The position numbers and the translations under genes were made by a program. Shown in pieces: positions 1-64,000 of a DNA stretch of 64,000 nucleotides. Every line of letters starts with the position of its first letter. The stretch's first letter is position 1. The DNA is from Strigops habroptila (lineage: Eukaryota > Chordata > Aves > Psittaciformes > Psittacidae): contig NC_044302.2 of assembly GCF_004027225.2 (NCBI RefSeq), positions 72,226,993 through 72,290,992 of the forward strand, given 5' to 3'. The notes under the pieces are model-generated. The model saw only the letters and a program-made list of their open reading frames with translations. It searched no databases and was not told the DNA's origin.

Positions 1-2179
1 AATGAAATGGACTAACCATCAGCAATTCTATTTCTTAGAAATGCATCACTCAGGTTTATTCTGTAAACAAAACTGCCTCTGTAACAGGCACAGATCTGTT
101 AACATTCTCTTCTTCTATTCCTCCCACCCTGTATTTTTGGCACAGGGAGTGCACACGAATGCATCACTAGGATCAACTACAAGAAACAAGGGTCAGCACA
201 CTCACGAGTGCCAATGCCATATCTGAGATCACGCCTGTCCTGCCAGAATACATGCAACCAAGTTCACACATTCAAAGCTGAACGTTTTGTCTGCACAAAA
301 CAGCTGTTGAGTCTACTCAACTTCAAAACCCCAACATCATACAGGCTTTACGATAGATAAAGGATAAATACGCACATGGAAACAGTAACTCAGAGAAACT
401 AGTTGCTCTTAAGTACCCCTCCAAACTACCTACACATCATTTTACAAGCACAGTCAGGAGCTTCCCACACCCACAGTTTAGACAGACTGGCTTTGCAATT
501 TCTTCATCACACAGTAATTTTTGTAGAACTGCATCCAAGCACAGCATAGTTTCTAAACAAAAGTAATAGGCAGTAATAATATTCTACAGATATCCAGAAT
601 GGTGGCATTCTTTAATAATGTCAGAGTTAAAAGTATACTGCAATTTAATCTCTGCCTTAGCAGTCTTGCAACAGATCTTCAAATTACCAGCATCCACTGA
701 GACCATCTCCAAGATTGCTGTATCCTTTGATCTTCCATCTAGTAGCACAAAGAAATATAAGGGCCACTTGAAGCAAGCTGAATGATGCCTATTCTATTCA
801 AGTTATGAAAAGCTATAGGAAAACTAAGATTACAACCAAAATCAGAAGTAGGTTGAACGTGAAGTCAAAACATAAACTAGTTCCCAAAAGAAACCTTATG
901 AAATCTTATTTAACTAATAGTTTAATTTATCTAACAGTTAAATGATGCTCCTGATGACCCCTCTTGCTAAAGTATCTGGTTCCCTAGAATAAATAACCAC
1001 AAAGAGCGTAGTCTGCGACCCATCATACAGATACTATCTCAAGGTTTAATTTGAACTTTTCTGCTGGCTGATTTAAAACCTGAAAGGAGTATCACCAGCC
1101 AAACAAAATGGCCCTGAAAAAAATGTTACCCTTACTTGAATATACTAAATCTTGCACATAAGCAGGCACACTGACACTTCTCAGGCTGCAGAAGCATCCA
1201 GCCATCCCATGACTACAACTGAGAGCCTTCTTAAGTGGAAGGCCTTCACTACAAATGACTTAAACAGGAAAAGGAAGGAAGAGACAACATTTGTTTGTAA
1301 GTCTATGTCTTTCCACTACTTCATGAAAGAGCTAACCATCAAGACAGAGTGAGAGAACTGTCTCCCTGAAAATAACTTACCTGTACCCAGTGCTGTACAA
1401 GAAGCAAATATGAAATACAGTAAGTCAAAGGGAAAGAGCAAGCTTTCACATAACACAGCACTGCAAGACACATCCTTATGGTGCCAAATGAAGCTACTGA
1501 AGTGTCCTGCTCCTGATTTAGAAGTTACGAAGCACGCTGCAGTAGAGACTCTACATACAGTTATCTCCATTAACTTCAGGATCTAAGCATGTGTTGGATT
1601 CCTCATGAGTTCTTTCAAATAAGGACTCAGATTTCTTCTGTTAAAGACAGCATCACATCTTCTAGTACTAAAAGACAGTTGCTCAGAGCAGAAGAAATAA
1701 ATGTATGATAGCAATGTATGGAAGTTGATAGCACACCCTTGACTTCAATGGCCATTTGTGATACCAACTGCAAAAGTGAAATGGAAATACAGTGAATAAA
1801 GTGGGGGAAGGGGGGGGAAGATGACAGTGGTAGAAATAAGAACACACCTGTAAGCTGTGCTGCCTCCATGGAAAAGGCTCCATTCAGTTTCTGAATGCAG
1901 AGGATGGACTATCAGGCAAAAGCTATATAGCTGTGACTGGATGCCAGAAGTTGGTAGTGACTGAAAGTCAGCACTGATGAAACTGATACATGGTCTCTTT
2001 CTCACTGATGGAGATAGAGCTCTTCCACAAGCACCACAAGGTTTTTAGATCTTTGTTTAAAGATTTAAAACTGGATTACTTCAGTTTAATCTTGAACTGA
2101 CAAATTCTGTTCCTGTGAATGGCACCAGGTTTTCTGCAGATCCATCTCTGCAGAAATGTCTGTCTCAAAACTATTGCTG

Positions 2180-2460
2180 CAATCACAGAATGGTTTGGGT
2201 TGGAAAGGACCTTAAGATCATCCAGTTCCAACTCCCTCGCCATGGGCAGGGATGCCTCACACTAGACCATGTCGCCCAAGGCACTGTCCAACCCGGCCGT
2301 GAACACTGCCAGGGACAGAGCATTCACCACTTCTTCGGGCAACCTGTTCCAGTGCCTCACCACGCTCACAGCAAAGAACTTCTTCCTTATATCTAACCTG
2401 AAAATCCCCTGTTTAAGTTTAAACCCATTACCCCTTGTCCTATCGCTACAGTCCCCGATT
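2180..2460 (-). mobile_element. CR1 LINE 3' fragment
   Basis: The plus strand reads cacagaatggtttgggttgg followed by the usual CR1 blocks (ccatgggcaggg, ctgttccagtgcctcaccac, ttacccc ttgtcctat). This is the reverse complement of a CR1 3' end, so the element points left. It is 5'-truncated, as most CR1 copies are. CR1 is the dominant non-LTR retrotransposon of birds and reptiles. Confidence 0.95.
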
Positions 2461-2665
2461 TAGTTAAATGCTAGGCACACATCCTCAGGGGGTGGGGAGG
2501 GAGAGGGAAACCACAACAGAAACAACTCAGATACCCTGTTTTCTACAAAATCAAGGAGGGATATGCACTACCTTCTATTTGTAATAGTCACAGCTGATAG
2601 TAGAGTTCTGTTTAGCTACAAAGTAGTTACCCCTTTGAAATTACCGTAACTAAGTTCTTGCCCAG

Positions 2666-2892
2666 TGTCCTGGTTTCAGCTGGGATAGAGTTTCTTCCTA
2701 GTAGCTGGTGCAGTGCTGTGTTTTGGCTTTAGTCTGAGAACAATGCTGATAACACACCAATGTTTTTAGTTGTTGTTCAGTAGCACTTGATCAAGGCTAA
2801 GTAGCCCTGACCAAGGACTTTTGATTTGTCAGTGAAGAGGGGCACAAGAAGCCAGGAGGGAGCAGAGACAGGACACCTGACCCAAACTAGGG
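2666..2892 (+). mobile_element. 5' part of an avian endogenous retrovirus LTR
   Basis: The segment begins TGTCCTGGTTTCAGCTGGGA, the 5' end of a widespread avian LTR family, and continues through its conserved blocks (cttcctagtagctggt, tgataacacacc, aagccaggagggagc) to about 2,892, where similarity stops. The 3' part of the LTR is missing and there is no internal retroviral sequence, so this is a truncated solo LTR. The 3' part of the same family is present near 56 kb. Confidence 0.8.
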
Positions 2893-5298
2893 TCCAAGTT
2901 ATTTTCATCTATTTCCTGCAATATTTACTTTTCTATGTCCACCTTTGTAATTCTCTAAGATTTTAAGTACAAAACTTGCAGTTGCAGATATAGAATCAGA
3001 ACTCACGAGATTAGAGGAAAGTAGGTTTTACCAAACCCAAAACTGCAAAACAATGTGTTTAAGTTGTGCACAGGACTTGTGATATATGAAATCTAGCAGC
3101 TCTACTGCTAAAACCAGCTTTCTCACTTAAGGAAAGGACAAGTCATGCTTCAACCTTTAAGAACAGCTGTTCTTAGGAGAACACAGTGACCTTGTTGAGA
3201 AAGAACTAATGACTGATGGAGTTCTTCACTTGATGGGACTGTCAAATGTTTCCAGCTAGAAAACTAAAGCCAGATGAACATCAGATCTGTTGATACTGTT
3301 CTAACTACTTTCAAAGAATCAGATGTGGAACATACAAGCAAGCCAGTACAGAGCCGGACTCCTCAAAGCACAGCCACAGGGTACAGAACCACTGGCTAGG
3401 GCAGTATTATCCCTTACTGAAACCGATGGACAGAGGATAAACACACAATTTCTGGACACATTTTTGATGGAAACTCTTAATTAGTTCTTCATGCTTAGAC
3501 AGAATTTTACCACCCCCAAAAAACTCCAAAGTAGAGAGAACTTAGAGAGAACTGTGCTTCAGTACAAATTAGTAAGGCAATTAAGGCTAAAGGTAAACTT
3601 TCTGTCAAGCACAGTCTAAGAAAACTACTGAGGTGAAGCTTCACTTTCAGATAAAATTCCCAGCTGCACAGTTCCAAAATGGATGGTGCCAAAACAAGCT
3701 AAGAAAACAATCATTTCAGGTCTTCGTTTGAGTCATAGCAGATGATGTGGATCTGCTATATTTTGGAGACAGAGGGGTGAGATAGGCCTGCCCTAGGGGA
3801 CTCTGGTGGAAGAACCAAGCCTATGATGATGGAAGACCTAGTCCTGAGATGGGGTTGCACAGAGTTCCAGCATCTCCTACACAAACATTGCTATTAGCAT
3901 TACTGGTTCCAGCCACTATGAGTATATGCACACATACCTACCATATGAATATGCATGTCAGGTAACATTAAAAGAAAGAAGTGAGACCTTCAAAGATTTG
4001 TAACATTCATCAAAAATCCAATCACTGGTAAATGTACAAATCTCACTTTCCAGAAAGCCTTCCAATAGTTTTTCTTTCCAAAAGCTCCAACTTACAATAC
4101 CTTAAACTGATCAGGTAAGTAACTGTGACTTCAATGACTACCTTGCATCACTGCATTTCTGTACCTAATTTTGTTTGTTATAGAATATACAGCTGCTATA
4201 TCTTATATATAATCTTACAGTAAAAAGACTATCTCCACCTGCTGAAGGGGAACCACTAGGTCCTGAAATACACATAAAGAGGTCAATCTTCTTTTTTTCT
4301 TTAGCATGAATATGGCAAAGAAAACTGACCTGTTGTGAAACTCTACTTCTGTACTTTTAACTTATCAAAACCAACAATATCCACCAAAAAAAAAAATAAA
4401 ACAAAACCCAAAAACCACCAAAAAAACCCCCCATAATTTCATTTCAAAGTAACAAACACTTTTTCTCAGAAATGTTTTCCCTTGGCTAACTTACATATAT
4501 CTGCACTATTGTAAAATTAAGTAATCCTAAAGCCAGCACTTTGAAATCACACCACAACAGACACGTAATTACAGGATATTTTCATTTGACTATACCAGTT
4601 GTCTCAGTACCAAAATTAAGAATCCTCAACTTAAAGTTTTATTCATTTAGAAACTTAAGTTAATGCTTGAACATATGCTATTTTAAAAAAACCCACCCAC
4701 ATATTGCAGGCCCTGGAATTTGTTTTACTACAGAAACAAACAAACAAACAGAAAAAACCCACAGCCCACTATTAATGCTCTCTCTTCCGAAGTAATTTCA
4801 TGCCCTCAGTCACAAAGTTACCTATAACAAACCTTTACTATACATGCAAACCTGCAATTTCGAGCACAACTGCTCTACTTTGAATAAAATTGATCCAAAT
4901 ACATTAACGAAATTTGCTCTCATGAGAGTTCTCCTTCAGCTCCAATGAAAGAAACTGAATTTACACAGGGAATGGTTAAAAAAATAATAATAAAACAATA
5001 CTTTACTTGGAAAAACCCACAGTAAAAATTCAGTTCTATAGTTTCTTTTTCTTATGTAAGAGGGATGGATTGTAAGTTTCATAAAGGCAAAGAAATTAAA
5101 ACTTGGCATGAAAAATATCATCACTCCCAATGAATTCAACTATATCCAACTGAAGTGTTACAGACTTTTTTTAATTTTTTTTTTCTTGGTTGCAAAACTG
5201 AACTTGCTTTCTTTGATTCCAAGCTTCTTCAAGAAATTTTTGGTTTATACAAACCAAATAATACGTGATGTCCTCAAAATAGCATCAGAAGCACTTAC

Positions 5299-5561
5299 TC
5301 GTCATACTTGATATGATAAATAGCTTCTTCACCAGCGTCCATACAGTCTGAATAAGATGTGGATGGCGTACTGTCCAAATTATTTGCATTTTCTCTAGAA
5401 TGATCTTGACTTAAGTTTCCATTAGTCCTTTTGTAAGTGTTACCACTCTTTCCTTGAGCTTTACCATTTTTATGTCCCTTTGTTGCTCTAGTAACGTTTT
5501 CTATATGAGCTTCAAACCAGGCTCCAATGCTGACATCACGGGCATCCACCAATTCGTTTAT
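5299..5561 (-). CDS. UHRF2: UHRF2 coding exon 3 (start of tandem Tudor domain)
   Basis: The exon encodes 87 full residues plus two bases. It begins INELVDARDVSIGAWFEAHI, the first Tudor module, which in UHRF proteins helps form the cage for methylated H3K9. It continues through the UHRF2-specific insertion (YKRTNGN, NNLDSTPSTSYSDC) to IYHIKYD. The acceptor is tttttag and the donor is GA followed by gtaagt, leaving a phase-2 junction, the phase I expect at this point from the mammalian gene. Exon 4, the remaining Tudor, PHD, SRA and RING parts were not found between 1 and 5,298 and must lie to the left of the window. The three exons together give 219 residues of a protein of roughly 800. Confidence 0.95.
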
Positions 5562-6943
5562 CTAAAAAGGAAAATTCAGTAATGAATATACACTTGTTTT
5601 ATTTTTTCTTAATCAGGATTACATAAGACAACTTATTATGCTACTGCTTAACTTTGTTATCAGTAAAACAATCAACTCTAGTAACTAGATGAGCTTGATC
5701 AAGTAATATGCAGTCATGAATATGCTGCACTTTCACTATTTCTTCCCTTATTAAAATCTAGTATAGATATAATCTGTATATAATTTCAAAAAGCAAGGCT
5801 AGATTTCCTCTCCTTTTTTTCCTTTTTTTTTTTTCTTTTTTATTTTACTTTTCCTCCAAACCTTAAAGTTTGCCTCATCTCTCTCATTATTTTTTCCTTT
5901 TGATTTACCAATTATTATTTATGGCCAAAATAAGCATTAAAATACTAGCTCACAGCCAAGGAGTTTAAAGACTTTCCTGAACCTCCAACTTGGAATTACT
6001 ATTTAACCTTCTATCTTTCTGGCCTGCAAGATTTTAACCATTCAAGACTTGAGGTGAGAAGGTGAGGAAACAATTCTAACAGGGTTGCCAACACAACCAG
6101 CCAAAAATCTTAAGATTTAAGAAATCTTAAGAACTGGAACTACCTCCCAGAATTTCTTCTTTCTGTACTAACAATAACGGTATTAAGCAACCAACCACTT
6201 TACTATTCTAAATCATGTTTCCTTTTCTCAAGTCTTCAGCTAATTAAGCAGATGTTCCTGTAATAATAGAGAAAAAAAAGTAAGTTTTAAAGAATACTTC
6301 ATTAACAGTACACCAAGTATAAAAATATTATTACAACAGAACTACTCCACAGCCATACCATAGAAAACGTCTGTAATGAACAGTACAAAATACATCTATT
6401 TATCTATATATGTGGTTTAAGCTACAGCCTTTGTCAAGTACCAGCACAGTGGCAGATACTTACTCTTACTAACCCCAAAGGCTAGTTTCTGTAACGGAAC
6501 AATCTTATTGTATTTTCACAGGAACAAGCCAAAAAAGCATGCTCAATAACTTTTAGTATTAGAATGAAGTAATCCTTAGGTATCTGAAAGTGCAATTGAC
6601 AGAAGTTTGAGCTAACAAGTTTATCCCAAACAAACAACATTTTATTCTTCACCTTCTTAAAGTGACCTCCAAAACGGAAACCTGAAGTTCTTAAACCAGA
6701 CACCACTAACAAGGAACAGGAGTTGAATATAATTCCACCCGCTACCAGTCTTTAAGAACCCATGTAAATATCAGGTGTCAGGTACAAATGGAATATAAAA
6801 CAAACTAAAGCATTCCGATTTACATAATATAAAATGACTACACAAAGGAACTCTGTTTAAATCACTATTTTAACCATTTAACAATAAATTATTATTAATT
6901 TAATTATTATTAACTATTTTTCCCAATATCAACTCTACCACTA

Positions 6944-6964
6944 TTTTTTTTTTTTTTTTTTTTT
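6944..6964. repeat. T21 homopolymer
   Basis: Twenty-one consecutive T. On the minus (transcribed) strand this is an A tract inside UHRF2 intron 2; no retrocopy body was recognised beside it. Confidence 0.95.
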
Positions 6965-7416
6965 AATTACAGGTTCTGTGCTGACTACCTTTCCTTTTAG
7001 TAGCTGAAATCAGAAACAGAAAGGAGGGCACATGGGCCTACACTATTCATAACGTGGAATAGCAGGTATCTTGTAGAGTCTAGCTCTAGATGCAGATCCA
7101 GTGAGGAATGGGACTTTACTAGACAGAAAAAATTGTAACAAACTATACCTTCCTATAACTAGACAATTCCTTATTGTTTGACAAACAAGCAAATGCAAAA
7201 TAATTAAATACATCCATCTATTTAGCCATCTAACATAGCTTAGTTTATGGCCTGTTTAATTGACTTAATTCACAAATTTACTACTTTTCAATTACATTAT
7301 TGGCTACAAATATATTCTTAAAAGCTTCCTGATTCTGTAAGTAGACATTCTCTATACATTCCTACTGTCATCTACAAGTAGCAGAAAATGCAATGACCGC
7401 ACACTTATTTTCTTTT

Positions 7417-7437
7417 CTCTCTCTCTATATATATATA
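7417..7437. repeat. Compound (CT)n(AT)n microsatellite
   Basis: Five CT units run directly into about five AT units. A similarly built tract lies about 750 bases away. Confidence 0.9.
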
Positions 7438-8172
7438 AAAAACATATAGTTGACTGAAAAAGTAAACAATTCAAGAAAGGAGAAAGTGTCAGGTCCCTAG
7501 TATTAGACGTCTCAAAAATTCCAGCTGACTCCACAGAATATGCTTCCTTGAGTATGTTTACCAATATCACCATTCCCTTATTTTGTTTTAATCCTGAACA
7601 AAACGGCTAAGAAATTACCTGATGTAATTTTTAGCATTCTTGAAAATCCACATTTTAATACTCCTTTCCTTAGATCAACTGATCTCTTGTGGCCTCCTAT
7701 CTCCCCGGTATGCCCCCCATCCTTCTTGTATTATCTTTAACGCTCACTGGTTAATTGTAAAGCATTGGAAATTAAAAGCTGGGGAATTCTTCCACACTAA
7801 TAAATTGAGATGCAGAAAAAGGAAACACACAAGACTGTATCCACATATTCAAGATACTGATATTTTGACTCCCTGATTCCTCAGAAAGTGAATAAAACTC
7901 ACTGCACAGAATGCTACAGGAACGTAAAGTAACTTATCAAGTGTCCTTAATACCTGAAACAGTAACAGTCTCCATGAAACCAAGACAGCTTCCCATCAGG
8001 ATGACAGGTCTGAACAACAGCATTGCTCTAAGTGAAATTAACTCGTTTACGTGCTTTAGCCCCAACCTCCTTTTCACTCTCTGCAATTTTGGACATTTTT
8101 CAGCAAAAGAATTATTGTTATGGATATTTCTTAACTAAGAGAAGCACCCAAACATGAGGTAAAATGTTACCA

Positions 8173-8207
8173 TTCTCTCTCTCTCTCTCTGTATATATAT
8201 ATATATT
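8173..8207. repeat. Compound (TC)n G (TA)n microsatellite
   Basis: About nine TC units, a single G, then about eight TA units. The architecture matches the tract at 7,417. Confidence 0.9.
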
Positions 8208-8300
8208 TTACTAAATATCTAATGAGCTAGCAATCTGGAAACTGCTCATTTTCCATTTAAATTAAATTCCTGGTACTCTGATATAATTCTACATGACAAT

Positions 8301-8372
8301 ACCCATGCCAGGGGAAAGTGGGTTGGAATTAAGTGATCTTTAAGGTCCTTTCCAACCCAAACCATTCTATGA
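8301..8372 (+). mobile_element. CR1 LINE 3' tail fragment
   Basis: The segment contains gatctttaaggtcctttcca followed by acccaaaccattctatgaat, the last ~70 bases of a CR1 in plus orientation. Everything upstream in the element is missing. Confidence 0.9.
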
Positions 8373-8948
8373 ATATCAAGAACTTCAAAGAGGTACAAAC
8401 CTAACAATGAACTACATATATGATTCCTAAAAACTACAACAAACAGCAATCATTACATCACATACAATTTAAAGAAATAGGGTATTTCCAGTTTATCTAG
8501 TTCTAATGCAGCACTGAAACATTAGTATCTGAACAAATATTTGTTTGAAATATTGAAGACAGCTTGAAAAAAGACAGTAGGGGAAAAGCTATACTTTTCC
8601 ACAGACTTTATTAGCAGCTTCTTCTGCCCACAAACAGTATTTCTGTTACACAGGCAACTCAAACATGTTGGAGAACATGTTTTGGAGAACACAATGTGTA
8701 TCAGAGTTTACGAATGCTCTTCAAACCTGCAACATCAGTGAGACTGGCAGAGACACATTTTCATGACACTGCAAGAGTTAGCTTAAATTAAGTCAATCTG
8801 ACTTATGTTAAATTGGGAATTATGTCAAATCGTGAAAGCAAGCAACTAGAATACAAACTTTTATATAATAAAACAATAAACATTTTTAAAAATAAAACTA
8901 AACTCACAAGTGAGAGGCAACTTTCCAGATCTTAAAGTTTGTACATAC

Positions 8949-9191
8949 CTTGTATAATCCAATGCCAGGATCAATGAGAAATGAGCGAGATGATGTAGAT
9001 GGCTGACTGGGTGATCCACTATTTGTTTTTTTGACTTTATTCTTGCAGTTGGAAACAGCACAGGGATTGACGTCTCCATCCTGATCTGACACAGAAGCTG
9101 TGGTAGGAGCTTCAGATTCAGAACGTATCAAAAGCTGAACTATGTCATTTAGTCCAACATTGTAGTCAAACAAAGTGTGTCCATCTTCTAG
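8949..9191 (-). CDS. UHRF2: UHRF2 coding exon 2 (end of UBL domain and linker)
   Basis: The exon encodes 81 residues. It begins LEDGHTLFDYNVGLNDIVQL, completing the ubiquitin-like fold, and continues through a Ser/Thr/Lys-rich linker (KVKKTNSGSPSQPSTSS) to LIDPGIGLYK, the lead-in to the tandem Tudor domain. The acceptor is a good tract (cttttggcag) and the donor is AAG followed by gtatgt. Both boundaries are phase 0, matching exons 1 and 3 exactly. The QPSTS and LIDPG blocks are typical of UHRF2 rather than UHRF1. The linker carries two cysteines (PCAVSNC) whose conservation I cannot judge. Confidence 0.95.
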
Positions 9192-11420
9192 CTGCCAAAA
9201 GAAAGGTATACTTGAAAAATCTTACCAAATCTTCGTTTTATAAACACTAATTGCACAGACGAGAAGAGGCAAGCCATCTATTTCAGGCAAATGAAAACTT
9301 ATGTCTTGAGTATATGCAAAACCAAACTCTCATCAGTTTACCTGCAGACATGATTTCATCACTGAAAAATCACTCAAAGGCTTCAAATCAGAAACAGACA
9401 TCTTTATAGACTTGGACCTTTTAATTATACATCAACATCCAAGGTAATGCAGTGCTTTTCTAATAAACAGGTAGGATTTATGTTGCCGCTTACATGACAT
9501 ACTCAGTAACTATAGATAGATGTGATAATTTTTAGATTAACAGTCACTGTGTTGTGCACATTTCAGATGCATAATTTCACAATTTGCTCTCGCAATCTTT
9601 TCTAGAAAGCAAGGCTTTTTTTTTTTCCCCCCTATGAAGGCCTCATACTTCCTTAATTTTTGCAAACTGCTTATTAAACAACTACATATAAACCCCGCCC
9701 AAAAAAAAAAAGGCAAAAACAAAAAACAACAAAACGTCATACACCTAGAATTCCATTTACTTTAAAAACTGTACGATCTGAAAGTATTGTGCAAAGTACT
9801 AGAGGAAGCAACACCAAAAATATGTACTGGGCCTTCAAGTATATGAAAGGAAATCTAAATTGAGAGCACTCAACATTTTTACCCCAGATTTAGCCAGGTT
9901 CCCCATTCCTCAGCCCCTTACCAAGATCAAAACAAGATTATTCTCTGAAAGTAAATCTTTTAGCTAGTCAATTTAAAAGCTATCATAAAACTGAGGCAAC
10001 ATGCACTGTAGAGCACTCCCTCAAAAAACTTCGTACATCAGGCCCCACTATATTCCAGATGCAATCAGATCCTGCAGAACACAACAATATAAATAGAAGC
10101 AGACTTCTTAATCATATAGAGCACACAGCTCCCAAACATTATTTTGGGCCCCAGTCTGCACAGCTTTAAGATACCTGTTACTATCTTTATTTTACCTCAT
10201 GATCTCACTTGCCTACAATTAGGCTGAGAAACTCACCCCAAATGTAACAACATGTTGCATTGCTAGGAGAGAAGAAACACGGGGAGTAATAACCACTGCT
10301 GCTTTCCTCAGTTAAACACTCTTACAGACCTACAGCACCATTGAAGCAGAGATTTCATTTACTTAAAAGTATAATGCATTGCTTGGGGATATCAAAACTA
10401 GCATTTGATTGTTTACATTTTACTTTACATTGCAGTATGAGAAAAACATGCATGACTAAAAAATTCCCACCCGTTTCCAAACTACTTTAGCATCAAAAAT
10501 TACCTGACCTTTTTCCAGAATAGGTGCTGTTTTCAACATCATTGTTCCAGGAATTTTTTTCAAACAGATCTGTTTTCACAAGCTTATGGGCAGTATCAAT
10601 ACAACAAGAAAAAGTAGGGAGCAGGAAGGAACAGAAGAAATAAAGAAGGCATTCTCCAGCTTCCCACTAATACACTTTTCTGTAACATACAAACGACCTC
10701 GAGATAGAAGTAGAATGCACATTTCTTCCTTCATTCCCTCTACTTATTCAAAACAACTATAAAGAGCAGAGGATGGTTAAGGACATACACTGACAACTCA
10801 AGAAATGAATCTGTTTCTCCTTCATGAATTTAAGACCTGTATTAAGGAGAAAAAAAAAATATTACTCTCCATACTGCTGGCAACGACTATACCCACAGCA
10901 GGGATGTATATAGCAGGAGTACACAGTTTGTTTCAGTACAGTTGAAGCTGACCCAGCTGTCTGGTCTACAGCTACAGGAATGACCTTTGTTCAGCTGTTT
11001 TCAAACCAGTTCAACACACAGCAGATAAAATCATACTCAGGATTTTGATGCTATTAACGATTACATGAACACAAGTCTTACAATGGAAGTCTCCAGCAAC
11101 TGTTACTCTACAGGTGACTACCAACACTGCCTCATATAGATTTAAGCTAGGGCTTCATACTGAGTATCAAGCTTAAGCAAGTTTAAGTTACCTATCCCAT
11201 CCCATTGTATGGTACATTCCTATGCTTTTGACAACTCCTTAACCAAGGCGACACAAGTATTTTTGCAGCCCTGTGACAATCCAGATTTGGGTGCTTTTCA
11301 CATCACAAGCTTCCCATATTTTTGGTGTTAAGATTATTAAAGAAGTTTAAAAACAGCTATTCTTCAATTCAAAGTACAAATAAACCCCAAAGACAAATAA
11401 TCACCTTACAATAATACATG

Positions 11421-11453
11421 GGGAGGGGCAGAAGGGGGGGTGGGGGCGGGAGA
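11421..11453 (+). repeat. G-rich tract with G-quadruplex potential
   Basis: Five G runs of 3-7 bases (ggggaggggcagaa, then ggggggg, ggggg, ggg) lie within about 32 bases on the plus strand in UHRF2 intron 1. This fits the usual G-quadruplex pattern of four G runs with short loops. Confidence 0.7.
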
Positions 11454-11551
11454 GCCACGTTTCTGAAGCTGCTACTGAGTGCTTCTGAGCACTACTCCAG
11501 ACCCACTTTGAGGATTCAATTCCCCAAGTGATTCCTCTCCTACAAAATATT

Positions 11552-11555
<4 letters not shown>

Positions 11556-11593
<38 letters not shown>
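11556..11593. repeat. A38 homopolymer
   Basis: Thirty-eight consecutive A, the longest A run in the window. No retrocopy or SINE body was recognised upstream of it. Confidence 0.95.
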
Positions 11594-11594
<1 letters not shown>

Positions 11595-13754
11595 AGCATT
11601 ACATCTGCAGAACACACCACTTCTGAAATAATGAATAAATTGGGTATTATTGGAGGCAACATAATTTCTGCTCCATTTTTATGTTCCAATTGGACTGGAC
11701 AGTTGTAGCAGAGGTTCCAGTGCATAGTTTCTAGAATCGCACAGTATGAGGAAATCTTCTGCAAGATAATGCAGCGGAGAGAGAGGACAGCTCTTCTGGT
11801 AGACTGAAGGTGTGTAGGCAACAGACAGGTGAGAGCAAAGAAATACTGTCATTGTTCCCCTTCCCTCAGGACATGCTACGTGCAGGCTGATAGAAAAATA
11901 CTTTGAGGTGCTGCAGCTTAAAGTTAAAAGCCAATTCAGTGACGACCTAAATCAGAACAGCCTGAATGATCTACCACCGCAAGGTAACCAGTATTAACAA
12001 CTAAAAAAAGTCCTATATCTAGTTCTTGCGATCTATGTCCGTTATGACTACAGCATAAGTTATATATTTGATCCACAACTGAATCCTCCCTATTCACATA
12101 AAAAAGAGGTAGTTAAAAAAAAAAAGATAATAAAAAAAACACACTTAAAAGTAATCGTCCACAAATAGTTACATTTAACACATTCAGAAAGCAAGAAATA
12201 CCTAGGCTAAGCCTTGAGTTAGAAGAGACCTTTTCTAATGATACACATACTATGCATAGATCCACCACTATGCACAGACTACCTACTCCTGCATAGGAAT
12301 CAAAAGTCAGCTTTGATGAATATGAACTAAATGGTCAGAAAAATATACTGGTGACCACAAAGTTGTCTACTTTACAGTATTCATTTATGAAGAATTTGCA
12401 TTCTCTTCTCTGTCCAAGTGGTCAGAGTTTTTTTCCTTAGTTTTCGTAACCAGAATTCTTTACAGGAATATTCTATGACTACAGACTATTCTATAACTAG
12501 TGATGTCACACTTAAGTCTGAAAGCACAGTTACAGAGGAAAGATAATAATCTTAAGTACACTTCAAATGAGGCAGGATGTAGTGTTTGGCAGTATGATAA
12601 GAAAGAACACCTGTTTACAGCATGAGCAAAAAATACATTCCCAGAATATTAGCAACCATATCAATTTAGATCACGTCAATGACTCTGTAACACTGCCTGA
12701 TTCTGGGAACAAAGCAGAGAAACACAAAAACTCAACTAGTAAAATCCAGTTCATATGCTATTTGACTTACAAGGAGTAATGCATATATCTACAAGTATAC
12801 CTGGGCCCAGCATTACCGCATCATTGACAAGTGAAATTCTTGGAATAACAAAGTTGTAAAGCAATCAGTGTTTAAAGAACTCCATTCCACAAGAGAAGAG
12901 AACTGTAAGATGTTGTTTCTTGTATAACTGACACTATTCTGATGTTAATATAACAATGGGATCTTCGCCAGTCAGTCTATAACCTCACATAATAGAGTAA
13001 CAAAACAGTAATGTACCACAACACTTTACAGTGCACCTGTCCCTCCAGACACAGTAATATCTCCTAATCAGTTCCAAGTTGGCCAGGGACTGGAACATGA
13101 CTTCTGAAACTATATTATTAAAGCAGCACCACATGCAGAAAACCTACCACTATGTCTGGATATTAAGGAGCACTAGGATAAAAAGTTTAATATCCTCCTT
13201 TCTACAGACAACTAGCATTTTAAATCCATTCTGGAATACAGTATTTCTTACCCGAAAGAACCACACAAAAAAAATCCAAACACCAAAGAGAAGCTAAATA
13301 TTCATCCCAGAGAAGTAGAACATTTCATCAAAAAGAGTCTGGCAACCTGTGGGAATACATTCTGACCAATCCCCCAGACAGCTTTATGGTATGCTTGCTC
13401 CTAACAATAGTTACTTATATAAGTATGAAAACAATTTCATCCCATTCTGTTACATAAAGATACTAATAATCCCTGAGAACACATCTGCCTGGACAGTGTA
13501 TTTAAAGGGAAGAATGAAACATTACATGTATACTTCATCATTCACTAAGCATTTAAGGACACTTCTCATTCATAAGTTTATACACGCAAACCAGAAACAA
13601 AATAATCATGCAAGTATCAGATAATCAAGCTGTATCTCATTCAAATCAGTTATGATTTCTTAATGGGTGATTAGAACATGTACTAAAGCAAAAATAACTG
13701 AATAGGCAATTTCATTAGTGAAATTTTGCCAGCCTTCTCATCCTACTGTCATTT

Positions 13755-13775
13755 AAAAAAAAAAAAAAAAAAAAA
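13755..13775. repeat. A21 homopolymer
   Basis: Twenty-one consecutive A in UHRF2 intron 1, without a recognisable retrocopy upstream. Confidence 0.95.
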
Positions 13776-14649
13776 CACGTATTTGTTTCCTTGGCAGTAG
13801 ATTTCACTTTGTTTTTCTTCCTCTTAATGACTGGCATGCTTCAAAAGCCTTTAAGACTTCATTAACATATTCTGAATGAAGTGACACTGAAGAGCAGCTA
13901 GATTTACTGTATCTAGCACTCTTTCACTGTGCTAATATCCAAAAGTAGAGAAACAGAGTACATCTTTCAACTGTATTTTCATAATCGCATGATATAGACA
14001 CCGTCAATTTCATAACACTTCTAGAGAAGGCTGTTTAAATACTTAAAGGTTAAGACAACACAACGCTTACACTACTATACAACAGTAGCTGTAGCAATGC
14101 AATACTGGAATTGATACCTACCTACTACTACTGGTTAGAAGACCTGTCTCATTACATCAAGCTACAAATTACTTTAAAAGTAAGTAGTAACTGCACTTAC
14201 ATGAGCATGAATGATCACGTAGAGTGCAATATGATACTACATTACTTTGGAAAAAAAATATGCCTGACAAGTAATTCACCAATTACTATCACATTAACTT
14301 GTCTACAAGTCTCGGCAGAAGTACAACTCATTATGAGTTATACAGTGTGTGCACAGACCTCACAAAAAAAAGCACATAATCGTTCTTGTAAGAACACATT
14401 ACCTACTGTTTTTATCTGAAAGTGTAATCTAAGAGGGTAAATTCCTGAACCACCTTAATCCAGCCTTTCTGCTTGACAAGCAAGATCTTTAATCACTTAC
14501 AGAAGTGCGCCTTTGAGCATCTTCCGAGGTTTTCTTTTCCAAGAACCAGAGCAGTGCCCACATATAGCAATAAAGATGAAAGAAACTATAATAACGCAGA
14601 AGAGCTCTTTAATTAATGTAGTATGATGAACAATTAAATTACATCAATC

Positions 14650-17600
14650 TTTCACAGGGAAGTCTGCTGCCTCCCTGGGGCCAGGGTAAGGGACTTGACC
14701 AGAAAACTCACTCATCTCATACAGCCTGGCAACCACTATCCTTTATTAGTCTTCCAGGTGGGCAATGAGGAAATCTCTTCAAGAAGCCTGAGGGGACTCA
14801 AAGACTTCAGGGCCTTCGGGTGACTGGTTCAGGACCCCAAATAGTTTTCTCTTATCTCCTGACAGTCGCAGTCAATGACAATGGCTGTATCAGAAAAATC
14901 TAACTAATTCCTGGCTCCATGACTGGCGTCAGCGTCAAAATTTTCGGGTTTTGACCATGGGTCAGTCCATACAGCACCAGGCCTGCTGGTGGCAGATGAG
15001 GTACGCCTGTCCGAAAGTGGGAAAAGGATTCTAGCCCAGCAGCTAGCAGGGCTCATAGAGAGGGCTTTAAAGTAGGTTTGAAGGGGATAACACTAGGCTC
15101 ACTAGACATGAGCCACAGGATAACAGGCCACTGTTGGAGTCCAGATCCACAGGTCAACTTAAATGCATCTATGGCAATGCCCGCAGCATGGGCAGCAAAG
15201 AAGAGGAGTGGAAGCCATTGTGCAGCTGGGAGATCATGACATAATCACCATCACAGAAACGTGGTGGAACGATTCACATGACTGGAGTGCTGGAATGGAT
15301 GGCTACAGGCTCTTCAAGAGGGATAGGCAAGGAAAAAGAGGTGGTGGGGTTGTCTTATATGTCAGGGAGTGCATCAACTGCCTGGAACTTAATATTGTGA
15401 GTGAGAAGGCTGAATGCGTGTGAGTAAGATCAGGGGGGAGGCCAACCGAGCTGATATCCTGGTAGGAGTCTGTTACAGACCACGCAGCCAGGATGAAGCT
15501 ACAGATGAAGTGTTCTTCAAACAACTGCGACAAGTTTCAGCATCTCTTGCCCTTGTTCTCGTGGGGGACTTGAACCTACCAGATGTCTGCTGGAAGTACA
15601 ACACAGCAGAGAGGAAATAATCCAGGAGGTTCTTGGAGGTGTGGAAGATAACTTGCTAACCCAGCTGGTTAGTGAGCCAGCTAGAGGAGATGCTTGGCTA
15701 GATTTGTTGTCCGCAAACAGAGAAGGACTGGTGGGTGATGTGGTGGTCGGAGGCCATCCTGGGCAAACCAATCATGAAATGATTGAATTTTCAATCCTTG
15801 GAGAAGTCAGGAAGAAGGTCGGCAAAACCTCCACCTTAGACTTCCGGAGGGCTGACTCTGGCCTGTTTAGGATGCTGGTTGGCAGAATTCCTTGGGAGAC
15901 ATTACTGAAGGACAAAGCGAGCCAGGAAGGCCAGACACTCTTCAAGAATGAAATCCTTAAGGCGCAGGAGCAGGTGGTCCCCATGTGCTGGCAATCAAAC
16001 CAATGGGGAAGAAACCAGCCTGGCTGAACAGGGACATATTGCCGGAACTCAGGAGAAAAGAGAGAATTTACCACCTGTGGAAGAAGGGACCGTCACCCCA
16101 TGAAAAGTACACGGATGTTGTTATGTAGAGAGAAAGCTAGAAAGGCGAAGGCACAGATTGAACTAAATCTGGCCACTGCCATAAAAGATAATAAAAAGCA
16201 CTTTTACAAATATATTAGGAATAAAAGGAGGGCCAAGGAGAATCTCCATCTTCTACCGGATACTAGGGGAAACCCAGTGACAGAGGATGAGAAAGTTGGG
16301 GCTGTTCAGCCTGGAGAAGAGAAGGCTGCGTGAAGACCTCACAGCAGCCTTCCAACATCTGAAGGGGGCCTATAAGGATGCTGAAGAGGGACTCTTCATT
16401 AGGGACTGTAGTGGTAGGACAAAGGGTAATGGCTTCAAACTGAAACAGAGGAAGTTCAGGTTACATATAAGGAAGAAGTTCTTTACTGTGAGTGTGGTGA
16501 GGCACTGGAATGGGTTGCCCGAGGAAGTTGTGAATGCTCCATCCCTGGCGGTGTTCAAGGCCAGGCTGGACAGAGCCTGGAGCGACACAGTTTAGTGCAA
16601 GGTGTCCCTGCCCATGGCAGGGGGGTTGGAGCTAGATGATCTTAAATGTCCTTTCCAACCCTAACTATTCTATGATGAGGAAAAGGCTGAGGTACTTAAT
16701 TCTGCCTTTGCCTCAGTTTAACAGTCACGCCAGCCATCCTCAGGGTACGCAGTTCCCAAAGTTGGATGGCAGATGGGCAGCTGACTGAAGTCCCCACAAT
16801 TCAAGAAGAAATGGGTAGTGACCTCCTGCTCCACTTCAACATACACAAGCCTATGGGGCCAGATGGGTTACATGCAAGAGTGCTGAAGGAGCTGGCAGAG
16901 GAGCTCGCTAAGCCATTCTCCATCATCTATCAGCAGTCCTGGCCTAGCGGGCAGGTCCCGGAGGATGGGAGGTTGGCCAGTGTGATGCCTCTCTACAAAA
17001 CGGGCAGGAAGGAAGACCCTGGGAACTACAGGCCTGTCAGCATGACCTCAGTGCAAGGGAGGGTCATGGAGCAGATGATCCAAAGATCACAAAGCACATG
17101 CGGGAAAACTGAGGGATCAGGCCCAGTAAGCATGGGCTCATGAAGGGCACGTCCTGCTTGAACAACCTGATCTTCTACAATAAGGTGACTCGCATGGTTG
17201 ATGAGGGAAAGGCTGTGGACATTCTGTATTTGGATTTAAATAAAGCATTTTGCACTGTCTCCAGCAGCATCCAACTGGAAAAACTGGCTGCTCATGGCCT
17301 GGATAGGTGGATTCTTCACTGGGTTGGAAAGTGGCTGGATGGCTGAGCCCGAAGAGTGGCGGTAAACGGCATCACATCTAGTTGGTGACCAGTTAGTAGT
17401 GGTGTCCCTCAGGGCTCAGTGTTTGGGCCAGTGTTAGTATCTTCATTGATGATCTGGACGAGGGGATTGACTGCACCCTCAGTACACTTGCAGATGACAC
17501 CAAGCTGGATGGGAGTGTTCATCTGCTGAAGGCAGGAAAGCTCTGCAAAGGGATCTGGACAGGCTGGATCAATGGGCTGTGGCCAATGGTATGAGGTTCA

Positions 17601-18366
17601 ACAACACAAAGTGCCGGGTCCTGTACTTGGGCCACAAAACCCCATGCAACACTCCAGGCTTAGGGAAGAGTGGCGGGAAAGCTGCTTGGCAGAAAAGGAC
17701 CTAGGGGTGCTGGCTGACAGCCGCTGAACATGTGCCAGCTTGTGCCCAGGCAGCCAAGAAGGCTGAATCCTGATACAGCATCCTGGCCTGTAGCAGCAAT
17801 AGTGTGGCCAGCAGGGCCAGGGCAGTGATCATCCCCCTGTACTCAGCGCTGGTGAGGCCACACCTCAAACACTGTGTTTAGTTCTGGGCCCCTCACTACA
17901 GGAAAGACACTGAGGTACTAGAGCAGGTCCAGAGAAGGCAACGAAGCTGGTGAAGGATCTGGAGCACAAGTCTGATGAGTAACGGCTGAGGGAACTGGGG
18001 TTGGTTAGTCTGGAGAAGGCTTGTGGGGGGACCTTACTGTTCTCTACAACCACCTGAAAGGAGGCTGTAGTGAGGTGGGGGGCAGTCTCTTCTCCCAGGT
18101 TATAAGCGATAGACAAGAGGAAACGGCCTCAAGCTGTACCAGGGGAGGTTTAGATCGGATATTAGGAAAAAATTATTCACAGAGAGGGTGGTCAGGCATT
18201 GGAACAGGCTTCCCAGGGAAGTTGTAGAATCACCATCCCTGGAAGTGTTCGAAAACCATGTAGATTAGGCCCTCAGTGATATGGTTTAGTGGTGGTCTTG
18301 GCAGTCTGGAGCAATGGTAGGAATTAAAGATCTTTTCCAACCTAGCTGATTCTGTGATTCTATTCT
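14650..18366 (+). mobile_element. Large, degraded CR1 LINE (endonuclease and reverse transcriptase remnants)
   Basis: This is the longest mobile element in the window. It runs from 5' region sequence near 14,650, through ORF2 from about 15,160, to a typical CR1 3' end (tgattctgtgattctattct) near 18,366. ORF2 is visible in pieces in shifting frames. The endonuclease part includes ITETWW and DGYRLFKRDRQGKRGGGV (15,163-15,423) and VGDLNLPDVCW (15,414-15,620). The reverse transcriptase part includes PMGPDGLHARVLKEL (from 16,766), YLDLNKAF (17,140-17,346), GVPQGS (17,401-17,418) and the active-site block FIDD (17,442-17,453). Frameshifts, stops and an inserted second CR1 make it non-functional. 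It lies antisense to UHRF2. Confidence 0.93.
16292..16673 (+). mobile_element. CR1 3' fragment inserted into the larger CR1
   Basis: The host ORF2 coding block is interrupted after gaggatgag and resumes at gatgaggaaaaggctgag near 16,674. Between them lies a complete CR1 3' segment, from ttggggctgttcagcctgga to the terminal ccctaactattctatg. The six bases GATGAG stand on both sides (16,286-16,291 and 16,674-16,679), consistent with a short target-site duplication. The inserted copy is in the same orientation as its host. Confidence 0.85.
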
Positions 18367-21301
18367 TTTATTCTGCACAGTTATTACACACACCCTAAAA
18401 ACTTCTGTAACAGGAAACACATAAGGGTAAAGGGCTTCAACCACAAGTTCAGTAGAAAAACCTGCCCAGAGGGTAAGTTAGTCTGATGAAATAAAGAACC
18501 TGTAACTTCCAGTCAGGTACTCACTGAAAGCAAGCAACTTGGACTTCCAGAATTTCTAGTATCCTCCACCTCAACACTGATGCGCAAATTAACTTTTTTC
18601 TGCCTGCCAGAAGGCTGCTGGAATTGTGAGCTCCACTTAACATTTTTACAGAAGCATTCAAGTGCATCTGCAAACAGCATCTAATAATGAAAAGCCTACC
18701 TGAAAATTCAAATCAGCTTCTGAAGTATATAACAGTGACTTTTTGGACAATGAGACCAACTCAGGTCAAGAAAACATCAATAATCTTTGCTACAGACATT
18801 AGACGCTCAGCTCATGGACTTCTGCCATTCACTTAGTGTGCTCAGTTTTCTTACACTTTCAAAGCTGAAAGAGAACCTGAACAGTATTTTTTATTCCACA
18901 TGGAAAACTGTAGCCTACACCTGGATTATGTGGTATATAAAGAGACTGCTTCAGGATTTTGCAATCTTTAAACTCATGTATTAACTACACTCAAGGTAGT
19001 AGGGACATGGTCAACTTTTTGCAGTAACTGTGTACTGGAACTGTTTCCCAAGGAAGTACAGTTGTCTCAACTGCAATTGAGACAAAAGCTAAATAAAAGG
19101 GAATTTAGAGGGCAACTACATAAAGAAAGCTACTGTCTATATGAATTGGAATGTTTAATGTATGATGTCTTAAAGGAGATCCACTCCCCCCTCAAGCAAC
19201 TCTAGTTTCAATACTACTTGTTACAGCTCCCATACAGGCTGCTCTGTCAAAAAATATTTTGTCTGGATATCATTCTACTATAACATCCCATCTTCTTGCT
19301 GCTATCTGTCACGTTTTTTGACTGATGTATCAGTAACTGTTGAGGGTCTAAAAAGATACTTCTGGCCCTGCACGATGAAACTCCAATCAGACCAGCCATA
19401 ATAGTAAAAGAAGAAGAAGGCAAGTAATCACACCCAAACATCTCTAAGTAAAGACCGAGCATCCACAAGGTTTAGTGGCTCCTTCTCACATGTCTACAGA
19501 AGACTTTCTGAAGCTTGACTATACTATCCCCACATTCTAAGTTTTTGCATATACACTGTTCGGACATAAAGACACCCTATTCATACTATTTTCACCTTGG
19601 CAATCCTGAATGTTTTTCCCAGTGCTCCGTTCCTTATTGCTGTTGACATTTTTAGCAAAGACCTTAAAAGAAACCAAACAGCAACACCTATCAGTCTCAT
19701 ACAAAAACTAATTATAATAAAGGTTTACTTTCCTAAATGGGAAATAACTTTAATCTTGCTTGGATAGAAATACCAAAGAAACCCTAGGCCACCCTTACCA
19801 ACGCTTTTCATTCTTCACTCTGTGAACAAGCTTCTCAATGAAAGCAAAGCTCAAACAGAAACAGATTGAGACAAAGATGTTTCTTGCTTGCCACTAGAAG
19901 TACCTTAATTTGGACAGTTGCATTAAAAGTCCTAGCATTGACAATGTGTTCTCTAAGATTTCTGTTAATTTTTTATTCTTAATAGTTTGGACTTGCACAG
20001 CTTGCTGTTAAAAATTAACAGACACAAATGGCCGATCATTCTTTAATTTCAAGAAGGAGAATCTACTCACTAAAACAAAAAAAAAAGATATTTAAATCAT
20101 TGTTCTGTCTTATCCATTCTCTGTTAGTGTTCTTTCAGAGAAATGAAATCATAATTGAACACATAAGTAGGTGAAACTTCTGGACAAGAAAGTTCTGACA
20201 GATTCTAGATCCATGTGCCTCCAGATCAGAATGCAAGTGGATCACAGCATTTTAAAAACCAGTAAACAAATAAGTTTATTAGTGTCTGGAGAACATGGCC
20301 CAGAATTAGACTCAGCTCCATCATTTTTTGCCACAAGAGTCACATTTCAAAGCAGCCTATGAGAATATTCAAAAACATGACTTATGACACCAAAAATCCC
20401 ACCTACAAGGTAACATGAATTAGTCCTTGTAACAAAGCATACTCCGTTTTTGCTACTTAAGTGTGTCGTACAACTGCTAATGATCTGCTCTGGACTCAAG
20501 GCAAAAGGGTAGTCTTAACACTGGATGGTATCAAATGTCTTATTCTCAATAAATCGTAATTAGATAAGTATCAACAGTCTTGCAGAGACTTCCACAGTAC
20601 TCAACAGAAAGCATACAGCAAGAAGAATTCCTAGAGAAGGAGGAATACGGAAACTTCCAGTATGAAAAAGGCTTTCCTACAGTTATAGTGACAACCAATG
20701 AGTTTGATCATAGCACAGTGTGAATATGCTGTGCTACAACTCCTCACGCAAAGAGAAAGTCTGACATGCTACAGAAACCACACCACCTTGGAAGAAATTA
20801 CAGAATCTTGCTGTTGACACAACAATTAATTCCAGAACAAACACCATGATGAATGTACATTAGTCTTCCATGCACTTAATCAACAAGACTAGCTTTCTCT
20901 AAGAAGAAATTCATATTTTTCCTGAAGTCCTGTAACTAAAATTAAATACAGAAGCTACATTTTGAGGCCACATTCTCCAGCAAAACAGTAGTTTTTATAC
21001 CATTACTACAAAATTACTTGTAGAATGTACAAGTGGTACCAACACATTTTACCTTTGGAACTGGACTTACTATAATCCAGAGAAAAATTCAGCATACAAG
21101 ATTAGAGCCAACACAAAACAGCTGAAAGTCAAGAGCTGTAAGAAAAGACTTCCTGACTTAAACAGAAGACCAAGGTGAAGGCAGCCATTCTAAAACAATG
21201 ACTTCTACAGGACTCAAGTCTGCACCTCTTCCAAGCTAAACTTTCTCATAAGAAGTTAAGGTTTTGAAGATTATTTTTCCCTTTATCGGTGGGTGAGATA
21301 C

Positions 21302-21329
21302 AAAAAAAAAAAAAAAAAAAAAAAAAAAA
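21302..21329. repeat. A28 homopolymer
   Basis: Twenty-eight consecutive A, then one G and seven more A. Confidence 0.95.
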
Positions 21330-21544
21330 GAAAAAAAGGCTAATTTAGATATGACATTTTCTTCTTGGATGCAACTCTAAACCCTATCAAAGGAACATCT
21401 GCTCATTAACTTCTAGCTGAAAGATGAAGTTCGAGCAGCAAAGTTTCTCTTCTTTTGTACTTCTCAGGAGCCTTCTAATTAGGTAAATAAAAGTTCATGG
21501 CATCTTCTGGCTGATGCTTAGGATTACCCGATACTTTTGTAGAC

Positions 21545-21565
21545 AAAAAAAAAAAAAAAAAAAAA
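21545..21565. repeat. A21 homopolymer
   Basis: Twenty-one consecutive A in UHRF2 intron 1, 215 bases after the preceding A28 run. Confidence 0.95.
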
Positions 21566-23175
21566 TAGTCAAAATGCATTGATATCCTTAGAAGCATGGA
21601 AAGACTCATCCATCTCTCTACTGATTAGATGAGAGTGGTCAAGTAGTTCCTGTATGATGATATGGTATTCTATAGCACAGGCAACTGAAGTTCAGCAACA
21701 GTGGTGCCAAGGAGAGCAAATTACTACCTGTGGCTTGTAAGGATACCTGTAATGAAGAACTGGCTATTATCTGAACCTTCCATAATCAACAACAGAAGTC
21801 TGGAAAAAAAAACAAAACAAACAAACAAAAAATTCCCCAGGATATCAGGACACTTATTTTAACGTAATTTAACAGTTAAAATGTTAGGAATAGAGATCTA
21901 GTTAACAGCTTTTGTAGAAGACAATCACCTAACTTCTATCAATGTAAACTGTATCAACATTTGATCACATTTCATCACTGGAAATCCCCATCATCTAGTC
22001 ATCAGTGTAGGATACACATCAGGTATGTTCTGCATCCAAGGGTTTGTGAGAGTATTTTTAAATATAGAAAGAAATAATCAGTTTCCAAGAGCTTCCGAAT
22101 TAATTACAAAGCTACAAGTACTAAACTATCCTAACCAGACAGTTTGAATGAATATACCTGCCACAAAATATAGCTTTAAAGCTGGCTGCAATTTCTTACA
22201 GGTTACATTATATTTTTTTCCAGCTTTCCAGTATTGAATTCATACATATAAAGTATAGTGTTCTGGTTTCATATATGCTTCAGCTTTTCCTTCAATTTGT
22301 TTAGGTGCTTTGAATTACAAAGATAATGGTACAAAGGAGTAATAAGTTGCATTAGAAACTTTACAGTAAAAATCTAACAAGAAGCTGACTCCCGTAAACA
22401 ACTGCTGCAATCATATAAAAACTTGCTAATAAGGCTACCAAACTGCCAGAGAAATTCAAAGTATACTTCATGAATGTTTGGGTATTTTGGAATGCAGTCC
22501 GATCATACCTGCCCAGAAGACTCCAGATGACTCCCATCAAGCTACAGAGCTACTTGCTACCAACTTCAAGGAACGGCAATCACTTCCTTTCTAACACTTC
22601 TTCAAACTATTTCTCCAAAATATAAAACTTAAATGCTCCAGTTGAAGATTTCTCACACCTAGATGCTGCCTGAAACAGATGGGGTTTGGACAGCTTCAGC
22701 TGAAAATGTTTACAATTTTCCAAACAAAATAAAGCTGGGAAGAGATTGTGTTAAGAAACTCAATTGTTTTATGAATAGTTTTAGCACTCCCATTCTTTGG
22801 GGAAAGACTCCACAAATAATGCTTTTCTATCCTTCTGGAAATTCACCCAAGCTCTAAGTATTTAAGATGCCCTTAAACATACAGTTTTCAAACATGAAGC
22901 TTAGAAGCTTGAACTCACACAAGATTCTATCTACTGCTCATGTGCCAGCCCAGGTCAGCAGAAGTTAAAGAGATCTTGTATAAGAAAGGCTGTAGGTAAA
23001 CCAAGGCATGTCCTATTGTGAGATTTATAACTGTATTTCACAGAGGCTGCTTTATCACATGGATGCTCTCATACAAAACTAAAGCTCCTCCACTTCTCCT
23101 ACCCCTCTACTGTTTCAGTTACATTTACAGAAACAAAACCCTAAACCCTTGGTCCTGACAAACCACATATAACAG

Positions 23176-23412
23176 TCACCTTACACAGCAAAGTAACACA
23201 ATGCACGCTACCATACTTTCTTGTGCATAAAAGCAGAGCTGGATTTCTTCTTGTGAAGAAGCCTGATTTGCAACAACTTTCACATCAAGTAAACCAATGG
23301 CTTCAATACTGGCACTTCCACCTGCTGACTTCAGCCTCCCATGAAACAGGTTTGGAGTGTCTTCCTCGCCGACAAGATTAACAACTTGAAAAGCAATTTC
23401 AGTCACTGCCTC
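23176..23412 (-). other. Unidentified open frame in UHRF2 intron 1
   Basis: A 79-codon open stretch follows a stop at its left end in the reading direction. It reads in part EIAFQVVNLVGEEDTPNLF and SIEAIGLLDVKVVANQ. Composition is more protein-like than the random frames around it, with balanced charge and few low-complexity runs. There is no in-frame ATG near its start, so it could be an exon fragment, a decayed retrocopy or chance. I do not recognise the family and assign no function. Confidence 0.25.
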
Positions 23413-24523
23413 TTACATGTTGTGGGAAGAAACACCTGGGCTACAACATCCTTCTTCCCTGACCCTGGTAAGCACTGTGAAAAACCCACTTGAGATGACG
23501 GTTTCTTTAACAACAGACATTTACAAGTTTTCATTGAATTCAAATTTCAACAGGGCGGAGAAGATGACGGAAGAAGCCAGCACAAGATCACATTATTTCT
23601 TATATTCCGTAAAACAATATGCATTGATGAAATACCACACTGCGCACATTTGGTTCTATGCAAAATGCAATTAATACCCCTACAGTCTTCCAGACAGCCT
23701 TAAGTTTTCTGGCAAGTCTTCAAACTTAAATAAGCTTCAACACATTTTTACTGTTCAATTTCTCCAGTGTTGTAACTGAAAGCTAGAAATTCCACAGTGA
23801 CTATAGCCTGATCCTACTGAAAATCTGCACCGGTAGGTGAAGATGCCAGGAATTTGTCTACTATAATCATCTCCTTCACTTTCATGAAGGAAACTAGGAA
23901 CTTCTATTCTCATCAATAAGCGCTATATAGGTTTTCCAGTTAGGACAGACAGAGAGTATGCTGAAAGAAAACAGACTGTCTTGCCTTTCTGAATTTTAGA
24001 GAAACTCCACACAGTGCACTGTAATTCACAAGGTTACTCACAGTTAACATATACCACCACAGATAAAGCACTAGCTGGGAATGGTCTGTGGTGGAGCAAG
24101 GTTAAGATATGACTTATTCCAGCATAAGGAAATATTTGTGTCCCTCCAAGAAACTCCCTCTAGCCAGTGATCCAACTTCTTCAACAAAGAAAGCAAAAGA
24201 AACCACCGCAGGCTTCTACACTCAGTAAACTTCTCTGGCTAAGCACAGACTAGGTTACTGCACCACAGTAAAGAACTACGCATACACTACTATTAAGTTT
24301 CCTCAAAAAGTTCTACCTAAATCTACAGAATGACTTGACTTCGCTGGCTGATAGACAGTTACTCAGCACTGCCAAGGATGTCCTCACAGACCAGACCAAA
24401 TTACACAGCATTGCTAGCCTCTTACTCATCAGCACCATGTGTGAATGGTAGGTCCTCCTGGCAGTAGGAGTTAAAAACCAGAAACCAGTCTGCTCAACCA
24501 AGTAGTGCTTTTCCTGGTTTTAC

Positions 24524-24580
24524 GGGGGGGGGGGGGGGGGGGGGGGGGGGATTAAAAATTAAAAAAAAAAAAAAAAAAAA
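24524..24580 (+). repeat. G27 tract followed by A20 tract
   Basis: Twenty-seven consecutive G (24,524-24,550), a ten-base AT spacer, then twenty A (24,561-24,580). The G tract could form G-quadruplex or triplex structures and is prone to length change and sequencing error, so its exact length should be treated as uncertain. Confidence 0.9.
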
Positions 24581-26159
24581 GGCAATACATAGTAATCACA
24601 GCATGAGGTTTTTATCAGTAGTTCTAGGGTATTTTAACCGTCAAGAACAGGAACAAGAAGCACGGCCCACTTAAGGTTCTGTATTTGTGTTGAACGTCAG
24701 ACGACACCAAATTACACTGTAACACAAACTACGTTAACTGGACATGGACACTCCTAAAGAATTGCAAAATAATGGCTCTAGCTTGAAGTGTTGGTTCAAG
24801 CTGTTCTTTACTGCAAGCTAAGAAAAGGAAGTTGAAATTCTGCCCATAAACGGTGACTCACTTAGGTTTCTGTATAGTCATAACCTCATAAACCTCCCAT
24901 TTTTAGAAGAAAGATTATTTAGCCAGTTTCCTGGTACCCACCACTTGCAAGTTCCAAGTATTTCTAGAAGTTCCCAGACTGCAGTAACCAGTGCTCGGTC
25001 ACATAGTTCCACTAGCAAACTGCACAAATTACCATACTGAGTGCTAACCAGACAAAACAGGAAAGGAGTTTGGACTAGTACTTTTTCAAACAAATGCAGG
25101 AAAATTCAGGTTTTCCATGTTGTAAAGCAGTATATGCTTTCTATTCACCTCACATTTAATCAAGATGCCCCTTTTTATTCTTTATCACAGCCCTGAGAGA
25201 GCTGAAGTTATCGGTTTCCTTTGCTCAAATCCCTCAACATCCAATTTTACTTGTGCAAGAGCAATCTTTCTGACCTTTTTTCTACTTACTAGCACCACAG
25301 AATCTGAAAAGCAATCCACTTTGGGATTAGTTATGGTAATTGCAAGAAAACAGACAGAAATGGTGAGTGAAGCTATAAAAAAAAAGAACTCCTTAACTCT
25401 TCACTGAATGCAATCCCAACTGTGTCCTAAACTACATAAACTAAGTACTAAACTTACAAATGCTGCTAATGTTGGCAACTTCAGCGGTAATATTCCACTA
25501 TTCTGCTTTCTTAAGCAAGATATCTCTTAACTAAAATGTTTAAGCTAATCGGTGTAGCCACTGACGAGCACACAGAAAAGCTCAACTCATGACAGGCTCA
25601 TCTTCACTGCTTCTCGGGTGGGTAAGCCCCGTGCCCCACATCAAGCTCTGCATTGGAAGAAGAGGTGTGCTGGCACAGCATGAAGCTGAACAGGTTACAC
25701 AACTTCAAGACCAATGTTTCTTGATTTCGTCCCTCCAGAGAAACATGAGATTGTCCTAAATGGCCTTGAAAGACTCATCTCCACCAATGCTCAGCAATCT
25801 ACAGAACACAGGAATCTACTAATTCGCAATAGGGTTCACAGTCGCACCTTAGCATCTAGCCACTGATGCTTATCTCCTAGTCACAGTTAAATATCTCTCA
25901 CTTTTCTCCCCTTATCTGTAAGATACACACTTCATCTTTTCTGAGGCAGAAATCTCCCTGCCTGGCATTACCCAGTTTAGGTGAAAGCTGCAACACACGT
26001 CTGCTGCAAGAAGGTGCACCCTTGGAGCCACGCTCCGATACCGTTAGTGTCGGACAGTGGCTGTGCCTCGGCTAACAACTCACATCGAGTACACCTCATA
26101 GTTTACATAACGCAGCTGGAAAGGTCACACCCTTCGGCAACAGAAATACAGCCCGAGGC

Positions 26160-28010
26160 AACCCGCTCGGATCAGAACTCGCCTGTCCCGGGGGGCGGCG
26201 GGGAGCGGGCGCGCAGGGGAACTGCGCCCCCCTCACCGCGATGCTCCGCGCCAAGCGCCGCCGGGACGCGCGGCTCTGCCCGTGCCAACGGGCCGCTGTG
26301 ATCCCGCCCCGCAGGGAGGTGGGAGGGGCTTGCAGCCGGCGGGCCCAAAAACCGTTACTCGGCCGCGGCACTGGGGGGACACCGCGCTCGCACCGCCCCG
26401 CCACGTGTGGCCCCGCGGGTGGGGGGACACGTTCCGCCGTGGAAACCGGCCACGGTACCGGCCGAGGTAGCGGCACGGCGGGCAAAGGCAAACGGACGAA
26501 ACGCTCCGCTCCTGGGGTCTAGCGGGGGTGGCGAGGAGGGCGGAGGGGTCTCGCAGACCCTCAGGGGCCGCCCTGTCATTTCGGTAGGATAAAAGCAGGG
26601 GCTAGGGGAGGAGCCTCCCGCGGTTCAGGTGGGAAAACAAACACACAAAGGGACCTCTCCGGCACCCGCTCGCCCTCGGGGAGAAAGGCGGGCAGGAGGG
26701 CGCGGGCAAACCCGCGCCGGGAGCCGAAGCCCCTCGTTAGGCTAGACACCCCGGCTGCCTCCTGCCCCGCACCCTACGGGACGGGGGTAAACAAAAGCCG
26801 GCGGACAATACATGGGTGGGGATACGGACCTCCGCGCCGGCGACACAAAGAGCCGAGCCCGAGAGGGGACGCGCCGGGCGAGAGACGGGGTAAGCCCCCG
26901 CCCGTCCCCACCCCTGCCGCCCAGGTAGGGGCGTTTCCGCCTCACCTGCTTGCCCCGGTAGAAAAGGCGCTGGCGGTCGGGGCTCACGCGGAAGGTCTCC
27001 TGGATCTTCTCCCGCAGGCACTCGATCTTAGTAAGGCGACTCAGGTCGTCGATGGTTTGGGTCTCGGTGCCGTCTATCGTGCGGACCTGGATCCACATGG
27101 TGCGCGCCCTCCCACTCGCTCAGCCCGCCGCGCAGAATGGGGGGGGAAGAGCTGGGGTAAGAGCTGGAAGAGGGGTCCGCTCCCCGGGAGCGCGTCTGCG
27201 GCGTGCGGCGGAGAAGGGGAGGGGGCCGGGCACTTCCCCCGCTCTTTGTTCGGCTCAGTGGGGCAGGATTTTCAAATCCCGCGGAACAGACACGAGCCTC
27301 CCCCCCACCCCCCCGCCCGCCGGGCCGCTGTCCCCACTCGGAGAGACGCGCAAGAGGGAAGGAGATCCGGGCCGACCCCCCTGCCGCTCCCCGATCGCCC
27401 GCGCCGCGAGCCCCCCGAAGCAGCACAAGGCGAGGCGGAGCCTGGCCGGAACGGCCGCGGCCAGGTCTAACGGGCGCCGCCGGGAGCCATCTCCCGACCC
27501 CGGGGAGTGTTTACCAGGCGCCGCCGCTCTCACATGGAGGTCACGGCGCCAACGCTGATCTCGCGAGAGCGCCCGGCCGCGGCCGCGAAGACACCACACC
27601 ACCGGGCGGGGGCGGGGCAGCGGGAGCGAGGCGCGCGGGCGGTGCCACGTCCGCTCCCGCTGCTTTCGGCACCGCGCGCGGCCCCGCCCTCCCCCCGCCC
27701 CCCCAGCGGTGCCCGGCCGGCGGCTGGCGCGGGGCCCGCGCGGGGAGCGTTTGGCGCGCGCGGGGGAAGCGGCCGTTGGGGTCTCCATGGCGGCCGGCGG
27801 GACAGGGCCGTGCACACACAGAGCCGGGAGCCGTGCCCGGCAGCGCAGCGGCCCCAGCACTTCTGGAGGCAGCCAGCCTCAGCCTCAGCCCTGCCCGTTA
27901 CATTCCACTGCGGGAAACGTGGGACAAGGGAGGAAAAGGCGAGCCGCGTTTACCCTGCAAATCTGACTGCGGGCTTCACTTTGTGTTTTCCAAAACTGGG
28001 TAATCCTGCA
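26160..28010 (-). promoter_or_regulatory. CpG island and presumed UHRF2 promoter
   Basis: About 1.85 kb is strongly GC-rich with very frequent CpG, in a window that is otherwise AT-rich and CpG-poor. It surrounds UHRF2 coding exon 1, so transcription probably starts a few hundred bases upstream of the ATG, somewhere between about 27,100 and 27,700. A GC-box-like cluster (gggcgggggcggggc) lies near 27,604-27,619. No TATA box is evident, as expected for a housekeeping CpG-island promoter. Long open frames on both strands here (up to 266 codons) are Arg/Pro/Ala/Gly-rich products of composition and are not called as genes. Confidence 0.85.
26946..27098 (-). CDS. UHRF2: UHRF2 coding exon 1 (start of ubiquitin-like domain)
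   Basis: The minus strand encodes 51 residues beginning [10 protein letters not shown] and ending RLFYRGKQ, the conserved start of UHRF-family proteins. UHRF2 is a nuclear E3 ubiquitin ligase that reads histone H3K9 methylation and modified cytosine; this exon begins its N-terminal ubiquitin-like (UBL) domain. The ATG at 27,098-27,096 has an A at -3 (gcacc before ATG), and the exon ends in CAG followed by a consensus donor (gtgagg) after a complete codon (phase 0). The exon lies inside a strong CpG island. Several residues (SRLTK, KIQE) look more like the paralogue UHRF1, but exons 2 and 3 are clearly UHRF2. Reading through the donor gives only low-complexity GC-rich sequence, which supports the splice site. 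Confidence 0.96.
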
Positions 28011-28904
28011 AGGTAACAGCAGAAAAAAAACGGATTTGCCGTGCTGTCGTGGGCTAGCTCCAGTTGGAGCAGAGCCCCGCGCTGCCGGTTGGTCACTCCC
28101 TCACACAACGAGGGGGGAGCGAATCAGAAGGGGCAAACTGAGGAAACGTGGGTCAAGATAAAGACGGCTTAATAGGTAAAGCAAAAGCCGTGCACACAAG
28201 CAAAGCAAAATCGGGAACTAGCTCAATGCTTCACATCGGCCAGCAGATGTTTAGCCATTTCCAGGAAACCAGAGCTTCATCATGTGTAGAGGTTACTTAG
28301 GAAGAGTAGCACCAACACTAGCACCCCACGCTTCCTCCTTGCCCAGCTTTCGCTGCTGAGCACATTGTGTTACGGTCTGGGGTCAGCTTGCCGCAGCTGG
28401 GTCCCTTTCCAGCCTCCTGCAGGCACCCCCCCAGCCTGCTTTCTGGCAAGGGCAATGTGGAAAACTGAAACGTCCTTGAGCCTTGTTGGCAGCAGCTGAA
28501 ACATCCCTGTGTTACCAACGTTGTTTTGATCACAAATCCGAAAGAGCACCATACCAGCTCCTATGAAGAAAATTCGCTCCATCGCAGCCTAGACCAGTAA
28601 ACCTGAATACTGGTAATGTACTATAAAAATGTATCCGATACAGGACCCTCTAGAAACCAGGAGATACGATGGTGGATGCCTTTGAGAGGAATTCTGAGCA
28701 GCTTTATTGTCTGAAACTTTGGCAGCTGGATTAAAATACTGGTTTACAAGATCCAGATGACACCAATGTACTTTTGTGCCTGGTACAGAACCAGGTGTTG
28801 TAAATATCACCAGTAGGGTGTTGAGTCAGGGGAAGAAACAGATCACAACCAACAGCAATTAGAACACCGCATATTAATTAGACAGTTATTATTAACTGCA
28901 GATA

Positions 28905-29190
28905 ACTGTTTGCATCGTACGTGCAGCTACTGCCTCACGCAGCGCGCACGCTCGCAGTCACCTAGCGGGAGCAGCGGCAGAGAGGCCAACCCCCAGCAGT
29001 TCGCTCACACACACACAAAGTCCATCCTGTCAGCGAGTGCGGTTACAAACACTGCCCTGTAGTCTGCCCTCCTATAGCAGCCGCTGCTTTCTTGGGTGTG
29101 GTGTGGATTACCATGACCCATTGTGGGTGCCAGTCTGTGCTGGAGGCCTTGGGCAGGTTCAGCAGCTCCTCGGTACCCTGAGCTTACCTG
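28905..29190 (+). repeat. Dispersed repeat, copy A (inverted relative to copies B and C)
   Basis: Bases 29,006-29,190 are nearly identical to the reverse complement of 53,862-54,046; I see only two differences in 185 bases, both CG/CA-type. The adjoining 28,905-29,000 resembles the reverse complement of 59,402-59,491 (gtacgtgcag, tactgcctca, gcagagaggccaac). The family is not one I can name; an LTR or other non-coding transposon is likely. Confidence 0.8.
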
Positions 29191-32100
29191 GTTTTGATCC
29201 AAGACCACAATGAGTTCTTGGGAGGCTTTCGGATGTTATCTCCAGCATTTTTCCTCTTTTTGTCCTGCTGCTGTCAGGTAACTATTTCTCCATCCACACA
29301 CAGGCACCTACAGAGCCCACTTAGACAAACACAGCTTTCACGACACAGTATGGTGGCAAAGATTCCTGTATTTTAGTTTCAGTTGTGAGAATTCCCACTG
29401 CAGTTTTGAGAGAATTACTTAAGGCTTGATTTTAGGGTACTAAGCATGTCAAAGGCAGCTGAACAAAAAGTTTCTTAATTATTCTACAGATCTGTTCCTT
29501 TCTTCTTCATCCGTGCTAAGCTCTCTCTCTCTGCTCTTGTGATAACTGACTTTACTGCCGCTGCCACAGCATGTCATCAAATTGCTATTTATGCACATTC
29601 AAAGTTCTGGTTTTCAGTTTGTTGGTGGTGGTAACACAGTCTCAGACTCAAAGGCTGTAGTACACATGACATTTTGCAGTCTTTTGGCTCCAGCCTTCTT
29701 GGGTTCACCAAAACATTCACTGAAACGTTCAATGATTATTTAACACAGAGGAGTACAGTAAAAATACAGTGGTTTAATAGTTCTAGCTGGGGGGGGGAAG
29801 ATAAATCTGTCTGCAGCTTTATCTTAGTTACACTCCACCCCTTACAGTAAAAGGAACAGTCTCATTATAATCCCATTTGCAGAATCCAGCCTTTCTCTTG
29901 AAGCAAGCAGTAAAATGTGTCGTTCTTTTGCAATGGGGAAAAAAAGATCTGAAAGAATTCTGAAGTGGGATATTTTTTATCACATTTGGGAGAGTAGCAT
30001 CAGTTTGTGCTAGGGAGACTGGATGGGAATTGCAGGATGGACTTCCTTGAACAGAAGACACTTCTTGTTATGGAGAAAGAAAATGAAAGAGGGTCAGTTT
30101 GTTGCAACACTGTTACTGGAAATACATTGTCTAGTTGGGATTGTGCAGAAAAGCATATCACGTTGCTGACACAGGAGTTAGTGGTTAAAAGGAGGACTTT
30201 GCTATGGAGTGATCATAGGTGGCCTCTTTCATAATGTGCAGTATGGACCAGAGACTAGAATATAAAGCAAAAAAATAGTGAAGAAAAAAGTGTGTAAAAG
30301 TGGTCGACTGGGAGTTTGAAAGGGCATGTGAAAAGAGGCAGTTATTGAGGTAAGAGGAAAAGAAAGCTGGTTATTTAGAAAGCAATAATATCCTCTACTG
30401 GTCATGGTTATGCTGATGAGAAAATTAGGTAATACTGAAGGAGAAACTGACTGAGCAGCATAGTATGCATGTTGGAGTGTGGCAAAGGTAGCAGACGAAT
30501 TAGCAGATGAATTACTAGAATGAGCGGAACAGAGGAGAGGAGTCAAGAATAGAAAAGTAAAACGTGAGAGCAGTGAGGAAAGTACAAATATCTAATTGGA
30601 AACAAAACCAGAAATTAGTGACAAAAAAGCATAAAAGTGCATAGAAAAGGAAAATTGGAAATGAGATTTTAGAAGGTAAGACAATGCTAGTTTTCTTAGA
30701 GGAAAACTACAGGACAAGAATGAGAAATTAAATGAAAATGAAATAAACTGAGAATGACGTAAGAGTAAGCACAAGTTTGATTTGAAGTTGAGGGGTTTTT
30801 TTTAATGATGAAATGTTCTAAAGCAAACCATGATGCAAATTGGGGTTTTTGTGAGATAAAATAGTCAAAGGTTTAAAATTGTGGGGTGAAGTATGGGAGC
30901 TAGTTGGCATGTGTAGGCATTTTCATATTTTTGCATGGGTAGGTTGCTTTAGCATGTAAATAAAGATAATTACTTGCTTGAGATTATATTTTTTCTGGTA
31001 TTTGAAATTCTGTGTGAATTGTTAAGAGTTCTGGAGATTTGCCTAACATATTTTATGCTTTATCAGTAGGAGTATGGCCTTAATGTGGATAAAGTCACAG
31101 GGATAGAGAGAAGCAGCGACATATGAGCTTGATGAAGAGACAAATGTGCAGGAGGGGATGGAATAATGGAAGAGTAATGCAAAGCGAAGGAAACAAGAAA
31201 GAAGCCAGCAGAAGAGGGAAAGTTGTGTGACTGAATTTCAAGGAGGAGCTGTGCAAGAGAAGCAGCAAGCCAAGAAGGAAAAGACAGGAAATCTTTTTGC
31301 AGGCTTATTTTTCCAGTGAGCTTTACACCAGAAGTCTTTTAATGACTTGTAGGCAATGAAATAACCCACATGGATGCTTTGATACTGTTGTGCTCAGATG
31401 TGCTGATGTGCCTTCCAGGGAAAAGGAAGAGAAGAAGGAAATTGAAATTGTCCATGAACGGAGCTTGGTAGAAATGTGTCACTTAACTCCCATGAAGTCA
31501 ATGTGACTATTCCAGCGTAAACATGTTGGGAGAGGAAACCAGCTGTCTGACTTAATTAACCTTATTTAAACTTGATGAGCAAAAGCAAAGGCAGTATAGT
31601 GGTTGCAGATAATGCAGCAAGCATGCATAAAAATGGTATCCTATACACAGAGCTGACTGTTCGTCCAATCGTGTAGGGGGAGTTACAAACAGCAGCAAAG
31701 TTGTGACAGTAGGAGGTCACAACAAATTTTTATTTGACTGTGAAAGGAACAGAACCGCTAACAACTCTGCCTTATTAAATTTATATGTAGCAACATTTCT
31801 TCTGCCCGAGGGGTTGAGACATTAGAAAGTGTGCGTTCTGTGCAGCTGAGTAAGAGTTCAGGGCAAGACAGCAGTGAGTGTTTTGCCCTAACAAGTGTCT
31901 AATTTTGTTTACAGTGAGAAAAGTCCCTGTCCTGAGGACCATACGGCTTGGGGCAGATGCTGTCTGTCTCTTTAATACATTGTACCTATTCATGGAGTGA
32001 TATACTTTAAGCTCAGTGAAGTGAGCCTTAATTTATGCTTTATGTAATATATATTTATGTAATTTTATACAATTTCTACTGCAAAAAAGGTAAAAAGAAG

Positions 32101-34399
32101 TAAATGTAAGGATATTTATTCAATCTAATAATCCCCAAACAGAGCTAAGTCAAGAGTCCATGTCGTTTCATCACGTAATTTTGCTGATTCTAGAAAAGTT
32201 ACTTTAAGAATTGATTTATCTCTGCATATGCTTTAGACTTTAAAAGCTAGCAGATTCATGTTAGTAAGGTTTCCATCCTTAGTTATTTCAGATGTCAGTA
32301 TTTTTTACAGTGAAAATTAACAATTCATGAGATTTTTTCTTAAACTATAAATGATAGTTTATATTGTTCATTTCAGTTTAGGTATCAATATGATATATTA
32401 AAACACGTAAGAGCTGTTGATTTTTTAATGGAAATGTAGTGATTTTATCAACAATTATTGTATTGTATTTCGAATCCTACATTACTGAAATTAGTAATGA
32501 AACATTATATTTTATTTCAAGGTTTTATTTATAAATTCTGTGATATTATGTCCAATCTAATTGTATCGCATTCTCTACATGTGTCCTTCTAAGAAGATGC
32601 TTAGCTTAAGAGAAAAACTATGGTGTTGCATATAATAGTTCTACAGTTTATAGTTATAATATAGATATGTGTATGATAAAACCAGTCTGTGCCTTGCCAA
32701 GACATGTGAGATAATTTTATATGGAAAGTAGTTGCATGATTGATGGCTTTGCTACATCAAACTGCTAATTGTAGATCAATCCAGAAAATTAAGCTTGACC
32801 CAGAATGCCATCATTTATTTGCAGCAAAATACTTCTCACTAGAAAATCAATATTCCCACTGACTTCTGTTTCATTTCCAGTTTGAATTTGAAATGCCACT
32901 TTTCGTTCAAAAATCTTCAGATACATTGGGTCTTACTACCTGATATACCACCATTCCTCTATGAAGTTCTCAATGTAGGACAGAAGCTTCCCATGATCTC
33001 ACCATACCCCTGCCACATCAGTTTAGAGCATTTCAAATTGCAGTCCTTTTCCAAACTTGACATGATGGCACCCTGTTTAACCCAAGTCAGCAATTCCTTG
33101 TGGATCCAGGTATGACTGTAGGTCAGCTGGGTCTGGTCAGCCAAAACAACAATATTAACCCTAACTCTTCTAACAGCTCCCAATAAGACAGCACTAACAC
33201 TAGCTCATCAGTCGTATACCTTTGTCCTAGATTAATATAGCTATAACCCTAGTACGTCAAACTCTGCAAGTGCAAACACTAGCAATAGCACATGTCAGGA
33301 AAACACTTTCAGATCTAAACCTAGGCCTAACAATAATGTCTCAATAATTTATAAATATTTAAGGAGCCAATGTTAGTATGGATCACATCAGTCTAATTCT
33401 AGGTCTTTTCATTAGCTCAACAATGCCTGCTAATCCTTCTTGAAACCCTAGTCCAGCAGACTCAGCTTCCAGCCTGACCTACCCTTTCACCCACAGCAGA
33501 CCCGGCCTTTACTGTAGAATCCTTTATCATCCTTTGCTACTCTATTTCCAAAATGAAATGCTAAGCTCATTTTACTGCCTTTAATTGCTTCTTAGGTGTC
33601 TGTTAACCTAGGATCACAGATTGTTTTTGCAATTACATTAGTGCATATATTCACCTCTGAAAATTAGTGCTGTTCTGAAAAAAAATGGACCTACTTGGCC
33701 CCATCAAAAACCAAGGATAAAGTTGGTATCTCTCAGAAAGTCCTTTCAACAGTTCACCAGTTTACTTGGAAACAAGCATACAGATACTTGAAAACTCAAG
33801 TACTTTTAGTCCTATTTGTCTAGCAGCTTAGAAAAGTGGTAAGTGCAAAAAGGAAAAACATTTCAGGTAATTATATCTTAATTATAAAAATATATACTCA
33901 TGAAAGCTGAAGCAATTAGTCCTCATTAGGGAGCACATGCTTGCCAAATTATTATTTTTTTAAGTACAGCTGGTTTTTAGTTGCTGTAATGTATTTAGTA
34001 AAATACATTAAATTTGATCTGAAATATATTCATTTATAACAGTGTTTTTGTCGTTATATAGTGGTCAGATTATTAACTGAACATCAGAGAGAAAGTACTT
34101 CAGAGCTGCAACTGTGTGTTCCAAGGTCAGATTTTTTTTTTTTTCTGCAGCATCTTAAGCTCCAGAAAATATGTTAGCAAAGGAACTAGGATGGCTTTCA
34201 TAATCAGTTTGTCACTACTGTATATTGCTTCAGTATAAGGAAATAAACAACAATTGAAATGAAGAGGATGTGTTCTAAAAAAGACCAAGTGCTGCAGATA
34301 CATAAGTAACATAAGGTCAGTTGAATTACACCACTAGCTATTATTAAAATAATATTAAAATATATTAAAATATATGCCTATTATTTTATGGGTTTTGCA

Positions 34400-34796
34400 G
34401 AATCATAAAATCATAGAATGGTTTGGCTAGAACGGAACTTTAAAGATCATTTAGTCCAACCCCACTGCAATGAGCAAGGACTAGACCAGGTCCCTCAGAG
34501 CCCCATCCAACCTGGCCTTGAACACTTCCAGCAATGGGGCAGCCACAGCTTCTCTGAGCAATTCATTACACAGTTTCACCACCCTCATTGTGAAAATTTT
34601 CTTCCTTATATCTAGTATAAATCTACCCTCTTTTAGTTTAAAACTATTCCCCCTTGTCCTATCACTTTAGGCCTTACTAAAAAGTCTGTCCCTATCTTTC
34701 TTATAGGCCCCGCTTCAGGTATTGAAAGACCACAATAAGGTCTCCCTGTAACCTTCTCCAGGCTTAGCAAGCCCAACTCTCTCAGCCTATCTTTAT
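34400..34796 (-). mobile_element. CR1 LINE 3' fragment
   Basis: From the 3' end, catagaatggtttggctaga runs leftward into CR1 blocks such as ccatccaacctggccttgaa, cccttgtcctatcac and ccttctccaggctta. It is 5'-truncated and moderately diverged. Confidence 0.93.
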
Positions 34797-36394
34797 AGCC
34801 TTATAATTTTATCAAGTAGCTTTTAGTGGCAATAGAGTTTGTCTTTTTAGAAATATTTCTATTCCTGACTATCCATCAGAGAAGTGATTCATAAACTATG
34901 TACAAACCAAACCAGTGCAAGGCATTTCTAAATGGTTCGCATTTGGTCCTCATTACATAGAAAATGCAGAACATTCTTGTCCTTTGTGGCTATCCCAGGG
35001 GCCTATGAGAAAGTTGGAGGGCTTTCTCACGCCAGTAGTTTGCTGCAGACACTGAACGGAACAAAACTTTCTGGTTAAACCTCACAGCAAGGCAATACCT
35101 AGCACTTCCGGAGTTTAATGTAGACCTCTGAGTGAAGCATTTAAGCTAACAATTTCATGTGCTAAAATTAGATGCCCAAGAAGGACGTCCAAAGCAGGCA
35201 GCATGATGAGTAGGGAGCTATTTAAATTCAGTATGGACAGTGTGTATCTGTCTAGATTTAGAAGGACAGAAACAATACGGGAAATCTTAAATTCTGTTTT
35301 GCAGATAATAGAAACAGCTCAAAGCGCTAATTCTGGATTCCCACTTAGTTACTGGAACTGACTTTTATAAACAAGAATTTATTTAATTTATTTCAAAGAT
35401 ATGGTCAAAGTTCACTTTTTTAACAAAAATATCAAGTATACATTAGAATGGCAAGGGATACTGTTGTTACAATTCCATTCTTTTAAGGCATCTTTTGCAA
35501 GATGAAATTATGTCTGTATACATGTGTAGGTACTCTTTTAATCAATTTGTTGTACCCAAGCTTTAGACCAGTTTGAGTCTCCCTCACGTAGTTGCACAAA
35601 TTATGCTGTTGTGAGCCAAAGAACATACCTTATATGCAAAGCCAAGAATCTATTGTTAGTCTAAGTAAAATATTAGTAGTTCAAGAAATTATTAATAAAA
35701 ATTAATGTTGTCCATTTGAATGTCTCTCACCACTCCTAGTTCAGACTACATACAGGTAAAACTGATACAAGCAATCTTTCTAGTATCTACCCCTTTCTTT
35801 GCTTGGATGCCAACCTTTCCGCTGACCATCTGAGTATGAAACATCAGTGGCTTCAGTTCAGGGGCTGCATCTTGAGTCCATCACTGAGAGGATCATGATA
35901 GTGATGGCGGGGTTTCTTCCTCCTCCTTGCTCACAGGAGTAAAATATTGCTGCTGATGATTTCTTTCTCCTCACTTAGGATCTGTTTGGAATACTTTCTA
36001 TAGGTTTATTAACATTTTATACATTACTGTTCATCAGATTTCAATTCCGGGGTACATCAAAACTTACTATAAGATGTGGTTTACATATGTCAGATACCTG
36101 TTCTTTATTCTGTTACCACTAAGATGGGTTTTACCCAGCTCCCAAGACTGCACTGATTTAATGACCAATAACAGATCAGTGAGTTGCTTATAGCCTGAGG
36201 ACCCCACTGTCATTCTGTACCTAGGCGTCTACTGTCATCTGATTTCTCTAGCCCTCAGTGCTGTGTTTTATTATGGTATCCCTTACTTCCTGTTGCAATC
36301 TGTTAGTTCCAAAAGGCAACAATCTGTTACGGTAGGCTACACTTGAGTGTGACAGCAGGCATTGGAGCACATGGCAGTGCAATGCTAAGCAAAA

Positions 36395-36468
36395 GGTAAA
36401 GTGTAATGCAATAACAGGCAACAGTCACCTAGGTAAAATGTAATACAATAATAGGTAATAGTCACCTA
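36395..36468. repeat. Tandem duplication of a 37-bp unit
   Basis: Two adjacent 37-base units (36,395-36,431 and 36,432-36,468), each beginning ggtaaa and ending gtcaccta, differ at about seven positions. Confidence 0.85.
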
Positions 36469-36920
36469 TTGCCTGATACTAGTGAATTACCAAAGAAGTT
36501 AGATATTTGCTTATAGAAGAAAATAAATAAAAGCAGAACTCCAGGTAGGCCAGAATAAATCCAGGCAAGTCCTAAGGCTTGCATTGTTAGGGTAACACAG
36601 TCTGTGTCCTGTTACAAGCATTTGCATGCCACATTTAGTGGGCTGTAAGGCCACAAGTTTAATCTAACTATAGGCTAAGAAAAGCACAGGAAACTGCACA
36701 TAAATTAATGTTTGCAGTTACTGAAACTAGTATCAGTATTAGTTGAGCTTGCAGACCACATGTTTGCAGGATACAGGTTTTCAGCTGCGAGCTGGGAGGA
36801 GGGAGGTTCCTCTGCTGGGGCCATGGTATATTAACATTCCAGTGGCCATGTAAATTAAAGTGGGGATTGTACTTGTCTGAAATAGAAATATAATTGTACT
36901 GTATGCCTGCATACTTCCAG

Positions 36921-37182
36921 TGACAGGACATAACAGGATTGGCTAAAAGCTGAATTAGGGGAGGTTCAGACTAGATATTTGGAAACATTTCTTTACCAAC
37001 AGAGTGGTCAAACACCGGAACAGGCTTTCTAGAAAGAACATCAATGCCCCAAGCCTGTCAGTGTTTAAGAGGCATTTGGACAACCCCTTGAATAATATGC
37101 TTCAACTTTTGATCAGTCCTGAAGTGGTTGAGCAGTTGGACTAGACAATTCTTGCAGGTCCCTTCCAACTGAACTATTCTAG
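36921..37182 (+). mobile_element. CR1 LINE 3' fragment
   Basis: Diverged CR1 in plus orientation with ggggaggttcagactagata, aacaggctttctagaaa and the terminal ggtcccttccaactgaacta. Its tail passes directly into the pentanucleotide satellite. Confidence 0.88.
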
Positions 37183-37450
37183 TCTAGTCCAGTCTAGTCT
37201 AGTCTATCCTATCCTATCCTATCCTATCCTATCCTATCCTATCCTATCCTGTCCTGTCCTGTCCAATCCTATTCCATTCCATTCCATTTTACTCCACTCC
37301 GTTCTGTTCTGCTCTGCTCTGCTCTGTTCTGTTCCATCCTGTTCCATTCCGTTCCATTCCATTCTGTTCTGTTCCATTCTGTCTGTTCTGCTGTATTCCG
37401 TTCTATTGTGTCCTGTCCTGTCCTATCCTATCCCATTCCATCCCATTCCC
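37175..37450 (+). repeat. Pentanucleotide satellite array growing from a CR1 tail
   Basis: About 275 bases of period-5 sequence follow the CR1 3' end. The unit drifts along the array: CTAGT at first, then TATCC (about eight perfect copies), TGTCC, ATTCC, TTCTG and GCTCT, and back to TGTCC/TATCC and ATTCC. The ATTCC part equals the GGAAT unit on the other strand. Confidence 0.93.
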
Positions 37451-38656
37451 AGCATAATACTATGCCCACCATGACAGACCAATTAAAAAAAAAAAAAACC
37501 AACCAAAACCCTGTGAGAGAAAATAAAGCACCCCGTTTTGTTGACTAATGGTTATTCTGATGAGTGCTTGCACACAAGGTCTCTGTACTTTGATCCCCTG
37601 TCTGATTGTAAACAAATATATGAAACTTTTACGGACGTATGTGTTGTTATTTACATAATTGGTATTTGTAGCTAGAGCCACAACAGACCTGGCACTACAC
37701 AAACATAGATGAATAGGTGTAGTGTAGTTCAACAGACCTTACACTACTTAAAAATGTCTTAGCTACAAGCTAAGTTACAAGCACAAGCATTGTATCACCC
37801 TCCTACAGTAAGATAGGTATTAAAGCCTTTTAGTAGAACAAGCACATTATTCCAGACAGGGAGGACACTGTGTACCTGCATTCTTGGTCCCTTACCTTGC
37901 ATCCTATTTTTGGACCTCTTCTGCTCTTGTTCTGCCTGTGAGCATCTGGAACTTAGTCCTGATTTATTCTACAGACTAACTCTTCCACATATTGTAAAGT
38001 AAAGGATTTTATTTAATATAAAAATCAAGTTTCACCACTGTTGCACCAGCTATTCCGTACATGCGTAGACGACGTAAAAACATTGCCTGAATTTGTGTTC
38101 AATATGCATTGGCACAACTCTAGGCAAGTAGACAAGATTTTGCCTATGTTTATGTTATAATAATGTAGATTTTCTGTTTCCATCTTCAATTATCTTACTT
38201 AATTCTATAAGTAATCTGCTCTGTTAAAGACAGAGCTATAAACTAGGTTTAGCTTAACTCTGTAGCTGAGCTGGCTATTCAGGGAGCTGTTCTCATTTCT
38301 TATGGAATCTGGCAGTTTGCAATAAATAGTTAGAAGTTTTCATTGACTAAAATCCCTGTCTAAGTACAGTAAGGTATCACTTCCTAAAGACAATGTTAGG
38401 CAGTTCTTCCAGATGGTTAATTGACCTGGTATAAGTGATGGTGATTTGGCTTTGCAGTGATGGCATTCTGAGCATTTGTATATCCAGAATGGTAGTAAAC
38501 TATCAGCCTTCTGTATACTGTGGCTGACATCCTTCATTTAAAAAAAAAAAAAAAAGTAAATTTTTTTATATCCCCATGGTGCACACACTTGCATGTTCAT
38601 TCCATTCAACATACACAGAGTGACACATTCAACACATCAGATAGTAACCATAAAGT

Positions 38657-38695
38657 ATTAAAACTTTAAAAAAGTATTAAAACTTTAAAAAAGAC
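38657..38695. repeat. Short tandem duplication
   Basis: The string aagtattaaaactttaaaa occurs twice in direct succession. Confidence 0.85.
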
Positions 38696-39604
38696 TAAAA
38701 GAATAAGTAAAGGTTGAGTTCTATAGCGGCATTACAATATTCAGTAAAATAGTTCTTGGACATCAGTGGAGTTTTATATGAATAAGGGATGTAAGATGGT
38801 TTCCCAAGAGAATGAATCTGTGACTGATGACAGAATCAACCCATATTTTTATGATGCCTTTGTTTAGTCTGGTGTTTAGGGAAACTAGCTGAGACAAAAA
38901 GCAAGAATTAAGTAATCTCATACTGCTCTGTGGGGTATAGACTAGAAATCTAAGACATTTTAGGGTTTTTTGGTTTTTTTTTTTGTGAGACATTTGGAAG
39001 TCTCGTAACTCATGTAGGTGATTTTATCAGGTAATAGATTTTGCAATAAAATCTCTTTAGGAATGCTTCAAAAAATGCAACCAAGTGGAAAAACAAACAA
39101 ATAAAAAAGGCTTTAGCTTTTGAACACAGAATGTGGATTTGTGTTACACTTTACCCACATAACTAAAGACCCTGCCTTGTGTTAAATTGTGGAGATCATA
39201 CAATCACAGATTTTACCATCTGACTTAAAAGTAATACATCAGAAAAAAATCTGTGTAATCAGCTCTTTGATCTGACATATCCTGTACTAATACTACTGAT
39301 AGAGCTAACTAAAGAAAGGAGTGGAGTTCTCTGTTTTAGGGTCAACTTGCTATTAAAAGTGGTATGAATCCACAACTGCAAACTGAAACCAGCCCAAGGA
39401 CCAAAGTGCACACTGACTGACACCTCTCCTTTTGATCATTCTTGATTCCCACAAGCTAAGCATTTTCGACATGCCTGGTTTTTCACTGCCTTGTTGCCTT
39501 TACAAAGTTTCTAAGAAGGATGGATTACTTAGTGTTAGGATGGCTGTATGTGTCACTTGCTGTAGTGCATTATAAGAGGATGGAAGTGCCAGAATCTAAC
39601 TTTA

Positions 39605-39943
39605 TTAATTTCGTTTTTTTCCCCAGTATACTCCTTGGGTTTGTGGGGTTTTTGTTGTTGTGGTAGTTGTATCCACCACCTTACACTCAGAGATTATCAG
39701 CCATTCTTTTGTACAGGAAACTGAAGGTCGTTGTTTTGGGAGGACACCTTGCGCTTGCAAACATGCATACCACAAATGGAAATGTTTTTCCATCTGTTTG
39801 AGCGAAGTTTCCTGAGGCAGTGGGCCGCGCCTCATGCAGTTACAACATGGTAGTACGGTGCTTGAGGAAATGCAAAACCAGAGCGTAGTAAGGGGGCCAT
39901 CCAGTGGACTCCTGTGAGACATACAGCCAAGACAAACCAACAT
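39605..39943 (-). other. Unidentified open frame, 112 codons
   Basis: One of the longest uninterrupted frames outside repeats and the CpG island, in a locally GC-richer patch with several CpGs. It reads in part MLVCLGCMSHRSPLDGPL and HLWYACLQAQGVLPKQRP. No domain, signal peptide or splice structure is convincing. It may be a decayed retrocopy or transposon piece, or chance. No function is assigned. Confidence 0.2.
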
Positions 39944-42741
39944 TAAATAATGAGTTTTTCCGCCTTTTCGTTTGCAAGATGTTCGGTGTTCTTCTTTTGT
40001 CCAAAACCTGCTTGTACTACTAAATGTAAAATTCCTTTATCTTTTGTGTTGGTTGTAAGGAACTAATTTGCCCAGAAACGTGAAAGTTTTTGAAGATCAG
40101 GGTATAGAGCTGTATTTGCTAGAATTTTCTAGGTTAGTTTCAACTAAACTGTGAAGACCAAGCTCCATTTTTACTTTTTTTTTCCAGTGTATGTGATGGA
40201 AAAGGAAATATACCATATAAAACTGAATGAGGTTGGAAGATATTCATTCATCCCTTTGATTTCTATTCTGAAATACAGTTTAATCCTAATGTTTTTAGTT
40301 TTAAGTGCGGAATATTTTAACTGAATTTAAAGGGTTTCCAAATTCTCATTAAAGATTTGTTTAGATCATTTCCAGAGATTCTTACAGGTGATTTATATAT
40401 TTTTTTTTCACTTACCAGAGTAAATTGAAAAACAATGGAAAATTATTAATTTTAATGCACAAGATTCGCAATCCAGAAAATATTAGAGGGTAGCTCAAGT
40501 AGTAAGGAGAAATTGCCAGTCTTTCCTAAGCTTGGAGAAAATGTTAATTGAAAAGAAAATTAAAATTTATCTTTTTGCCAAATAACACAGCACATAGTAG
40601 ATTTTTCGTATCATTCTTACTGATCAGAACCTGACCAGGGTTAGATCTTCAGTAAAATAATTTGACTTTGTTTCTTGGCAAAGAATACTTTTATAGTTAT
40701 AATGTTAGACATAGTCACAAATTCAGCAAAACATGGAACTGAGCAACTGTTAGTTGAAAAGGTATGAAAATTTCAGCACAATACCAGAGATGGCCTTCAA
40801 ATTTTTATTTCTTCCTGTATGGTATGCTCCTATGAGGCACCTCTTTTGAATTTCTCACCAATTAAAAACTATCAGTGTAAAACAGTGTCCTGAGTGCAGC
40901 TTTTCTGAACCTTTTGAATCTTTTGCTGAAGATAACCTGACATAACGGTCATAACAGACACAACAGTAAGTGTGGTTTTTGAAGTATGCCTCTCCTTAAC
41001 TCTTTTATATCAGGCAACTTCAGGTACTTTGTCCTTTTTTATTCACCTTTTACTAGAAGGTAAGCAAATCAAGTTTTGTACAATCTTCGTGAGAAGTCTA
41101 GGTAAGTAAGTGAAAAAAATCTGAATTTAGCCAGGTTAGGATATCAAATAATTGATGTAGTTCCACATCAATGAACAAAAACATGAATAAAGAGCATGTT
41201 CATAAAAATTAATAATCTTGTATTATGAATACAATAAGTAATGTGTCTAATAGTATTTGTTACTTCACTGTCTTTTTGATATAAAAAAATTAGAGCTTTG
41301 AGGACATTTGAATCACTCTTTTAAACTTGTTTATTCATTTTACTACAGAATCTGGAAGCCCATAAGTCTCATACAGGTCTAAAATGAATTCACATACAAA
41401 GTTGAGAACTACATATGCAGTAGTTCAGGGTATCACTTCTTAATGCTGTAGTATATGGACTGTAGCTCCGGCTGACATACCATTGCAAAGCCCTACATCA
41501 GACAGGTCAGCAATTTCCTCCTGTGAATTTTGTAGTACATGCCTATGCAAATTTGTCTGTTAAACAAATAAAAGCCTGGCTACAATTTATCTTCTTCTGT
41601 GTGGCTGAAAGCTGTGCTCAGAATTGTGTTAAATTGTTCCAAGCATGTTTTTCGGCTGTTCCACTGGATTCCTGGGCTATTTTGAGAGCACTCCTTCAGT
41701 TGATGAAAATGTTTTTGCTGCTGTTACGTTCAAAGTACAGTTCTTTTATATTTCAGAGATGATTGGATAATTCTTTTTATAGTCACACTAATATTAATAA
41801 TTTGTTTTCATTGAGAAATTAAAGCACTTGAAAATCATGTATTCCAGGAGAAACACTGCTCCTTTTTCAGCTTTTTACTGCTTTGTAATTTGGGGATGGT
41901 TGGCCAATAGGAGAGAACTGAGCAGATGCTGTTCTTAAATGCAGCTTGATCCCTATACTTTTACACGACCACCAAAAGAATTGTATGTTCAGCTCAGGCG
42001 GTTTGCTGGTATTCCACAAATGCAAGCTGGAAACTGCCTCTGTGTAAGAAAACCACAGTATGTCTGCTGATGCCTTTGATCAGGAAGAGCAATACCTTTG
42101 TTATAGTTGTTACAATAAGTATGGATTGTGTTTGAACAGAGTTATTATGCGTGTGTTGATTCAAAGGTGCACAATGCAACCCTGTGTTGAATTCTCTCAT
42201 TTAAAGAAACTGAGGTAGAAAGCCATGTATCAGGATCCTCTGCACCAGGGACAGCCTCCCATAGCTGTCTAACTATACTGGAAGTCCAGAACATCTTGAA
42301 ATGTCATGTAAAGTGGCCATATTTCACATACTTATCGCATTGGAAGTCCAGTTTTGTATTTTGAATAAAACAGTGCCATATTATTTTGTCCTTTCTTTAT
42401 GTCAGTTCAATAAAATCCAGTTTGGGCTGGTTTAAAACACATTTCCTGCAAAATAGCTTCTTCTCAAAGCAAACATTAAGGAATTGTAAATAGAATACAT
42501 TTAGTTAAAAGGTACAATTTAATTATTTTATTAAGCTGGCAAAACAATTCATGCTGCTATGAGATACAAGGCATTCAGGCCTGAGGCCTGTTACAGTATA
42601 CATTGCATACCACGTGTCCTGCTAACTCAAAACAGGACAGAAAGTGGTGCTTTGTCTTTTCTCATGGTAATTTTACTCCTTGGCCTTCTTGCTTCTTGGG
42701 TTTTAGGTTTTGGTTTGGTTTGGTTTTTTGGGGGTTTTTCC

Positions 42742-42762
42742 TTTTTTTTTTTTTTTTTTTTT
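42742..42762. repeat. T21 homopolymer
   Basis: Twenty-one T, preceded by G/T-rich sequence (ggtttggtttggttttttgg). Confidence 0.9.
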
Positions 42763-45700
42763 GGTAGTATTGGCTAGAAGAATGCAGTTTCTTGCCAGCA
42801 CTGGGCTGTTTTGTATGTTGAGGGAGGACAGATCAACAAATAGACCTTCTGTATTGATTTCCAGCAGAACTGAGAGGAAATAATCCAAAACATACCCTTC
42901 TTTCATCTGTTTCAAAGGTCTGGAGCTGGTGAAGAGGTCTGACTTTAGAATATAAGAACAGGTTTTAGAAAATGGTAATTTAAGAACATGTAATCATTTC
43001 CCATGGTGGAGCTGGTAGATAAAATAAACTAAAATGACTGTTTTGTTATAGAATATACTTCACTGGCTTATTTTTGTTGTTCGAAATATACCAGTATGTT
43101 ACAGGATTCATAGTTACTATATGAGCAACTCCTGTGTAGAAACTAAACTGCTAGATGAGAATGTAAAACAGTCTGTGGTATAATCTCTTTCAGCATCTTA
43201 AAGCAAAAAAGGGCAAATCTTTCCATCTAGGTTTTTTTATCATCTTCCCATGCAGTTGTTAACAATGAGGTGGAATAGCTGATCTTTTCCTAGACTTTCA
43301 TTGTGGGGCAGCACCAAGCTATATTTGATTCATCTGTTCGATGAACTTCACAGTTATTGGAGAATAGAAAGCATTTTCACAGCGCACTCTGAGAAAGGGG
43401 CACTTTATTTCTGAGTGTAAATTGTGAGCTCATGAAATAACACTGCAGTTAGGGACCTATTTTCAAAATAAATTGATTTCAAAACATGACTTTAAATTAC
43501 TTTCAGATTTTACATCTGCCTCTGACTTTCTTCGGCCAGATAGGAGGCTTTAGCATTGCATTTTCATGTTTTAAGAAAAGTTACTCTTGTTATGCTAAAG
43601 ACCGATTCAAACAGAAAAGGATTGAAATAGAGTCTTCATTGTGCAGCTGAACGGGCAAATGTTCAAGAAGCAGAACAGTTACTAGGAGATCTGAGAAACC
43701 ATAATTCACAGTAGCCCTAAAGCCTTTCTAGAGTCTGCCAACACAAGCAGGTTCCAAACAAAAAACCTCAGAGCCACTGTTTTCTAATAACAACTTCTTA
43801 GCTCCACCACCCCACCCTGGTTAATCAGACTCAGGAACTTACATGCTGCTTTTTTAATTCTCAGGCTCTTGTGAATTACTAGTGTGCACCACCAGTGTGA
43901 TTGGTGATTTGGCCTATTTTAGACAAAGTAAGAGCAGCATGAAAAACTTTGGTATTCTGACACAAGCTGAAGCATAACATTCAAACCCAAGGAAACTGAT
44001 AGTGGCAGTACCGCTGCATTGGGCAGTAAAGTTGTTCTTAGCATCTTTAAATGTAGCTGAACTTTACCGTTCAGCAGCGGGCTAAGGGGCAGCTCTTCCA
44101 TTAGGGACAATGGAGTTCATTTCCACAACAACTGTACCATGAATCACCATGGTAATATCTTTATTTCCTTTGTGCTGAACACAGACAGAAGTAGTCCAAA
44201 TGACAGCAACAAGGCAGGCATCATAACCACAGAAAAGCATGGTGCTGTAGCGCAGAGAGGAGGGAACTAGCTAAAAAGCATGACAAGTGCTACTGTCTTA
44301 TCTCAGATTACAGCTACATTGCAATCTCTCTTCTTTGCCCCCCAAACTGCCTTCATTAGAAAGCCTTCTGCCTTCATTGACAATTAAGTAACACACAGAT
44401 TTATGTAATAAAATTATTTTAATATTAACCATTTATAAATTAGCATCTCAGTGTACAGCCAATAAGCTCTTTGTTTGCCAAATGCATATCCCTCTGTGAT
44501 AAGGTATATAATTTGGTTTAACAATGGAATTATACTAACATGTCTTTGGATTCTCTTGTCAGCAACTTTTTAGAGAAACGGTAGCTGTTCTGTTCATTAG
44601 CACTAATACTACAGAATTGCCCATAAAGTAGTTCCATGTTGGAGCAGGAGAACTGCTTGTCAACAGCCTACTCCAACCTTACGGTTAAAAAAAATGTTAT
44701 TACTAGAATTATTAAAAAGAGTAAATATGTTCATTATATTTATTTGATTTATTTGATTAAGTTTCATAGTCAGAACTAGGACCTGAGTTCTGAGTGTTTG
44801 AGGTATTACTCAAACAGTTTATTTAGATTTCTATTTAAAGTAAGACATGATAAGAGATTATAATAAATGATACCGAGAATAGGCTTGCAGGCAAGAACGG
44901 ATAAGGGTTGTAGTGTATTTCTATGTCTAGCCTGCCCTATCCTGTGGAGCATTATACTTTTTGTGGATTTTAATGCATTTTATATATTAAGGGGAAGCAT
45001 AGGGAGTAAAAGTTCTTCTAGGCTAAATGACTAGAAACTAAATGTCTATTGTGCCTCTAATTTCACAACCAGGCTTTATGACTGAGCTGATCCTGTCTGT
45101 TTACATGGTTGTTCTGTATTTACACAGGTAGTTCTTAACTTTCAGCAATCCATGGTAAATTCCTGTCCCTATGAAATTCAAATTGAAAGTCAGCTTCAAG
45201 TCGTACAACTGGGTTTAGGGTGTTAGCTGAAGGAAGCTGAAAAATTATGACAAGTATATTGAGATTAATCTTAGGTTATAAATAAAAAGATTAATTCATC
45301 ATCATGAATTAACGTAGTGCTTTTGAATACTGAACAGGTGACTAAAAAGCGAAAGAGAATGTTGTCACGGCGTCTCTTTGCCCATAAAAGTACTGGACCC
45401 TGTCCTGCTGTAAAGACTAGAGGAACAAAGCCAGAGATATACTCACTTCAGTATGAAGCTAAATATACTGCCATTTAGGCTTGCAGATGGCTTATAATGA
45501 AGCTATGTTGTGTCTGCATTTCCAAATTGTCAGTTCAAAGCTATCAAAACCTTAAATATGTTTTAAGTAATCAAGAGGAGAGCTGCTGAATTTTTCAGTT
45601 ACTTGTAAAAAAAGTAGATAATGCAATACTGAGAACACTGGACACATAATTAAGAAGACATTGTAGAACTCTTACAGTAATATAATCTACCAACGAAGAG

Positions 45701-45867
45701 ATTACTTGGGGTTCGTGTTTGAGGACTTAGCTCAATGTCCTTCTGGACAGAAAATTTCATATAAACAAATGTTTTATTCTCACCCGAAGGACTTTTATCC
45801 TATTTCCATGTTCATGACACTCCTCCCAGAAGCATTTTTTCCAGGCATAAATTCCTCTTCACCAGCA

Positions 45868-45970
45868 GTTATCATAGAGTAATGGAGGTTGGAGGAGATC
45901 TCCAGAAATAATGTAGTCAGATCTGTTGTTCAAAGCAGGGTGAACTCAAACATGTTCACTTGTGTCTAAT
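45868..45970 (-). mobile_element. Old CR1 3' remnant
   Basis: The string tcatagagtaatggaggttg followed by gaggagatctcc and ttcaaagcagggtgaac resembles the reverse complement of an older CR1 subfamily 3' end. It is highly diverged. Confidence 0.6.
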
Positions 45971-46852
45971 CACTTTTTGTCTAATTCATGGCCAATCTTG
46001 AGATCCATCTCATCATCAGGAACAAATCTTACTTAAAGTTCTTGTTGTCATCTACTGCAAGAACTGGGTTTTGTGCTGTATCCAGATTACAGTAAACTCC
46101 AGTTTCAAAAACATTGAGTAATATCCCTGTTAATTATTAGACTAATTTAAATGATAGACAATTGAGAAGAATGAGTACTGTCCAGATTTTGAAATGTCTC
46201 TAGGAATTTGGCAGATGGTCTTTAAAAACATAGCTAGTTGTTAATATCTCAAGAACATGGTTTTGGGGAAAAAAAAGAAAATGGCAAAGGCACCTCTGTA
46301 TGACAAGGTGAAATATTAATTTCTCTACCCTGGAGTCAAGGCATATCTCAAGAATAAAGCTTAATTGTCAGCAAAAATTGCCTAACTTTATCAATACAGA
46401 ACGTATTTCTTTATAGTGTTAATCAACATATGATAGTGGTTAATACTAGTTTTAATACTAATGTATTAGTATGACTCATAGTCTAGCTTTTGAATAATCT
46501 TATTCAAGATAATTGCATAATTACTGGGAAAATATTAAAAGCATATCAGACAGAAAATGTGGAGGTTAGAATATATGGGTCTTCTGAAAGTGTACTTTGA
46601 ATTATATATCCCTTATTTCTAAATAACAGCCTTATACGTGGAAGCTTAGACTGAAGACAGAACAAACTCATAATTCATTATTAATTAACTACTTTCCATC
46701 TTTCTAAGCTGTCAAAGTAATGAAGTCGAAACCAGACTGAGAAATCCTGCAAATTCTGTAGTAAAGGTGCAGTGAATAATGAAGAACGCATGACTTTCTA
46801 AATAGCCAAAATGCAAGTACTCCACGTGCATGGATAGCTATATTCTTCTTTT

Positions 46853-46906
46853 CCCCCCCCCCCCCCCCCCCCTACATTTCTTAGATGGGGGAAAAAAAAA
46901 AAAAAA
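46853..46906 (+). repeat. C20 tract with nearby G5A15
   Basis: Twenty consecutive C (46,853-46,872), a 14-base spacer, five G and then fifteen A (to 46,906). Length is likely to be unstable and assembly-sensitive. Confidence 0.9.
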
Positions 46907-48540
46907 TATTCACTGTGCCACTTAGGCAGTTAACATGATGTCTGTTGAGGAGCTAAAGCTTCAAATGACCGGTAACAGATTTAATTTCTCTTGTGTATGA
47001 ACACATACCTGTTATCTTACAGGTAATCTTACACCTCAGGGCACCATTTCACTTCGCCTATCTTATTTGCAGTTCCCTGTACAATTGTAGAGTAACCTGG
47101 AGCCAGAGGGGAGCATAGGCATAAGAGAATTTGTTTAAACATACCATTACAACTTCTTTGAACTGTGATTTGCACTCATTTGGGAAACTATTGGTACTAT
47201 GATAAAAGGGACTTGGGACCCATGCTGAGATTTCAAGACATCACCCTCTGCTCAGCTATGTGAGAACTACAGATTTTTACCTGGGGTTAGTGTACTTAAC
47301 TCTTCTATTTGTTGGTTTTCTATAGGAGGGAAGGAATGCACATAGAATCATGATATTCTTTCTATGCTTTATTTTCAAACCTTTTCTTTATCCCCCTCCA
47401 TTTTATACCTTTTTGCTATTTTTTTATGTATCTTTCTGCTCTCCATACTATGTCCTTCTGTTCTCATCTGTTCTCTTTCTCTATATTTTAATCTTTTATT
47501 TCAGTCCCTTTTGCTAGACTTTTCCACCCCCTTTTTCAGATACTTCTCATATTCAGTCTCTAAAACACTGTAGAATCACTTTACTGACAAACTGGCAGCA
47601 GGGATACATTAGACAACATTAGTTTTTCTTATCAGTGTCTGCTAATCACTTCAGTTATTTACACTGACAACAGTTAGGCTTGAAGCCCGCTACACCAACT
47701 TGAGTAGAAAACTGAAAATCTAGTTGCTTTATCTTTTTAAATAATTTTACAAGTAAACAGTGCAAATGTCAGTTTTGCTTATGTAGTGCGTAACAGGACA
47801 GTCTTAATGTTACAGAAGATACCATGCCTGTCAGCCACAACTTCACTCTCTGTAAGAAAAAAATCTATTTATTACAGGAATCAATTATTCTGGTAGTAAT
47901 TTGCATAACTTGTGGAATTTAGGTAACACTTGTAGCTAGGTGTATTAGATTTTCTATTCTTTAGCAGTATTAGAATACGTAATATACATTCTGATTTCTT
48001 TCATAAAATTGTAGTTTATTCAGTGTTTTTAATAGCTAGCGGGAAGAGGAGGCGTTCCTCACAGAACTGACCAGATTTCAATACTACAATGCTTACTGTA
48101 TTTCCTGAGATTGTTCAAATATTGAGAAGACTATTATTGCAAGAAAAACTACACCAGAAATTATCAGGTAAAATGACAGTAACTTTTAAATTAATCTGAT
48201 AATAATGTTGTAATTAATTTTTATTTTCCGAATGAACACATGTTTTCCTTATACAGTTTTCTGCTTTGAAATGTCCTGTGTGTTTCTATTTGAGTTTTCT
48301 GGAGATCAAGAGGGAAACTTTCACTTGTTGTATTTTTTTTCTGACACTGAATGTGTTTTCCCTTGCGCTCAAGCCTGCATGTCGTCATGAAAACATTGTG
48401 CTTTGGGATGAAATCAATGCGATTTCTTTTGCTTGCTTTAATGTGGCTCTTCTGTATGTTTGTGTAGGTTGTTTTGTATACTTTTGGTCCTTGGATTAAA
48501 TATTCTGTAAATTCTAAGACACTGCAGCTGCCTTTGATTC

Positions 48541-49060
48541 GTAGAATCACAATATAATGTACATATTGTAATAATACCCTAAAGGTATTTCATCAAACTA
48601 TCTGCTCAAAGCAGGCCTACCTTCAATGTTGGATGAGGTTGCACAAGGCCTTGTCCAGTTTTGAAAAACTCTGAAGATGGACACTGTCATCACAAAACCT
48701 GTTCCAATTCCTACATATATATATATATATTTTTTTTTTTCCCCCCTTTTCTTTAAAGACAGTCAAAATCTCCCTTGCTACAACTTGTGACAACTGCCTA
48801 TTTTCCTCCACTGTGCACCTCTTAGGAAAGCGTCGTTCCATCTCTGCAATCTCCCTTCAGCTGGGGAGTGAAGAGTCACCCCTCTTATCTCCAGGCTAAA
48901 CAAACCCTGCTGCACTAGCTTCTCCTCCTCGCATGCTCCATTCTCCTAAACATCCCTTGCTCAGCGTTGCTGATATGCTGCAAAGCCCAAAACTTAACAC
49001 GGTGCTGCAGATATGGCCTCGCAAATGCCAAATAGAGGGGCAAGTTTTCTTTCGTTCACC
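48541..49060 (-). mobile_element. CR1 LINE fragment, older subfamily
   Basis: The reverse orientation of CR1 is seen in gctcaaagcaggcctacctt, gcacaaggccttgtccagtt, tctccaggctaaacaaa and gtgctgcagatatggcctc. A (TA)n microsatellite and T/C tract interrupt it at 48,714-48,750. Confidence 0.8.
48714..48731. repeat. (TA)n microsatellite
   Basis: About eight TA units followed by T/C-rich sequence, inside an old CR1 copy. Confidence 0.9.
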
Positions 49061-51261
49061 TGCTTGGCTGTCCCCTTCAGTCATTCCCAACACAAGAAAT
49101 CTAGGCCCTACACTGGTTGGAAATAAATATCAAGGTTTGGAAAAATAAATTTTTATTTTTATTTTCAGGCTGCTGAGAACTTATTCGTAACTTGCTGCTG
49201 TGGTAAACTTTGGATCCAAGGTTGTTAGAGCCGTTCACCTGAATTCCACGAGATGGTGCTAGAGAAGGACGGCTTCTATGAGCTGTATGTTAGTAGGAGA
49301 TGTAGGTCGGTTGGCTGCTGTTTATCGTCCTTACTGCTAGTTAACCCATGTAATTTGCCAGAGACAATGAAGAGAGTAGCTGGTACAGAATCTGCTCCTC
49401 TGCAGCTATTCACATGTACAGGGAATATGAGGAGTTGCATTTAAAGCACACAAACATTGAAGGAATTTAGCCTGCTTATGACTTCTTTGGTTAGACAAAT
49501 TTTGGACAAATAGAAACAAAACCAAGATGACATTTTAAAAATCTCTGTTTATACACACCCTCTACTTCAAAATTCATGCCACATATATCTAAAAGCAGCA
49601 ACACTCAAACAGAATACTCTTCTATCAAAATCAGTGGGGAACTACAAGATATATATATATATTATATTTATTGTAATGTCAACAGCATCACATCATCCTA
49701 GCTCAGAGGAAGAAGGCCCTTGACTTCAGACTGAGTAACTGCAAGGGTGAGAACTTCACACCAGGGAAGAGGCATAAACGAGTCTTTGTCTGTTGACGTG
49801 TTGTGTTACTAAAGATTCTCAATAGGAAGTGCATGATTTGGATTACTTACAACAACAACTGTTGCAATTGCACTAGTGCTAGATTGTAAAGTTTTGTTTA
49901 TACTGTAAAAGCATTCATTAGACTAACAATTTTTAATTCTAATGTCTAGCTCTTTCATCTATCCATAATGAAGGTGGTATGTAACAGTATTTATACTACA
50001 AACATATTTCACGGCTAGTGGGGCTTGCTGCCAGTCTCTTGCTTTAACATAGGACGATTGTTCTTAAACTCACACTTAAATGCAGTCATTCTTTTACCAG
50101 TTTTCAGTGTTTTTCACTGTAAGTGATTTTATTTTTTTCACTGTAAATGATCATTCCTTCTTCATGGCTGAAAGAACTCTGGTTTCCTGAAAAATTAGCA
50201 CATAGATCCTGAGACAATATAGTACCCTGTATTAAATACATCATTTTGGTTAGCTTTTGTCAGATTAACTAGCATAAGGATCACGTTATTTATAGTTACT
50301 GATGCTATTCTCACAAGTTTTATTCTAACAAGTCACAAACACAGTCGAAGTATTAGAAGTTATATGTGAAGAATACTTGCATTAAATTGTTCTGCAGCAA
50401 ACAAAACATGGTGTTTTCTTTAAAGCACAGCTTTTGAAGAGGAGAAAAAAGAGCAAAATGTTTCTATTAGTATTTTAATACCTATCACATCTGCTAAGTA
50501 AAAGTTAAAGAATATCAGTTCTGCTTTGAAAATAAACTGCAAAATAGTAATTATATTTCAAATTCAACTGTTAAATGCATTTGATAAATGGTTTTTGTAT
50601 TCTAAAGTGTTAGAGGCTATATTTTTCTAAAAGACTCACTGGTTCATTCTCTGCTTTTCAATTAAAATTTCTACATGCTTTCTGACTCAAAAAAGAAAAA
50701 CTTATCTGCCACTAATGAGACACTCAGGTTAGTGGGAATATGAAAATGACAGTTTGAAGAGTTGTATGAGCAAAACAAGAATCCAGGAAAGATTAGGATC
50801 AAGGAAGTGATAACTTGTTTTTCTGTGTACATCTATAGTTACAAAGCTGCCTGAATTTATAGTGTTTCCTGAGAAAAATTGTAAAATGACATTACTATCT
50901 TACATCTCACATCTGAAACTTTACAAAATTACCACTGCTGCTTTCCATAAGGGCTTTTGTCCCTTAAATGGTTAAAAAAAAATCTTATTTTTAGGGTAGA
51001 TAGTAAAAGTACAAAATTCTCCATAGAACCATGATTTCAGTTTTATCTATAAAAAAGATTCAAAATTCACTGATGTCAAGGATACTTTTTTTGCTGACAT
51101 CAGTAATGGTGATTTCATTAGTATGCTTTGTATGTGCTTTATGATGAGTTGTCATCATTTCATCAACTTACCATCTAGAGAGCATGTTCTGTAATTTAGT
51201 AAGCTGACCACATTGCCAATAATAAATGCAGACTATGAAGTGTTAGTGTATCAGATAGTGA

Positions 51262-51330
51262 AATGGGGTTGGACTAGACGACCTTTAAAGGTCCCTTCCA
51301 ACCCATACTGTTCTATGATTCTATAAATTA
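51262..51330 (+). mobile_element. CR1 LINE 3' tail fragment
   Basis: ggggttggactagacgacct then ttaaaggtcccttccaaccc and ctgttctatgattctata form a plus-oriented CR1 terminus with its octamer-type tail. Confidence 0.93.
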
Positions 51331-52136
51331 TTATACCTGATACATAACTGAATTTATTGTGCAACATGATAGATAGTGCTACAACAATTTAATACTAGTG
51401 TAACGTATGCTGAAGTCAATATCTAGAATTTGGGGTTTTTTCTTCCCACTGACTTTACTGAACTCTTAACAGATCCAGAAGTTATGTTATTTAGGGAATA
51501 CTAAAAAGCTCTCTTCTATTCAGGCAGCATTGGAAGTAACAGATTGATTTTCACTGTTTGAAGAACACAAGCCCAGCAGTGAAACTCCATACTTCTAGTG
51601 GCGGGGGGCGGGGAGGGAATCTTTTAAGATCTCACAGACCTTTGGAGTTTGGACTACTATAGGTAACTGCCTTATTGTAATGGGCATTGGTGTGATTGAC
51701 TGGTGCTAGGATTCCTATTTCAGGCATGCGTTGTTGATTATACTTACACAGAACGGTTCCTGCAAGTGCTGTGTAGCTTATAGGTTGTTCCACTGCAACT
51801 AAGCGACAACCTCTTGGCATGGGTGCATAACGTTTGTCATTTATACACATACTTGCATCAAATGACGCCTACTTGCATCAAATGACTTGCATGCAAGAAA
51901 ATTGCCACAAAATCACAGTGGCATTACATACACAGCAGTGGAAAATCAGATCTTTAACACCTAGAGATCCTGATCACTTTTGGTTTGTCTCCCCTTGTAT
52001 TACAAATGTTTTACTCCTTGCAGGGTACGGTCTGTGGACGTTTAAGTGTCAGCACCTTACATTTCACACTGACAGACCCTGTTGCTAAAAGGCAGGTGCT
52101 CCTCCAGTGTACTACACACAACTGCCTAGTTTTTAC

Positions 52137-52142
52137 TTTATT
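52137..52142 (-). terminator. Candidate polyadenylation signal for the IL33-like gene
   Basis: AATAAA on the minus strand, about 830 bases downstream of the stop codon at 52,972-52,970. Position and motif are compatible with a 3' end, but such hexamers are common in AT-rich DNA and no downstream element was verified. Confidence 0.3.
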
Positions 52143-52969
52143 CAGTCATTTTGAACATGTCATTCTTTATCAGGTGTTGCTCTGCACTCTGCTTTTCAGC
52201 TGAACATCACTGTGTTTCACTCTATGATTCAGAAATGGAAGCCAATATGTCACAGCAATTTTCTGTCGGTGTTCACAGGCATGTGCTATGCCCCATCAGT
52301 TCAATGTGCCTCCCTCCCTCTGCCTGCGCATCGTGAGTCTGATGCTTAGTGTACATTTTCTTAGAGAGCTGCCATGCAGGATAGATGCTGAAATTGCATA
52401 ATGGAGTATATCGGCTGACATGGAGCTACAAGGGCAGAGAAATTTGCCTATCCTTCAGCCTCTTCCTTTGTTCTCAAACCTGAGATGCCTTTTCCACTCC
52501 TTTCCCGAAGTCAGTCAGTCAGACAGGACATACACATATCCATTTAATTACTTCTAAATGTTTTCTTCTCAAGTTCAGGTGAGCTTATAAGAGACATTTT
52601 AAAAAGTGAAATGTTTACCCCACAGAGAACTAACTGTGCTTAGTGTTTCATATCCACGTATGCTTCCTTTTTCTTCCTGTCTTCGAAATATCCCCTGTGT
52701 ATTTTTCCCCTTCCAGAAGAATTCAGCTCCTTAAAAGCATAATTGTGCAGGTAAGACAAAAAAAGACTGACCAGTTAATATGTTTTTCAAATTTAGCCCT
52801 TCTCTTTTCCTATTGAAAGTACAGAAATAAAGGATGATACTCATGCAAGGAAACTACAAAGAAGTAAAAGTTAAGACAGAATGGAAATTAGCTGATCTCA
52901 ACATTCCTTCTTTTCTGTTAACTTATTATAGGAGTTGCTGGGCACTTAGGCCACTGCAAGTTAGACAAG

Positions 52970-53158
52970 TTATTTTTCCTGTAAATATGACACCCTGAAG
53001 TAAAAATTTTTGTCCTTATTGGGTTCTTTGTTTTCCAGCTTGCGAATATCAAGTGAGTCATCATTCACATACAGGTAGTAACTTGTGTCTTCATAGCACT
53101 GGAACTGCACTGAATCTCCTTGGTAATGCATGATGAAAAAGTGATTATCTTCACTCAG
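52970..53158 (-). CDS. IL33: Terminal coding exon of an interleukin-33-like gene
   Basis: The exon encodes 62 residues and a TAA stop. It starts after a strong acceptor (ttttattctttcctttgtgtattttcatag, positions 53,189-53,159) in phase 0 with LSEDNHFFIMHYQGDSVQFQ, continues CYEDTSYYLYVNDDSLDIRK and ends FYFRVSYLQEK. This fits the last third of an IL-1-family beta-trefoil. The closest match is human IL-33: FFVLH against FFIMH, VSFEC against VQFQC, and ENILFKLS against KNFYFRVS. The human final exon encodes 63 residues. The acidic-to-aromatic FQC-YED-YYLYV block sits where other IL-1 proteins have their family signature. Neighbour (UHRF2) and strand agree with the mammalian locus. IL-33 is a nuclear alarmin acting through ST2 (IL1RL1). 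Identification is by eye; another IL-1-family member is the main alternative. Confidence 0.85.
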   Translation of the reverse strand: MSEDNHFFIMHYQGDSVQFQCYEDTSYYLYVNDDSLDIRKLENKEPNKDKNFYFRVSYLQEK

Positions 53159-53861
53159 CTATGAAAATACACAAAGGAAAGAATAAAAGTTGTATTTTAA
53201 TAGGTTTCCATGTGACAAAAATTAATGTATGTTGCTGGCTTGTTTTATTTTGAAAATGCTTTTCTCCAGTAACACATATTTACTAATTTTTAGATAAATC
53301 TTTTGCAATACATAATCATTTTGGCACAGACTCTGTGATAACTATGAGTAAAATAATATCTGCCTCCCTCAAAGGACTGTGTATTTCCATATCCATTGCT
53401 GCATTCCTTTGCTTCATAAAAAGACCAGCAGTTTTCAACTGCAGCATACCTGTTATTTGGCTCATTTAGGATTTTCAGCTGGTTATTTTCTTACCACAAA
53501 CCTACCCTGTAAATTGTCACTAGCAACAAAATGTCAATCCACAGTTTTCTTGCTTCTGCTGGAGTGAAATTAGAATGTTTGGGTCTCAATTACTTTTAAA
53601 CAATTTTTCTTTTACCTATGATTTTTCTCTCCAGTTTCCAATACGCTTTTTTCCAGATGATACATTTTTGGAGGAATGACTATTGTCAAAACAGCCTCTC
53701 TGTGTGTGGGAATGTGTTTGGGCTCTCTAGCCACCTCCAAGTGAGGATGGAAAAACAGTTACCAGAAAACACTGTGCCAGAGTGTGGAAGAGTGTGTGCT
53801 GAGAGGTAGCCTCTGAAACCGCAACAGCTGGGGGCTAGCAGCCCTGTTAAATCTACAAGAA

Positions 53862-54190
53862 CAGGTAAGCTCAGGGTACTGAGGAGCTGCTGAACCTGCC
53901 CAAGGCCTCCAGCACAGACTGGCACCCACAATGGGTCATGGTAATCCACACCACACCCAAGAAAGCAGCGGCTGCTATAGGAGGGCAGACTACAGGGCAG
54001 TGTTTGTAACCGCACTCGCTGACAGGACGGACTTTGTGTGTGTGTGACCGTGTGCACAGCACCCTGGTGTGGGTACGACCTCCTGCACCTGAGTGTGCGC
54101 ACTGAGTGAGGGAGTAACTGGCAAGACTGCGTGAATAGTTACATGCTGCTAATAGTAAGAGCTCAATTAACAAACGATTAAGATTTATGT
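53862..54190 (-). repeat. Dispersed repeat, copy B
   Basis: Bases 53,862-54,046 match copy A (29,006-29,190) almost exactly in opposite orientation. The rest, up to about 54,190, shows weaker similarity to the flank of copy A. This copy lies in the last intron of the IL33-like gene and starts with caggtaagc, a splice-donor-like string on the plus strand. Confidence 0.8.
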
Positions 54191-56059
54191 TTCCCCCAAC
54201 TCAACCTCTTGTTGGGAGCAGGGAATTTATAATATCTTTTGCAGAAGACTGAGATGGTAAATGAATGCATCATAATCTAATTATTTTATCTTCCCTTTTG
54301 AGTGACCTAGTTGAACATTCTCATCCTACCCACAGGACAGTTCTACAAATCTGACCAGTCTGGTGTATTTCCATTGTGCACAATGCTGAAGGGGACCTCT
54401 AAAGTAAAACTGAATGCTTGGGGAAAAGGCTTCCAGCTGTGCTGGAGATTACAGCATTGGCAATAATTCACCCTTCCATAGAAGGAGTAATGTGTCCTTT
54501 CAGCCATTACGACAACAGGGGATGGAAAGAAAATGTCCTGCAGTTATTGTAGAGTACATAAAAGAAACTTGAGGATACACCTCCTGTATTAGCAAAGATA
54601 TAATAGGAAGCAGCTAAAACATTCTGTCCTGATCAAGTCAGTGTAACATCAGAGTATCTCCAGCTTCAATTCAGAAATTCTGTTTTAAAAAATACTATTA
54701 AGAAACTTGATGAAAATTTGTCTTTAGGAAAGAAATACCTATGAGGGACTCAAAAAGGTAATACAGACATACAAATGGAATAAAAGAATCTGGTGGCTTT
54801 AGAGAAAAAAAAAAAAAAAAAAGAAGAAAGATAACCTGCAGAAGCAAGGAGAGGGATTAACCTGTACAGAAATTCAACCTAGAGCAAGGGAGACTCCAAT
54901 GGGATCTGGTAAATATGAAGCCAAAATTAGCTGCCCGCAAAAGCAGATTGAGATGCAGAAATTAAAAATACCTGGTGTATTTTTCATCCTTTCATCTGCA
55001 TGAAAGGATGGAAAATTATACGGAAATTAAGAAGATGATTTGGAGAACGATATTGTGTGACTGGGAGGAGAAAGAGGAGCTGGGAGTAGAAGCATACCCA
55101 AACACTGGTAGGGCTGGGCGCTGTAGCACATGGTTAAGAACAGGTGTTTTGCAAGAAAACATGATACAAGTAATTTTCTATTATGGCCTGCTAAGAAGGT
55201 TGAGCAGAAACCCTGGACAATAGTTAGATAAACTATAGTTAGATAGTTGGTGGACTATAGTTAGATAAAGTTCATCCTGAAGACAGCTCCTATGGCAGCC
55301 TGAGAGATCATGCACCAGTTCCAAGAAAAAACCCCAACTGGTCTTCAGTTATAGATCTGACTATTTCTTTGCCATTGCACTAAATGAAGAACCAATTTGC
55401 ATTTAGGTTTCACATTTAGTGACAAAAAAATACACCATTGCTCATGTCCCACAGGCGATTGACAATTCACTTGCAATAACATATGTATGCTCATGTTAAA
55501 AAAATGCTGCAAATGTTGTCTTCACAGGCTAAGCAGAAAAACACTGTCTTATGGAATAATATGTCAGTGGTGGGAGCTGCGGAGAAAGATGTGAGAGAGC
55601 AGTTTCCAAGTTTTAAAATAAATAGACTCAAAATTATTTAAAATCCATTTGAAAAAGGCAAGATGAGCATAACCCCAGGCTAAATTAACTCTAAAGCAGC
55701 TAAAGATAAAAAGGAATGGATATGAAGGCCAGCTGAAACAGAACAAATCATCTTACATCACCATGGCACAAAGGAGTACAGGGCACACTACAATCTACAT
55801 TTTGCCTCAGATGAAACAAGGCAATGTGAAACAAGCACATGATCAAAAACTGCATGAGGCATAAAATAAGTGAACCAGCAAAACTGAGCTGCCATTCCAG
55901 TTGCACCAATGAAGCTACGGACCTTGGGAAATATTACAAAGTAATTATAAGGCACTTTGAATCTGTGATTAAAATGGGGTTGATGACACACCAGTGTTTT
56001 GGCTATTGCTGAGCAGTGCATGCACAGCATCAGGATCTTTATTTTCCACTCTGTCCCGA

Positions 56060-56437
56060 TGAGTAGGCTGGGGGTGGGCAAAAAAGCTGGGAGAGGACAC
56101 AGCTGGGACAGCCATCCTGGACTGGCCAAAGGGGTACTTCATGCCATGTGTCACGAGGAGCCATAAAGACTAGTGCAGAGGAAGAAGAGGGTGTGGATAT
56201 TTTTGCTTCTGAAGTGGCTTTTGCTCAGAGACTGGCTGAGCAATGATCTACTTATGGGATGAAGTAAGTACTTTGGCATCACTTGGGGTTTTTTTACCTT
56301 CACATATTACAGTCTTTATCTTGACTCAAAAGTTTCTTCACTTTCACTCTTGCTATTCTCTCCCCTGTCACACTGGTGGGGAGTGGGATTGAGTGAGTGG
56401 CTGTGCTGGGGCTTGGCTGCTGGATGCGGCCAACACA
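56060..56437 (+). mobile_element. 3' part of an avian endogenous retrovirus LTR
   Basis: The blocks agctgggagaggacacagct, ggactggccaaaggggtact, tttatcttgactcaaaag, tttcttcactttcactcttg and gtggggagtgggattgagtg match the middle and 3' portion of the LTR family whose 5' part is at 2,666. The 5' end is missing and no internal retroviral genes are present. Open frames of 87-103 codons across it are LTR sequence, not genes. Confidence 0.75.
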
Positions 56438-57044
56438 CCTCAGTGCTTTTCTTTCCACAGATGGTCCTATCCTGACAAGTGGCAGGGCTGTGGTTCCAGC
56501 CCTGGGGCAGTTGATTCCAGGCGTGCTGGATATCCTTCCACATGAAAGCAAACTGTGGCCCACACTCTGCTGCCGAAGGGATCAAGAAAAATGCTTCAGC
56601 AGTCTTAGCTGTAGCATACACTGCCACTTTTGACTCCCATTCATATTGGAGCTCTGGACATCTGATACAGCAGCACTCGGTGATGCTATGACTTTGTTCA
56701 GGCCAGAGTAGTTAACTTCCACACTCCATCAGATTTTCACACTGGCAATATGGAACTACTGAAGGGTGAGTGAACTTTGCTGACCATTCCTTCCATCTCC
56801 AATAGATGAACCAAAACTTTCTGAGCCAAAAAAAACCCCAAACCCTCAAGCCGCATGCTGGGTTGATCCTAGCCAGCAGCAGAGCACAGTAAGAATAGCA
56901 TTGTCATTTCTGACAAGGTCAGCAGTTCTGAACCAAAGTAATTCTGTGGACCTCACTTGCCAGATTTTGCCTGTTTGGAATTTCATTTTCTTTATTTTGA
57001 TCTATTTAACTGGAGTAAAGAGTAAGTCCCACAATAAGATACTG

Positions 57045-58150
57045 GAATCATTGAATGGTTTGGGTTGGAAGGGACCTTAAAGATCGTCTAGTTCCAGCCC
57101 CTCTGCCATGGGCAGGGGCACCTTCCACTAGACCAGGTTTCTCAAAGCCTCGTCCAACCTGGCGTTGAACACTGCCAGGGATGGAGTAGCCACAGCTTCT
57201 CTGGGCAACCTGCGCAACAGTGAAAAACTTCTTCATAATATCTACCCTCTTTCAGTTTGAAATCATTCCCGCTTGTCCTGTCACTACATGCTTTCACACA
57301 GAGTCCCTCTCCAGATTTCTCCTAGGTCCCCTTTAGGTATATGACCACTATAAGGTCTCTCCTGAGCCTTATCTTCTCCAGGCTGAACAAGCCTGACAGT
57401 CTCGGCCTGTCTCCATAGCAGAGGTGCTCCAGCCCTCTGATCATCTTTGTGGCCTCCTCTGGACTCACTCGAGCAGGTCCACGTCCCTCTTGTGTTGGGG
57501 GCCCCAGAGCTGGATGCAGTACTGCAGGTGGGGTCTCACAAGAGCAGAGCAGAGAGGCAGGATCACCTCCCTTGACCTGCTGGTTGCGCTCCTTTTGATG
57601 CAGCCCAGCATACGGTTGGTTTCCGGGCTGCAAGTGCACACTGCAGCCACGGTGTGGTCATGTTGAGCTTCTCATCTCATCTGCCCCGACCTCGGTGCAG
57701 GATCTTGCACTTGGTCTTGTTGAACTTCATGAGGTTTGTGCTGTCCCTCTGGATGGCATCCTTTCCCTCCAGTGTGCCGACTGCTCCACACAGCTTGGTG
57801 TCATCAGCAAAATTGCTGAGGGTGCATCAGTCCCACTGTCCATGTCATCAACAAAGATGTTGAACAGGATTAGCCTCAACACCGACCCCTGAGAGACACC
57901 ACTTGTCACCAGTCTCCACTAGGACACTGAGCCATTGGCTGCAATTCTTTGAGTGTGACCACCCAGCCAATTACTTATCCACCAAGTGGTCCATGTGTCA
58001 CATCCATATCTCTCTAGTTTAGAGACAGGATGTCATGCAGGACAGTGTCAAATGCTTTGCAAAAGTCCAGGTAGATGACTTCAATCACTTTTTCCTTATC
58101 CACCAATGCTGTCACCCTGCCGTATAAGGATCTTTCATGACTATATAGCT
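57045..58150 (-). mobile_element. CR1 LINE, 1.1-kb 3' segment
   Basis: Starting at the 3' end (tcattgaatggtttgggttg), the reverse orientation shows consecutive CR1 blocks: tgccatgggcaggggcacct, ccaggctgaacaagcctgac, gctggatgcagtactgcagg, and the ORF2 C-terminal region with atcagcaaaattgctgaggg and gtcaaatgctttgcaaaagt. It ends near 58,150. Frames are broken. Confidence 0.93.
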
Positions 58151-59401
58151 AACCTCTGACTTAATTTGTCTGTCTTGTTTAGCTTCATCTAACTATTCAG
58201 CAAACTAGAGAGGACCCTAGAATAAAAACTCTTAGAGCTCTGAATGGAGCTTTGAGAGTTGCAGCCTTTCAGAACTCAGTCCACCCGGGCTGGAGAATTC
58301 CAGTCAAAGTTTTGGGAAAATTACATCCAGTTATAATAACCTAATAACCCTGTGTTATCCACCAAGGAAGAACACAGAGAAAAGCAGCCAGATCTAGTGA
58401 TAGAATTCTTGACTTCAGTAATCTTTTCAGCAAATGTGTCAAGTTGAGAAGGAATTTAGGAGGGGTATCAACTGAGAAAGGAAAGAGGAAGGAAGATTTG
58501 AAACTGAGGGAAAACTGAGTGCTGCTACTACTTAACAATAGTAGCACCCTAGAGCTGTGAGGGTTAAGTATACATATACAAAGATCTGAGTGTGATTAGG
58601 TATCATGAACAGTAAAATACTATGGTTGGACCAGAACAGAAATACCTCTGAAGGGAGATAATACATATATGTACTGAAGTAGATGTGTATTTCTCTGATA
58701 ACCAATATATAATCACTAAACCCTCCACTTCTGGAACATAATTCATGAAAATGATAAAATAAAACATTAAAACCTATACCTATATATAACAACACAGCAT
58801 GTGATCAACTTTCCTTAGTAATTCCCTCGTCTACTATTTTCCCCCCTCTACTCCCTCCTCCTACAACCTGTTTAGCTGTCTGTGCCCCAAGGATACAGGC
58901 CCACCACTGCTACTACATGGCTGCACAATTTTGGTCCAGACTTCTAAGGAAACTGCTAATTTATGAGACAGCCTGAAAGAAGAAAGAAGGGCTGGCAACA
59001 GTACCAGTCTAGTTGAGAACTCCAGGTCAAATCAAGTCATTAATGCCAACAGTGAATACTAAGTAAAACTCCCTTCAGCATCATGTGCAGGCTACATGAA
59101 GTGACAATGTTTGTAAATGTAATCTTACATGTGCTTAAAGAAACTGCATTGGCTAGTGGGAGAATTATGCGTAAGGGATAGGAAACATCCCATCATTGGC
59201 AGCATGTTGTAGGGAGATAGTTGTGAAAACCTTTTCTTTTGTGGAACTAAAGGGAAATACTGTTCTGTATCTCTTAATTCATCCTGTTGTGTGGTTAGCT
59301 GCATTTGCTTATATGATACCACTAATTGTGATATGCATGCTCCCTTATAGAGTTAAAATAATTACCATTATAAGTAAATGTGAGCCTGCTCCTGAGTAAA
59401 C

Positions 59402-59491
59402 CACTGGGGTTGGCCTCTCTGCTGCTGCACCAGCTGGGTGACCACAGGTGTGTGCACTGCATGAGGCAGTAACTGCACGTACAATGCAAAC
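59402..59491 (-). repeat. Dispersed repeat, copy C (partial)
   Basis: In reverse complement this stretch reads gcagttactgcctcatgcag and gcagcagagaggccaacccc, closely paralleling 28,908-28,993 of copy A. It lacks the 185-bp block shared by copies A and B. Confidence 0.7.
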
Positions 59492-62400
59492 ACTTTTCCA
59501 TTCTTACCAGCATGGTGTTGCAATAGATACTGGTCGTGGTCTGTGTTACCTTCCTTAATGTTTGATCCCCTATCAGAATAAGATGTTATTATAAAATATC
59601 ATTTGCTGTTACAAGCTGTGATTATTTTATTACGTTAATAACAGCCTAATTACTAAAAGAAGTTTTAATAAATATTGATTGTGAACTCTGCCTCCATAAG
59701 CCTTGCTTACAGGAATAGAAACTTACAGCACTATATGCAACTCTTCCTGCTGGTGTAACAGCAGGCTCCACAGATTCTTGTGTTTCTGGTAATTCTGCTG
59801 GAAGCCTTCCAGTAAGAAGAAAATGCCTCTCTTTAAGACTTACCGTGAAAAGCTAGCAGACTAAATATCACATTGCAGCACCACATAGCTTTGTCATTGA
59901 CACGAGAAATATTTCTCCATCTCAGTCAATTATTCCCACACTTTGTCATCCTAAGGTCAATGGAGGCTTAATTCATCACACCAGAAATTATTAATAAAAA
60001 CCTCCAGAAGGTTTATTAAGAATGATTCAGACCTGATTATGATTTTGCCTCTTGGCCTAAGTGGATGTGGTTCAAGTGCAGGCTGCTGGTTTCTCCTCAC
60101 AAAAGTGAGTAATATTGTTTTCAATTCTACTTGAAGGTATCCGCAAGAGACCATGCTGAGTAGATCACTGTCTGTCTTGTCAGGTAATGAACAGGTTCTC
60201 AGAATCAATTTTTGATTTTAATTATCTGTTTAGAAACCCAGAGTGATAAATAGGTCTCTACAGGCAACTGTTACACATCTTCTTTCCAGCTGTCCCCCAA
60301 ACTTGCAGCCATCAAACACTAATTCTTTCCCTATGAACAGCTCCACAGAAAAACCATACATCTTTCTAAAAGGGTATGAAATACATTTTAGAAGAAAGTA
60401 GTATGACTGTGATTGTTTATATCATACAAGGAGGCAACTAGAAGTTGTCTTATAAATTTCCTAAACTGTGTTGCTTTCTCCTTGTATGTAGAGCCGAGGA
60501 ATGCAAGTACCTCAGCAGGAACTTAAACTGAACGACTGACATGGATTTTCTAGGCCCTGTAAGGAGGAGATTTTTTCATTAATCAATGAAAAAATATACA
60601 GCACTGTAGCTCATACATTGAAAGACCATTTCAGAACGACTTCAAAGAAGAAATTACAAGAAACTACAAGAAGTTTCAGATTACCAGAGTTCCTTTCTGA
60701 TCTAGGAGAAATTCCAGCAATGTTAGAAATACTAGGCTGGGAATTTTAGGTTTTCAGTGTTTCACAGTCGCTATTATGAAGTTCTGAAATCCATCTGATC
60801 CTAGGTAGCTTTAATGTTGCTCACTGAAATTGGAAAGACTGTCTTTTCAATCCCTTGAGTAGCAAATTCCCTGGACTACTATTATTAGATACATTTCCTT
60901 AGGTTTTCATTTCCTCCAGGTTATAATGTCTGTCTAAGGTATCTTATAGAACAAGTAAAGTACTTTTTCTATAAACTACTCATTGTGTTCACAATGTTTT
61001 ATCATTGGCTCTAGAAAAGAGCCAACAAAATCAAGCTTTGGTCACAAAAAAATGTTAAGAAACCACCTGGCTACCTGTTTTTCTATACACAGTGCATTAA
61101 TCCTGGTTTATAATCATCTGCTGATACAGAATTCAGTTGGAAAGTATTGCAGGAACTGCTTGCTTTTAATTTCCTATTTATATTAAATTATATATACTTT
61201 TTATGGTTTTATTACTTCTCAGTAGTTTTTGACAAATGGATTTGCTATTTCTTTAAAACATCATTGTTTTTGTAATCTGACCCTTCTAGACCTGCTAATA
61301 CACTCACCCAGATTTTCTACATCTCATCTAAGAATTTGTACCAGGTGAAAACTATTTCGTAGCTTCCTGTATTTTATATGAGCATAATACTACAAGAAAC
61401 ATATCTGTCTTTCATGTTTTAATTGAAAGTCAAATATTTTTCCTGTACATTAAAGGGTGTACTCATACATACATACATACAAGTCAAGTCAAAAGTACAG
61501 AAAATTTCTTATTCTCTTTTTTTTTTTTGAGGAAAATACCAAAGATCAGCTGAAGTAGGAAAGTAAACAATGTGTCACTTAATGAGTAACAACAGGATGC
61601 ATTTAGCTGCACCTCTTACAAAACTATATTTGCACACACACTCTCTCAGACACACATTTTTACATGTTTGATCATAATTAGATACCTGTTTGACGTCAGG
61701 ATCTTCATGGTTGCATGTTTTCATGTCACATCTTTCCACTGAATGATAATCTGGCTCTGAACAGGATGCTTTTAAGACCTGTGTTTACAACCACCCAGAT
61801 TGGTAATTTTGTCCTCATATTTAGCTCTTTTAATCCACTGAATATCATATTAATTATAAAGAACACTCTTTTTTAAAAAAATAAACTCCATTAACGATTA
61901 AATTCAAATTATCCAAGATTAACAAATGGTCAAGCTTTCAAAACTCATCCATGAATATATCTCTCTTTTACCATTTGCAATGGAAAATGGATTGGGTTGA
62001 AAGCAAATACCAAAGACATTACTTCAAACTGTTTAATGCCCAGATTCCATTTTGCAATGCAGCCAAGACTGAACCATGTTGTAATACCAAATACCAAAAC
62101 TTTATCACAGATAAGGAGACATCTTCCACACCAGAATTCCTGTTGAGATTAAGAAAATTATTTGTATTCTGCTGGGAAAAGAAAGGTCCATGATCTTTCA
62201 AAGTTTTTTACATATTTGGAGACACTAAATATGTCTGTCTTAATTTTGGGGTAAGAACTGCTCTTAATCAAGTAAAGAAACATATATAACCCAGTACTTT
62301 AAAATAGGTGATTGGGAAGTAAAATCCATTAGGGCTCAACTCTCAGTTCTTTCCCTGATTTGGCAGAACACCTTTCAAACAATTAATTTGTTAAAATGTA

Positions 62401-63298
62401 ATCTCTGAACTAAAAGAAATCCTTTTAAAGCGATTGCTCTTTCTAGGACAGAAAGGAAAATCCCAATGGGTTAGCAGGCTATAAATATAATTAATCTATC
62501 TTACAACATACATTTCCCAAGATCATTTCAGGAAGTACATTTTAGGGAAAGTCATCTATGAATTAAAAGCAAACGAAAAACATCAAAGACTTGATTTGAG
62601 GAAACATTTGGCAATTTATACCACCATACATGGCCAATGTTAGATGAAGGGTCATTCTTTATCTCAACATAACCTGTGTAAACAGAGCTTCTTAGACCTT
62701 TGCCCTGGTTTAGAGGGTAAATTCCAACATAGTGTCCTTGCTCAGGCAGATTTTAACAAAGGTTATAACCCTCCAATATGGAAAGCTATCCTTGCCTGCT
62801 CTTCCTACTATAAGCAAACTTTCACAAAACTGGAGAAAATGAGAATGCTCTGACAACATATGGTAAACATTTAGAACAGGATACCACATTCAGCTGTATT
62901 TTCTTTTAATCACATTCCTTATCTTGTAATTCAGGCTGATTGAGAGAAATATATTTCCCCTCTTAAACTTATCTCTTTCCAAGACAGCATTCCTGTTCCT
63001 TCCTCCACTTTTATTTCTTGCATGTTCTCTGGTTAAGAAGCCTCCTGTCCTTCCACAGACACTGGAACCAATATCCCTGGCTGTCATCTAGTGATAGTAG
63101 CCAGCTATTTAACCCAATAAAGTAGGTTATTGAAAAAATAGGATTTTTTTTCCCAGGAAGTATAGAGGGACTTCGTCAGAAGTTGTGAAATGTGGAAGGT
63201 GGTAAGTAAAGGAAAATTAATTTGAAAAGGTCTGTGGGGGAAATTGTCCTATAGTAAGAAAGAGCACCCATAAGTTGCAAAGGAAATAAACTTCTTAC

Positions 63299-63449
63299 CT
63301 TCAGAGAGAGACGCTTCTTACCCTTGCACAATAGCACAAATTCATTAAGCTTTGATCTCTGAGTGAGGATCACCAAATTTTTAGAATCTGTTTTACATAG
63401 AGGAGAATATTGTAATAAAATATGTATCACTTCGTAAAATGAAGAAGAG
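63299..63449 (-). CDS. IL33: Penultimate coding exon of the interleukin-33-like gene
   Basis: The exon encodes SSSFYEVIHILLQYSPLC, then KTDSKNLVILTQRSKLNEF and VLLCKGKKRLSLK, and ends AAG before a near-perfect donor (gtaagaag). The phase-0 junction fits the exon at 53,158. The block NLVILTQ-x-FVLLCKGKKRLSLK follows the IL-1-family pattern just before the last exon (for example PVALGL-x-LYLSCVL-x-PTLQLE of IL-1 beta, MLMVTL-x-FWLHANN-x-SVELHK of IL-33), and the exon junction falls at the same place in those genes. The left boundary is less certain: I chose the acceptor ctctttacaaaatacttacag (phase 2), but the frame stays open to about 63,595 and a second acceptor-like site (tttacatgcttcacag) lies near 63,547. 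Confidence 0.75.
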
Positions 63450-64000
63450 CTGTAAGTATTTTGTAAAGAGACAACATTCAGGTTCAATTTGCATTGATGC
63501 ACATAGGACTGGTAACAAATATGATCACTCTTGATATCATTCTCTTCTGTGAAGCATGTAAAGTCTATGGATTTATGATGCTTTAAATTTGCCATATATA
63601 CACTTTATTTTTCTGTATTTATATTTAACTTACAGAATACCAGTTATATATTAATATATAATACGAACTACAAAGGCATATCTATTAGTACTTAATGCAT
63701 ACATGTAATATACATGCTTATGTAATATACCTGACTATGCATACTATGGAAAATGTAGAATTTTTTTCCTTTTATTCTCTTCATGCTTTCTAGGAAAAAA
63801 TCTTTCCACTTTCATAAATGTGGGTGTATTGGATTTACTTCCTTTTCAAATAACACTGTTTTTTTCAGCTGCAGGAAATCAGAGCATATGAATATTACAG
63901 GATACCCCTCAGCCTGATAAACTGACAATAGTCATTACCGTACAAAGGCTTCAGCAAAAAGTAGATAGGTCAATGTACCCTTTGTCAACTGACAGGGCAT
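63450..64000 (-). other. Upstream flank of the IL33-like penultimate exon
   Basis: Expected to be intron, with earlier IL33-like exons further right. The frame of the penultimate exon stays open up to about 63,595. Short exon-like intervals bounded by AG and GT occur at about 63,722-63,783 and 63,930-64,000, but none is convincing. Otherwise AT-rich sequence. Confidence 0.5.

Follow-up and report, generated by a model that had tools for sequence, protein, structure and literature searches.

Kakapo LOC115600834 is almost certainly an avian interleukin-33 gene at the conserved UHRF2–KIAA2026 locus

We have a high degree of confidence that an unnamed gene of the kakapo (Strigops habroptila) is a genuine bird IL33, encoding an alarm cytokine of the immune system, with clearly related proteins in birds, crocodilians and turtles, contrary to the view that this cytokine is confined to mammals. 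That view is stated, in the portions of text available to us, by Rivers-Auty 2018 (PMC5861070), by reviews from 2021 (PMC8750818) and 2022 (PMC9020223) and by a survey of more than 400 species published in 2025 (PMC12108812), while the accessible text of a 2021 study places the first appearance of IL-33 in marsupials (PMC8226699). In the literature that we searched, mostly open-access journals without preprints, no study of bird or reptile IL-33 was found; one 2015 paper, as far as its available text goes, names a bird IL-33 in passing, which may not be the same gene as LOC115600834.

The initial annotation had proposed two minus-strand exons of a probable avian IL33 (63,299–63,449 and 52,970–53,158) and left open whether the gene was already annotated. 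It is already in the databases, but as an unnamed protein: splicing five exons yields, letter for letter, the NCBI entry ‘uncharacterized protein LOC115600834 isoform X2 [Strigops habroptila]’ (P0001). These exons lie on the minus strand at 70017–69906, 67984–67862, 65810–65763, 63387–63299 and 53158–52970, where coordinates above 64000 carry the numbering of the window (the whole 64,000-nt stretch of DNA analysed) on into the same contig. Exons 1–3 are thus past the right end of the window, which contains exon 4, an optional cassette exon and the last exon:

63299..63387, minus strand: IL33 coding exon 4 (DSKNLVILTQRSKLNEFVLLCKGKKRLSLK), 89 nt, acceptor AAACAG/AT, flanked by introns of phase 1 and phase 0, identical to the P0001 sequence, corresponding to mammalian exon 7
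61686..61778, minus strand: optional in-frame cassette exon, 93 nt, 31 residues, between predicted strands 7 and 8, absent from P0001
52970..53158, minus strand: IL33 last coding exon, 62 codons and TAA, counterpart of mammalian exon 8
63388..63449, minus strand: stretch taken as exon by the initial annotation, intronic in P0001, not in frame with exons 1–3
38420..38530, minus strand: counterpart of the alternative last exon of a great tit isoform (P0034), 54 % identity, E value 3.7e-8

Both proposed exons therefore read as described, with a phase 0 join and a terminal TAA, and the last coincides exactly with the annotated last exon. The start of the other had been placed 62 bases too early; when the acceptor at 63450 is used after exons 1–3 (phase 1), the frame shifts and stops are reached. 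Under the P0001 model, about 20 residues of the originally proposed 112-residue peptide are intronic, and the proposal included neither the cassette exon (61778–61686) nor exons 1–3, which were beyond its view.

The kakapo gene thus comprises five main coding exons, whose joined reading frame is intact and specifies 186 residues, and the optional 93-nt cassette. A 225-residue form results from inclusion of the cassette together with a longer exon 3 (to 65739), and the proteins of two further parrots, Neopsephotus P0057 and Ara P0059, share this length in the database listing. Cassette-like inserts occur in many proteins from birds, crocodiles and turtles and in none of 22 aligned mammalian proteins, and the kakapo cassette brings three cysteines of its own. 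If used, the alternative last exon would cost the protein strands 8–12. A search of the kakapo genome with the protein returned four matching places, all of them exons of the LOC115600834 gene (exon 3 was unmatched), and the gene is single-copy in the genome. No repeats of at least 40 bases were detected in the two stretches searched, and no tandem repeats were returned by TRF (score 150).

The ‘uncharacterized’ status at NCBI and the strong divergence from mammalian sequences might suggest a pseudogene or open frames that arose by chance, to which we assign a negligible probability: the frame and splice sites are intact, the product matches an annotated protein exactly, and chance is excluded by the existence of relatives in many birds. 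Searching proteins with the 112-residue peptide (threshold E value 1) gave 52 matches from 54 candidates, all with E values of 3.1e-6 or lower and from birds wherever a species was named. A profile built from 12 birds recovered, from 1726 candidates, 153 proteins with E values of 1 or lower; the 120 listed of these 153 cover many birds, Gavialis, Crocodylus and at least eight named turtles, whereas squamates, amphibians and fish do not appear by name among those 120. The relatives among the matches listed are mostly called ‘uncharacterized’ or ‘hypothetical’, and a turtle match goes under the name Calpain-13; UniRef gives the name Interleukin-33 to at least two bird entries (Limosa lapponica and Chloebia gouldiae).

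Downstream of the kakapo gene, on the same strand, is a UHRF1/2-type gene with exons near 27.1 kb and 9.2 kb of the window and more further to the left. We take it to be UHRF2 on the basis of the human sequence, noting that PDB matches alone slightly favour UHRF1:

26946..27098, minus strand: UHRF2 first coding exon (ubiquitin-like domain), ends read by eye, next gene downstream of IL33
8970..9191, minus strand: UHRF2 second coding exon, approximate ends

Upstream, the opposite strand carries KIAA2026 (KIAA2026_hel, 190 bits), followed by a major-facilitator gene and a Peptidase_M28 gene, the last of which is presumably ERMP1. Human IL33 is positioned between KIAA2026/RANBP6 and UHRF2; the locus is conserved with that of IL33, with UHRF2 on one side and KIAA2026 on the other. 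Judging from the available text of Gibson and colleagues, the conserved region was seen on the chicken Z chromosome, and a breakpoint and the loss or relocation of IL-33 were inferred (PMC4090809).

The exon pattern of the cytokine domain is also that of IL33. Kakapo exons 2, 3, 4 and the last encode 41, 16 or 24, 30 and 62 residues, respectively; for the mammalian counterparts (exons 5–8) the figures are 42, 17, roughly 34 and roughly 63. The mammalian borders were deduced from exon-skipping isoforms rather than from genomic DNA, and the sizes of exons 7 and 8 were obtained by subtraction and with the help of the initial annotation. When 120 mammalian proteins were compared with P0134, isoform gaps fell at human residues 115–156 (16 proteins), 72–113 (11 proteins) and over 17 residues from 157 or 158 (3 proteins), with gaps elsewhere in further proteins of the set. 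The kakapo exon 2–3 junction (E/D) aligned with human K156/D157. The human 72–113 block, which is cleaved by proteases, had no counterpart anywhere in the kakapo gene.

Sequence comparisons point to the same identity. We searched 177,635 distinct PDB sequences, with matches reported up to an E value of 10. All four matches to the 112-residue peptide (best E value 1.1e-4), all five to the bird profile (best E value 6.8e-4) and the first five of six to a wider sauropsid profile (best E value 2.9e-5) were IL-33 chains, the sixth in the last case being an unrelated enzyme (E value 0.69); below an E value of 0.3, every sequence match was an IL-33 chain. The wider profiles, like the peptide, matched IL-33 best. 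These data also bear on whether another IL-1-superfamily cytokine, IL-18-like or IL-1-like, could have settled at the IL33 locus without being an orthologue. IL-18 and IL-1 beta have the superfamily trefoil fold, which is predicted at low confidence for the gharial relative as well, and their loci and N-termini are other than those of IL33. We consider such a replacement very improbable, given that the three PDB searches returned IL-33 and no IL-18, IL-1 or any other IL-1 family chain up to an E value of 10, and that the MXLRSG motif, the exon pattern and the neighbouring genes are all those of IL33.

The Pfam family IL33_bt (PF15095) was matched at E values up to 1 by 24/24 sauropsid proteins of set A3 and 10/12 birds of set A2, and the general IL1 family (PF00340) weakly by 2/24 of the A3 proteins. 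Among seven sauropsid proteins scanned against the curated IL33_bt cut-off of 27 bits, three scored above it (Gavialis P0119, 28.0; P0061, 27.3; P0065, 27.4) and four below (kakapo, 17.2; P0059, 26.4; P0105, 26.5; P0131, 21.7). A scan of the whole kakapo genome with PF15095 at an E value of 0.001 gave no match, a result that is uninformative since control genomes likewise matched in 0/14 cases. Other Pfam candidates (DUF5672, CBM77, ApeI-like, BTD and others) were below cut-off or attributable to chance; DUF5672 reached an E value of 1.9e-4 and was matched by 8/12 birds, yet by 2/24 of the A3 sauropsids.

Alignment of a 19-sauropsid profile with a profile of 22 mammalian IL-33 proteins using hhalign gave an E value of 7.6e-7 and a probability of 91.7 % over 141 columns with 23 % identity, and a 24-member sauropsid profile matched human IL-33 alone with an E value of 4e-5 and a probability of 70 %. 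In a tree of 29 proteins (19 sauropsid and 10 mammalian), mammals and sauropsids were split with full support and turtles and crocodiles were each grouped; just 3 % of bootstraps kept the birds together on one side of a branch, which conflicts with the species tree, and the summed length of the dividing branches exceeds five changes per column. The tree therefore indicates rapid evolution and is not, taken alone, proof of orthology. The PDB matches, profile alignment, locus, exon pattern and MXLRSG motif all agree with the bird IL33 identity first proposed, and we regard orthology of the kakapo gene to mammalian IL33 as close to certain.

The predicted structures are less informative. AlphaFold applied to the 12 birds gave a pLDDT of 33.2 and was of little use, whereas the model of the gharial relative, although of low confidence, comprised 12 strands in a trefoil. 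IL-33 occupied Foldseek ranks 1–6 with the gharial model; by fold comparison alone, IL-33 tied with IL-18. The kakapo C-terminal domain is IL-33-like in sequence, and its fold may resemble the 12-stranded trefoil tentatively predicted for its gharial relative.

At its N-terminus, the kakapo protein opens with MLLRSG, its first residue matching human M45; the motif belongs to a basic segment of 38 residues whose net charge is +12. The strict MXLRSG motif was found in 98/133 sauropsid proteins, many of the others being fragments, and in 111/120 mammalian proteins. It was present in 71 of the 87 sauropsid proteins that have at least 170 residues and hold exon 2; the other 16 comprise nine turtle or turtle-like rows with an LRS/LRP variant, two Rhea rows with MRLRSS and five with another start. 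According to the available text of a review, MXLRSG lies within human IL-33 residues 40–58 and is essential for binding the acidic pocket of H2A–H2B (PMC8750818). By analogy, nuclear tethering of kakapo IL-33 is likely.

On the strength of homology to mammalian IL-33, the N-terminus would tether bird IL-33 to the H2A–H2B acidic patch in the nuclei of barrier cells, damage would release it, and the C-terminal domain would bind ST2 (IL1RL1) together with IL-1RAcP to elicit type 2 or regulatory responses. By the same analogy, ST2 is probably the receptor of kakapo IL-33. A chromatin motif retained while the trefoil has strongly diverged from that of mammals might be expected of a protein that is IL33 by descent and has lost its cytokine role in birds, acting in the nucleus alone; this we judge unlikely, as the trefoil region is well conserved across birds, crocodilians and turtles and ST2 is kept and expressed in chickens, according to the accessible parts of two reports (PMC4090809, PMC12716188). 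The latter, in the same text, describes over-expression of IL1RL1 in chicken regulatory T cell clusters, and bird IL-33 is an obvious candidate ligand for chicken ST2. As a whole, the observations are very probably best explained by an IL33 orthologue at the UHRF2–KIAA2026 locus that would combine nuclear tethering with a cytokine role through ST2.

The kakapo protein resembles mammalian IL-33 (IL33, IL-1F11; PF15095) in its locus, in the order and sizes of its cytokine-domain exons, in the MXLRSG motif within a basic N-terminus and in its best sequence and Foldseek matches, but differs in several respects. Identity in the aligned domain is about 21–23 %. The caspase-3/7 site DGVD was found in 0/133 sauropsid proteins versus 64/120 mammalian proteins, the latter count showing that it is variable among mammals too. 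Of the four redox cysteines of human IL-33 (PMC8750818, available text), C232 alone was matched by eye in the P0001 form. The protease-cut block, DGVD and the cysteines speak to regulation rather than to membership of IL-33, since they are variable among mammals also. Regulation probably differs from that of mammals, with the protease-cut block and DGVD missing and the cassette adding 31 residues to a surface loop.

A broader scenario, which we put forward as tentative and rather doubtful, is that IL-33 may date back at least to the ancestor that mammals share with turtles, crocodilians and birds, with MXLRSG-mediated nuclear tethering as its oldest control and protease activation and caspase inactivation as mammalian additions; sauropsids might then control the cytokine by splicing the cassette (about 31 residues) into the loop that joins strands 7 and 8, producing two forms that differ in ST2 activity.

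Bird immune genes that were thought absent and found late include avian TNF-alpha, IRF3 and IRF9, going by the available text of the reports (PMC5913325, PMC12220609). Chicken TNF is highly GC-rich according to the abstract, whereas the DNA around kakapo IL33 has a GC content of 34–45 % over the final 12 kb of the window, which suggests that divergence, and not GC content, was likely behind its late detection.

Immediately upstream of the kakapo IL33 initiator motif MLLRSG, the reading frame continues into a short leader, and two further stretches lie beside or beyond the coding exons:

70018-70056 (window numbering continued into the upstream DNA, L001): in-frame 5′ leader before MLLRSG, immediately preceding exon 1
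63388-63449, minus strand: stretch before the IL33 exon 4 acceptor, compared with P0010, P0017 and P0027
38420-38530, minus strand: kakapo counterpart of the great tit alternative last exon (54% identity)

Translated in frame, the leader reads SNSGYQDFSSAPA, which is similar to coding residues TGYQDFPVSPT of turtle proteins and also to the galliform coding residues NSGYQSFSMNCK; the bird IL33 N-terminus may once have been longer. A turtle IL33-family member, P0127 (Platysternon megacephalum), is labelled Calpain-13 in both NCBI and UniRef, which looks like a wrong name.

Three short-contig predictions (P0010, P0017 and P0027) display an open frame and similarity across 63388-63449, much like the longer exon 4 of the initial annotation. 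The kakapo counterpart of the alternative last exon, which is used in a great tit isoform, lies ~14 kb past the normal IL33 last exon; its use would truncate the C-terminal trefoil domain.

Repeated sequences were also detected in the window:

29002-29196, plus strand: 195-base repeat, copy 1, upstream of UHRF2
53856-54050, minus strand: 195-base repeat, copy 2, inside the last IL33 intron
2182-2455, 16284-16676, 34409-34799 and 57042-57419: a dispersed repeat represented by four related copies

The 195-base copies, inverted relative to each other, share 97.4% identity and probably represent a young dispersed repeat. The four-copy repeat, which we take to be CR1-like, displays 69-85% identity among its copies.
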